Assembly (NCBI GenBank): GCA_905250025.1
Contig: CAJNOJ010000055.1
Coordinates: forward strand, 372,001-436,000
Direction of reading: 5' to 3'
Origin: Adineta ricciae
Taxonomy: Eukaryota; Rotifera; Eurotatoria; Adinetida; Adinetidae
DNA length: 64,000 nucleotides
Below, piece after piece: positions 1 to 64,000 of the stretch (positions are counted from its first letter, which is position 1; the number at the start of each line of letters is the position of its first letter). The notes under the pieces are model-generated. The model searched no databases and was not told the DNA's origin. It was given only the letters and a program-made list of their open reading frames with translations. The position numbers and the translations under genes were made by a program.

Positions 1-2
1 AT

Positions 3-1065
3 GACTATCCACTGCCCAATGAATGGAATATCGTTCATTCCATTGCATTGAACGAAGATGCGTATTTGTTGTGTGCTGCTGATCGTGAAAATTTCCGCAT
101 TCAATGTTTTCATTCGGAAACGGGCAATTTTCTCCGTCAAATACATGTTGAACCCAGAGGAACAAATGGTGCCATTTATGCGATTGAATTTGCTCCACAC
201 GTTAACGGTTTGATACTATGAAACGAAGTCTTTGTTATTAGTCCAACTGTGCCCTCTTATTTAGGTGCAAATGCACTTCTATTCGCTGTTACTGGTGGCC
301 CTCAAACAGCGAACGAGAAGATCTACGTAATTAACGCAGAAAATGGCGAAATTGTCGCACAGTTCGAGAGAAATCCAGTGAGTGGATTGCGAATAAAAGT
401 AGTTGACAGTGAAACGGACTACTATTTCTCCTTTCAGCCTTTATCTGCTGCCCACGACATAACCGTTTCAAGAGCAGCTGCAGAGATTTATGTTGGGGAA
501 TTGGTATCGCCACCCACAAACTCTATACACAAATTCGTCCTTCAGAAAGATGAAACCAAAGCCACTTTGACTACAAGTTTCTCGAAAACAACTATGACTA
601 TATACAAAAAATTCGCTATTGCACCTAAAATAGTAAGAATTACAATCGTCGTATCATTCTGCACTCTTATTGCAACAACTCTTACGTTCATTCTCTACGG
701 CATTTGTCGAATTTTGAAATCACGTATGGAAAAAGCTCTTTCCTCTTTCGCGTAAAGTACTTGTCTAAATATTGTATCTAGGTCAAGATAAACGTTCGAA
801 TTCATACTCATTTGATCTGAAAAACAATCGCACTAGTGGTGGCTCGCTCTTCACAAGTTGGTTGCATCCTCCTCAGCAGGGTTTCGATAAACTGGAACAA
901 GACATTGACGAAGAAGAAGATCAGTTGTTGAATTCCGACGAAGAAAGTCAAGCGACAACATCCAATGTTGACAGTGCATCGGTCAAGATTCAAATCAAGG
1001 AAAAATCCACCAAATTCAACAAAAGAAACAATCCTGCAACGTTGAAATTGTCAGACAATTTGTAG
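3..1065 (+). CDS. PAM: Peptidyl-glycine alpha-amidating monooxygenase, C-terminal part (PAL domain, TM, cytosolic tail), 5' truncated by window
   Basis: The lyase (PAL) half of PAM converts peptidyl-alpha-hydroxyglycine to the amidated peptide in the secretory pathway. Inferred exons are 3-207, 265-377, 438-723 and 782-1065, with introns of 57, 60 and 58 bp, and the frame stays open across all of them. The first exon carries an NHL-propeller blade typical of PAL (DRENFRIQCF, then VEPRGTNG), followed by GGPQ and AAHDITVS segments. A hydrophobic segment (about nt 630-712) is the single membrane helix. The last exon gives an acidic cytosolic tail starting GFDKLEQDIDEEED, close to the vertebrate PAM tail. 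The hydroxylase (PHM) half would lie upstream of the window; a stand-alone membrane PAL is the alternative. A poly(A) signal AATAAA lies at 1226-1231. The 60-bp second intron has no stop and keeps frame. Confidence 0.85.
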
Positions 1066-1808
1066 AGGTTTGCCGTAGCTCCTGATTTGGGCTACGTATA
1101 TTACATTCGAAAAGATTATCATTACTACTTCCTTTCACTTCTTGTCATTTCATATTTTTGTTACAATTGAAAATAATTAATTTAAGGATTCAAATATAAA
1201 ACTGATTTACGGAATATTTCTTTAAAATAAATATGCTGCAATCATTGCCTACTGATTGATGTGCGTATAAAGAACGAAAGAAGATGAAATCTAGAGTTGA
1301 CGGTGTCGGTATGTCCAGAAGACGTTCCAATGTTTATTTAGTAATCAACGCGTATTGTTTGTGCGCTAACTAGAAACAATCTGAACAGTATCTTTGTTAT
1401 ACAAGATGATGTCCGTATATTTCCGTTCTATTTTCATCGAACAATTGTTTCGTCTTCTGACATTTGTCACAACATAGTCGATATTAATTGCTAGTCAGAT
1501 ATTTTAGGAAATCCGGCCATTTCAAAGTTACAGATGATAAATATCGATAGCATCCATCTATTTCCCTCACGTATATATCTCTTTCTACGCTAGAATGACG
1601 TCTGCAGATGTTTGTGCCTGTGTCGGCGCACACTTGGACTTATAAACGACGTCAGATTGTTCTCAAAGTATGTGAAAATAGAGCAGCTCTTTGCTGAAGT
1701 TAGATCAAATGAGTGATTAGACTAGTAAACATGCTGTTCTATGTTTCCATGTATATTCAATACAATTTAGTCATCTGTTCATCTTTATTAAGACGAGGAA
1801 AAGTGATT
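1066..1808. other. Intergenic, convergent 3' regions
   Basis: This stretch lies between the stop codons of two convergent genes. I see the PAM poly(A) signal near 1226 and otherwise no coding potential, repeat or RNA gene. Confidence 0.6.
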
Positions 1809-4464
1809 TCAACATCCAAGTGAACCAATACGAAATTGTTTCATAGTCATTGCTTCAATATCACCAGAAGTTAATAGAAGTTGTTGGCCTGTATGATTAT
1901 TTGGTAAAGTATGTGAGCTATTAATTCCCGATGGTTGTCTCATCGATACTCGGTGTTGTTGTTCTTCTAATGTATGTTTATTTGTTAGAATCTTATGATT
2001 TCTGTCCGTTGGATTCAATCGATTCGTTTCTTCAGACGCAATTGACATACGTTGCGCATTCTTTCCAGTTGGAATTGTTTTACGTACTACGGTTGTAGCT
2101 GCTGAGCCAACATAAGCATCGGATTCGTCACCAGTATGATGTCCGAACGAATTCAAACGTTCCATACGAATTTTCTTGTAAAAAGAAAGAAAGAAAAACA
2201 TCGACTTTATTTCTGAGATCATTAATTCGTTCATGCGACACATGCGCGTATGATTCCGTTTAGTTCCTTCGCATGCTTTAGCTGATTTACAGGCTATATT
2301 GTTTGTCTTATCTTAGGACTTTGATCTGTATTAGTTATAGTCTAGATGAGAACTCTTGATCAAGTTTGTAGCAACTTTATCTAAAATTGTGAACTTACTG
2401 AATATTCCTTGTCTTTACGTTTCATTACTCGTCGTCGTCGGTATGTCTAATCGAGAAACAATTTTGTTTTTCTCTTTAAGACAATACCACAAATCGTTAC
2501 CCACCACAAAATACATCCAGAGAAAGAATACAGCATGAAATACAGTATAAATTATTGCTAAAGATGACAATGCCACATTATCCCAATGTTGGGCGACATC
2601 GACTGGACATACAGCGATGATGGCATGCCATGCGCACACGACACATAACATGACCATCGACAAGAGAACATATTTATCCTAGAAGAATATCATCGAGACA
2701 TGTTTCGAGAGGAGAAGAGTCTAAATGACGTTACTAAGGTTGTCAAATACGATATCGTTGGTAAACATCGAACAACCACCCATTTGAAAGTAACTGCAGT
2801 TAGTAGAAGTGTGAAACTCAATTGAAGACGATTTTGTGGAAGATTATATGTGACACTGAACGTGGCAAATGCCATTACTGTTATAAAAAACTAAAGAAGG
2901 AAGTCGACGGTGTGTGTGTATGGAAAGTTCGGTAAGAGATAATTACGATTAGAAAATAAACGTTCCAATAAAAATAACCGGGTCGACGGGCAGCATGACC
3001 TGAAATGAGAATAAACGATTTCGTTCTGATGGAAAATCAGAGAATTGCTTTACAGGTTGCCGAAAATGCTGGATGCTGATTTTGTGATGGTGTAAACGGA
3101 CTCGACAATAACTTTGTCGACGTCTCCACATGCTCATGTAAACGCCATTCTTGCTGATCAATAAAGGCATCTATAAACGACCAATCTTCCTTATCAATCA
3201 AACTAAAGAGCGTCTCTCACGTGTATTAATCGCACTCAATTGCTGGGTATCTGTAGTGAGCAACACTTCATTGACTGTTCTTGTCGTCGATACTGTAATT
3301 GTTAAATCCTTACGAAAGATAGAAGGAATTCTTTTATTTTATCTTTTTTTGAAATTTCGGAAATGAATCCATTACTTGAACATCAACTGGAAAATCATTC
3401 AATTCTAAATTTTCTAGAAAGACGCCTTTGACTTTTCGCATTTCGTAAATCATTGGTATGTCAATGCCATCATAGACAACTTTATGCCAAACATCATTTT
3501 TTATATCTCCAACAGAATTGTCGATATATAACAGTGGATTCCAAAACTTGTTCGCATCAAAGCAGTCGATGTCCTAAGAAATAAATCGAGTTCTTCTCGA
3601 ACAAAATTTATATTCCATTTACCGTTCCTTTCAATGTCGGCTCATGCCAACGCGCTTGGATGAAAGCTTCTGCTTGAAACTGTTCTTTCAACGTATCGAT
3701 TTCACCGATCTTCAAGAACACTACTCGCAATTCCACGGTTACCTAGAAAACACCGAATTGCAAAGAAACATTGTGTTCAAAGATGCGCATAGACACGTGC
3801 ACACGACGATAAAGATCGTTCGTCTTCGTCAGATGTACTCATAACAGAACCATTTGCATCGATGTGTACAAATATGTTCTATTTACTTTCTTATTCTCTC
3901 AGAGAGTATTCATCGATCATTAAGATACAATTTCTCTGTTATCGTCGATCGTCGTAGTGCATTCCCTAGTGAAACTATAATAATATCAAGAAGATATTTA
4001 TACTCTAATCGTATTTATATAATCTCTTCTGTTTGCCTAGTCAAATACATCGAAGATAAAAGTATTTTAATAAAAAAACATATACGTACGCGTTCTAGTT
4101 TGTGTACGCCAGAAGTATCATCCACTGGTCGTGCTTCTTGTTTTTCGTAAACTTTAACAATGTTGTCTTTAATTTCTCCTAAAAGTTTCACATTTTTCTT
4201 AAAATGGCTGTTTAGTTCTTGGAGTGTCGTTGTCAATTCTCGTAGATCGGCTGCTGATGACGATAAGGACGACTGAGCACTTTGGCATCGCTTCGCAGAG
4301 AGATATTGATGTGTTGAGTTCGATGATGCTGACGACGGTATCGCATAATTCGTCCCTGATCCACTCGAAGTGACATTTATCGATGGTGACACACCACGGC
4401 CGGTGTGGTGATGACCCGAGGACGACAGTTTGCTAGGTAGTTTCGATCTACAAGGAACGTTCAT
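1809..4464 (-). CDS. Pentameric ligand-gated ion channel homologue without the Cys-loop cysteines
   Basis: Ten inferred exons (4090-4464, 3795-3878, 3623-3742, 3376-3573, 3221-3308, 3054-3170, 2947-2999, 2735-2890, 2429-2678, 1809-2311) total 1944 nt, giving 647 aa in one continuous frame. After a low-complexity N-terminus with a coiled-coil stretch (about residues 70-115) comes a ligand-binding-type domain with FWNPLLYIDN (the WxP motif) and DFPVDVQDL (the Cys-loop region). Then RRPGYFYWNVY starts TM1, and the TM2-TM3 link reads SFTLLLTAVTFKWVV..LPTISYLTTLDKY. TM3 and TM4 are separated by only about a dozen residues, and a roughly 170-residue tail follows TM4. The two cysteines that define the Cys-loop are E and L here, as in bacterial pLGICs. 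No signal peptide is visible. Ligand and ion are unknown. The weakest boundary is the 117-bp intron 2312-2428. Confidence 0.8.
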
Positions 4465-6224
4465 TATGGTGCAGTCATCAGTGCTTCTTGTTGCACGTGT
4501 TGGATCATAATCAAAAGTACACTGCCAGCCAAGCCGAGAGATACGTAAATATCTGCGGAAAACTTATTAACTTACTTACAGAGAATCATTTTTCCACGAG
4601 AATGAGTACCAAAATTGAATTAAAAGGAAAATCAATACTGACGATTAGACGAAGGAAACATCACATATTTATTCGAGAGGAAATCGTTCTTGTGTCTCCA
4701 AGTCAATAGCCTTGTTGATGAAGAGATGAAAGAGCTTCTCTACTTGTGAGAAAAAGAAGAAGAAGAAGAGAAAGAGGAAGAGACAGACGAAGATACACGA
4801 GAATCTTGTCTATAAGATATGGTTGTATGGATAATAATAACAACAAGCAAATACATCGATCATCAAAGAAACATGCCAACGGAAAGTTACATCGTTTGAC
4901 GAGAAAAGCAAGCGAATCGAATTTCTGACTAACATCATTCTTTGACAGATATTTAAAGATGTTCATTTATCACTCAAGAAAAAGAATACTCATCGAGGTT
5001 TCATTGACTTCCATTTAGCTACGACATCAGTAGACAGAAAGAGAAACAAACAACATCCACTTAAGAGATTTGCATTTAACTTTCTTTTATATGTTCCATA
5101 TGATCATTTGTTCTTATTTTGACATGAAAAAAGAAAGCGAGAGAGAGACAGATACTTCTATAAGAACAACAAATACGCAAGTTTTCCTTCTCGACCTTCA
5201 CCAACTGATGCACTAGTGCTCGAAGAAGGCAATTCGACACACACAGATTATAAAATATTATCAATCAATCAACACAAACAGAAGATCTTTGCGGCTTGTT
5301 GATAGAAACAAATCAGTCTTTTTTTTTCGAATAAAACGTCATTGAATCCTACGCAATTCGTTTTTCTTTCTTCACGATGTCAAGTGGTACTTCGACGATG
5401 AAGAGACGATTAAGATTGTTGCTTCTGCTAGAAAGAATAAGGTCACCATTATTCTTTGCACTTGATCTTACAATGCTCGACTAATAGACAAACTATCAGC
5501 TGTCTTTAGCATGTGTATTAAACAATGTAGGAGAATTTTAGGTCAGAAATTCTCTTCTGATGAAGTTATAAACATAGACTTGAATTTCTCGTGCAATCAA
5601 AAGAGATTAACTGCTAGGGACATTGAAATCGATCCGTATTCCCTTAAGTCGAAATTGCGATAATATGCTGTTGATAATCACAAAATAATAACAGCTATTT
5701 GCTGGTAATTGCAAAAAAAAATCTAGTTATTTTCAGAATACTTTTTCTAAAATATGACTTGCAAGAAATAATATCGATAGTCAAATGAAAATAGTCAATC
5801 AAGTATGCCTAGCCAATTACGTCTGTATTCGTCGAATTTGAACGCAATGATCAGCGAGAACATTAAGTGAAGTTTAACTGCATTATTATGAAGAGAGTGA
5901 TTTGACGATTCTTCTGGAACGAATGAAAATGACAAATGATAACTAAATCGTCGTTTCATTGTTCGCCTATGAAGTCCCTCGACAATTGTGCGAAAGAAAG
6001 GAAAAAATCGAATGTTTATAATGCTCGTACAAAGGAATAGAAACGATAAAGTAATGTAATCTAATGTGATATCACTCTCTCTCTTTCACTCTTTGTTCAT
6101 CGATCTCTAGGTAGATATCGAAATGCAATATAAATAGCAATGGAACGCAGTGATCTCTTCACTATTCGTCTTATTTTAAGTCGATAACAGTTAAACGCTT
6201 AACGATATTATATCTTTGGATACA
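4465..6224. other. Divergent intergenic region with purine-rich tract
   Basis: This 1.76-kb gap separates two divergently transcribed genes. It contains a purine-rich GAA/GAG tract at about 4746-4795 and a TATA box at its right end. No convincing exon was found; the short open frames lack splice signals and protein-like composition. Confidence 0.55.
6129..6136 (+). promoter_or_regulatory. TATA box of the secreted repeat-protein gene
   Basis: TATAAATA lies 96 bp upstream of the start codon at 6225, leaving room for a short leader. It fits a strongly, specifically expressed secreted-protein gene, but the transcription start is not known. Confidence 0.55.
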
Positions 6225-8261
6225 ATGACCTGGGTATGTTCATCGGATAATTTTGATATTGTGTTGAAATGTTTATTTTTAACGTTTGGAATAGATATCA
6301 TTGGTTTGCTTGCTCGCTCTGTCGAGCTCAGCTTTTGCCGCTTATGGTTAGTTTTGAAAATAAATTATCTTCTCTCTTGAAATCCTATCGAAACTTTAGG
6401 TCAAGCAGGTGGCTATGGATCAGCCTTACCTAAGATGCTATCTATGATCCGTGAAAACCCAATTCGACGACCAATCTTACCAGTCATCCCACAAGCTTAC
6501 GGACAACAAAAATCCCTTGAACAACCATCGTACGATTTTTCTCATAAGAAGAATCTCTTATCTGATCTATTGATTTATTATTTAGATACGGTCAAGTGCA
6601 ACAACCACAAATACCAGTTGCCTATGGGTAAGAATTGCATAGGGATGAAGTTTGTTTTCCTAATGTCATTTTCCTTTTTCTAGTTCACAAATCTTCACCG
6701 CACCAAAAGTTTTACCAACACAAGGTTATGGTGCTGCTCCTCGCATGTTCGCTTTTGACGAAACACAAGCCCCTCAAGTCCCTCAAGTTCCACAAATCCC
6801 CATCGTCACCGAAGCTGGTAGGATTTCGAAAATGCCTATTTTCAACGAAGAACTTAACATCTGCCATGTGTTATAGACAACCTCTGCCGTGGTCAAGCTC
6901 CAGAAACCGTCATTCCATTAGATGATGGTCGTCGATTTGTTGTCTGTCTCGATGATGGCAAAGGTGCTGAACAATCATGTCCAAAAGGTCTTGTCTACCG
7001 CGCATCCACACGTCGATGTGAACGCAGTATGTTTTCCTTCTTAATCTAAGTTGTAATTAGGTAACAAAAAATTTTCTATTTCTATTCCAATTCAGAATAT
7101 GGCCCACAAGACTACTGTCTTTCCCAACCATGCCTCAACGGTGGTCAATGCCTTGCAACTGACTCAAGCTACCAATGCCAATGTGCCCCTGGCTTCGACG
7201 GTCAAAACTGTGAATTAGATGCCCGCATCTGTCAAACTCAATCTCCATGCGGACAATCACCAGATGCCCGATGCCAATCATTCCGTTTAGGTGCTGCTCT
7301 TCAATACATCTGCATCTTTCAAGATGGCCTCGCTTACGGTCTTAGCAATACACAAGGTTTGTAATGGAGAGTTCAATGAAAAAGCTAGAAGAAGGCAATA
7401 TTTCTTATTGGAATAATTTCTAGTTGTTCCCAGCCCATGCCAAGGTGTCGATGGCCCACAAGCTTTAAGTATCACTAACGCAGGCTTCATTATGTGCGAT
7501 GGTGAACGTATGTTTGTTGAATCATGCCCTGGTGGTACAATTTGGGAAGATGCAAGCAAAGCTTGTGTCTGGCCAGATATGCAAACAACTGTACCACAAC
7601 TTGACGAGCAACTATGTAAGTTTCCTTATTACTGCTCTTCCCTCTATTACGGACCTATCATCTGTCTTTAGCATACGGCTCACAAATCAAACCAAAATTG
7701 ATCCAAGGATACGGTTCACAAATTCTTGAACAACCAAAACTCATTCAAGGATACGGATCTCAAATCCCTGAACAACCAAAGCTCATCCAAGGATACGGAT
7801 CGCAAATCCCTGAACAACCAAAACTCATTCAAGGATACGGATCTCAAATCCCTGAACAACCAAAGCTCATCCAAGGATACGGATCGCAAATCCCTGAACA
7901 ACCAAAGCTCATCCAAGGATACGGATCGCAAATTCCTCAACAACCTAGACTCATTCAAAGATTTGATCTACCAAAACCGATCCAAGGATACGGTTCACGA
8001 ATCCCTGAACAACCCAAACTCATCCAAGGATACGGATCTCAAATCCCTGAACAACCCAAACTCATCCAAGGATACGGATCTCAAATTCCTGAACAACCAA
8101 AACTCATCCAAGGATACGGATCTCAAATCCCTGAACAACCCAAACTCATCCAAGGATACGGATCTCAAATCCCTGAACAACCAAAACTCTTGCCAACATT
8201 TGAACAACCAATACCCGCTCAAGCTTACGGATCTGAAATTACCATTCAACCAGTTTCTTAA
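6225..8261 (+). CDS. Secreted EGF / chitin-binding (peritrophin-A-like) protein with C-terminal 14-residue tandem repeats
   Basis: Nine inferred exons (6225-6233, 6295-6346, 6400-6529, 6586-6627, 6684-6817, 6877-7026, 7096-7356, 7424-7615, 7672-8261) sum to 1560 nt, 519 aa. The first exon is only nine bases. A signal peptide ([18 protein letters not shown]) is followed by a Q/P/G/Y-rich region, a six-Cys-like chitin-binding type 2 segment (about residues 130-175), an EGF-like domain ([19 protein letters not shown]), a second Cys-rich stretch and another peritrophin-like segment ([14 protein letters not shown]). The C-terminus is about 11 copies of [14 protein letters not shown]. The likely role is an extracellular, chitin- or matrix-associated structural protein (cuticle, lorica, jaw or secreted glue). 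This is inferred from domain type; I do not recognise a named orthologue. Confidence 0.8.
7692..8189 (+). repeat. 42-bp coding minisatellite (about 11-12 units)
   Basis: The unit encodes [14 protein letters not shown]. Many units are nearly identical at DNA level, and one divergent unit ([14 protein letters not shown]) lies in the middle. The period of 14 codons keeps all frames open on both strands, which creates long spurious overlapping open frames. Near-identity between units implies recent unequal exchange or gene conversion, so copy number is probably polymorphic. Confidence 0.9.
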
Positions 8262-9371
8262 CAACCAAAACTCATTCAACCATCGTCAGGTTATTAAACC
8301 GACAATATACTCAGTTGAAAGAACACAATCATTCATTCTTTGATTGATTTGAATTCGTTTCTCTGACGTTTGTTTGTCTTTAACAACTTCATATGCTTTT
8401 AGTTTTATCTTTTCTTATTGCAACTCATCTGTAATATCGTTTTTCGTTTTCTGGGACATATTTTCTTGTTTAACTTTTTAACAAGTAATACATTCCGGTT
8501 TAAACAAACTATTCTTCTCTATGGAAAACAAAACACACACACAGAACTGATATACTTACATAAGAGATAAAGTACATAATCAGTTAGCCGAACTTCAGTC
8601 AAATGAATTGGCTTCATCTCTCCCACTAAGAAAACATTTCTGAATAGATTTTTCAACAGAAATATTAACACATCATTATTTACTATTATTATATTGACGA
8701 AAAGATTTATTGCTATTCAAATAACTTCCAGAGTATGTGTGGGACGGATGATGTCGCCAATACAAGTCAATAAAGTATCGGTTAATTAGTTTTTTTTCTG
8801 AATGAAGTCACCGGAAATTGTTTCTTTTTTCCAATTGTGTTATATTTCACTTCTGCTTCATTGAGGAAATCAAAAATACGTGAGAATCGCTTTTTGATTT
8901 AAAAACTTCGGGAAGAAAATAAAATTAACACATTTGTCATTTTCTATTAAAGTCAAGAAAACGATCCGATTATAAGAAAAACAGAATTATATAGTTTTGC
9001 CTTGTTCTCACAAATGACTACTACCGCCATCTATTTATCAAAACAAGTTATGCTTGGATTTGTTTTCAATAGGAAAAATTGGAAACACGTATTGATTGTC
9101 ATTCTGATTTGTTTATTTTACACGAGAAAGGATTGTTAAAAAAGATTTCTTCGTTAAAAAACCTTAATGGATAATTTATAAACGAATAAAGGATTATTAT
9201 TTTTTGTCTTCAGCTTTCAATCATTCAAAGTTGTGTGTGAGTGGGCAACTATTTTTCTCTTTCGCTATTCCATAGATCTCGATCTCGTGTGTATAAATTA
9301 GTTAACAATATCACTCGAGAACAAATTCGTATCTTTCTCTACTAGATTCTATTTGATTTCGACTGAGAATA
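8262..9371. other. Intergenic, tandem genes
   Basis: This 1.1-kb AT-rich spacer lies between two plus-strand genes. AATAAA-type hexamers occur near 8768 and 9184, and a TATA-like TATAAATT lies at 9292-9299, 73 bp before the next start codon. No exon, repeat or RNA gene is recognised. Confidence 0.5.
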
Positions 9372-11514
9372 ATGCTAACACGTTATGCATATCATAATGC
9401 AGCTCTTCGTTGTGTTACATATTCGTTACATATGCTCAAGCGACCTTCGCCTTTAAGTTACCAAGCTGTTTCCTCCATTCATTCATTAGAAAAGCGTACA
9501 GCCAATGTTCCAAATATACTAAAAACTAATTCCGTATCGGTAGGACAAGTGAAATAGAAGATGTTTTTTTGGCTGAACGATCATTGATATTGTAGCATTT
9601 TGGTTCTCGTCCATTTTCATTATCGATCTCTCGTTTGTCATCCGTTGTTCAATTTAAATTAGCGGACATTGGTGAAGGTATACGTGAAGTCGAAGTTAAA
9701 GAATGGTTCGTACGAAAAAGCCAAGTATATCAACTCTCGCACATCTAAATATCCGTCTTTAGGTATGTTAATGTCGGTGATCAAGTAAAACAGTTCGATA
9801 AGATCTGTGAAGTTCAATCTGACAAGGCCAATGTAACGATCACCTCGCGTTATGATGGAACAATAGCGAAACTTCATTACAATGTTAATGATACGGCTAA
9901 AGTCGGTGAGCCGCTCGTGGATATTAGAGTAGAACATGGCGTGGATGTTCCAGCAACAAAAAGTAAGGTCGATAATCGCGATTCGGATGAATGAATTTGG
10001 TTTGATATCTTTATAGCAGCACCGGTGGTTGCGCAAGAATCAGTGGCGACTCAGATCGAGGATAAAAGTCCACTATCCAATATTTTAGCAACACCAGCTG
10101 TCCGACGGATGGCTAAAGATTTACAAGTAAGACCAAAGATATGTGCTATCATTTTTTTCGTAATAATTCTTTCTAGATTTCACTGAGCGATGTTCAAGGT
10201 TCCGGAAAAGACGGAAGAATACTAAAGGAAGATTTATTAAATCATAAATCTAGCGCTTCTAAGCCTCCATCTCCAAGCAGTTTGTTTCACTATTTTGTTC
10301 ATCATTGTCACCATCATCTACAACGAGATCTTCTTTTTTCGTTTCTAGAAGCCTCTCCACCATCGCCTGCTATTGTCAAACAAGCGCCAGCACCAAAGCC
10401 TCGCCCAACGACCGCAACAGTAGCTGATCGTAGCGAACCAATCAAAGGCATTCGCAAAGCCATGGTTAAAACTATGACTCAGGCAAATGCTGTACCGCAT
10501 TTTACATACTGTGATGAATACGATCTGTCACAATTAGTAAAATTACGAAAACAATTGAAGAAGCAAAACAAAGATATTAAAATGTCTTACTTACCATTTA
10601 TTATCAAAGCATGTTCACATGCTTTGACAAATTATCCCATTCTGAACGCACATGTCGATGCGAAATGTGAAACGATTACATACAAAGTATGTTACCTCTC
10701 GGCAGGAGGTTTTCTGTTTATCTAAGTTGAAGTCATTTCTAAGGGTTCACATAATATCGGCATTGCTATGGACACCAAAGATGGTTTGTTAGTACCAAAT
10801 ATAAAAAATGTTCAGCAATTAACGATAAGTCAAATTGCAAGCGAACTCAGTCGACTTCAACAATTGGGCAAAGCAGGAAAGTTATCCACGGATGATCTTA
10901 CCGGTGGAACATTTTCATTATCGAACATCGGAGCTGTACGTAAGAGTGAACCCTCAATTTTCCGAATAAGAACATTTTGTCAATACTTTCTGGTTAAATA
11001 ATTCTATTCACTGTACCATACAATAGATAAGATTGCGACAGAAAGACCTTGATTTTCTTCGGGGATTTGTCGCACTGCTTCCTTGATAATCGCTCTACAG
11101 CTAGTTTTGCTTAATCGAATAGATCGTCTCCCCAGACCAAAATTGACTAGTGTACTCAAATCTATTGATCTCGATTTTCGATAGATTGGTGGAACCTATG
11201 CAGTACCTGTTCTACTCTTACCGGAAGTTGCCATTGGTGCGCTCGGGAAAATAGTGGTAAGATCATTCGTTGATTGATCTATGCGAACTTCGATTTCTTT
11301 TCAATAGCGACGACTCGTTCCAGATGAAGAAGAAGACGGTGATAGTTCATCAAGCTCAAGTGACGAAGAATACTGTTCGTACAGCATCCGTTCAATGATG
11401 TCGGTCAGTTGGTCGGCAGATCATCGTGTTATCGATGGTGCTACAATGGCCCGGTTTTCTAACGAACTCAAATATTTACTTGAAAATCCACTTCAACTTC
11501 TTATTAACCAATAA
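9372..11514 (+). CDS. DBT: Lipoamide acyltransferase (E2) of branched-chain 2-oxo acid dehydrogenase
   Basis: DBT is the mitochondrial E2 core subunit that transfers branched-chain acyl groups to CoA in valine, leucine and isoleucine breakdown. Nine inferred exons (9372-9539, 9596-9705, 9763-9962, 10017-10126, 10177-10279, 10349-10686, 10744-10935, 11185-11256, 11308-11514) sum to 1500 nt, 499 aa. In order: a mitochondrial leader; a lipoyl domain with the lysine in [13 protein letters not shown]; a peripheral subunit-binding domain ([12 protein letters not shown]); a Pro/Ala linker; and a catalytic domain ending in the active-site motif [24 protein letters not shown] and [11 protein letters not shown] match DBT better than other E2 proteins. 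An acidic serine-rich insert ([15 protein letters not shown]) precedes the active-site motif and is absent from the human sequence as I recall it. The 249-bp intron before exon 8 is unusually long for this region. Confidence 0.95.
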
Positions 11515-11659
11515 GATTAGCACTATATTTTTTCTTTTCTTTTTCGAACAGCGATCTGTTCTTCATACAGATACATCCCGGTCTATTTTGTTGCCAAAAC
11601 AACCTCTGTTTTGTCGATTTTTAGATAAAGTTAGTTGAGATAAACAAAGAAGTTTTTAA

Positions 11660-14600
11660 ATGGTCGATATATTCAAGTCGGCTATTGACGCAGCATTCGG
11701 TGCTGGATCGAGTGCTCGTATTACGAATAATATTGGACTAGGTAGCGGTTCATCGGGAGCAGGGAGTGGAGGTGTTAGAAGCGATTTCACTGGTCAAATT
11801 GTTGATGTCGGAAACATTCGATTGCGCGTTGGAAATCAAATTGCCGAGGGTAAATCATAAACTTTCTGTTTATTTTCATATGCAATCGATTTTTCAGGTG
11901 GCTATGCGTTGGTATTCATTGCCTACGACGTTAAAACAAACAAAGAATACGCATTAAAAGTAAAATAGCATATTGAATGAATGAACGAGTCAATGATTTG
12001 TCTTGTCTCTTCAGAGATTGTTCGCTGCAGATGATAGCGCAAGAAAAGCTATTGCTCAGGAAATATCATTCCTAGTAAGTCGAACTTCTTCGACATCATC
12101 CGAAATTATGTGTTCTGCGTTTAGCAAAAACTAAATGGTCATCCGCATATCGTTCCATACATAGCCGCAGCATCAAATCAAGATCCAACGTTACGTCGTA
12201 CGGAGTATTTACTTGTAACAGAATATTGCTCCGGTGGACGGCTATATGAACGAGTTGTTCATCGTTCGAAATCATTAGAAGTGGAACAAGTCATTCAAAT
12301 TTTTTACCAAATCTGCCGCGCTGTGAAACACATGCACGAACAAGAACCGCCCATCATTCATCGAGATCTAAAAGTCGAAAATTGTCTTTTAACATCCGCA
12401 GGTTTCATTCAATTGTGTGACTTCGGCTCGGCAACCACGAAAGTCTACCTACCGGATGAAACTTGGACAGTTAAAAAACGCGATTTCGTCGAAGATGAAA
12501 TGACTAAAGTTACGACACCAATGTACAGAGCACCGGAAATGTTAGACACGTACAGTAATTATCCTATCAATGAACAAGTAGACATTTGGGTAATGGAGAG
12601 AGGATTTTCTTTGAGTTGTTTATTGTTTATAACGAATGGTTTTAGGCACTTGGTTGTCTTCTGTATTATTTATGTTTTATCAATCATCCGTTCGAAGATT
12701 CAGCAAAATTACGAATTCTTAATGCAAAATATACAATACCTGCTAATAATACAAAATATACTGTCCTTCATGATCTTATACGTAAGTAGTCATGCGCAGT
12801 AAAATGAAACGGAAATTGACCGTTTTCTCTCGGGAGATTTATGCGCTTTTAGCAGAATGTGATTTGAGATAATAGTGAATGAATATGCGGTTCATTCGTT
12901 TAGGCACTTTGTTACAAATTGATCCTCGTCAACGGCCAACAATTCATACGCTTGTTGAAAATATCGAAGATATAGCCATTGGAAATGATGTCGGTCTCAA
13001 CGAACCACTAATGTTTCTTTTCAATACAAATGAAATAATATCGCCAACTAATACAATGACTTCCTCTGGTGCCGCCGTTAACCCGTCACCGATAAGTGAG
13101 ATAACATCTTTTCTTCTTATTTAAGAAGCTTCATCAATCACACGTGATTTAGATGCTCCAAGACCACCGACAACTGCTAGTAGCTCGTCATTTGGTGCTG
13201 GCGTGAGCAGTTACCTTCCATCATCGATCAAAGGTTTAAATACATCGGGAAAGACATGGATGAAGAATATTTTAGACACATCCACGAAAGTAATCAATGA
13301 AGGTGTTCAACAAGTTAAACAGTAAAGAAAATTTGCCTTTCACCCAATTGTTTTCGTTGATGGATGTGTCTTTTCGATAGAACTTTAGCCACAAATGTTC
13401 CAACAAGCTCGACAATTGGAGGTTCTAGTCCACATCATCATTTCGAAGTTGATATGAGTTATATCTCATCGAAATTAATCGGTAAAGACGCTCATTTGTA
13501 AAAACAAATCGCTTGCATTCGTTGTTATTCTCAGTCATGGCTACACCACGTGATAATCCAACAGAATTAGCTGGTCGTCAATCCGCGGAATTAATTCGTG
13601 ATTCACTTGATACAAAACATTCCCAATCGTACATGCTGTTCTCGCTCGATTATCCGCATCGCAATCATCCAAGCTATCGAAAAGAAATTTTTCACAATCG
13701 AGTCTGTTATTGATTCTACAAATGAATTCGAACTGTCCTTGTTTTTCTTTTTGTTATCATTTAGGTGATCGATTTACCGCTAGGCGATGAAAAGCATGCG
13801 CCACGTCTGATCGACCTTTTATGTTTCTGCCAAAAGCTCAGTTCGTTTTTGTTGGAATCATCATCAAACGTCGCTGTTCTTCATTGTTATGTAAGAATTT
13901 ATTGAAGTTTTCGAATAATTACGAGGAAATGTGTCGCATAGGATGGAAGAAATCAAGTTGCTTTTGCCGCATGTGCATTAATTGCCTACCATGGACTGTT
14001 TCAACAAGTGGATCACATTGTTCGGTATTATGAAGCCCGCCGTTGTGCACATCCTATGTTGACAATGTCTCAAAAAAGGTTTTTCTCCTCCTTTTCCTTT
14101 TTCATTCAAGTTGAACTTTTGTTTTCCGTAGATACATTCAATATATCTGCGATTTAGCATGTGGCACAATCGAAAGACCGCATTTTAATGAGCTGGTTCT
14201 GAAATCAATCAATCTCTCACCAGTTCCACTATTCAATCGAGAAAGGTTTGTATTTTCAACTCGAGAATCCATGTGTATCCATCAACTTGTTATAGAAATG
14301 GTTGTCGACCATATGTAGATATTTTAAACCCAGAGGGTAAAAAGATATTTTCAACGTATCAAGATTCAAATAAACTTCGGTGAGAACTGGTTTTCTCGAT
14401 GTGATTCGAATAAACTCTTGACTCTTAGTTTGTTTACTGCAATGGACGGTGTTTGTCTCGTGCCACTCAATGTTCCGTTCAATGGTGATCTGACAATTCA
14501 CGTTTCACATGCTCCTGTCGGCTTATCATTACACGCCCATGTGAGTTCACAATTCAAATGCTGTTCGAAATGAAAGATGAACTCTTTCTCTAGGACGGTG

Positions 14601-15903
14601 GCATTCGCATATGTGAATTAACGATAAATTCAAACTTTTGTTCCTTAAATCATTCCGAATTATCTTATTCGCGGTAAGTCATCATATGAACAATACTCAA
14701 ATCGTACTCACGTCTTCGTTTAGATATGAATTGGATGGTATTGAACATACGGAAAAGTATCCGCCATCTTTCCGTGTTACACTTGACACAACAGTATCGA
14801 AACGAACGGCATCAAACGATCAAGATGTTATTTCGAAACAATTGGACAGTACATCGAAAAAACCACAATGTCTGTTCAAAGACGATATCGAATTTCGCCA
14901 TACGATTGAAGAATACGGTGAGTAGTTTGTAAATTCTTTCCTTCTTTTATATTCGAATATCGCTTTGAATAATCAATTAGAAAAACGATTTAAAATCTCG
15001 AGTGGTAAGACTCTATATTGTTCCAGTTCGTTGTTGTTGTTGCTTATCTTTACAGATCAAATTACATTCTATTACAAAATCTCATTTGATTTTGTTTCTT
15101 CTTCTTCTTCTTCTGTAGGTGATGGTTATCAATACCGTGGTAACTTTCCAACGGAATCGCCTTCATTGAACCGTTCGACTAAGCTCAATGCTGCTCAACC
15201 AACTGCAAATGTTAGTAATCCATCTTCTCCTCAAGTTAATCGTCGCGCATCTCCGTCACCGCAAACGACCTTCTCGAATCCATTTCAAGAGCAACAAGGA
15301 GAAACTAAAGCTTCGTTTCAAGAAGAAGCACAACCTAATGACGAAGTCGCAGTTGGCACTCTACTTGACATCACTGGCGATGATTCGCACGCTTTTCAAA
15401 GCCAACCAACCATGCTGACGAATACCCAAAACGATCTGTTTGATTTACATATTGACACTCCATCAACATTTTCAGCTCCGATTCAACCAGTCAAAACCAA
15501 CGATTTGCTTGGCGTTGATTTCAATTCAATGCCATTAGATAAACCGATACTACATCGAAATGCGTCGGAAACTGTCCTACCTCCACCTATGCAAGCAACA
15601 ACTATACTCAAAGCAGAAACCAAGTCAACATCGAATCAAAATATCAATCGTTTAGATCCATTCAAAGATTTATTTACATCATCGTCAACAACACAAAAAA
15701 CGTCAAGTAATGAAAGTCTGGCTGCTAAACAAGCTGCGGGTAAGACAACTTTTCTATTATACTCGTCGTCGTCGTCGTCGGTAGATGTCGCACATTTACA
15801 CGAATGACGAGCGTTCATTCACCGTTCTGTTTCTCTTCCTTCTGTTTCCATATATAAGGAAAAGAGTAAGAGACATCGTCGCCCACTTCGGTGGTGCATA
15901 TAA

Positions 15904-15935
<32 letters not shown>

Positions 15936-16715
15936 GGCCCCTGCGCAAGGATGACACGCAAAATCGTGAAGCGTTCCATATTTTTTTTCATTTAGCTGCA
16001 GCAAAAACGCCCAGCACACCGCCTACATCAACAACATCGATTCCTAATTACAATATCAATCTAGCAAGTAAGCCGACTCCTCCGCCCACACAACAACAAT
16101 CTAGTAAGAAATCTCCTCACTGAAAAATAACAAGTTCTTTCTCTTTTGCCACTGATAGATCCGGTTCAACCACCTCCGTCTCAAGCTCGTTCTCAAGCGA
16201 CTAAGATCGATTTCGATACATTAGTTCGAGAACAAGCAGGAATGTCGGATTTCGGTTCAAAAGCACGGCAAGGTACTGCAGCTATCGGCGATATACGTAA
16301 AGCCGAACTAGCTAAAGATCTTGATCCAACCGTGCTCAGAGTATGTTTTCCTTGTCGTTAACGCTGACTTGAATCTTCATCGTGTTCATTCGATTAGGTT
16401 CGAGAATGGACTGAAGGCAAAAAGAGAAATATTCGAGCATTATTATGTTCACTATCAACAGTCACATGGCCAGAATGCGCTTGGGGTGGATGTCATATGC
16501 ATGATTTATTAACTCCCGACCAAGTTAAGAAAGTTTACCGAAAAGCTGTTCTTTACATTCATCCGGACAAAGTAAGAGACTTGATGAATAATCTTGCATT
16601 CGAACGAAGATTTCTCTTGTAGCTCCGTGGTGATCCGAATGAGCCGTTAGCAAAATTAATTTTCGTCGAACTCAATGAAGCCTGGTCTCAATTTGAACAG
16701 GAAGCAAATCAATGA
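11660..16715 (+). CDS. GAK: Cyclin-G-associated kinase / auxilin (kinase, PTEN-like and J domains)
   Basis: GAK recruits Hsc70 to uncoat clathrin vesicles. The NAK-family kinase domain has the lysine at about K84 (EYALK), HRD at about 183-185 ([10 protein letters not shown]), CDFGSA and a [10 protein letters not shown] activation segment. A PTEN/auxilin-type phosphatase-like and C2 region follows; its P-loop reads HCYDGRN, so it is probably lipid-binding and not catalytic, as in auxilins. A linker carries clathrin and adaptor motifs ([21 protein letters not shown]). The J domain at the extreme C-terminus has YIHPDK and ends [14 protein letters not shown]. About 20 short exons are visible (first 11660-11849, second 11898-11959). 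The start codon lies 145 bp after the DBT stop, with an acceptor-like TTTTTAG at 11619-11624. The intron at 15740-15995 contains a U6 snRNA gene. Confidence 0.93.
15850..15857 (+). promoter_or_regulatory. TATA element of the U6 snRNA gene
   Basis: ATATATAA lies 28 bp upstream of the predicted U6 5' end, the spacing expected for an RNA polymerase III type 3 promoter. A proximal sequence element should lie another 25-40 bp upstream, but I cannot identify its consensus for this organism. Confidence 0.7.
15878..15984 (+). ncRNA. RNU6: U6 spliceosomal snRNA
   Basis: The region from about 15901 is nearly identical to human U6. It contains the ACAGAGA box in GATACAGAGAAGATT, the AGC triad in TTAGCATGG, the internal stem-loop and Lsm-binding T-rich end. 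The 5' hairpin has a CACTTCGGTG core with compensatory differences from human. Length is about 107 nt and the gene ends in a run of eight T, a Pol III terminator. The 5' end is uncertain by one or two bases. The gene sits in the same orientation within an intron of GAK. It looks intact and has its own TATA element, so it is probably functional and not a retro-copy: no A-tail or target duplication is seen. Confidence 0.97.
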
Positions 16716-17113
16716 TCGAAAGAGAAAAAACAAATCATTCCTTTTCTGTTTATTTTATTTTATTCTTTATCTTATTTTCTACGTTGTGCAATTCATAGTG
16801 TCACCTAAGCTAAACCAAAACACGTCTAAGCATAAGAATCATCGTCTCATTTCAATTCTCAATATTTCTATCAGCCAACTGTGTTCGTTTATGTATAATT
16901 CTGTATTTCCATTGATCTTTTTCCTTCTCTCTGTATGTGTTACGTAACAAACAACCACTAAATAAATCTAATGGCTATTCTGAGTATTTGGATCGAATTC
17001 AAACCTATCAATATCTATCGAGACGCGTAAAATAATTTATTTGCGAAAAAAAAGACAACAAAGCAAAGACGTGTTCGTATTTAATCAAATGTGCAGTTGA
17101 GATTTGGTTGACT
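16716..17113. other. Convergent 3' region
   Basis: This region lies between the GAK stop and the stop of a minus-strand gene. It has AATAAA near 16960 and a T-rich tract, and nothing else is recognised. Confidence 0.5.
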
Positions 17114-17632
17114 TCATCGGACTTGTGAAGTCGCACCGAGACTACCGAAGAGTCCGACACGTTCTCGGCTACCGGATCGTTTAGGTGGTAAGATATTATC
17201 GTAGTTGATCTCGGGAGTATGTGCAGCAACGTCGACCGATTGAGCTTTCTTGAATGGATTTCGAGCTTTTTGTGGTGTACCGAAACTGAAGGGTGCAGCT
17301 TGCTGTTGTTTTGGCGCAGTCAAGCCTTGTACTGCTTCTTCCAAAGCAGCTAGTTTCGTTTCTAGTTCTTTAATTTGTATACGTGACTTCATGTCGTGAT
17401 CTTTCAATCGCATGCCTTCCGCTTCTAACATTTCACATCGGACAGTCAAACAATCGAATGGTGTGTGATCAGTATCTTGTTTCTTCATTAATTTATTACG
17501 ACATATGCGACATAAATGATTGTGCGTTTCCATGTTCGCATATTGAATCGTATTGACCGAGCCGAGTGTCGTGACGGACTCCCGAGGAAGAGGAGTGTTT
17601 TCGCTCAACGGTGCGTATGGTATTTCGCTCAT
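17114..17632 (-). CDS. Unrecognised 172-aa protein with paired-Cys motifs and coiled coil
   Basis: This is a single-exon open frame of 172 aa with an ATG start at 17632. The N-terminal third contains HLCRICRNKL and, after about 20 residues, CLTVRC. These two CxxC-like pairs and nearby histidines could bind zinc. A predicted coiled coil follows (about residues 65-105, with SRIQIKELETKLAALEEAVQ). The C-terminus is Pro/Ser/Lys-rich and disordered (PFSFGTPQKARNPF, RSGSRERVG). I do not recognise the family. Codon use and the hydrophobic heptads look genuine. An upstream non-coding exon cannot be excluded. Confidence 0.65.
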   Translation of the reverse strand: MSEIPYAPLSENTPLPRESVTTLGSVNTIQYANMETHNHLCRICRNKLMKKQDTDHTPFDCLTVRCEMLEAEGMRLKDHDMKSRIQIKELETKLAALEEAVQGLTAPKQQQAAPFSFGTPQKARNPFKKAQSVDVAAHTPEINYDNILPPKRSGSRERVGLFGSLGATSQVR

Positions 17633-18069
17633 GGTTCGCTAAAAGGGTGTTCTTCGAATGAAATGTTACGATGGTTATTTTGTAATATGTGTGTACTTCG
17701 TTCAAGGTTGCAAAATGAGAAAATTATTCGACAGATATGACGAACATGGCTTTATAAACAACAAGGCTATTGATCATCTGTCATGCGTGTAGTATAATCT
17801 AGTACAATGATAAAAACATGTTTTTATATTGTTTTAGTTTAGAATCATAGTTGAAATTACGCACATATCTTTGTCATAACGTTTTCGTGTTTGTAAGAGA
17901 AAATTCGAAGCGACGCAATTAAGGTAGTGCTCATGGGAATAGATCTACCGAAAGCACGTTGATACGACGAAATCGCACTGCTCAAGGACAGATTACTGTC
18001 GTAATCGTTAGTATGATGAGTTAAGTTGATCTTTCAAAAGGTGGCAGTGAGTGTCGAGACTTGGTCAAA
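17633..18069. other. Divergent promoter region
   Basis: This region lies between the start codons of a minus-strand and a plus-strand gene, so it probably holds both promoters. No TATA box or repeat stands out. Confidence 0.45.
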
Positions 18070-18492
18070 ATGCGAGTTTGCAGAGGAAAAAACGCATTCT
18101 ATCCATTCGATGGATTCCTTCCTATTCAACTCAAGAAACCATTTCATTCTGATACGACTAAAATGCCATCAGCAGCTGAACATATTCAAGAATTGATTCA
18201 TCAATATCCTGTGGTTGTTTTCTCCAAATCAACATGTCCGTATTGTCGAACAGCGAAGAAGCTTCTATCGAAATATAATTTAGAAGACAAGTATTACGTA
18301 CTCGAACTGAATGAACTATCGAATACCGATGAATATCAAGATGAATTAAAGAATTTAACTGATGATCGCACCGTACCACGAATATTCATTGGCGGCAAAT
18401 GTATTGGCGATGAAGAAGATTTGGAAAATTTAGAAAAACAAGGTGATTTAACAGTTTTATTGAAAAAACATAAAGCGATCGAAGACTTGTAA
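18070..18492 (+). CDS. GLRX: Dithiol glutaredoxin (CPYC type)
   Basis: Glutaredoxin reduces disulfides and protein-glutathione mixed disulfides with GSH. The open frame is intronless with ATG at 18070, giving 140 aa. The active site CPYC follows VVVFSKST. Further family features are the TVPRIFIGG cis-proline/GSH-binding loop and GDEEDLENL. The first 31 residues (MRVCRGKNAFYPFDGF..) precede a second in-frame ATG at 18163 (MPSAAEHIQELI), where most cytosolic glutaredoxins begin. The extension is basic and could be a mitochondrial presequence, so two isoforms from two starts are possible, as in GLRX2. A poly(A) signal lies at 18537-18542. It is convergent with the next gene, whose stop lies 98 bp away. 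Confidence 0.92.
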   Translation: MRVCRGKNAFYPFDGFLPIQLKKPFHSDTTKMPSAAEHIQELIHQYPVVVFSKSTCPYCRTAKKLLSKYNLEDKYYVLELNELSNTDEYQDELKNLTDDRTVPRIFIGGKCIGDEEDLENLEKQGDLTVLLKKHKAIEDL

Positions 18493-18589
18493 TAGTAATA
18501 TTCTTTTTTTTTTGTAATCAAGCATTTTCCTAGTCAAATAAATTCTAATCCCGCGTTTTCGATAGTTTCACGATATGATTAGATGATTA

Positions 18590-19169
18590 TTATACTTCCC
18601 ATACGCTACTATTCCGAGTGTCATCTACAACCTCCGTCGGTGGCTTCTGACGGCTAAAGCGCATGTACAAATAACCACCAATGCCTAATACGATTACACC
18701 AACGAGCACAAGCATAAATCCAGAACTTTACAGAAGAACGAGAGAGATTTGCGAAGCTTTAGTGAAAATAAAGCTTACGATGAGTTGGTATCTTTGTCCG
18801 TTTTTTTCTTGTCGTCATCATTATCATCATCATTGTCAGCGTTGGATTTTTTCGCTATTGGCTGAAGCGTCGTCAGACGTTCAAATGCTAATCGTTGCCG
18901 AAGACAATCTTGCGTCAGTTGCTCTTCCGGACATGAATAATGTCCGCTACCGCATAAAGGTAGTTGACAATATGGATTAATAGTTGCTGTGGTGGTTTCC
19001 GGTGCTACCGCTATGAGACATAATCGTCACTATTTATCGAAATTGAGAGAAATCATTTACTGGTTGTGGTAGGAAAAATAAAGTTAGACACGTGGGTCGC
19101 AACTCCCTGAACATAGCTCCACACAGTTAAGACACTGTTTACAAAAGTTTTCAAGCTAGTGAAAAACAT
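18590..19169 (-). CDS. Small type I membrane protein, family not recognised
   Basis: Three inferred exons (19061-19169, 18779-19010, 18590-18725) with GT..AG introns of 50 and 53 bp sum to 477 nt, 158 aa, in one frame. The N-terminus (MFFTSLKTFVNSVLTVW..) could be a signal peptide. A Thr-rich stretch and four closely spaced cysteines (YCQLPLCGSGHYSC, then DC) follow. Next comes an acidic Asp-rich segment, a single membrane helix (FMLVLVGVIVLGIGGYLYM), and a cytosolic tail ending SSVWEV. No exon is longer than about 230 bp, so simple open-frame searches miss this gene. The predicted topology is a short Cys-containing ectodomain on a single-pass anchor. Function unknown. Confidence 0.65.
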
Positions 19170-19901
19170 CACTTGTCGTTCTTGTAGAGCCGAAAAAAAA
19201 ACAATCGAATTCAACAGAAAAGAAAACAATCAAAAAACAGAAAGAGAGGCGCTTTATTCCAATCTTATAGATAGTTTTATGGATAAGTCAAATTGAAACT
19301 TGAATAGCGACATGATTGATTTCGATTGACGATTGTATCGAGATCATTCGATCACGAGATTAGATTAATAATGATCGACGTCAAAGTTTGGTGGCATTTA
19401 CATAAAAATCGACTAATCTCCGGTGTTAATTCGTCCACAATGGCTAAAAGGTCGTGCTCTTCGTTGCAACTACTACCCTTGAATTCTAGTATACATTTCT
19501 CACGTTGAAAAATAGGTTCATACATCGAAATCTGTCGTCGCAAGTAACTTTTCCGTCGATTCTCAATCGATACCAAAGCTGACTTTCTTTGTTGTGCTGA
19601 ACGTCAAATGAGATCATCATTCATGTTGATGATGAGGTGATTCTCAAGTGTTATTTATGCGTACTTTCATTTCATGTTCTCTTGTATTGCTCCTGTTGAT
19701 TCAAAAACTGCTTTGCATAACATAATCTTTATCACACATAGATAACCTTATCTAATGTTACCGTTAGCGTGCTCAAGAAGATATCTTAAGTTGAAAATAT
19801 TCATATAAAAGAAAATGCTTAGTAGGAGAACCTTTTACTTATCATTAGTAAAAGATCAACAAGAATAAAGTACAAATATCAAAGTTTTGTTTTTCATATA
19901 G
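19170..19901. other. Divergent intergenic region
   Basis: An open frame of 74 codons on the minus strand at 19352-19576 has no clear splice partner or known domain, and I do not call it a gene. The right edge ends in a pyrimidine-rich acceptor-like ATATAG directly before the next ATG. Confidence 0.4.
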
Positions 19902-20671
19902 ATGTTTTTTAATATAATCAACGTTTCGGATGTTCGACCTGGCGATCATCTCTATCGATATCGATGGTTTGAAGTTCAAGAAGGTATTGCCGTTCAAAGC
20001 TCACAGCTTGCTCCTATCTTAGTTTTGACTTATGTGAAGAATACACTTCGATTATTGACACTAAACGAATTCAAAGGACGAAGTTGCTTGAGACGAGTGA
20101 TTTACAAACAAACTAACAATTGTTTTAAAACAACGCGAAATATATGCACCCGTCCGCCGGAAGAAATCGTCCAAAACGCCTTCCTTCTGTTCGAATGGAT
20201 TAAGAAATCGCCCGATCGTGTACGAACACTTTTCCCCCATGATCTGTCTCAATTCGCTCGACAATGTTGTACGACAGTGCATGAACAGTGGCGTGGCCGA
20301 TTCCAGTCGATATCCGAACAACTATCGGCGAAGAAACCGTTCGAGAAAGGTACTTCGTCATTCATATTTTCAATGACTCATTCTTGAATCATTCTAGAAA
20401 AAAAATCACATAAGAGTAAAGCATTCAATGCTGCGCTCCTATCCGGTATGCCGTTTCGACAAGCTTCTCAGATCGGAAAAGAAGACTTTTGGATTGAGAA
20501 TGGTTTATCTCAAACTGAAAAAAGTAAGAAATCAATCTTTTGATCAACATGACAACTCATCGAGATTTTCATTTAGATTCGATCACTACGGTAGATGTTG
20601 CAGATGAACCTCTCATATTCACTTCGACGCCGATAGACGATTCTTCAGACGAGAATGTATCTCTAATCTAA
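19902..20671 (+). CDS. LRAT/HRASLS (NlpC/P60-like) domain protein, probably lacking catalytic residues
   Basis: Three inferred exons (19902-20349, 20398-20523, 20577-20671) give about 222 aa. The start VRPGDHLYRYRWF..GIAVQ resembles the beginning of LRAT/H-rev107 acyltransferase domains. RPPEEIVQNAFLLFE..DLSQFARQCC aligns by pattern with the helix and NCEHFA..C motif. In the canonical family a His precedes the GI/xYVG strand and the Cys of NCEHF is the nucleophile. Here these positions read as VQE and DLSQ, so catalysis is unlikely. The C-terminal tail is acidic and Ser/Thr-rich. AATAAA lies 19 bp after the stop. The family call is from pattern only and is moderately sure; a fully unrelated fold remains possible. 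Confidence 0.5.
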
Positions 20672-20809
20672 TTTGTTTTTGTAAAACAGAATAAATGTAA
20701 AGTGCACTCGCAGATAATGAAAAGATCATCAGTGTGATTGATCTTGGAATGAGTGATTATCGAAAGCCGATGAGTTCATTCTATTCAGAATTTTTATTTG
20801 AAAAAACAG

Positions 20810-21901
20810 TTAACAATCGATTCTCGTCAACAATAGATCGACAACAAGATGATCTAAACGAGGTCCATACGGTTTAACACATTCGATATGTTCAATATCA
20901 CATTGATAATCATCATCATCAGAATGAACTTCTTTCATCAGAGTTCTAATACGTTGTCGAACATTTTCACTCCATTGTTCATGCGTTTCTTCTTTGGTAT
21001 TTGCTACACCATGCACATGTAGCCGTCCACCTTCGCGTCGAAGCGCTCGACAGGCGATTGACCAGCTGGCTTCCGACGATGGAATTAAACCGAGATTACA
21101 CCGGTCAGCGACACCCACGGGACATGTCTATAGAAAAAAAGATAGATGACAAACATGAAGAAAACCAATGAGTCTACCTTTTGATTATCTCCTAGTAAGA
21201 GTGTGTAACGATCTTGATCGATATGATTAGCTTCGAGATTACGACGCAAGGCTTCCAAGGAATCAGGATTCCATTCACAAGCATACACATATCGCGCATG
21301 TCCATGGACGAGAAATGGTAATGTGAAATATCCGATTCCGGCATATAAATCAACGATCGTCTCATTCACGCAAGTTACTCGACCCATTCTCATTCGTTCC
21401 GTATTATTACCAGCACAGAACATACTTTTATCCACATTGTATGAAAACCTAAAATAAAATCCATCTTTTTCACTGTCATGATATCTCTAGAGCAAAACTA
21501 ACCTACTTTACACCGTTCTCGACTAAATGTACCCACGGATCACTGCCAAGTACTAGTCGTGTGGTTGGTGATCGAAAGTCGTCATTTTTAATTGCGCCTT
21601 CGAAAGCAATGCGTTTGATTGATGAGCCAAATGCTTGAGCTACCGTCGTCCAAAACAGATCTGATGCTAAAAAGGTATAAGACGTCTACATTTACGAATA
21701 GGTGAAAGAAAAAAATTACTAACGTATATGTGTTGTCCATCGAGGATCAACAAAACAACGCGATGACGGAAGGAGAAGCATATCGCCATGAATACGCCAC
21801 TTTCGTGGAATATCATTTGCTAATTGTTCATCCCAAGTTAAGTCATGTTCAGTACAAAGAGTCTGCAATCGATTGGTGAGTTTTGCACGAGGAGAGGTCA
21901 T
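20810..21901 (-). CDS. TRMT12: tRNA wybutosine-synthesizing protein 2 (aminocarboxypropyl transferase)
   Basis: TYW2/TRMT12 transfers the 3-amino-3-carboxypropyl group of S-adenosylmethionine to the tricyclic base at G37 of tRNA-Phe in wybutosine synthesis. Inferred exons start with 21724-21901. Later exons carry KIPxx-like N-terminal sequence (IPRKWRIHGDMLLLP), FSYNVDKSMF, the SAM-binding motif VDLYAGIGYFTLPF, ACEWNPDSLEALRRN, and NLGLIPSSEASW followed by the C-terminal strand. NLGLIPSS and the WNP motif match TYW2 better than the related Trm5. It is last in a head-to-tail minus-strand series, 127 bp behind PREP, with an acceptor-like GTTTTAG two bases before the ATG. Confidence 0.93.
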
Positions 21902-22028
21902 ATCTAAAACGTTAATAACCGTGTTTATCGTGCAGAGACACGTGTCGTTTATTTAATCTCGTATCAATAAAAAAAAAAGAAGTATTGCTAAAAAGATTGC
22001 AAAGGAAAATATGTTCTCGTTGCTTGAT

Positions 22029-24410
22029 TTAATCATGCCATTGAGCACCCAAAGCGTAGGAAATGAACGAATAAGTATCCGATAATTCTTCGATTCGCTT
22101 CACAGTTGGCTTTCCCGCACCTAAACAAACTCTTTCGATGAAAATGATTTTTCTTATTCATACATTATTACCATGTCCTGCTCGAACGTCAATACGTATT
22201 ATCAATGGTCGTCCTAGACGGTTCATCGTTTCACTTAATTGATGTTGTAACTGCGCAATGTATTTAAATGAATGGCCTGGTACGACTCGATCGTCATGAT
22301 CAGCAGTTGTAATTAAAATTGCTGGATACGATTTGGGATTGTTCGGAATATTGTGTAATGGTGAAATCGACTTTACCCATTCGAATTCTTCCGGTACATC
22401 TGGATTGCCATATTCGCCACACCAGTAGTATCCTAAAATAGAAAGACAACTCATTTCTCTCGTTTTCCCCTATCCTATCGCCTACCAATAGTGAACTTAT
22501 GATATCGATATAGATCAAGTACGCCAACTTGTATCACAGTGCATCCGAACAGATCCGGTCGCATATTTGCGCAAGCAGCAACTGTCAATCCTCCGTTACT
22601 ACCACCCATAATCGAGACCTTCTCTGGTTGAGTGTACCCATTTGAAATGAGCCACTCCGTGCAAGCGCATAGATCTAAATATGTGTTTCGTTTCTTGGAT
22701 TTGTAACCATCTTTATGCCAGACTTCACCGTATTCAGCACCACCGCGCACGTTTGTGACAACGAAGACACCATCGAAATGATGAATCCAGAGTAGTGCAG
22801 TAATAGAGAAGAACGGTTTCGTTGGATTCGAAAATCCGCCATAGACGTAAATACTCGTCGGATTTTGTGCGTTTTTCTGCAAGTTTTTTCGGTGTACTAA
22901 AAACATTGGAACTTTGACAGGATGGGATGGATCCAATCCATTGGAATCAACAAAAACTTGTTCTGTCGTCATTGAATTGAGATCAACACCTTGAAACTCG
23001 ATTCGTTTGAATACATTTAATGATGCATCAAGTGAATCAGCAAGATTGCACATGTAAATTGTTGTTGGAGAAAGAAATGATTCCAGACGTACGAAGATTT
23101 CCGATTCGAATTGATCACCCCTACAGTAAATTTCGTAGTATCATGAATATACACGATATGTTTACATACCAAGCCGAGATATTTCCAATTGGCAAATCAA
23201 ACTTTCGCACCTGTCGTCCGCTTTCCATCTCGTATAAGTAAAGAATTGATTTCACATGCGAGAGATACCGAACGAGGAAATATTTGTCGTAAACACGTGT
23301 TACGTCTTCTAAGATATCAGTGCTACTTTCTTTGATGACTTCTTTGATTTCCTTTGTTTTCACATTGATCGTAATTAAGCGAAAATTATCGGCTTGAGCA
23401 TTTGTTCTCAAATAGAGTAAATCACCTTCGGACGTGACAAAATCATAAGCGAAATCCATATTCTCGATTAATTTGGTCCAATTTGGTTGTTCGACGATCG
23501 AGTCAGATTTTTTTGTCAACGGAAGGATCCAGAGTTGATTTTCGCGTAGTGTACCTTTCGATATACCGGCGATAAGGTATTGCCCATCATCAGAGGTGTT
23601 AATCGAAAAGAAATGTTCACTTAATTCATCGACACATCGAGCGATGCATACGTCTGATGACCGCGGCGTACCGAGACGGTGAAAATAAACTTCTTGAACG
23701 TCCGTACGTTTAACTTCGATACCAGCCTTAAACGAAAATGAATTTTTTGTCAGTCTGAGTACAGAATTATTTACTTCAGTTTGAGGCTCCTTTGAATCGT
23801 CAGCATCAAGAGCGCCGGCGTATGTGGAATAGAAGATGCCGCGATTATCGGCTGTCCAACGTAAGGACGCGAACTTTGTGCGAATAATGACGTCATCTAA
23901 CTTTTCACGTGATGCAACATCCATGAAATATACCGTTGACCAATCGGAACCCGCATCCGACACACTGTAACATAAAGTCTTTCCATCGAATGAAAAGTTA
24001 AGTGATTGAATAGCAACCGTTCCGTCTTTGGAGAACGTGTTTGGATCGAGAAAAACTTGACTTTCGTCCGTAGATTTCGATAAGGAATCTAATTCGTAAT
24101 AGACGTCTTGATTCTGCAGACCTGTATTCATAAAATAGTAATATTTGCCATTTGGCTGCTTAGATGGGCATGAAAATTTCGGAATGTTGAAAACTTCTTT
24201 CAAGTGTTCGAAGAATTTGTTTCGATAGGGAATCTTATTCAAATAATCTTGACTGATAGCATTTTGTTCCGAAACAAACTTTACAGTTTCATCAGAATCC
24301 GGATCTTCGAGCCAGCGATATGCATCGTTGACGCTGACTGTATTGTTCCCATACGAATCTACGACAGTCGTGTCACGTCGTATTGTTGGATAAGTGATAG
24401 TCGAGGACAT
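22029..24410 (-). CDS. PREP: Prolyl endopeptidase (family S9A)
   Basis: PREP is a cytosolic serine oligopeptidase that cleaves after proline in short peptides. The first inferred exon (about 23150-24410) carries the N-terminal segment (DAYRWLEDPDSDETVKFV) and most of the seven-bladed propeller. Later exons carry the alpha/beta-hydrolase domain with the nucleophile in GGSNGGL, the aspartate in ADHDDRVVPGHSFKY and the histidine in RAGHG, all three present. RGGAEYGEVWHKDG is also typical. Length is about 710 aa, as in the family. The stop is at 22029-22031. The sequence GTTTCAG immediately precedes the ATG, so the leader is almost certainly removed by splicing, cis or trans. PIGT ends about 220 bp upstream on the same strand. 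Confidence 0.95.
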
Positions 24411-24630
24411 CTGAAACGGAAATGAAATATGATTTCGAAAGAAATAAGTGCAGCAAGACTGATCAAAGCATATTTTGAAGACAATTTATTGCGTCAGATG
24501 AGTTCACGTAAAAAAAGAAGCAGAGCGAGTGTCATCGAAGTCTTTCATAGAATAAAAGACAACGATTCTATCACTTTAGATAAATATGTATGTACAAGAA
24601 AGAAGGAGCATATTTGAACACTCAACGTTC

Positions 24631-26874
24631 TTATTCAGTATGCTCGTGTTGTTGTTTTTGTGATGTTCGCTTGAAAAGACGTTGTGCAAGAGCACGACGA
24701 GAAGCCATGAGACGAACTCGTAAATCTTGCAAACGTTGCCGAAGTGGAGTTTGAGCACGTTTTGGACCGAAGCAAAATTCTTTGGTAGTTAAATTGTGTA
24801 AACCACCGAAAGCGAGAGCAACGGCTGTACATCCCAAACAGATAACGTTGAACGGCATACTAAAGTCTGGTGTTGGAAGATTTACTAGTAAAGATTCGGA
24901 GTACAAGCGGACAAAGCCATCGGACGATGATGAAAGACTTTGATTCAAAGAAAATGAATTCAACGATCGAAGAATGTAGTTTGATTTAGAAGGGAGAAGA
25001 GTGGAAATCACAGCACTTGGAATATAAAATCCATGATTGGGATCCGGTGGGAACTCGTTCCATTTAAGAAAAGCCATTTCGAATTCGAAACTAATTACTA
25101 TTGATTGATCCGTTTTGATCACTATTTCTAATTGATAAGATCTTTCGCGATCTTTACCTGGAGTGTATGATATATAATCTGCCGAAAAGCAAAGCAAAAC
25201 AAAACAAAAAATCGGTGAGCACGATAGAAATCAGATGAGTTTACCTGGTTTGATTTCGATTGTGTCATCGTCGAGAGTTGTTATTTTGAGCGTGTGAAGA
25301 AACACACGAAAATACCAAGGAATTTGTTCAAAATAGAGTAGAGTTATCTGATTCTTATTTTGTTCTTCATTGATTTTTATCACAGTTTTAATACCACCAT
25401 CACGAACACCATAACCTAATCGATTCAATATCCTGTAAGATGCTTAGACTGTGGTTGATCCTCGTTCTCACCTGTGGCATACCGATGCACGACAATCGGA
25501 GGAGAAGAACTATCGGTATTTGATGTCGGTTGTTTGCTATGCGTACAGCTCATAGCGAAAGTTGTACTTTTCCGTTGGACGCTACCCAAATCATAGATGA
25601 CAATTGGTGTAGTTCCTTGTTTGATTGCATAATCTGGTTCGGGAGTGATGTTCAGTGAATGCGTCTAAAAGAAAAAAAAACCGTCGAACGAATTTATTGA
25701 CTGATTGTTTAACATACAGAGGATAATTGCAAATCAACATAAACATTCGTGAGCGAACTAAGTGGACACGATTGAGCAACATTCGATCCGAAAACAGAAC
25801 GAAATGTCCATTCTAAAAGCAGAGAATCCGATTAACAGAGTTTATCAGTCGTTCCACAAACCATTATAGTTCGGTTTTGATGTTGCTGTATTGACCACGA
25901 TCGCTAACGCCATGGACAACTCCAGCTGAGTAGATGTACATGCAGTATCCTACGAGAGAAGCAACGATGAAATTTTGTAATTTGACCGAGATGATCAAAT
26001 TCTTACAGCACATATTTGTCGAAAATCCATTCGAAGTGAATGATAATCACTATTATATAGTTTCGGAGCATTGTCAAGTAATCCTGCAAGACCCTTATGA
26101 TTCGAACCACCAGCAACGCAAGGTAATAGCTTTTTCCATGGCGTTAGATTTTCTACAAAGAAAAGTCAATCAGACTCATTTCCATTGCTCGATCGAAAAG
26201 TACCAACCAGTACAAACGATTTCTCGTGGCAAAGCTGCGTATCGAAGAAGCGAATTATCTAAATTAGCACCGTTTGATTTCGGTAGTGTTGATTGAGGTC
26301 GAAAGGAATAGTACGGTGAACTCGAACTAACATTCGAAGCGACGAAATTAAGTGAAGCACATAACAAACCACCTAATTCATGTGCGAATGAAGTCCAGCG
26401 AGACGCCACACTAAACAGAGATCAAAATTCGTCATCTAAACATCGAATGAATACGAAAGTCGTACTCTCTCTGTTCATCTGGCTTGAACCATGCCCAAAC
26501 TTCTGCTCCTGGCGGCGCACCGACGATCGGCATGCCCCATCGGTCATATCTCCATAGGCCTTGTGTTAACGAAACATGGAATTCACTAACACCATTAGAA
26601 CGAACGATATCAGCGATAACTTTTGGAAAAAGATGATAATGATGAACTACGCAGAAGAAATAACGATCAAATAAGTTCGATTTCGAATAGATTTACCAAT
26701 ATTAGATTTGAGAATGTCGGGCGAGGCAACAGTTGTGAATAGAAGATTAAAGTATGTGTGGCCACTAACTAATGGACGGATGTACAGTTCTTCCTTGTAA
26801 ACATCTTCATTCGTTGAACAACAATGAATAAGAAGAACGAGAATGAGGCAAGATTTCAACTTTGTTGAAAACAT
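24631..26874 (-). CDS. PIGT: GPI transamidase component PIG-T
   Basis: PIG-T is an ER membrane subunit of the GPI transamidase that attaches GPI anchors to proteins. About nine short exons are visible. They include a signal peptide (MFSTKLKSCLILVLLIHCCS) followed by EELYIRPLVSGHTYF, then GLLCASLNFV, LRYAALPREIVCTGW, IPWYFRVFLHTL, FLKWNEFPPDPNHGFYIPSA and LLVNLPTPDFSMPFNVICL. The last is the highly conserved segment leading into the C-terminal membrane helix, and the gene ends in a basic cytosolic tail. The order and motifs match human PIGT throughout. The start at 26874 lies two bases after an acceptor-like ATTTCAG. Confidence 0.95.
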
Positions 26875-27106
26875 TTCTGAAATGAAAATACTTTCAAAAA
26901 AATGTGTCGCTTGAATATATTTGATTTTTATTTAGTTCTACAATGAAGAGAAGAAAACACACAACAACTTCACTAATTTAGGACATGTAACCGAGCGTAT
27001 AGAAAGAAAAAATTGTCGGGGCCACAAATAAAAGAAAAAGAGGCAAGTCGACGTCGTAAATGAATTGTAGTGTTGTGATGATTCATCTTCCTCTCTTTCT
27101 ATTTGT

Positions 27107-27928
27107 TTATTTCTTCCATGTACCTAAAATAAAATGCGCATACAACAACGTTAGTATGAAGAGAATAACAATCGTCGAGCGGAGACTAACCGGTTTCATA
27201 ATCCCATTTGGACGCTAGTCCAGTCATAGGACCTTGACGAGCAGCAATATGAAATTCCAGTTGGCGTTTTAACTTCTCGTCTGTCATACTATCTGGCTTA
27301 TCAAAACGGTAACCTAGAAACGTGCAAAGTTCCCATCAAGATCATGTAAAGCAATCGATTAAATGTAAAAGATACGCACAAATACGCCGCCATCCATCGT
27401 AAGCGAAAGTCAAACCGGCAATTCCAATAAGTGTCCATCCGATCGCCCATTTCCACACACCGCTTGGCGCACTAAATTCTTCGAATGTTTGCCGGAAACT
27501 AGCACGATATACTTAAATAAACAGAGTGTATCTTAATTGTGAAAGCAATCATGTTGTCATTAATTACATCGTTTCTTCTCGTCGACGGATAATTGTTTCC
27601 AGTCACCTTGTTCTTTCTTTCGTAATGCAGTTATCTCAGCAGTATCTGCTTCCCAACGAATACTTGGACAAGGAAACATGACCAAATCAAAATATTCGGG
27701 TTTACCCTTCAAACCATATCCAACTATTTCACGATTGCCAATACGCGGATGCATACGCATGCGGTCGGCATCCAATGGTGGTGGCGCTTTGCGATTATCT
27801 AAAACAATGGAACCGCTCTGGGTAACACCAGTACTTGATGCTGTTGAAGCTTCAGCTCGACATTGGTGTTGCAAAAAAGTAGCTAGTTGCGGTTGAGTTA
27901 TTTTGACTTGGCGTAGAAAATTACTCAT
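27107..27928 (-). CDS. COX4: Cytochrome c oxidase subunit 4
   Basis: This is a nuclear-encoded single-pass subunit of mitochondrial complex IV. The ATG at 27928 (MSNFLRQVKITQPQL) opens a presequence-bearing exon ending near LSVDEKKRC. Further short exons give YRASFRQTFEEF, the membrane helix (WKWAIGWTLIGIAGLTFAYDGW) and the C-terminus (GLASKWDYETGTWKK). The motifs IGNREIVGYG and LSVDEK plus the terminal WDYE..WKK identify COX4. An in-frame upstream ATG at about 28036 is less likely because it adds a non-conserved hydrophobic extension. It is first in the minus-strand series leading to PIGT, PREP and TYW2. Confidence 0.92.
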
Positions 27929-29293
27929 TCTTGGTTGTCTTGAAATTGAATTTTTATCTAGAGTTTTCGAAATGTATAAACAACAATTTGAAAGACGAAT
28001 AGGAGAGCAAATAAACAATAATAACGGCAACGACACTCAGTGCAATGAGTGTATACGACCTCCAACTTTTATTGGCCAATTTCTATCGACGAATCAAGCA
28101 GTACAAATATACCTCTTTCATCCAAAAAATGTATATATTTGTTGTAATTTACAGCACTATTCAAGAAGGAGAACGAAATACGTAGTCTTTAAGACGGCAT
28201 CGATCAGTTGAAGTATGGAATTTCGCTGATGATGGCAACGATCCTGTGATTTTCGTTTTTCTTGCGATAATTGTGTCACGTGTAGCAGACGGATGTCGGC
28301 ATGAGATCATTCATTCGATATACTTTCTATTACTTTCGCTCAGAACAACTCGTAGTGAACTCATATTAAATGAAAAATCGATAGAAAAATTTTTAAATAG
28401 CAAACGAAAACTTAAAACCAGTAGAATTTCACGATCGCAGTCACTGTTGGTGTATGTATTGATCTTACACATTCGAAAAAGATGAATCTGATCAATTGCG
28501 TTCAACACCTGTATAAGTGAACACGAGTTTTTCGACACAAAGTATCATTTCCATGAAACGATATACTCCGAAGTCATCTAACATCATAGATACCCTCACC
28601 CGCAAAAGCAGAGAATTAGACTAAGATTTTTCTTTCATTTCTTATTGAAGTTAATCTCGAAAGTCCTTCGAGAGAACAAAACAGATGAAAACATCGTATA
28701 ACTGCAATTATAATTGGAATAAAGTCCAGCCGAAATGGTGCGGTCGTAAACGATCGTTAACACGCACTAACATTTACAGCTCTACACAAGAATTGCATTC
28801 AATGCACTTAATCGTAGATACTACATATAGGTATGATTTTTAATTTTATTTCAATTTCTTTCAATGCATTCAGTTACAACTACGAGACATTTCAATCGTC
28901 ATTTTTTCATCTCCATCTACGCTCGTCTCGATTATGAAAAAAAAGCATAACACCTAAATTTTCCACTGGCTGATTGTGTCAACCAATCAAATGGCATGAC
29001 TTAGCCTTTAAGAAAAATTCCATTAGAAGTTTTTTTAAGACACGTCTTCTTGAGCTTCAGCGTGGAAAAACTTGTCTTGTCGTGAATAAATATTTCACAA
29101 ATTGAAATATTTGTTTCTTCTGTTTTTCTCATTCCTTCGAAATAACACGAAGGCAATATTTGAGTCATAGTTCTTTTTTTTTCATTTCATTCTCTCTAAC
29201 TCATTCATCCGAAAAGGAAGAAAAGGTACGTGGATAGTTAAACATTTCCTGACTAATGCTAACTTTGAACGTCTTCTCTTTTAGAAAATCATT
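27929..29293. other. Divergent intergenic region
   Basis: This is 1.36 kb between COX4 (-) and TMEM87 (+). Two CCAAT-type sequences occur near 28981-28990. A GTACGT..TTTTAG segment at about 29225-29285 looks like a 5'-UTR intron of TMEM87. Several short open frames on both strands have no splice support. Confidence 0.45.
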
Positions 29294-31392
29294 ATGAAAT
29301 TAAGTTTGCTGATTTCTCTGCTGATCTGTTGCTATATCAAATATACGTCAACGACTCTTGTTGATGGCATAGTCACATTATCATGGACACGTGCTGGCAC
29401 ATCTCCTGTCGTCGATCGTTTTCTCTCGAGTGATACTCTTATTTCATTGCACCTTTTGTGTCGCGAGCAGTCCACAAATACCAATCAGACCCAAGCACAG
29501 ATCAGAAAAAGTTTGAACAAAAACTATGATAAAACCAAGATTCTAATACGTGGCAAAATCGGTCGCATTGTTGGCTGTCTGCCATTACAATCGGAATCGT
29601 TCCTCACAGCAGGCAAAACATCATCTAAAGATGGAGTCGATGCTACTTCGATGTTCCAAAGGATCTACGAAAATTTATGGAGTGAAATGGAAATTCGCAA
29701 CTTTGTTATGGAGCCAGCTTTATGTGAATATGACGGCGAATTGTCCGTTGATGATTATACACCTATGACTGGACCGAAAATTTCGCCGGAAAAAGCGTTC
29801 GAAATGAGACAAAAGCTTCTCGCGCAACAACAGCAAGATCAACCGAGTAAAACTGGTTTTCAGAAATCTTGTTCTTTTTTCTATTTTAATTTTTCTTTTC
29901 AAGATAAAATAGTGCGTCGTGCTGATGACACAAGTAAAGAGGGGAAGAAAAGTCCGTTGGCATCAGCTTTAAGTAAACAAACCGACAAAAAGTTACGAAC
30001 ATGGGGAGATGGATATTACTTCATCGAAATCGATGAACCAAACTTTCCTGATGGCAACGTTCCTGGGCTTGACATCGATGTAATTGTAGAGATGAAGAAC
30101 CGTCATGGTGGCTATATAACTGCAGATGAATATCCAGCGCTAGTTTTCTACGGTGTCATGTGCGGTATTTATGGATTATTTGCTATACTCTGGTGTGTCT
30201 GGTGTGCATTCTATTGGAAAGAACTACTTAAAATACAGTTCTGGATAGCCGGTGTGATTCTCCTGGGTATCATTGAAAAATCAGCGTTTATTGCTGAATA
30301 TGACATTGTTAACCGACAAGGGTAAGTACGAACAATTCCAACTCAAATACTTTCATCGTTGTTCTGTTTCTCTTCTAGATATAAAGTTCACGTCGCTATC
30401 GTAACAGCTGAAGTTCTTTCGTGTTTAAAACGCACTGTCTCACGTATGTTGGTTATCATTGTTGCACTTGGTTATGGCATTGTTAAACCACGTCTTGGTC
30501 CTCTAAAACAAAAAGTTTTTGGCATGGGTTTACTTTATTTCGGCATTGCAACAACTGAAGCCATCCTTCGTATTAATACGAAAAATGACGAAGCAAACAA
30601 TAAAGTGGTTATTTCACGTATTCCATTAGCTGTTATTGATGCAACTATTTACTATTGGATATTTACAAGTTTGGTTGCAACGACGCGAACGTTGCGTTTA
30701 AGAAAAAATATTGTCAAATTGAATGTTTATCGACATTTCACTAACACGTTAATCTTCGCAATTGTTGCCAGTTTGTTATTTATGATCTGGTCGCTGAAGT
30801 CACATTTCTTTACGGGTTGTGTCAAAAATTGGCGAGAATTTTGGGTAAGGAATTGAAAAAACACTCTTTATGGATGTGACTAACTACGAATGAATATCTT
30901 TCAGGTTGATGACGCATTTTGGCATATTCTGTTTTCATTGATTCTTCTTGTAATCATGTTCTTATTCCGGCCATCAAATAACAACCAACGGTATGCCTTC
31001 GTTCCTTTACTTGATCAATCGGATAATGATGACGATGAATTTGGTGATGAAGACGAAGAAAAAGGTGGTAGGTTAAATACTTTTCAATCTGTTTTTTTTC
31101 TTCTTGATATCACTTTTCTCTTTCAGAATCAGCAGTTTTTGATTCCATCACCATGCGTAAAGCATCAAGTGTGGAAAATGGTGCTGCGCCGAAAACAAAA
31201 AAACAACAACAAGCATTATTAAACCGTGAAGCCAATGTATCGGGTGGTGCCACTGGTAACGGCGCCGTTGAAGACGCTTTAACATGGGTTGAAGATAATA
31301 TTCCGACGTCGATGGCTGATCAAGCCTTGCAAGCATTAGATAGCGAAGACGAAATCGTCAATACAAAATTAGAACGATCGAAAATGCAATAA
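29294..31392 (+). CDS. TMEM87: TMEM87-family seven-transmembrane protein
   Basis: TMEM87 proteins are Golgi seven-helix proteins related to GPR107/Wntless and implicated in endosome-to-Golgi traffic. A signal peptide ([15 protein letters not shown]) is followed by a luminal beta-rich domain, then helices including [20 protein letters not shown] and a cytosolic tail. The tail is diagnostic: [17 protein letters not shown], an acidic run, [20 protein letters not shown] and LERSKMQ at the end parallel human TMEM87A/B. About six exons are inferred. One intron (29847-29903, 57 bp) is free of stops and divisible by three, so its retention would add 19 residues without breaking the frame. A 5'-UTR intron is likely just before the ATG. 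Confidence 0.92.
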
Positions 31393-31742
31393 ACATTTTC
31401 GGCACTGGTTCCAAATTGCACAATGACATTCAAGACTAATATACATAGACATATATATTTATTTTTTTTCGCGTTCGTTGCTTGTTTTCTTCAAAATCAT
31501 TCTTATTTACTCGTCGCACACATATATACCGCTCACTGACAATTGGTGTGTATAGACATCCTACTAACTTGTGTTTTCTTTCAATTTCTCATCCTCAAGC
31601 TGCTTATGAGTTTTATGACAATTTTCTTTCTTTCATTTTGTTCATTTACGAGCGAAATCCATCGTAATACAATTGTTTCAATTCCACTTGACTATGCCGC
31701 TATGTCGGTGAGGTTTTTATTCGTATTAACAAAACACGAAGT
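31393..31742. other. Convergent 3' region
   Basis: This lies between the TMEM87 stop and the stop of the next minus-strand gene. It is T-rich with no recognisable feature. Confidence 0.5.
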
Positions 31743-32411
31743 TTATTTGAACATTTTCTTGAATTTGTCTGCCCATGCTTGTACAGTGTCTTCAGTTGAT
31801 TGAACTTTCTTCTCTTTTGCTGTGGCATCGTATGTGAAATCATATTTTGGTGCTGAAGAAGATTGTTTTCCATCGGCTAAACGCTCCTTCCCCTTGTCTT
31901 TCGACGACGAAGGCATCAAGAGACCTATTACATTAGAAAATGCTTCTAATGGATTGGCACCAACTTTTGTATTGAATACACCAGCAGCAGCTAATAATCT
32001 CACTAATTCAAACAATTTCGTACGAATTTCATTGTCAGCCAGCATGGCAAGACCTGTGAACAACGGAAAAGCAAGATATTGAGGATGAAAAGCGAATCAT
32101 AGGCGTATACTTGGCTGCTTGGTAGGATTTTTCAAATCAATGTAACCTTTTCGGCTCATTGTTTCAATTAAGTCTTGTACTGCATGCATAATCTTCGGAT
32201 CCTTTTTGATTGCTTGGAGAAGTGCCATTGCTTTCGGATTTTTTGATAGTTCGTCCATCATTTGTTGCATATTCGGAAAGTTATGACAGACTGGAGTTAA
32301 CGATAATGGTCGAATCAGAGTCATCGGCGTACGCGGAAGAGATGTTCGTAAGACTTGGCCGATAAGAGGAGACAATGTGTAAGCAATTCGACGAGCAGCA
32401 AAGGCGAGCAT
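31743..32411 (-). CDS. Uncharacterised 203-aa protein with probable mitochondrial presequence
   Basis: Two inferred exons (32111-32411 and 31743-32053) join in frame to 203 aa. The first 45 residues are rich in Arg, Ser, Thr and Leu with no acidic residue (MLAFAARRIAYTLSPLIG..), typical of a mitochondrial presequence. A helical segment follows (MQQMMDELSKNPKAMALLQA, KDPKIMHAVQDLIETM) with the NP/DP-spaced short helices seen in STI1-like repeats. The second exon gives another helix-rich region and a Lys-rich C-terminus ending WADKFKKMFK. I do not recognise an orthologue; the STI1 resemblance is only suggestive. The ATG directly follows an acceptor-like ATTTTCAAG. Confidence 0.65.
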
Positions 32412-32592
32412 CTTGAAAATAGAACTGTTTATATGATGATGATGAAATGAGAATTGGGAATCTCAATCGCACATGAAATGATTTGTCAGATCCATAGAAC
32501 GATCGAAGAAAATGACGATAGATATCGCTAGCTACCTTTTATTAGACCGAAAAAATCACAAGACAATTATAGTAAATATATAATTATCGACA

Positions 32593-33657
32593 TTAATTGA
32601 GTTTCTTGTTTTCAGGTGCTGGTGACGGTTTTCTTATGTACTCTTTATATGTACCAAACAATCGATCGAAATCAATTAATGGTACACCATAGTTACATTC
32701 GAAGAAAGCATGATGAAGGTAATGAAAATCTGCGCCACCGGCTGGATCATCGAAACCATCATGACCACCTATTGGCGCGATGTCAGCATGAAATTTAGCA
32801 TAGAGAAAATGCAGTGGATGACATGCGAAAAGTAATGGAAAATATGCACAGGTATAATAAACAAAATGCTCAACTGGATGCATCGACAAACCAGCCCATG
32901 GACCCGGATTGCGACTGCGATGATGAAGACTATGAAAATGACGATAGAGAAATGCACCAACATCGCCTTGTTGTAAGCCATTACTAACCGACCACCATGG
33001 ATGCATCAATCGATGAACCTATAAGACAATGTACTCTATCTGAGAAGATTCAATATGCGAATTAGTTTCATATACCCAATAGAAATGAAGTTCTCTCCAG
33101 AAAGTGACTGCTAATAGAATGAAAATTGAAAACAATGGCCGAGACCAAAAGTCGTTGTAGTACGGTAGTCGACCACTGGCCCACAGCCACATAAAAACAC
33201 ATTGAACCAATGCTGATTGTAACCATCCGAGAGTGGTGTATGTGACTTCGCGAAGTAGATTATTCTGATCTTTTTGTTCATATTGATTGGTAGGATTATA
33301 TTTCTTTTCTTTTAATGGCCCTTGTGCATACGGACTCGTTCGTGAATATGTTATCCAATGCCAGAATGAATAGAGAGTAAACTCACAGGCTAAATTGTAA
33401 AGAAAAACTCGACAGACCCATTTCCAATGCCACTGATGTGCGTCAGGAAATGTCATAGGGAATATCCACAACCAACAGAGCAATGCCGCACTGAAATCTA
33501 ATACATGAGCTAAATGACACCAAATTAGATAATCAAACGCTTTTCGTTGCCAATAGGACCATTGTGAATACGTTTTAAATATAAGTGGAGTCGAGTAATT
33601 CTTTTCACCATGGTGTAATCGATGAATTCCAACGATATTCCGTATGCCAAATGTCAT
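32593..33657 (-). CDS. Fatty-acid-hydroxylase / sterol-desaturase superfamily membrane protein
   Basis: Two clear exons (about 33067-33657 and 32593-33009) are joined across a 57-58 bp intron at WVHRLMHPWW. The three His clusters of the di-iron hydroxylase superfamily are present: HRLMH, HSLHH and HYLHH, with RNPGPWAGLSMHPVEH between. Several hydrophobic helices precede and separate them. Together these indicate an ER membrane oxygenase acting on a lipid or sterol; the substrate cannot be told. An additional N-terminal HRLHHGEKN cluster is present. The start is uncertain: ATG at 33657 is the first in frame, but a small upstream exon beginning ATG at 34040 (MYSYVRDRVHYSSS) with a GTACGT donor may belong to it, across a 300-bp or longer intron. 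Confidence 0.8.
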
Positions 33658-34040
33658 TGTATCCAAAAACGAAATCTCACGCCTTCAAAGGGACGCTTAC
33701 TCAACTTATACTCTATTCTTATCAGTTATAAACGATTATGGAGATAGCAGACTCATCACATGCATTAGCAAAATTTCTACTTTATTTTCGAAAAGTAAAA
33801 CCTATGTTACATCGTTGTCATCGACTGTTTTTCACGTAGAAAAATCTGGCGATTCGTTCAGATATCTTATGTCAATACGAGAGTTATAAAGAAAGTAGAA
33901 AACGTTCTATGTCATTCAGTGCACGATTTTTTAATGCTGCAACACAGAAATAATCAACAAAAAGATAACAAATGAAGATAAATACGTACCAGGTTTTGAG
34001 AAGAAGAGTAGTGCACACGATCACGTACGTAACTGTACAT

Positions 34041-37000
34041 GTCTATAGTATCTGTAAGAAAATGTGACATGATTCAATGGGAGTTCAACGTACAATTAGA
34101 AAATAGAGAGGAAATGTTTGAAATCTTGCTGTCTGGTATGACTTGTCGAGAGAATCGAGCGAATCAAGAGATATTACCAATCTTAATTTATCATTTAAAA
34201 CAAGCTGATCGGATTGCTCATTGAATTGGAATAAACGAGATGCATAATTGTATTTGATACAATAACGATTGGTAAAATAATCTTTTATCGAGATGTTATC
34301 ATTCATATGCACTGTCAAATTTTATGAAGCGCGTTTAATTTCGAGTATTTTCCTACTGTTCGATGATGAATCAAGTGAAAGCCTCACGCTTGATTGAGCG
34401 TAACGATATTTATTTATACAAATGAGCTTATTGTATTGACCCACGCGATTTAATTTTATTCGAAGAAAAAAAATTAAGAATATGAAAGCGAAGGAGTGAA
34501 AGTCAGTTTGATCGTTGAGATTGTCCATGTAAATCACTCGAGAAAATCGTGTCTAAACAAAAAACAAAGAATATGTATAATCTTCTCGATCCATCTGACA
34601 CGATCTACTTTTTATCGATTTCTTCATCAATTTGTTCATATATATTTTTCAATAATTTTTGAAAAGTTAGTCTAACAAGGCAATCCATCGCATAACACAC
34701 CTATTGGATCGCTCATAAAATTGCTCAGTCGATTATTTGAAATTGTTTTCGACCGAATGTTTTGCTTTCGACACGCTACGAGATCACATCACATATGAAC
34801 GAATGATTGCTTTTCTTGTTCCGATATTTCACGAAATGAACCAACGTCAAATGATTACCTTATAAAACGTCAAGCTCAACAACAAATGAACTTCTTACAT
34901 TAGGACTTTGTTCCAATATACTTTTCGAAAATTTGATAAATGTACTGATGATCAAATGGATGCATATGTGAAGATTGATGAATCAGTTCGAAAACAACTT
35001 TCTTCCCCTACCGTCTTCCTCGATATCTGAAATTCACATTATCTTCCAATAATAAGATCCTTCAATATACGAATAACTCCCATCAATGTCTTCAATTATT
35101 CTATCCGATACCATTTTCAGTTAATATCAACTCTCAGAACACACAACCAAATCAGAGATGAATCACACTCAAAAGAGAACTATCTCCGTATATCATTTCT
35201 TTTTCTGACTAATGCAGTGTATTACCATTAACTAAGCAATATATCGCTTATGAACAATCACTATTACTATTTTATTCGAATATTTCTCTCGCTAAGACTT
35301 CAATATGCTTCTCATCCAAATAATCTGACAATTATATATCGATAAGACATTGCTATGAGGTTGCATTCAAACATCCTCGCGTACAGACTACTCATATTCC
35401 TACTTCTCGAGAAGTTCTAAACTCGAATGTCTATTGAATCCGTTGCATCGACATCGCCAAAACCTGCATACGTTCCGCCAGCTGTAAATGACAAGAGTGA
35501 AATAACATACATTTGCCGAAGCAGAAAAATATATAACATACGATAGTCCGGTTCGAATATCTCCATGGGCAAAATATTTACTTCTTGTTGATAAACAGAA
35601 CCTGTCATCAGATCGCAAGTGACTGAATGACAAGAGGCATGGATTCATGAATGGAAAGATCTTGTGAATCCGAATGAATAATGAAACTCGATATCCAAGA
35701 TGATATGACAATTGAATATATACTACGAAGATCTATACAACTATTGCACTCAATCGATTATTATATTCAAGGCGTATTGATGTGTTCAAGATCATGAATC
35801 AAATGAAAATCTTGTTTTTGTTTCTGTTCAAATATACTTACATTGTGAATTATCCAGTCACCAATCGAACAGAAAATTGAATCATGGGTTATATTAGAAT
35901 TTGTCAGACCACCTGATTCCATTCGAATATTTCATTTGACATCTGACCATTTCAGAGCGATACGGAGAAAATCTTGCCATGAAATCATATTTGTACGTTA
36001 TTAAACACGAACACTGAATTACTTATTTCTCTCGTTTGAGCCTCGAACTCTACTGAAACTAGTGCGCCCAATATGAGATGATCATTGAATGAACTATCGT
36101 ATGAACTATTCTACGATACGATTGAGAGTAAGAGTGAGATGTTTGACATTGAAAGACCATGCGTGACCACATAGCATATGAATAAGCAAATATGAAAAGA
36201 CATTCATTTCTATATTTTGTGTACTCGTTGATGACGTATGGATCTCGCTCATATAATCCATACTGAACCGTCAGTGAATAACTCGAACTGTCAGCGCGCT
36301 GTTCATTTGTTACCTTTAATTCGAATGTCTGCTGTTTGCTATGCACTTTTGTTCAAGACTAAATCGCAAATGAATCCATCGAAAAAGGCAAACTGTGCAA
36401 TTCAACTATTGTAACGATGTTCTATCCGTCGCGAAATACATATTGCTTTAGTATGTCGTGTTATATTCACATAATTATGATGAAAAACTGTTCTTATATT
36501 CGACTGAAAACACATTGGATTATGAGCAAATCTTTGTAAGAAAAGATACATGATAAATGAACTGATGTTTTTCTTGTACATTCAAATATTTCATTTAACA
36601 GGAAAAACTCTCGTATGACCTGAGATCATTCAGTACCAAGAGTATTCTGAACTTTCTTCTATCATCGTTTATTTCAATACCTTTGTCTACACAGATTTCA
36701 TTCCCTACGATGTCATGTTCTCCTGTCGTGAGCAGGCTGTTGAATAACAGAAATGATTGAGCACCATTCACTTATTTTAACGACAATTATAAATAAGTAT
36801 TCATGACAAAAGATGTATAATCAACGCATAGGATACAACTAAATCTTCATACATTCTTGTTCATGTATTAGAAGCAATCGAACGCTCATTATTCTTACAT
36901 GCGTCGAAGAGAATTACGATCAAATAAACGAAAATCGCACAGAGACTATTCGAATACTTTGTATAACCGTCTCATCTGTATACGAAATAGTATCAATTGA

Positions 37001-37657
37001 TCGAGTTCAGTTGAACATAAATGAGTCATATACTCGCGAATCAAGTGTTCTCTGATAGACCGACCGAAACAAGTTACTGCCAAAGTCATTAACAAGAAAC
37101 TGAAATATACCATCAAGTTCAAGAAACGCATTGTATCTAAAATTGTACAAACGCGGTTGATTTTACTCAACTAAAATACACTTTACTACTCCTCTTTTTG
37201 TGTTAACCAAGTAGCGTGATTCCCCATGTTTGAAAATAAGCGAGAACGACAAAACGTGTAAACACAATTCATCTGTGACGCGGAGGCGAGTATCATTAAA
37301 CAAACATGCGTCAAATCTAGACGGTATTATGATCTTATCCGACAAAATCCTGATACTGATTACATTTCCTAGATGAGATTGTCCATCATCACACATGTGC
37401 GGGGAAATAATTATTCAATCGTCTTGCTGTTCCGCGAATATTCAAAAATATCACATCATCTGTCGTCGTCATCGTCAGCCAGCAATTTTCTTTCTCTTTT
37501 CTTTCCTTCTTCGTTGATATTCTTCGTTTCATGCGTAGCCAATAGAAATCTTTGCTGTGTCCTCTTCGTTGTCTATGTCGCTATGATCGATCAAAACAAA
37601 CTTGGTCCTTCTTTCATTCATTCATTCATCTTGTTTGTCAAAACAGAATCAATCCTG
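34041..37657. other. Gene-poor 3.6-kb region with scattered exon-like fragments
   Basis: This is the longest stretch without a confident gene. It is AT-rich with frequent stops in all frames. The only protein-like fragments are on the minus strand at about 35417-37131 (listed separately). The KLHL20 5' region occupies the right end. Confidence 0.5.
35417..37131 (-). pseudogene. Possible decayed immunoglobulin-domain (I-set) host gene
   Basis: Several minus-strand fragments look like exons but do not assemble into one clean frame. From 37131 a start codon gives MRFLNLMVYFSFLLMTLAVT, a good signal peptide, followed by about 40 codons. Near 36610-36737 a segment reads EINDDRRKFRILLVLNDL..FSC, with the spacing of the C-terminal half of an I-set Ig domain. 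Near 36250-36330, FELKVTNEQRADSSSYSLTV resembles another Ig strand F/G region. At 35530-35608 and 35417-35467, separated by a 60-bp GT..AG intron, a tail reads LMTGSVYQQEVNILPMEIFE..DATDSIDIRV and ends in a stop. It may be a relic of an Ig receptor or a real gene with very short exons. The domain calls rest on pattern only. Confidence 0.3.
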
Positions 37658-40463
37658 ATGGAGAAGATGGATACAACTCAATCGCCTTCGCTATCGAGCA
37701 GAATTTGGTTTGTAACGTTTGCTTTTCACTCTCTGACGATTCTCACTGCCTTTTTTCCTCATTCAGTACAATTCAACATGAAAATCAAAGTACTACAACA
37801 ATTGATATGCTCAAAGACTGCTCACCATGTAACAATAAACTGATAAAGATTTCCGACAAGCATGCGAAGTTCCTGATCGAAAATCTCAATCTATTACGCA
37901 AACAAAAAGAATTATGTGATGTCATTCTAACCATTAGACAAAGTCAAATTCCGGCACATCGCGCTGTACTGTCCGGTAAGGGATGCTCAGTAAACAAACA
38001 GCTGGTCAGCGAGCGAATGTGCACTTCTTTTTAGCATGTAGTCCATACTTCAAAGCAATGTTTACTGGTGAATTGGCCGAAAGTCGACAGACCGAAATCG
38101 TCATTCACGACGTCGACGAATACGCCATGGAATTGTTGATCGAATTTTGTTATACGTCAAGAATTATCGTCGATGAGAAGAATGTTCAAATGTTACTACC
38201 AGCTGCATGTATTCTTCAAGTAAGAGGATCATGGTGTTTTTCTTGTATCTCGAGAGACTTTCTTTTGCTATTTCTTGGTGTCTCTTTACAAGAAAAATAT
38301 ATCAGATTGATTGTTGTGCTGTTTTGCAGAAATCATTTGCACTTTTCAAGTTTTCTTTTGGTAGAAAAATGAGTAACTTTGATTAGTAACCTGTTACATA
38401 TTTCTCATCAAACGTTACATGTGCATCCTTGACAAAAATCAAAGGTCCCTTTTTCGTTTCTACCTGTTCTTCTCCTCCAAATCAAACGCTTCATTTTCAT
38501 TATCAAACCATGCCATCAAAATACTAAGCTATCATTTCGTTGCATCTCTTACTATTCCTAGTACATTGAAGTTACTCTTCTCTTTAGATTGAAGAAGTTC
38601 AGATCACCTGCTGTGAGTTCCTTCAAAAACAACTGGATCCAACCAATTGTTTAGGTATTCGCGCGTTTGCCGACACACATTCATGTCGAGAACTTCTACG
38701 CATTGCTGATCGTTACGCTCAACAACATTTTACTGATGTGAAAGAAAGTGAAGAATTCCTTTGTTTACCGATCAATCAATTGATTGATATCATTTCAAGT
38801 GACGAACTGAATATGACTTGTGAAGAAGATGTTTTCAATGCTGTTATGCAATGGGTATCATGTGATTTACAACAGCGAAAACAATATTTACCTAAGGTAA
38901 AGATCTACTAATGTTCGTCACACAAAAAATCATTGTTCGGAATCTTTCAGATCTTAGAACATGTTCGATTTCCATTGATGAATGCACGATTTCTTGTCAC
39001 AACAGTTAGTTCAGATCCATTGATACGTTCAGATCAAGCATGCCGAGATTTAGTTGATGAAGCTAAAGATTATCTCCTATTGCCACAAGAGCGATTGAAT
39101 ATGCAAGGACCACGAACCAGATCAAGGAAACCCATTCGGTCCGGCGAAGTTCTATTTGCTGGTTTGTTTAGTCTTTTTTTCCCTCCTAATTCGTTCATTG
39201 CAAATCATTTATTCGAATTTAGTCGGCGGTTGGTGTTCGGGTGATGCAATAGCCAGTGTAGAAATGTTTGATCCTACAACAAATGAATGGCGAGCTGTAG
39301 CACCGATGTCCAAGCGTCGATGTGGTGTTGGAGTTGGCGTGTTAAATAATCTTTTATATGCTGTTGGCGGTCATGATGGTGTGAGTTATTTGAACAGTGT
39401 TGAACGGTAAGGGAAAAAAAAGCGAAAATCAATGAATGATATATTTGAAGGCCGCGCTCTTATCGTTGAATTTAGTTTTGATCCTCAAACAAATCAATGG
39501 AGTAATGAAATCGCACCGACTAGCTCTTGCCGAACTAGTGTTGGCGTGGCTGTTCTTGATGGTTGTCTTTTTGCTGTTGGCGGACAAGATGGAATCTCTT
39601 GTCTCAACCTTGTAGAAAAGTAAGGAAGGAAACAATCGAAACGATTGAACGAAAAAGTAAATGTTCCGTTTTCTTAGATATGACCCATCAGTGCAACGAT
39701 GGATCCGTGTGGCGTCAATGGGCACAAAACGTTTAGGTGTTGCTGTTGCTGTTCTCGATGGATATCTCTATGCAATTGGAGGATCAGATGGACAATGCCC
39801 ATTGAGTACAGGTAGATAGAATCATTTGAAATCGTGGCAGTTCTAAAAATCTCTTTGTATATCTAGTGGAAAGATATGATCCCAAAGCGAATAAATGGTC
39901 ATCAGTAGCGTCAATGAACACACGGCGAAAACATCTGGGTTGTGCTGTATATAATGGTTATATCTATGCAGTAGGAGGACGAGATGATGCAACAGAGTTA
40001 TCCACTGCAGAAAGATTCAATCCCAAGACAAATCAATGGACACCTGTTGTTGCGATGAATTCAAGGCGAAGTGGAGTAAGTTTTTTCTTAGCTAAAGATC
40101 TATAGAATTTTGATGAAATGCTTTTCATTAGGTTGGTTTGGCCGTTGTTAACAATCATCTGATGGCCATCGGAGGTTTCGATGTAAAGTTCATTTCAATT
40201 TATATTTTCTTTTCTAAGACGCTTCATTTCTTTTCATTAAGGGCGCTGCTTACTTGAAAAGTGTTGAATTGTACGATAGCGAATCGAATAGTTGGAAATT
40301 GCATGGTGGAATGAACTATCGTCGGCTAGGTGGTGGCGTCGGTGTAATTAAAATTCAACAATTCGACTCCATTCTCTACGGATCTAGTTCTACTTCTACG
40401 CTCGTTTCAACTTCACCAGATGATCTCAAAAATCGTTCGATTTCAACACTAGTTGACCTGTGA
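37658..40463 (+). CDS. KLHL20: Kelch-like protein 20 (BTB-BACK-Kelch, CUL3 adaptor)
   Basis: KLHL20 is a substrate adaptor for CUL3 ubiquitin ligase. About eleven exons are inferred. The first gives [14 protein letters not shown].., then [20 protein letters not shown] starts the BTB domain ([39 protein letters not shown]). The BACK domain follows ([20 protein letters not shown]). Six Kelch blades then run to the end ([108 protein letters not shown]). Blade sequences are close to human KLHL20, closer than to other KLHL proteins. The intron after the BTB domain (about 38221-38588) is much longer than the others. A Ser/Thr-rich tail of about 40 residues follows the last blade. Confidence 0.95.
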
Positions 40464-41194
40464 ATGATTCTTCTTTTCGATTCTTCTTCTCTTTTTCGTG
40501 TATATTTAACGATGTTGTTGTTCTCTCGGTGTACAGTAGTTTCATTCATTGGGCCTCTATCTTTATTTAATGATAGTTAAGAATCAAATATATGTGTACT
40601 GAACGAACCATGAATCCATCCGATCTACCCATTCACTACAGACTTTGTTCACATGTAATACGACGAAAAGTCAAATAAAAATACATCAATTTTTCCTAGA
40701 ACAATAATCACTTTTCAGACACTCCACATTTCGTGCAGTGAACGAAAATAATGTTGATACATTTCCCGTAACTTATCTTTGCAATACTTGCACTTGTTTC
40801 TTATCTATGTTGAAAAAAAAACCCGTGTCGTTTTTCACTAACAATGATCTTCGCACGAAGTGATATTAGTCATCCACGTGTTTGACGTTTTTTCCCTTTG
40901 TATTTATCCGTTCTATACATGTTATTGTCTCATAGGCGGCTATATCTTATCGGATGCTGCACATTCCAGATCGAACCCCTTTTTCTTGCCTGTTGGTTGT
41001 GTCAGACAGACTGCAGCTCTCTTTTGAGAAGAAGAAGGTAAATTATGTTTAAAGCAGGTTTTCTTCGGAGAGTGCAAGGTTTAGCGTAGAAAAAAGTTCG
41101 TTTATTTTATCGAACAAATTATCAAAAATGACTCCTATTTGTGTGACTATTTAGAAACACTAATAGTATTGGAAATTCAACACATAGCGACCGA
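40464..41194. other. Intergenic, tandem genes
   Basis: AATAAA-type hexamers follow the KLHL20 stop (near 40675). No repeat or RNA gene is seen; the right part is probably the promoter of the next gene. Confidence 0.45.
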
Positions 41195-42937
41195 ATGTCG
41201 CGTATACCATCGAAATTAAGTGATGACAACGCTTTGGATCTTGATCCACAGCAAGAATCAGCAATCAGCGGAACGGGGGTAACGAAACAAACTGTAACAA
41301 CGGCGCCCAAGAAGTATTATTATCGTACAATAACTCTACGCGTTCCATTACAGGAAAAAAAGTTTTTGCTAAAGTGTGCTTCAATCAAACAACAAAACAG
41401 AAAGTCAACCCTAGCAGAACGAACGACAAGTACAACCAGTCAAATTGCAACTAAGACCATATTAGGAGTTGCTTTTGCTCTTGCTGTTTCTTATCTTCTG
41501 CGTGATGCTCTTAACAATCGTGGTTTGGAATGGCCTCTACCACGACTGACTCAACCTGAAACTTGTCACATGGATCTCGCGAAAAATAGAGATTTCAATA
41601 GGTATTATGGTCTATCTAACTCAGGAAATCATTTCACGAGTATAACAAATGACGCTTGCAATTCAAAAATCGTCGTCAAATCTCTTTTTCCACCAGCAGT
41701 TCTTAAATCAGATCAACAAGCAAGTTCGTTCATTATCTTGTCGAAGTTTGGCACTGGAAAAACGTCATTACGATGTGAATATTTCAAATCGTTACCGCCC
41801 GCTGATTATTTCAAACTACTTATTTTGAATCAAGACTTGAACAAGTACTTGGACAGATTCGTACAATTCGAAATCTCTCGAAAAACGGAATGTCAAGGTT
41901 CGAACTGTTTAGTGAACTGGTCAACCGATGAATTCGGGCAAGTGATACTGTCTTTGCTGGTCACACAGCTTGTTGATGAGTACGAACAAGAAAAATTCTA
42001 TCTGTCAGATGTGTCATTGGATGACAAGATAGAATTGATTACGATTTTATGTTATTATTATAATGGAGAAGATCTAAAGAAGTTGGAAATATTTGTGAAT
42101 TATCTTTTAGAAAAATCGTCGTCCGAACAATACAGTGCAAGCGATGCTGCTCTTCAATATAAGCAGCAAAATGTCTACTATGAGAAGCCGTTACTTAAGC
42201 ATCTCAAAGACGAGTTAAACAAATTTACTGTGCTGAGTAAAATTTACGAGAAGCTTCACTTGTTAATAGTCGTAGCAGAAGGCGAGGAGTTTGTCAACTT
42301 GCTAGAGCGAAGATCTATGTCTGGAAATGTATTTACACACTTTACGTGGGTATTGAAGATCTTGAATAAGCTCCTCAGGAAATCCGTGGCAGTGATGGTC
42401 GATGGAATTGACGAAAGTCACTACTTTTTGCAAAAAAACACCGAGAGCAGAAAAGCATTAGAATCGTTCTTTCGTTCTTCTGTTTCGAATAAGATTGAGT
42501 CACTGGTACTGGCCCAACATTTCTATTTAGCTCTATTCTATCCTCAAATTAACGCCACTAACTTTCAAGATGCAATTCGTCGAAGTGACAAATTTCTGAC
42601 GCATCCAATACAATGGGATACCAACGCATTGATGAATTACGCTGATACTGTCTTACAAGAGATGAACAGAGATGCTTCAACGGATCGGTGTCGAGAGTTT
42701 ACAGATTTTGCAGCACTGGTCAATTACCACAATCCAAACATCACCGAGATCATTAATCACCTCCAAACACCACGAGAACTTCATCAGTTCGTGCAGAAAT
42801 TAATCGTGGAAATGAACAATAGTGCAAAAGACAACGACAAGCCATTTATCGCTACTTACGAAAATGTCCGAAAAGCATACTCAGAAGCAGAAACTCTCTT
42901 TAATAGAGATGATAAACTAATTGAAACCGAGCCGTAG
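41195..42937 (+). CDS. Intronless 580-aa membrane-anchored predicted P-loop NTPase
   Basis: A single open frame of 580 codons starts at the ATG at 41195, with no intron, in a region where introns occur about every 150 bp. A disordered N-terminus is followed by one probable membrane helix (residues about 88-103, ILGVAFALAVSYLL). A Walker A-like motif SKFGTGKTS lies at about 183-191, and a Walker B-like hydrophobic strand plus acid pair, VAVMVDGIDES, at about 398-408. The rest is helix-rich. The layout resembles STAND, KAP or Sll1717-type P-loop ATPases better than AAA+ or kinases. I do not recognise a named animal orthologue. The intronless structure suggests horizontal transfer or retroposition; no A-tail was noted. 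Function unknown. Confidence 0.7.
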   Translation: MSRIPSKLSDDNALDLDPQQESAISGTGVTKQTVTTAPKKYYYRTITLRVPLQEKKFLLKCASIKQQNRKSTLAERTTSTTSQIATKTILGVAFALAVSYLLRDALNNRGLEWPLPRLTQPETCHMDLAKNRDFNRYYGLSNSGNHFTSITNDACNSKIVVKSLFPPAVLKSDQQASSFIILSKFGTGKTSLRCEYFKSLPPADYFKLLILNQDLNKYLDRFVQFEISRKTECQGSNCLVNWSTDEFGQVILSLLVTQLVDEYEQEKFYLSDVSLDDKIELITILCYYYNGEDLKKLEIFVNYLLEKSSSEQYSASDAALQYKQQNVYYEKPLLKHLKDELNKFTVLSKIYEKLHLLIVVAEGEEFVNLLERRSMSGNVFTHFTWVLKILNKLLRKSVAVMVDGIDESHYFLQKNTESRKALESFFRSSVSNKIESLVLAQHFYLALFYPQINATNFQDAIRRSDKFLTHPIQWDTNALMNYADTVLQEMNRDASTDRCREFTDFAALVNYHNPNITEIINHLQTPRELHQFVQKLIVEMNNSAKDNDKPFIATYENVRKAYSEAETLFNRDDKLIETEP

Positions 42938-43415
42938 ATATGCAATCGTTCTCTATATAATAAACACTTAATTGTTCTGTACATCATTCTGTTTCTCTTT
43001 GCAGATATTCGATAGTTCAGTAGATGTCGCTGGACGACGGTGTGCTTCGTTCTAACAATGTAATACAATGAGAGTGAATGTCTGTCGTTGATGGCGAATA
43101 AATAAACAAATGAGGTAAAAGTAGAATGTCATTGCTTACAGATTTTCTTTGTGCTATACAATCCTATCTGCGCGTCGTCCTTTCATAGAATCACAAATGC
43201 ATTTTCTGTTTATATATCCCCAACAAATGAAAATTTGATCGGATTGCTATTCAAAACAATGTTTCTCTTTATTTACTTGATTGACAAGCCAAAGAAACAC
43301 GTTAATCATATTTATTCAATTAAAATCGACTCGAATTTTTTTTGTCTTTTGTACTTTAGATTGTATATATAAAAGCCTAATGATGTACTTTTAATGAGAA
43401 ATATTTCGATTGAAT
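42938..43415. other. Intergenic, tandem genes
   Basis: This is a short AT-rich spacer. TATATATAAAAG at about 43364-43375 lies some 45 bp before the arrestin start codon and could be its TATA box. Confidence 0.5.
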
Positions 43416-46400
43416 ATGGCACAACAACAAACAAATGGCAACGGTGCTCTTGATTTAAGTTTAGATGATTCGAAGAAACAAGGAACAAGGTACGTGTCGT
43501 GTTCGATTCTCGCTCGGAACTCCCATTCACTGGTTGACTCTTAACCATGACAATGGAAGTTTTTCCTGTAAATTGATATATTAGGGTTTAGCTTTTGTTT
43601 TTCGTTTTGCTCCGAAGGCATTTTAATTACAAAAATGATAGCATGAGTAGCACCACCATCATCCTTTCTTTTCCTTCTCAGAAACGGTCCTTCCGCTGCC
43701 ATGGCTGTTTTTGCTTTCAACGTTCTTCGGTTCCGTTTCTCGTCTCGCACCAAGCAGCCTTGAAAGAACAGAAAAAGAAGAGACCGAGCGTTGGAGAGAA
43801 TCATAAAAAAAAGCAAAAGAATGAGAAATAGCGTCAAGTTGATATGAGAAACAGCGGTAAAGAGGACATCGATGCATCATCTTAGTGACTACAATATGTT
43901 TCAGAAACAAGAAGAATGAGTTGAAAGTGCACGTATAGTCATTAGTCGCTCGATCCATTTGCTCTTGTCGCATTCAATCATATTTAACCATGATTATTTC
44001 GCCATCTAATATCTTATGAAACCGTAAGTAAGATCAAGATGATTTATTGTTTGTTTGGGGTTTTTTTTGTCACAATTTCGTCGAAGAATTGCTCAGGTAC
44101 ATTGCTAAACCGACATTAGTTAGGGGTCAGGGAATCCGAGAATGGAAATTTTCTTCGCAAAGATAATATTTCACTCGAACGTTCCGTTCTTACAAATCCT
44201 TTGAATATAAAGTAACAAGTGATTTTTTTTTCTTTCGATGATTGGATCGTTTTCTGCAAATGTTCATGAGAGAACACTATCCTTGTGGGCGTCTACATCC
44301 GTTTTAATAATAAAAACCTTTGAATAACTGCAGGAGATCTTTTTCTTCTCCTGTGCAAAGTAACTGTAAACATTTCATTATATTCTTTTTAACCTTTAGT
44401 TTCTCGTGTAACGGAAGTTCGAGCAAAATGTCTCATTTTCTGATAAGATTCATGGTTAAAGATAATCCTTCGGAGAATATAGTTGTTGGCTGAAACAAAA
44501 ACATTATCTTTCATTCATCCGGAAAACTGCTACAAATTTTCTTCTTCTTTTGCTTCTTTGATTGTCATCATATTTCTTGTCAAAGGAGAAAAAGCTGTTT
44601 TTTGACTTCTATTAGCAATGCCTTTTCAATTGATGCGTTTAGATAGATCGAATGATTGATTGATAGATGAAATAAGACATATCATGTCTGAAGGACTTCT
44701 GCATCTTATCATCAACCTCCGATCGTGTTAATCTTCGATTGATTAATTTTTTCTCTCTTGTGTTTTTTTTAGAGTCTTCAAAAAAAGTAGTCCCAATTCG
44801 AAGGTAAGAATAGAAGACGAATTCTTCCGAAGATCTAGCTCATCCTTTGTTTAGATAACATGTTACCTTGGAAAACGAGATTTTATCGACTATTCGGATC
44901 ATATCGATCCGATCGGTATGTTTACATTCTTGAAAAAAGGATTTGTGCTAGACCAATCTGTTTATTTTAGATGGCGTCGTTCTAGTCGATCCGGAATATA
45001 TCAAAGATCGTAAAGTATATGCATGTGTCTTAGCAGGTACAGTGAAAGTGTTTGTCCGACTGGTGTACACATGATTTATTTCTTGATTAATATAGCATTT
45101 CGCTATGGTCGCGAGGATCTCGATGTTCTTGGTCTAACATTTCGAAAAGATTTATTCTGCTCGACTCAACAAATCTATCCTCCTATTGATGATCAGAAGA
45201 AGCCTTTAACCCATTTACAACAGCGACTCCTACGGAAATTGGGACCCAACGCGTATCCATTCTACTTTGAAGTAAGACTTCCTTATGAAAAATTCTTCAT
45301 CTATGTTCCGTACTTAGATTCCACAAAGCGCGCCTGCATCTGTTACGTTACAACCAGCTGCTGGTGATACAGGCAAGCCATGTGGTGTGGATTATGAACT
45401 AAAAACTTATGTCGCTGAGACAAGTGAAGATAAATCTCATAAACGAAGTTCAGTTCGCTTAGCAATAAGAAAATTAACTTATGCCCCGGAAACTCCTGCC
45501 CCTCAGCCCGTCATCGAAGCACATAAGGACTTCATGATGTCACCAGCACCACTCCACCTTGAGTGCACACTCGATAAAGAGGTAGAACATTTTGAAATTT
45601 TCCTTCGGTTGAGTGGTCTTCTACATAAAACGATTCTAGATGTATTATCACGGTGAAAGTATCAACGTTAATGTCGTGGTTACAAATAATTCCAGCAAAA
45701 CCTTACGAAAAATTCGTATATCAGGTAAGAATCGGTCGACTGAGACGACGATGTTGGTCTTCGCGTTGAGTAGTTCGCCTTTTCTTCTTCTGAAAATAAA
45801 ACTTGTCTATCTCTCAATCCCTGATTACCGATCTGTAGTTGTTCAATATGCTGAAATCTGCTTGTACTCATCAACACAGTACAAGTGTGATGTAGCTGTT
45901 ATTGAATCAAGGTAGGTTACTTTTTTTTCTCGATTTGCTCGGTATTTTATTATGTTTTGTCTCTCTCTCTCTTTCTCTCTTTAACTGTCGCTTTGATCGA
46001 TGTTGCGATTTAATGTTGTGCGCTTTGAAAATATATTCTAGTTAAGCAATATGCTGAAATCTGTATGTTTACCAATGCTCATTACAAATGTACTGTCGCC
46101 GAATTGGAAACTGAGTATGCATTTTGTTTCTTCTATGCTTGATTTTTGCTTTTGATTATGAAGTCGAAATCGCTAACATTTACTAACTGTTCTCTCGATG
46201 TTTTTCAGCGAAGGCTTTCCAATCACGCCCTGTTCGACTTTAACGAAAGTGTATTCTTTAACGCCGCTCTTGGCAAACAACAAAGATAAACGTGGTCTTG
46301 CTCTGGATGGCAAATTGAAGCACGAAGATACGAATTTAGCTTCGTCAACTATGTAAGTTTATTCGCGAATGAACCTGTTGACGTTCGTAATTGCTTCATC

Positions 46401-46863
46401 GTAGAATTCGAAGTACAACACAAAAGGAAAATCTTGGCATCATCGTGCAATACAAAGTGAAAGTTAAATTAATTGTCGCTATGGGAGGGTTTGTTCATTA
46501 CTTGACATTCTTTGCTAATTACATACGATTTGGATCTTTTGCAGAGATTTAGCAGTGGAATTACCATTTACGTTGACACATCCTAAACCTCCGCCAACAC
46601 CTTCACCATCTCGACAACTCGAGTTTGTTACTAATCAACAGAATGTGAACGATCAACAAGCAGTTGACATCCCAATCGATCATAATTTGATTCAACTTGA
46701 CACAAAGTTTGTTTTCCTACGTTTCATCTGAACAAACCGATTCATCGATTCTTTGAAATTTAGTTTCGACAATACTGGTCATGACGATGACTTCATATTC
46801 GAAGAATTTGCACGTATACGCCTCAAAGGTCATGACAGTGGTCATGAAGATACGGAAGCCTAG
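43416..46863 (+). CDS. ARRB: Beta-arrestin with a duplicated, mutually exclusive exon
   Basis: Beta-arrestin binds phosphorylated GPCRs, ends G-protein coupling and links them to clathrin. Exons: 43416-43489, 44773-44803, 44855-44915, 44971-45036, 45096-45271, 45318-45581, 45640-45724, 45839-45911 or 46042-46114, 46209-46352, 46405-46488, 46545-46706, 46764-46863. With one of the two alternative exons the total is 1320 nt, 439 aa. Visible features are [20 protein letters not shown], the finger loop [16 protein letters not shown], the lariat-loop region [20 protein letters not shown], a clathrin box LIQLD and the AP2-binding tail [16 protein letters not shown]. It is a non-visual arrestin on the basis of the last two motifs. 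Intron 1 is 1283 bp, far longer than all others. Including both or neither alternative exon shifts the frame. Confidence 0.96.
45839..45911 (+). other. Beta-arrestin alternative exon 8A (73 nt)
   Basis: This exon is bounded by CTGTAG and GTAGGT, with phase 1 at entry and phase 2 at exit. It encodes [20 protein letters not shown] and a few more residues. It is homologous over its whole length to the exon at 46042-46114. Confidence 0.9.
46042..46114 (+). other. Beta-arrestin alternative exon 8B (73 nt)
   Basis: This exon is bounded by TTCTAG and GTATGC, with the same phases and length as exon 8A. It encodes [20 protein letters not shown] and a few more residues. Splicing either 8A or 8B between 45724 and 46209 preserves the frame; splicing both does not. 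Confidence 0.9.
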
Positions 46864-47653
46864 ATGAATCTTTACATCTGAATATGAATCAAACAAAAGT
46901 CTATACGTTCTGGTTTCTTCAAGATCTGTTCATATTTTAAAACAATGCGAACCGCCGTGATTTTTGTCTCTCTTGTTCTGTTCTGTTCATTGCTTTCCTT
47001 CTTTGTTTGTTGTACATACATTGTTGTTCTGTGTATCTCATGCTTTCTCTTCTTTATCTCTCTCTCTCTCTCTCTTTCTCATTCATTCAACATTATAAAA
47101 CAACACTAAACTAAACTCAATGAATACGAGAATTCTTAAGTCTATTTATAATATAACATTTCTTATTACATCTCAAATAAAACAAAAAAACGAGAAATGT
47201 GATTTCCTTGCAAATCGAAACTCGATATTGATTATTTATTTATAAAGATTCCTTTTGATTCGGTGATGTTGGATACTCTTCGAAAGCGAGCTTTTTCCTA
47301 TTCGTCGACAAGATACTCATTTGCATGTTTTTCTTTCTCTTCCTTTGTGTAATCTGATCAAGTAAGAGTCTCTTTCAATTGTCGGTCTTCCTCATCACTG
47401 TCGATCAGACTGACTGGAACTGAATTATGATTGACTTTTGAAAACCGACTGACTTACATGTCAAGTCAGTGCAATAGAACGACTTCAACTTCAATCAGCG
47501 ATTGTTTGATCAGTTGTTTTTTTTCTTCGTTATCCAGCAAACAAGGTAAGTGTGTGTTAATGAAAAGAAAAACGTTGTACAAAAGCTGAAAAATAATGCA
47601 CATCAAAGACGCGAGGAAGATCAGAAATGAATTTGAAAAGGTCTGGTGAAATG
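46864..47653. other. Convergent 3' region with CT microsatellite
   Basis: A (CT)n run lies at about 47057-47088 and an AATAAA signal near 47178. No gene is seen between the two convergent stops. Confidence 0.5.
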
Positions 47654-48600
47654 TTAGCGGGAAACAACATAAGAGTCTTTCCGTTCGTGATCGTTCTCTT
47701 TCTCACAATCATAGTTTAATTTGGCCGTTGTTTTATTATAAATCGTCAATTCGAAGTGATTGAAATCCCAACAAACCTACGGATGAAAGTGTGACGTTGA
47801 TCAACAAAAAAAAACTTCTCGAGTTAACTTACTGTCGCGTGATAGCCCATAATTAAACAGCAGATAATATATTCACAGGCGGAAAAATAACTCCACGCTG
47901 TCGACGGTTGACCAATGTTATTCGAGCATTTGCTCGTATGTCTTATGTAAGCAAATACTAATAGGAGCGAAAAGATAAATGCCGAACAGAATAAACGCAT
48001 CTTCCATTGGTAGGATGTTTGAAAGCGAAATTTCTTATTCTTTTCATCAAATTCGTGAATTAGCCAACATTTGTATAGCAATTGTCGAAAGAGAATTAAA
48101 CAGGTAATCATTCGAAGTGTTGACGACAACATAAAGATAATAAATGCCTTTTCATGAAGAGCATAGTCTTCTTTGGATGATATGTAAGACAAAAGAATTA
48201 AGCCGAAAACTTCGCATAATTCAAAGAACGTGTTCAATCGAATCAATTGTCTTAAAATGAAGTATTTCATTCCCGAATTGTATTTCAATTTCGACAGACT
48301 TGTTCGAAACTGATTATGATAGAGTGAAGCGATTAAGAATCGCGGAAAGCAATGAAATGCAATGGCCATGCGCCAAATGTATTTACCGGGTGACACACCA
48401 ATGACGGAAGAGAACGATGGAATAAAATTGCGAGATCCACATTCGGATTCAAATATTTGCTCTTTGGTGAAGAGAACCGAGGTAATAAAACTTGCCACCA
48501 TGCCGACAAATGGTAAACTAACAATTAAATTTGTTAAGTATGGAAATGATATGCGAACATTCGTTTCCGATGGTATTCGTTCATTTCTATTATTTTCCAT
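47654..48600 (-). CDS. PGAP2: Post-GPI-attachment to proteins factor 2
   Basis: PGAP2 is a Golgi/ER multi-pass protein needed for lipid remodelling of GPI anchors. Two inferred exons (47833-48600 and 47654-47776) give 296 aa. Family motifs run from start to end: ECGSRNFIPSFSSVIG, PGKYIWRMAIAFHCFPRFL, the conserved SSKEDYALHEKAFIIFMLSS, SYQWKMRLF and FAYIRHTSKC, then HATVCWDFNHFEL spanning the exon junction. Six or so hydrophobic helices are visible. With PIGT it is the second GPI-anchor gene in the window, but they are 21 kb apart and not obviously co-regulated. Confidence 0.93.
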
Positions 48601-48915
48601 AGCTTTTCCTTATTTGTTAAATAAATCACTGGTTGTTGTTATGAATAGAAGAGAAAAGAAAGATGTCAGAGTCGCATGATTTCTGTTTATCCAATTACTG
48701 TAGCGCAACGAAGAGGGCGCAATTGCATGGCGTTAGTCGAATAGAAAAGAACAAGCCGTGCAGAAAATCTACTTTTCTTGTGTATGTGGAACAATGGGTT
48801 TTTGTCGTAATTGACAAAACTTCGTTTGATCGATGAGTCGAACGAAAACTATCAATGAAAGTTGTTTCTTTTTTCTTTATTCTAAACATGAAAAAAGGTC
48901 ATTCGGCAGGTTAAT

Positions 48916-50492
48916 TCATTCCTTGGGTGCTCTGTGGTCACTGGAAGTCGATTTTTGTCGTTGGAGACTTTTCTCCGAACCATGACGACTGCTCCGTCTG
49001 GAACCACTATGATTCGACTGTGAAAAAAGAATAGGAAATATTTCAATTTGTAGAAATATTCAAGATTTACTTGTCGAAGTGAATCATTCAACCGTTGATA
49101 TTGATCCACACGTTGATTAACAACATCTCGAATCGTCGAATCAAGCAGCGTTCGACTAATATTTAATTGATTTACTTGGCTCATAGTTTGATCCATCAAC
49201 CAAGGTATAAATGACGCTTCCGTTTCTAAAAAACATTGGAGTTTTGCTAAGATTTGCATATGAAAACTTCAAAATCCGAACCGCGTTCAACAGGATCGTA
49301 GAAGTAGCCATTTTCTCTCAGATTGTTGAACACACTTGGTACAAGATCTTGTAAATACGCTCGTGAGAAAGCTCGAGCGGCAATCTTCTCTTGCGCTTCA
49401 CGCTCTGCACGATGTACTTCTTCTTCTTGTTGCATACGGCGATCTTTTTCCGTACGCAAACGCTTCTCTTGTTCTTCAGATCGCTGTAATTCAACCAATT
49501 CCGCATTACGCGATTCTTCGTAGTCTCGTTGTTGATCGCGCATTCTTCTCATCTCTTCTTCTTGAGAAACTTCAACCAAAGCTTGTTCAACAGTTCGTCC
49601 AGCAAGAACTTCAACAATCGGTCGGACTTCCACATTGAAATTGAACAACTAAAACAGATGGTCAATGTAGTGAAAGGAAGAATGGATGAGATTTACATCG
49701 CCGGTTTCGATCTGTGTAGCAGTATCTCTACCAGTCGCTTGCGGAATGTACAATGGTGTCGGGGGTCGATCGAGAAATCGATCTGTTTGAATAAATACGT
49801 CTGCCTCTTCAACTCGGTCACTAAAGAGAATTTCAAGATGTTATGTTCAAATGCATTAATCTAATGAGAGAAAATGAAGATAATAATTGGACATAAATGT
49901 GTTACTAAATTAACCATTGAGAAGGACGGTATAGACAGTTAATAACTGAAAATCGTTTCCGAAGATGTGTTTGTGCTCGAATTAGAATGAGCAGTCTCGA
50001 TTTCGAATGAGAAAGAAACTTACGTGAGTTCTTCGAGATAAAGTTCAGTTTGCACATTGATATGTTTACGATCTTGAACTGGCTCAGGGGTTACAGTTCG
50101 AAAGAATTGCCGAGCTTTTCGTCGAGCGGCAACACGTTGTCTTGCTTCCTGTTGACGCTGAATAGTGATTAGATTTAGTGGTGTTTGCTGTGATCAACTA
50201 AATAATGGAAAAAGATTTATAGTTGAAAGTTCAGATTTTACTGTCGGAAGCGAATGCATAGCATAGGTATTTCCACGAACGATACGACGATCGTACATAA
50301 GATTTCCCACCGAAATCGATTCATTTCTAAACGGAAAGAATCGAATGGGGACGGGAGGATAGTTTTCCAGAAAAAAACGTACGTAGGTGGAACTACTGTT
50401 GGTCGAAATTTGAATCGTTGTCGTTGAGCAGCTTTTGGCTGACTGGAATACGAATATGTTGAATTACCTTGCTTGGAAAGTCTGCTCTGCAT
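48916..50492 (-). CDS. RSPH3: Radial spoke head protein 3
   Basis: RSPH3 is the axonemal radial-spoke scaffold that anchors spokes to the doublet and binds PKA. Motifs: NSTYSYSSQPKA; NLMYDRRIVRGNTYAMHS; LDRPPTPLYIPQATGRD; ATQIETGDLFNFNVEVRPIV; a long Arg/Glu-rich helix with RDYEESRNAELVELQRSEEQ; AYLQDLVPSVFNNL and NGYFYDPVER. All match animal RSPH3. About seven exons are inferred; the last encodes a Ser/Arg-rich tail ending STSSDHRAPKE. The start is uncertain. The first exon begins at 50564 after a strong acceptor (AACCTTAG) with no upstream coding exon visible, so the first ATG in it (50492, MQSRLSKQGN) is chosen. This fits trans-splicing or a non-coding first exon. Confidence 0.93.
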
Positions 50493-51281
50493 TTGGGAAA
50501 GAATACGTCGGGATAAATCACAATCAAACTTGTTTTTAGTTTCAGTTGGGACTCTACTTGGCAACTAAGGTTAACACAAAGAAGAGATAAATAAAAGCGT
50601 GAATTTTTATGGGTTGAATTAAAGAAATTTATTGGAAAACTTAGAAAAGTATGACAGACTTTAATGAACAAAGAAAGCGTCCTCTGTTGTAAAGGCAAGA
50701 ATGTTAAATGATGACGCTTATTTTTGTATTTTCACACCTGCTTTTCGTAATGCACGTTTGTTTTCGATCAAAAGAATGAAAGAGTTTCATATAGTTGTTA
50801 TTGTCGGATCAAAACAAGCATTTTTCGATTGTCGACTCGTTTCTATCAAACAGTTCACATTGTACATAGACGGAGATGATAGTTGAATGAATGATTAGAC
50901 ACCGCTCTACGGGTTTTAGAGAAGCTATTCAATTGCATGTGTTGTGGAGCCGCAGGAATGACTGCCGAAGAATGAGTCATGATAAACAGTGGATTAGCAA
51001 CGTTCGTCTATTTGAAACAGCGATTTATCTTGGAGGCTACCTTTTGTATGCGGAAACTACCCTGATTATACTTTCGTTGCTACAACAATGGAAGAAGAAG
51101 AATAGAAAATATTGGTATATAATTACTCATTGTATGCTCGGAAGTGCTGTAAAACGAAATTATTCCAACAAAACTGATTTTGTGGCCGTCAAAGAAGCCC
51201 GTCTGCTAGAGTAAACATGACGAATTTGACTGACTATAAATACCTTGGTTTCTGTCGCTATTTTCAGTAGTCAACGATAAA
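50493..51281. other. Divergent region between RSPH3 and TM2 gene
   Basis: This includes the probable RSPH3 leader (50493-50564). Open frames at 50701-50886 and 50891-51214 have no recognisable domain. They are not called. Confidence 0.4.
51235..51242 (+). promoter_or_regulatory. TATA box of the TM2-domain gene
   Basis: TATAAATA lies 47 bp before the start codon at 51282, implying a leader of roughly 15-20 nt. Confidence 0.55.
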
Positions 51282-51701
51282 ATGTCCACAGCATATCTAC
51301 TCTACTTTATTGTCCTTCTATACAGCATTCAAATTGTCCCTTCACTTTCGCTTGCTACAACATCGTGCACTTCCAATAGTGATTGTGGTTCCAATGGTAA
51401 ATGCTCCTTGACCACGAATACATGTAACTGTACTACAAGTGGTTATGTTACCGTTCAATCTAGTCAGCCATGTGCCTATGAACAAAAGAAAAAACTCAAT
51501 GCATTTTTACTGTCGTTCTTCATAGGCTGCTTCGGAGCCGATTGGTTCTATTTAGCGGCTGGCAGCGGTGGGTATATTACAGCAGGTGTATTTAAATTAC
51601 TAACACTTGGCGGTTTTGGTGTTTGGGCTTTAGCTGATTGGATTCGCATACTGACCGATAATTTTCCTGATGGGCAAGGTGTAGCATTACAAGGTTGGTG
51701 A
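51282..51701 (+). CDS. TM2-domain protein with signal peptide and Cys-rich ectodomain
   Basis: This is an intronless frame of 139 aa. A signal peptide (MSTAYLLYFIVLLYSIQIVP..) is followed by an EGF-like six-Cys stretch (SCTSNSDCGSNGKCSLTTN, then CNCT..). Next comes a TM2 module: a first helix (LNAFLLSFFIGCFGADWFYL), a Gly-rich turn (AAGSGGYITAGVFKLL) and a second helix (GGFGVWALADWIRIL), ending NFPDGQGVALQGW. The ADWFYL element corresponds to the conserved DRFYLG-type turn of TM2 proteins. This is a small membrane protein of the TM2 superfamily but not clearly an orthologue of TM2D1-3. Ligand or partner unknown. Confidence 0.85.
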   Translation: MSTAYLLYFIVLLYSIQIVPSLSLATTSCTSNSDCGSNGKCSLTTNTCNCTTSGYVTVQSSQPCAYEQKKKLNAFLLSFFIGCFGADWFYLAAGSGGYITAGVFKLLTLGGFGVWALADWIRILTDNFPDGQGVALQGW

Positions 51702-52619
51702 GCTAATTTTCATGCATCGAATAATCCAGACTGCTATCGAACAATTCCGAAACATTCCTTTTTCGTGTGTGCTATCATAACATTTACTCTTTTTTCAATA
51801 AATTATTCGAGAGAAACTATTTACATACTTATGAATGCAAACAAAAGACGGATCGCGCAAACTAACGTCGTAAGTGGGCGATTTTCAAAGTAGATTATTC
51901 GCAATAGATAACTGACTATTCTCTTAAAGCGTATGTTTATTTCTAATTTTGTTCTATCGTTTTGCTTTCTATTCTCCTCATTTGGCGAGATTTCGTGTTT
52001 TCGAGCAAAGACTCATCTTTTATTATTCATTCGGGGTAAGATGACCATTCTGACATTTGAATGATTACTGATTTTCTCTTTCATGAAATACAAATGCGCA
52101 TATTCAATAAAAAAGAGTAGGCAACCATAGTTCTTTTCTTTCCTTTCCATTCTCTTTCATCTCGGTTTTTTCCTTTTTATTGCTGCTTATTGTAAATTGC
52201 TTCGTCATACATGTTGACCACATTTCATCTGGAATATTAATGTAAGGATTTGCATGATGCATCGCTGGTATCTATAGATAATTAGACGATTGTACGCAGC
52301 GTTTCGTTCACAGCTTATTCGATTGATATTCATGAGAACCATTCATATAAATTTGATTTGAAGAGCTAATTGCGATCAAGTTTTACAAAGCGAAGGTCAT
52401 TCTTGCTCTGACACCATTATTTAGTAAACTAGCAGAGTAAGGAGGAGTCAGCAAAGAATTTTGTTTTTTACGAGTCTTGTCTACCAGGAGAAAAATATTC
52501 ATTTGTCGTTTCTATGGAACAATTTTTCTTCCCGTCGTAGTTTTACTTTTACATAACCCTTCTATTACGAGACCCATACATTCGTGTTTATTTCTTTTTT
52601 CTTTCAAGAGCATAAACAA
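51702..52619. other. Intergenic, tandem genes
   Basis: This is 0.9 kb of AT-rich DNA with AATAAA near 51797. It ends in a pyrimidine-rich acceptor (TTTCTTTCAAG) 10 bases before the next ATG, so it may contain a non-coding first exon. No repeat is seen. Confidence 0.4.
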
Positions 52620-53126
52620 ATGTCATATTGGGAACTAGAGGCATGTGCTTTTATTTACGATAAGGATGGAATCACGCGTACGGCTGTGGGTATCCGATCG
52701 TCATGGGAAGACTTGCGCTATGAGTTCAGTCGCCAGGGATCTTCGTGCCCTGTAGAAAATGCGATTCACTATAGAACTATCAGTACCACCGGTCCGAAAT
52801 TATTTGCGGTATCTCCTGATCTATTACGAGTATTCTATCATCGTGCCAGTGGATGGCATCAGTACAGAACTGCTCGATGGGTACATCGCGATACACTTCT
52901 TCAATTACTGTTGCATCTCAATCGACACGATGATGATGACGATGAAGAACCTTCGCAAGAAGACAACAATGGACAAGATCGAAAGGATAGTTATGGGCAA
53001 CAATCGAAAAGTTTAACACCATTGAATGATTTAAACGCTATGCATATCAACTTACAAATGTTATACTATTGTTTATTGCACATGATACGATTTGTTCAAC
53101 GACCGATCCGTTCTATTCAATATTAA
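52620..53126 (+). CDS. Unrecognised 168-aa protein
   Basis: ATG at 52620 (MSYWELEACAFIYDKDGITR) opens a single exon with balanced amino-acid composition. It contains a compact region (TAVGIRSSWEDLRYEF, FAVSPDLLRVFYH, GWHQYRTARWVHRDTLLQLL), then an acidic linker with five consecutive Asp, and a hydrophobic C-terminal helix (INLQMLYYCLLHMIRFV). No family is recognised. An acceptor just upstream suggests a removed leader. An unrelated frame (52759-53016) overlaps and is judged a shadow. Confidence 0.5.
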   Translation: MSYWELEACAFIYDKDGITRTAVGIRSSWEDLRYEFSRQGSSCPVENAIHYRTISTTGPKLFAVSPDLLRVFYHRASGWHQYRTARWVHRDTLLQLLLHLNRHDDDDDEEPSQEDNNGQDRKDSYGQQSKSLTPLNDLNAMHINLQMLYYCLLHMIRFVQRPIRSIQY

Positions 53127-53943
53127 TCCGATTTATTAGGAGTACTTTAATACCTTAACCAGATTAAACTATTCATGTATATAGTAAAGATGCAAATGTT
53201 CGTAAAAGTTTTAATATTGCCAATAGAAGTACTATCAACTGAATATCAAACATATTGTTGTCTTGTATATTGCGTCATATGTTTTTGTCTAGCGGCCATC
53301 AGTACAACGCATCCTAAGATGAGTCTTGAATGATATTGGTCGCTGATATTTTTTGGGCCAAGTTCGAAAAGAAGAACCTTGATTCAGCTTGAATAAGATA
53401 GGAATACACCACACCAGCGACACCACTTCACCATCGTTATACAGTATAAGATTGTTGCCATAGCTGTGCTACACATCAACAAATGATTGACTATATGCAT
53501 ACGAGGTTCTGTTCGCTGTACTACAGTGACGATAGGAAGACTAACTGTCATGGCCAAAGTAGAAAATCTTCTACACGAGCGGTAGTTTCAAAATAATGAT
53601 GAATACATGCAGCGAACTTAATCGAAGTGACAGTATCAGTGCTTGTATGACAAAATAGACACGCGGTCACTCGCATGTTTAAAGATTCTCTCAAGTACTA
53701 TTCTATTCTATCTGTCGAAAACAATCATCAGTATTCAATTTTAACCTTCTAGGTCATTCTTTTCATTATAAATTAATGTTTTAATCTCAAAGTGAAAGAA
53801 AAATGAACTGAAAATCAGCGTGCACCTTTGTTTGCATGCTTACATGTAATATCATACTGAAAATAATATGCAAGAGATTCTATTAATACAATCTTTATCC
53901 GTGCTTGTTCTCAAGAAGGAGCTGACTTTCATTTTATTCAATT
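53127..53943. other. Convergent 3' region
   Basis: This is 0.8 kb between two stops. I see no exon, repeat or RNA gene. Confidence 0.45.
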
Positions 53944-56132
53944 TTAACATCCTGGCTTCCATTGAGGTAGCTGTTCGATCGGTTTAAAACCTAAATATTG
54001 CACGGCTTGACTATTCGGATTAAGTTGAAAGAAGTTACATTGGCTTTTTGCGTGGAGAAACAACGGATCTCCGATAAAACTATTCGTGTCGTGATTGGTT
54101 TCTTGCCATTCGCTGAAAACTAGTCGACCAAGGCCAAATATGAACATAGCTTCAAACGAATTATAGTAACAATTACGATCCATGATCACATATGGTGCTG
54201 AAAAGGGATCTGGCGCTTGAACTTGGAATATCCAACGACCGGTGTCATTAACAGTATCATAAACAATATTGTTGTAAAATGTAAATACTAAATGATCTTT
54301 TGCTTCACGACGGTACAGCGATAGTTCTCCATCACCTTCATTACTCGATCGAGCAAGCACATTATTTCGAAATGTGTTGTTAAAACCATAAATCATAGTA
54401 ATTCCAGCTGAACCTGTGTTGTAGATAATTGTATTCGTTACCATTAATTGTGAACTACCATCAGCTAAGTAGATACCCCAATCATGTAAGAAGTATCCGA
54501 AGATATCATGTAGAACATTGTTCGTGATGAACGTGTCGTTCAACACACCACATGTGTATATACCACCGAGTTCACTCAATGTATGTTGGCCAAGATGATG
54601 AATGTAGTTAAAAGAGATTGTCTGATTGTAACATGAACTTTCGTCGTAGTCCCTAAACGAATACATTAGTACACGAAAAATTGAAGGAAGTTTTGTTGCG
54701 AACATTTACCATGACCAACCGATATGAATAGCCGTATGGTAAAATGCGTAGAGTGTATTTTGGGTGATTAGGACGTTTCTCGTTGCAAGTTGAACGAGAA
54801 TACCAACGCCCATCGGGAAGAGATGACCGTTATTGTAGAAGGTACAGTTCTTGATGAGAATATTTTCTATGAATTGTTTCCGATTATGTTCAGCTAATCC
54901 GATTCTTATTCCACCGGCTCCTAAATCATACATTTGACTATTTTCAATTCGAATTCCTTGACAATTCTCATCGATTTGTATCGCATAACCAGCGATATGT
55001 GCTGTTTCGACTTGATTGAATGCAATTTCAGTCGAATTACGAAGATAAATCGCTACGGTAGATCGATTTAGATAATCAGCGGCTGCTCGTCCATCGATGG
55101 GAATACTTTTATTCGCTTTCGCCGATGTCATCCATGCACTATGCTCAATTCCAACTGAATTCCATTCGATTTTAGTAGCATTAACCATTGATAGGACAAT
55201 TTCAAGTATCGGTAGGATAATAGAAGTATTTCGAGGATGTTCACTCGATCGTGCATGATAATACAACATTTGTGTCGGCGAATCGAAAAAGAATGAGCCT
55301 TCTTGTACGATCATTCCTTCATAAATATTTTCGAGATGAAAACGTTGACCAGATTGTTGACTAATGGTCGTATTACCAATGACAGATAATGATGGATTTG
55401 CAAAAAGTATTGTTCGATTTTGTGGGAAAATCTCCGAGAAATAATGACGAGAAGTGGTAAACGAATGATAGATGATAATTTCGCTGCACGACGTCGAACT
55501 AAGTGTAATATTATCAAACTGATGTTCACGATAGACAAAACTTCGATAAGCGAGTTGAGTACGATTATCCAGTCCTTTATCATAGTGATAATAGTCATTG
55601 ATTGGTAAACGACTACGCACAGCACGTTGACCGTTGACAAATAATTGCGTGACTGCAGGGAGAAAGCGTGGAATGCGAATACGCCAAATCTAAATGTCAA
55701 TACATTGAATATTTAACAAGAAGTCTTCCGAATGAAACATACTTGTACATCAACGATCCAATCAATAAGATGAATACCACCACTGATGATTGGAAACTCT
55801 AATTCAATCAAATCTCTTCTCCTCTCGAGTGTTATTTGATTTCGTTCATTATTTGACATTGCCGTATAAACTGTTGAATGATCACGTTCATCGAATGACA
55901 ATGTCTGACCGTTTAGGTAATAATATGTTGGATAGAGTGCAACACGTTGCATTGAGTCTCGAAAGATCGTCCGAAGATGATCGCGAGCTTGCTCAATGGT
56001 TGCAAATGGATTTTTCAATGTGCCGTCTTCATCACCAATCGATCGTAAACTTGGAACAACATATATTGTCGGCAAACTACATGTAGAGCGAATTATGCGC
56101 AATAAAAAGATGCAGAGCGTCCACAGATGCAT
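53944..56132 (-). CDS. Secreted right-handed parallel beta-helix protein (carbohydrate-active-enzyme-like)
   Basis: Three inferred exons (55743-56132, 54710-55689, 53944-54652) give about 690 aa. A signal peptide (MHLWTLCIFLLRIIRSTCS) is followed by YVVPSLRSIGDEDGTLKNPF and IEQARDHLR, the opening used by bacterial right-handed beta-helix glycosidases and lyases (for example GH141-like and pectate-lyase-like proteins). Many short Asn-rich beta-helix rungs follow (IRIENSQMYDLGAGGIRIG, ILIKNCTFYNNG, VLITQNTLYAFYHTAIHIGW, FRNNVLARSSNEGDG). Numerous N-glycosylation sequons suggest adaptation to the animal secretory pathway. Only two introns in 2.2 kb is low for this region. A bacterial origin is plausible but unproven. 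Substrate unknown. Confidence 0.8.
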
Positions 56133-56522
56133 CCTTTAGTTGCAACAAAGACTGACACATATACGTTATCATCATACAAAAGAGATTTCGCTTATCACAA
56201 ACGAATGTGAGAGAGATAGACTTCATCGAGTTAACTTTAAGGTTAAATAAAGAGTTTTTCTTGAACAAAAGCATGTTATTTTTCACAAAAAAAAGATTTG
56301 TAGTGAGACTTTTATTACAGCCGTAATCAACATTCTCAAATCTTGTTTTTCGGATTTACGATTTATTTATCGTTTGTATACTACTGTTACAATGCGATAT
56401 TTTATCGTGCTTCTATTTGACGAACAATAAATCCAAATGAAGTATAACCAGTTGTTCGGTCGATAAATACAAAATCCAAATCATTTCTTTAAATATCTTA
56501 CTGAGTGCACGAAAGAAAAAAG
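56133..56522. other. Divergent promoter region
   Basis: This 390-bp region is shared by the beta-helix gene (-) and the AceTr gene (+). It is AT-rich with no obvious TATA box at the expected distance. Confidence 0.45.
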
Positions 56523-57296
56523 ATGTCTTCGACAGAGCCCGGTCTTTATGAAAATGTCGACGCTTCAACACGACAAGCCTATGAACGGTTTGTCGAATTT
56601 GAGCGTTTGATGAAATCATACTCGGCACAATCATCACCACACTCACGTCTAAATCCAACACCACTTGGTCTTTGTGCGTTTGCATTGACGACATTTATTC
56701 TTTCGATGTACAATGCAGGCGTCGGAATACCTGTAACAGCTTCACATGGTGTTGTTATGGGTCTCGCTCTTTTCTACGGTGGTTTAATTCAACTCATAGC
56801 TGGTTTACTAGAATTTCGAATTGGAAATAATTTCGGTGCGTTGGCTTTTTGCTCGTATGGTGGCTTTTGGCTTGGATTATCTTCGTTATACAGTGGATTT
56901 TTCGGTTTTATAACTTACATGGATTCAACAACAGTGAACCAAGCATTTGGTGTATTTTTTCTCGCTTGGACGATTTTTACAGCAGCTATGCTCGTCTCAT
57001 CTCTTCGAACGAATGTTGCTCTAGTTGCATTATTTGCGTTTTTAACCCTCACATTTATTCTTCTTACAGCGTGTAAGTTTCAAAACAACGATTACAACCT
57101 ACAACGAGCAGCGGGTGCTTTTGGAATCATTACATCTATCATTGCTTGGTATGCAGCTTTTGCCAGTTTACTCAAACAAGGAGAGAACTCGTACTTTTCA
57201 CTGCCTGTGTATAATTTAGCACCTCAAGTATCGCAAGTGCCAACAATTGTGATTGATAAACCATCAAGGTCGAACATTCGTTCTCAAAAAATGTAA
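56523..57296 (+). CDS. AceTr (GPR1/FUN34/SatP-YaaH) family acetate/succinate transporter
   Basis: This is an intronless 257-aa protein with a cytosolic N-terminus and about six helices. The family signature NPTPLGLCAFALTTFILSMY matches the NPAPLGL motif at the first helix. Further family features are ASHGVVMGLALFYGGLIQLI, FGALAFCSYGGFWLG and the C-terminal helix with GIITSIIAWYAAFASLL. Members move acetate or succinate across membranes and are common in bacteria, archaea and fungi but rare in animals. The start at 56523 is the first ATG; an upstream in-frame GTG is ignored. The tail of about 35 residues is Ser/Pro-rich. Intronless structure plus taxonomic distribution suggests acquisition from a fungus or bacterium. 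Confidence 0.93.
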   Translation: MSSTEPGLYENVDASTRQAYERFVEFERLMKSYSAQSSPHSRLNPTPLGLCAFALTTFILSMYNAGVGIPVTASHGVVMGLALFYGGLIQLIAGLLEFRIGNNFGALAFCSYGGFWLGLSSLYSGFFGFITYMDSTTVNQAFGVFFLAWTIFTAAMLVSSLRTNVALVALFAFLTLTFILLTACKFQNNDYNLQRAAGAFGIITSIIAWYAAFASLLKQGENSYFSLPVYNLAPQVSQVPTIVIDKPSRSNIRSQKM

Positions 57297-57691
57297 AGCA
57301 AATTGACTTCCATATCGTCGCTCTTTTGCGTTGCTCGCTTATCTAAACAATATCATTGAATAGATTTCTGGCTAAATGCCAGAATTCCTTCACGTGACAG
57401 ACATCACATGGATGATATTTAAGTTCTTTCACAGAAACATTTCGCATGTCTAGGAGATAATATTTGAAAGGCAAACTATTTCGTATCCGCATGATAACAT
57501 AAGCTGATTGAATATCATATGAGCTAATAATCTCGAGTAAATATATTCAAGATAGTTGACAAAGAAAAATCATACAAAGTTCAAGGTTACAATATACATT
57601 GACAAGATATGTTCTACCGGCTTAAATCGTCATTATTGAAAAGAAAAGGTCTATGTAATGTACAGAACCGAATCGAACGATGCGCATTGTG
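57297..57691. other. Convergent 3' region
   Basis: This is 395 bp between the AceTr and ATG8 stops. Nothing is recognised. Confidence 0.45.
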
Positions 57692-58214
<523 letters not shown>

Positions 58215-58233
58215 AGTGTTTTAGTTTTTCTAT

Positions 58234-58235
58234 CT
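58234..58235 (-). promoter_or_regulatory. Acceptor-like AG in the FBXO42-ATG8 gap
   Basis: On the minus strand a pyrimidine-rich ATTTCCTATTTATTTCTAG ends here, 20 bases before the ATG8 start and inside the 57-bp intergenic gap. It fits a spliced-leader acceptor. A GTAAAC directly after the FBXO42 stop would make a cis intron of only about 40 bp, shorter than the local norm. Confidence 0.45.
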
Positions 58236-58271
58236 AGAAATAAATAGGAAATTCTATATTTAGCTGTTTAC

Positions 58272-59960
58272 CTAAAGAGAAACATTTGATATTGTGATAA
58301 AAGCAAGAGTGCCTGATATCGATTGCAATCGATGATCATTCTCTGAGGAAGGTTTTTGTAAATGCAACTTGCGCTTTTCTATTCCACCAAAAAGAATCAA
58401 TTCACTTCGTGCACAATTCAACGAATAATATCGAGATGAACGAGTTGGACTACCGAATACTGTTGTACATTTCGAAGGTAACCACGTTACGCATGGAGCT
58501 GAAGAGAATATCTTCGATAAGTCTAGACGATACATCTGTAAGCCAGTGGAAAGTTCCAATAGGTTGTACTTCGTTTTCATTGGAGGTAAGAATGGTCGTC
58601 GGCAGGCATTTGTACAACGAGCAGGTTCATCACTGTCATCACTGGAACTACTTGGAGGTGCGAAGAATTGTTCACGAGATTTGGAATCACAGTGGGAAAA
58701 ATCATATTCACTGTATGTTCGAAGTTCGTTTTCCGTTGGATGTCGTTTCCATCGGCCGAATGTGATTAACAGTTGAGAAGAAGCAACGAGACAAAATGGA
58801 ATGTGGGGCAGGTCCTCATTGCTGGGCGCGAAATCGTTCGGATGTTGATTATTTACAGTGATTTGTGTCCACTGGTTGGTTTGAAATGAAAAAAGCCATA
58901 CGTCGCGACATACGCGAGTTAGAGATGAACCACCAACAATAAGAATCTGGTCGGCATCCAACGTAAATTGAGAATGACCTACAAATCATGACCTTCCATT
59001 TGTTTTCTTGTCGATTCGTGTGAAATTACCTTTTCTCGGTTCCGGGCGAAGTCCATTAACTTGCACCATCGACCATGTATTCGTTTCGATATTTGTCCAT
59101 TGCCACAGATCGTCCGTTAGTTGAAGGACCGCTTGTTGATTGACTGCTCCAACCAAACCACCAAAAACAACCATGAGTTTTTGGTTATTCACAATAGCAA
59201 TCGATGCACTGTGTTCAGATATCGGACCGGGTTCATTCAAACTTACATGCAGATTCCATGTATTGTTTTCTAATGAATATGAATGCAGTTCATGATGAAG
59301 CTGTTCTCGCATATGTATGTCATCCGTGTAGATCATTGATCGTCCACCGAAAAGTATCAAGTTGCCATTTTCGTCATCGACAAATGTAGACGAGCATTTC
59401 GGTGGTGGGTATTGTCCTGTTGGTAAAATTCGTTCCCAACTAAACAAAAAGACAAGAAACTCAATTTGCAAACGCAAGAAAAACTCTTCAAATCAATTTG
59501 ACCTTCGGGTCGATAAATCTAAATGCCAAAAATCGTTGAGTGTCGTTGACATATCTCGACTGCCACCAAAAACATACAACTTCCGTTTGGAAGCAACATA
59601 ACACGTCGAATGAGCGAATCGCGGTGTGAGGTTAAACTTCGTCGGCGGATCCAGTAATTGCCAATGAATTGAGACAGGTGATGTAGACAATGATATCTGA
59701 CTCGAAAAGTTTTCTAGTCGCCATTGTTTGGTATCACGCCATAGTCTTTCCCATTGTCGACATACAAGTCGAATAGCTACATAATCGCTTGAAAAGACAA
59801 AAAAAAAGACACGAACGAAAGAATGTTTGTTTTTCTTGCGAAATCTGTACAGTGCATCTTACTTATACGGTAAGATAAATCGAAAGATTCGTAATAAAAT
59901 TTCTTCAGGTAAGTCTTCTATACATTTCGAATGCGCAGATCTATCGTCATTATTACTCAT
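58272..59960 (-). CDS. FBXO42: FBXO42-like F-box/Kelch protein
   Basis: This is a predicted SCF ubiquitin-ligase adaptor; human FBXO42 (JFK) targets p53. The first exon carries the F-box (EDLPEEILLRIFRFILPY, then RLVCRQWERLW). Kelch blades follow: FAHSTCYVASKRKLYVFGG; PPPKCSSTFVDDENGNLILF; EHSASIAIVNNQKLMVVFGG; DDLWQWTNIETNTW; DADQILIVGGSSLTRVCRDV. The C-terminal portion (LQMYRLDLSK, SELILFGGIEKRK) matches the end of human FBXO42, while the long disordered insert of the human protein is shortened. About five exons with short introns. Start at 59960. It is followed closely by ATG8. Confidence 0.88.
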
Positions 59961-61156
59961 TATATACTACGACAAATCACTAGACAAGAGCAGCTGATAG
60001 TAGTTAGTAGTCAAAGCACATGACGATGATGCATGATATATACCGATAGGTGACATAGCAATGCAAATGGATGCTCGATGGTGATTGGCGGAAATCCCGA
60101 CCAATCAGTGGAATCCTCTCATTTCTCTCTCGCTCTCTCTTCATCTTCTATTTATTTATTTGTCCTTCATTTGTGACGTCCATTTACATTTCCCCGCCTT
60201 TTTTCTTAATAAAAAACGAATAATGATCAATCCACCAGAAGTAAATTAAATAAAAATCACAATTAAGTACGTGTTCTGTTTTGATTATGACAAGTTTATG
60301 ATTGCTTCTCCTTGCTCTGTTATCGTATTGACTACAAATTTTGGTCGGAAGAAAAGGTTTTTTCCAGTGAAGAAAGATTTCTTCTTGTTTGCATAAGCAC
60401 ATACAACTTCTCAAACTTTCTTCAAGAAATGACATCATTTCAGTAGGTAGCGTTGAATAGTAGACTTGCGTTTCTTTTCGTCGTCGGATCAGACGAGATG
60501 TGACATAGATAAGGCGGTATCTCATCGAGACAGTCATTATTCATGGAATTTGCGTTGTAATATTGTTTCGTTTATATTGACCCTCTTTTCGTTTTGCTGT
60601 CTGTCCCTTGTCAAATTATCTAGAACGACAATCAACTGATAGGTATGCACTTCTGATTCGATGCTCATTCACCCCGGTTCAGAATTTTTCTCATAATAGC
60701 ATTGCGGCGTGAAGGTTTTCATACATTTCGTTTTCTTTTTTCCTCTGTCAAGATCATTGTCGAACAGTTCAAGGTAGACTTTGACGAGCAGTCAATTGCA
60801 ACAAGGATGATCATTGTACGACGTAGCGTCATAATAAAATGACGTTGTCTGTCTTTCATCGTTTTTTGTTTTCTTTTGCTTTCTCTGCACGCATAATGTA
60901 CATAGTTAGCTAGTCGAAAGCGTAAGATGTGTACGAGCGTTGGCGCATTTGCTTTCGCTGTGTCGAAGGAGAGAAGGGAGAGAGAGAGAGAGAGAAAGAA
61001 AGAAAAAGAAGAAAAGGAGACATGGACAACAGAGTATATTTAGATGAGTAGAAGACAAGTAACTACTGCGTAATGAAAATAGAAATATTTTTGTCGAGAA
61101 AACTTGCCAGAGAAAACATGAATGAGTTCGACTTTTGTTTTTAGTCAATTCTTACA
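59961..61156. other. Divergent intergenic region with purine tract
   Basis: This is 1.2 kb between FBXO42 (-) and the DnaJ gene (+). It contains a (GA)n-rich purine tract at about 60968-61018. A strong acceptor (CTTTTGTTTTTAG, ending 61144) lies 12 bases before the DnaJ ATG. No exon is recognised. Confidence 0.5.
60968..61018 (+). repeat. GA-rich purine tract / microsatellite
   Basis: A run of AG dinucleotides flanked by GAAA repeats lies about 140 bp upstream of the DnaJ start. In animals such tracts often mark promoters of heat-shock genes, but here this is only suggestive. Confidence 0.7.
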
Positions 61157-64000
61157 ATGACCGATTTCTATGAAATACTCGAAGTCGAGAAGACGGCCAC
61201 CGAAGATGAAATCAAGAAAGCGTATGTTATTTGTGTTGAGATTGTAATCATTTAACTGAATTATGTGTTCTATTTTTAGATATCGTCGATTAGCTTTGAA
61301 GGTACAATATTCATCAAACTTTCATTGTTGACAATCTTTCTCTGCCTCTTTCTAGTGGCATCCAGATAAAAATCTTCAAAACAAGAGTCAAGCCGAAGAA
61401 AAGTTCAAGCTAATCTCCGAAGCGTACGAAGTTCTCTCAGACAGTGAGTACACGAAGAAGATAGAAAGGAAAAAGACAAAGCCTTTTTCCTCTTGCTTGT
61501 TGAAAAAAACAGCATCAGCAGTAGTCGTTTCTTTTTCCCCCTTGTTACATGCATAAACAGGTCGTGGACGGTTTCTCTATGATCAACTGGGCTCATCAAT
61601 TGTTTATAGCGAGCGTACCAACGAAGAATTAGAAGAGCTGTTTCGTACGATCATTGATGATGACGAGTTTCTTAACGTTTGCCAGAAAGAATTCGAACAA
61701 CACGATAAATTCGATAAAGAAGATCTGCCATCGTTTATTCTCTCCACGAATAAAAACGACTATGAGGAAATTCCAGCCACAACGGAAAGCGAAAATGAAT
61801 TGAAGCCACGCGTCGTTCATGAAATAAACATGTCAGTTTACTATGACTTTCATGTCGATCGAGAGAATTCCGATCTAAAATTCGTTAAACGATATATCAA
61901 TATTATTCCGGAAGAAAATGAAACTATGATGAAAAATAATCGCTTCTCTAATCTTAATCTCTCAAACGACATCGATCGTCTCATTAAAATGCACGATTAC
62001 GTTCGACATTCTCCACAACATCATCAACAGACTACACCATTGCAACAGCAGCCACCGTCGCCACCACAGCAGCAGCAGCAGCAGCAACAACAACAACAAC
62101 AACATACACCACAGCAACCATCACCCACACCGCCACAACCGGTACAACATCCCCCGCCTCAGCAAACGCCGGTAGTTATGCCTCCGATCGCACCTCAAAC
62201 GCTAGAACCAAAACTAGTGAAATCCGAAACTCATCACCATCATCATAAGAAAGCAACTATAAAACGGCGACAAACGTACGTGGAACCGCGTCGACGCTCG
62301 ACGATCTCCTCAACAAGTGATTCGCGCGAATTTGATTCGGCAGCATTAGCTCGAATTGTTGAAGAGCAGTTAGAAGCTGCACGGTTCGCTGCAACCCTGG
62401 AAAACTTCAATCCTATTAAAAGTCAAACTTCTCGCATTCATTCGATTCATCGTGCAAAATTCATTCAAGCACCGACGTTCCTTCCGCCAGTCAAAGAACA
62501 AACGCCTCGTCATCGTATCGATGACATCGAATTTCCAAAGACAAATCTAAATTGTTTCCTACGCAAACCATGCACTTTGATGGATAATATTATCTCTCAA
62601 CCCATTCCATCCCAAGATGAACGCGATAAACTTCTAATCCTTGGTCAACAAGGCATCATTTCATCTGCTGTCGCATTGGGTGCAGATAAAATTCCCAATA
62701 ATATCAAATCTATCGAATTATTAGAAATTCCAAATACGAAACCAACGGAAAATCCGTATCAAGATTTTCGCTTAATCAGTTACGAAACACTCGACGATTA
62801 TCCTTTGCCAGCTAGTCCTGGTCTTCGCCGTGCGAAATCGATGAGACATATGAGTTCTCAAACTGATACAGGAGACAAACGTCCCTCACCGACAATCAAT
62901 GATGCAATATCAGATAATTCAACGAAATTAACTTCGCCATTAAAAAGTATTCGACGTAGTATCCGTCAGAAAAATGAAACAGCACTTAATAATAAGCCAG
63001 TTTTCAAGGAAAAAAGTAAAGGTAAAAATTCCACGTAGAAAATTGCCATAAATACGGGAAATTGGAATCGAAGTAGAAAATGACGACTACTGCTGCTGCT
63101 CGTTGAACGCTCTTTACTAACAACAATAACTTGTTTCTTTTCTTTTTCTTCCAAAAATTTCCAGAAGATAAACGTCGACGGTACGATCAGTTGGGTAGAG
63201 GAGCTTTTACCAATGGACATGGTGGTGGTTCTTCATCGCGTGAAGGCTATGACAGATTTTCCGAAGACTTTCTTAATCGAACATTTCATTTTCACAATCC
63301 ATTCGATATCTTTGAACAATTCATGTCACACTTCGGCATGGAAGATGAGTTTGGTAAGTGAAAGTAAACGTGTCCCTTAATCCAATCAACATATATGTAA
63401 AAAAAAACACATGAAACCAAAAAAAAACAACAGCAATATAAGCATAAGCTTGCATACGTTGCTTCTGGCTTACTTTTAGACATCTGGACGCACCAAATCC
63501 TACGTACTGGTGAGAACACCAGATCGATTCGAAGGGAACTTTTGTCGTTTTATGAATGATGCTTGCATTGCGCATGAGGTGATGGAAAATGTGCAACTAA
63601 ACCTGTTTTCTTTTCTTTCTTGTCCAATGTACAGATGTTTGACTGGGCAAATCTTTTCTTTTTCGTCTAGGTTTTGGTATGCATCCATTCGCTGATTTAC
63701 ATCGTCGTCGTAGTAGTCGAGATCCGAACAATTCCAATATCAGACGTGCACCTCAACAGATGACTTTGTTCGATAATTTCTTTTCTCCAATGAGAACGTC
63801 TTTGTTCAATCATCATTCATTTGCCGGTGATGTCGGAGGAGATAATATGGGAACTATTTCATCATTCAATTTCTCCTTCGGGTTCGTATAGATTACATTT
63901 TAAGTCAAAGAAAACGTCAAATCGAGCATGTTGACTTCTAGTAGTGGCAATGGAGCTCGACCGATTTCGAAGAAAACTACCAAATCAACTAAAATAGTCA
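61157..64000 (+). CDS. DNAJB6: DNAJB6-type J-domain co-chaperone with two alternative C-termini; 3' end beyond window
   Basis: The shared exons 61157-61221, 61281-61302 and 61356-61443 encode the J domain ([26 protein letters not shown] with HPD at residues 31-33, [12 protein letters not shown]). From the donor at 61444, phase 1, two acceptors keep frame. (1) The acceptor at 61559-61560 joins a 1478-nt terminal exon ending at 63038, giving 550 aa with a polyQ tract. (2) The acceptor at 63163-63164 joins exons 63165-63353, 63671-63881 and 63942 onward, encoding [14 protein letters not shown], the G/F-like region ([16 protein letters not shown]) and a Ser/Phe-rich tail ([14 protein letters not shown]..). 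Form 2 matches animal DNAJB6/DNAJB2-type suppressors of aggregation. Form 1 is not recognised beyond the J domain. A possible 31-nt exon at 63480-63510 would break the frame and is left out. Confidence 0.88.
61561..63038 (+). other. Alternative terminal exon of the DnaJ gene with polyQ tract
   Basis: This exon opens with [12 protein letters not shown], its own version of the last J-domain helix. An acidic region follows, then a Pro/Gln-rich low-complexity segment with 12 consecutive glutamines (62067-62102), a His cluster, a basic [13 protein letters not shown] stretch and a Ser/Thr-rich C-terminus ending KSKGKNST and a stop. Encodes about 492 residues. The open length and composition argue that it is coding and not a retained intron. 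Confidence 0.8.
62067..62102 (+). repeat. CAG/CAA repeat encoding 12 glutamines
   Basis: Mixed CAG and CAA codons lie within a longer Gln/Pro-rich stretch (about 62030-62170) in the alternative exon. Confidence 0.9.

Follow-up and report, generated by a model that had tools for sequence, protein, structure and literature searches.

Can a single arrestin gene supply two arrestins that differ in a receptor-facing segment? The question is raised by two neighboring exons in the window (the whole 64,000-nucleotide stretch of DNA analyzed here), which sits on contig C55 of a 130-Mb assembly of 1033 contigs, and which a sequence-only reading had described as mutually exclusive alternatives that swap the C-loop of a beta-arrestin. 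The account that we favor, with a probability of roughly 0.72, is that the one beta/visual-type arrestin detected carries two mutually exclusive exons whose choice swaps a receptor-preference element and would thereby give two arrestins from one gene.

The arrestin gene and its tandem exons

The arrestin gene is predicted, by a homology-guided model and translation, to extend on the forward strand from start codon to stop over 43416..46863. The modeled mRNA has 12 coding exons, with either of two alternative exons (A or B) as the eighth, and its product is 439 aa long either way. Exons 1–7 occupy 43416-43489, 44773-44803, 44855-44915, 44971-45036, 45096-45271, 45318-45581, and 45640-45724, and exons 9–12 occupy 46209-46352, 46405-46488, 46545-46706, and 46764-46863. 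Exon 7 (45640..45724) is constitutive, ends in phase 1, and is 85 nt long in the three other gene copies as well; from it, intron 7-A (45725..45838, 114 nt) leads to exon A (45839..45911, 73 nt), intron A-B (45912..46041, 130 nt) leads on to exon B (46042..46114, 73 nt), and intron B-9 (46115..46208, 94 nt) is followed by the constitutive exon 9 (46209..46352), which is entered in phase 2 and holds an 18-residue gate/lariat segment.

Both isoforms carry Arrestin_N and Arrestin_C above the curated Pfam cut-off. Among PDB entries, isoform A resembles beta-arrestins over residues 23–428, with E-values down to 1.4e-161. Its alignment retains both the gate/lariat segment and a C-tail motif, FEEFAR, which reads FEDFAR in beta-arrestins; we take the FEDFAR-type motif to be the AP-2 motif, and the role of this motif, like that of the gate/lariat segment, is presumed here. 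Judged by both domains and by full-length similarity to solved beta-arrestins, the locus encodes a true (beta/visual) arrestin. Directly upstream lies an unbroken 580-aa open reading frame (41195-42937) with no Pfam match at E 0.001.

The tandem, homologous 73-nt exons of identical phase were recovered as first described. They share 45 of 73 bases, each is preceded by AG and followed by GT, and each runs from phase 1 to phase 2 and encodes 25 residues when the split codons are counted. The pair is thus tandem, homologous, equal in length and phase, and flanked on either side by constitutive exons. When residues 2–24 of the A peptide were compared with the three frames of 45912-46208, the best score was 73, as against a maximum of 36 among 3000 Markov-shuffled sequences, so the resemblance of A and B goes beyond chance. 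Joining exon 7 through A or B singly to exon 9 keeps the frame, inclusion of both brings a stop codon immediately past the A codons, and skipping of both brings a stop past 11 codons; these early stops recur in all four arrestin copies of the genome.

Four gene copies and the age of the exon pair

The four copies lie on contigs C55, C107, C63, and C309, and all of them contain the exon pair, with A and B at 73 nt and bordered by AG and GT throughout. They form two near-identical pairs and so count as two independent lineages: C55 and C107 differ by a dS of 0.095 over exons 2–6, C63 and C309 differ by one base across exons A and B, and C55 is saturated against C63 or C309 (dS about 1.6–2.3 where finite, dN 0.03–0.08). 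Neighboring genes are shared between the pairs, in that a block at 50–64 kb of the window matches the neighbors of the C63 arrestin in the same order, and a block at 1.8–7.7 kb is matched by C309 as well as by C63, where it is inverted; the two pairs are therefore ohnologs and do not reflect a recent gene copy. Elsewhere in the window, 7698-8261 is a repetitive open reading frame with a 13-residue unit, and 56505-57296 is an unbroken 263-aa frame that belongs to the GPR1/FUN34/yaaH family (PF01184), which is better known from microbes; this possible horizontal gene has six further places in the genome besides its own.

Does the genome hold other arrestins of this type? In two genome searches with pieces of the arrestin C-domain at E-values up to 10, all matches (10 of 10 and 25 of 25, with the best 9 and 21 candidates scored) fell within the same four loci. 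The Arrestin_C profile found 40 places, of which 37 lie above the cut-off and one of those below it is the C63 gene; as a control, the same profile gave a match, below cut-off, in one of 14 genomes. From their unbroken frames, the other 39 places are taken to be alpha-arrestin-type genes, and with several of these places outside the four arrestin genes sharing contigs (C118, C68, C344), they look like an expanded alpha-arrestin-type family. Together, the C-domain searches and the profile matches suggest that the genome has one beta/visual-type arrestin, in two ohnologous forms. A decayed second arrestin fragment (L014:7040-7501; C63:282539-283000) follows the C63 gene at a distance of about 2 kb on its downstream side; in it, pieces of exons 4–5 run into pieces of exons 11–12 and an in-frame stop was noted by eye; it gave no match to exons A, B, or 9.

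The genome looks bdelloid by its spliced-leader matches. A query that we take to be the bdelloid spliced leader gave no match in an exact search of the genome and 44 places when up to two mismatches were allowed (41 with one, three with two), while its reversed control gave none. Copies resembling the spliced leader recur on C6, C8, C77, and C99 in divergent pairs with a spacing of about 153 bases. A telomere-type repeat was discarded as a bdelloid marker, being uninformative because its reversed control was equally frequent. Bdelloid genomes are described as ancient tetraploids composed of two near-identical pairs, with a tetraploidy that predates the divergence of bdelloid families (PMC5916493), and the four arrestin copies in their two near-identical pairs fit that description. 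The ohnolog distance here exceeds every mean that the study gives, the nearest being 1.27 for Adineta ricciae, and the within-pair distance is larger than its figure for A. vaga (0.05) and smaller than that for A. ricciae (0.14) (PMC5916493).

In a quartet test, the A exons of the two ohnologs group together, as do their B exons (15 of 16 informative sites; P-AU 0.002 for both alternative topologies), which places the exon duplication before the ohnolog split. Both exons are under purifying selection: between C55 and C63, exon A has accumulated 11 synonymous and 4 replacement changes (neutral P 3.7e-5) and exon B 12.5 and 4.5 (neutral P 5.4e-6). The synonymous distance between the ohnologs is saturated (pS 0.66–0.87), and the two exons have a dN of 0.07–0.08, roughly double the 0.03–0.04 of the constitutive exons used for comparison. 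Neither exon lacks conservation or splice-site integrity in its relatives, here the ohnologs of the same genome. The A/B pair is real, old, and conserved, and it is very likely mutually exclusive at the protein level. Among pattern matches in viral and prokaryote contigs, no relative was found (0/18 and 0/224, respectively). A and B share 17 identical bases (45844-45860 and 46047-46063) on C55 and C107, an identity absent from C63 and C309, which reflects either retention or a short conversion from one exon to the other.

Fixed across the ohnologs are A/B differences at 8 of the 25 residues (236, 244–248, 252, and 259). They occupy five of the seven loop positions 9–15 (residues 243–249) and three of the 18 positions elsewhere (Fisher P 0.017). 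Drawing the loop post hoc as positions 10–14 (residues 244–248) sharpens the contrast to 5/5 versus 3/20 (P 0.001); as this narrower boundary was picked after the data had been seen, 0.017 is the safer figure.

The exchanged segment and what it may do

On a residue ruler taken from the beta-arrestin-1 chain in the PDB alignment, exon A or B, with split codons included, corresponds to residues 235–259 of beta-arrestin-1, which bears out the assignment of the segment to the arrestin C-loop (the name itself varies; contacts at 311–315 are called the C-loop in PMC9977954). In chimeras of arrestin-1 and arrestin-2, arrestin-2 residues 233–262 are the C-domain element said to govern receptor preference, of which the exchanged exon supplies 25 of 30 residues, and full reversal of receptor preference is reported with the N-domain element (45–86) swapped too (PMC11173308); the N-domain element is constitutive in the rotifer gene. 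Loop residues 244–248 read YSSTQ in A and FTNAH in B, and the receptor-loop contacts reported for solved complexes are 241, 243–247, and 249–251 (PMC10866553). The same stretch bears on lipid binding, with phosphoinositide bound in a receptor complex by residues 232, 236, 250, 324, and 326, and a triple change at 232/236/250 causing a 15-fold loss of potency at one receptor (PMC10447241; PMC10866553). Residue 236 is Val in A and Lys in B in both ohnologs, residue 250 is Lys or Arg in A and Lys in B, and in the constitutive exons the alignment places Arg at 232 and Lys at both 324 and 326.

In the mechanism that we favor, splicing would link exon 7 with either A or B and continue from there to exon 9, and this choice would swap residues 235–259, comprising the C-loop with its flanking strands and most of the C-domain preference element. 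The loop at 244–248 (YSSTQ or FTNAH) and the basic phosphoinositide residue 236 (Val or Lys) would change together, and the outcome would be two arrestins differing in receptor preference and/or in anchoring to membrane and coated pits. We infer that both exons are spliced in, that cell type or state governs the choice, and that the products differ in how they bind receptors or lipids.

How strongly would such a swap be expected to shift receptor selectivity? In the four mammalian arrestins, the second loop position is Tyr (visual) or Phe (non-visual) and the third is Ser/Asn (PMC10219436); the rotifer exons have Tyr-Ser in A and Phe-Thr in B, with the reservation that a visual/non-visual rule drawn from four mammalian arrestins may not carry to rotifers. 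Single changes have been mild or without effect in several cases. A Phe-to-Tyr change at this second loop position left the receptor preference of arrestin-2 unchanged, and F245A in arrestin-3 had no significant effect on binding at any of four receptors, although the abstract of that study speaks of mild, variable effects (PMC6420155). In arrestin-1, replacement of Leu249 or Tyr250 by Ala slightly weakened binding to phosphorylated light-activated rhodopsin, these changes and Ser251Ala weakened binding to the unphosphorylated rhodopsin form, and changes at Asp253 severely reduced the binding of a truncated mutant but not that of the wild type (PMC10219436). Given these results and a reported reversal of preference that used the N-domain element as well, the proposal that one gene gives two receptor-selectivity variants is plausible and no stronger than that.

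An unlikely alternative is that the swap is real and serves another role, for instance in protein stability, in kinase scaffolding, or in the association of arrestin with itself. The inositol hexakisphosphate site also includes residues 236 and 250 (PMC5501109), mutants of this site alter arrestin-3 oligomerization and its interaction with Mdm2 (PMC11173308), and such mutants have been assayed for JNK3 activation (PMC5681653), all of which would suit a function away from the receptor; the fixed differences, however, cluster at loop positions that are mostly reported receptor contacts.

Exon choice and comparison with known systems

The introns around A and B measure 89–130 nt in the four copies and the other introns measured 46–64 nt, apart from a long intron 1 and a 270-nt interval on C63, probably an assembly artefact, which takes in both an N and the repeated exon 7; the longer introns would leave room for regulatory sequence. 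Conserved intronic pairing of the Dscam docking/selector type was not seen by eye in these introns, which are 47–56% identical between ohnologs, barely alignable, and represent two independent lineages.

Splice-site scores came from a matrix whose training set was limited to constitutive sites of C55 and C63, and they are rough. By these scores, exon A has the weakest acceptor of each copy (2.8–4.9) and a strong donor (8.4–9.0), and exon B has a weak donor (3.2–5.5, although a few constitutive donors are no stronger) and an acceptor of 5.4–8.1. Three candidate causes of exclusivity were rejected. Steric hindrance fails in that the A-B intron is 111–130 nt long, while this gene also has a 46-nt intron; U2/U12 incompatibility fails in that all borders are ordinary GT-AG, with no donor among those listed conforming to the U12 consensus; and splice-site strength fails in that A's strong donor and B's better acceptor leave A-to-B joining not disfavored.

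The claim that the reading frame forces a one-of-two choice consequently holds in part. At the protein level it stands, as inclusion of both exons or of neither ends in an early stop; at the RNA level it does not, since the A-to-B intron is of spliceable length and the weak sites are not the ones at its two ends. The same observations invite a distinctly improbable alternative, regulated poison splicing, under which mRNAs with both exons or neither are degraded and the choice mainly tunes the level of arrestin. The early stops in all four copies agree with such a scheme, as do the length of the A-to-B intron and its splice sites, which are not the weak ones, but it leaves unexplained both the purifying selection on the two frames and the concentration of fixed differences in the loop. 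It is more improbable still that one exon is a little-used or cryptic passenger duplicate and that a single exon suffices: the weak donor of B and the weak acceptor of A could be so read, yet both frames have been kept with few replacements over a saturated synonymous distance (pS 0.66–0.87), and exact length and splice borders persist in four of four copies.

The gene carries single-N joins, probably assembly joins, on C63 (L014:3543) and on C309 (L013 reverse strand 3232); parts of exons 6–7 are repeated across the N on C63, and on C309 there is no match to exons 2–5 and the first part of exon 6 before it. An assembly or annotation artefact, for which these joins and the repeated exon 7 of C63 might speak, is in effect refuted, because the A/B region is free of N and the same arrangement recurs on all four contigs, of which two show no N in the stretch examined, and so is no peculiarity of C55.

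Exon A contains a possible element of RNA-level control. A hairpin at 45861..45885 on the forward strand, with 8 Watson-Crick pairs (CTTGTACT / AGTACAAG) closing a 9-nt loop (CATCAACAC), spans the loop codons. Both ohnologs retain it, although two of its pairs have changed in both partners: TTG becomes CTG at a Leu codon, AAG (Lys) becomes AGA (Arg), and TGC becomes TGT at the Cys codon of the outer pair. Among 20000 independent recoding pairs, 8 reached an equally long common stem and 4 of these had as many covarying pairs, and the chance of a stem of 8 anywhere in a single recoded A sequence is 0.076. Given the changed codons, all 8 pairs would survive with probability 0.0069 under Watson-Crick pairing and 0.026 with G-U pairs allowed, both figures being prior to correction for the several exons examined. 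A scan of nine further exon stretches, covering all but exons 1, 11, and 12, found no shared stem of more than 6 pairs. The hairpin is thus a suggestive lead for RNA-level control of exon choice. Synonymous conservation of the YSSTQY codons was set aside as unexceptional, the six-codon identical run being tied with that of TFRKDL in exon 5.

A bolder version of events would have bdelloids rebuild the visual/non-visual split by splicing, with A as a visual-like form (Tyr in the loop, basic residue 236 lost), B as a non-visual, membrane-anchoring form, and the choice steered by the exon-A hairpin; we regard it as doubtful, if worth entertaining. Our preferred reading remains the more general one, in which a mutually exclusive exon pair swaps the receptor-preference element.

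How does this arrangement compare with what has been described? By titles and the starts of abstracts, no report of an arrestin C-loop swapped by a second exon was found among the open-licence papers listed, and no paper on a rotifer arrestin was found among those listed by title. In a curated study of deuterostome arrestin gene structures, the main text contains none of "mutually exclusive," "alternative splic," and "exon duplication," and isoforms are referred to a supplement (PMC5501109). Among known arrestins, the vertebrate non-visual ARRB1 and ARRB2 belong to the same family and keep the C-tail motif, and alternative splicing is common to both sides of the comparison. The known forms are nevertheless of another kind: skipping of ARRB1 exon 13 leaves out a short exon (PMC12116798), and p44 of arrestin-1 is truncated at the C-terminus (PMC11173308), unlike the C-loop swap proposed here. 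The chimeras of arrestin-1 and arrestin-2 (45–86 and 233–262) come closer, since exon A or B covers most of their C-domain element, but they were engineered in the laboratory (PMC11173308). Sea urchin ARR0.1 and ARR0.2 have diversified at receptor-binding residues such as 242, 245, 247, 248, and 249 (PMC5501109); these are separate genes, whereas the diversified part of the rotifer arrestin is an exon within one gene. If true, a natural and old swap in the preference element would give a single arrestin one means of widening what it does, and the exon pair offers proteins that differ only in that element, making the roles of the C-loop and of residue 236 directly testable.

The closest functional analogue comes from G-alpha subunits. 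In GNAO (exons 7.1-8.1 and 7.2-8.2) and in lancelet G-alpha genes, the receptor-coupling region is swapped by locally duplicated, mutually exclusive exons (PMC5896119). The G-alpha swaps differ in that they concern a G protein, a terminal exon pair in the case of GNAO, and another lineage, and they are analogues of the rotifer pair, not relatives (PMC5896119). As G-alpha subunits use the same trick, our reading, if true, would mean that two partners of GPCRs, G-alpha and arrestin, have independently evolved swaps of receptor-facing exons (PMC5896119).
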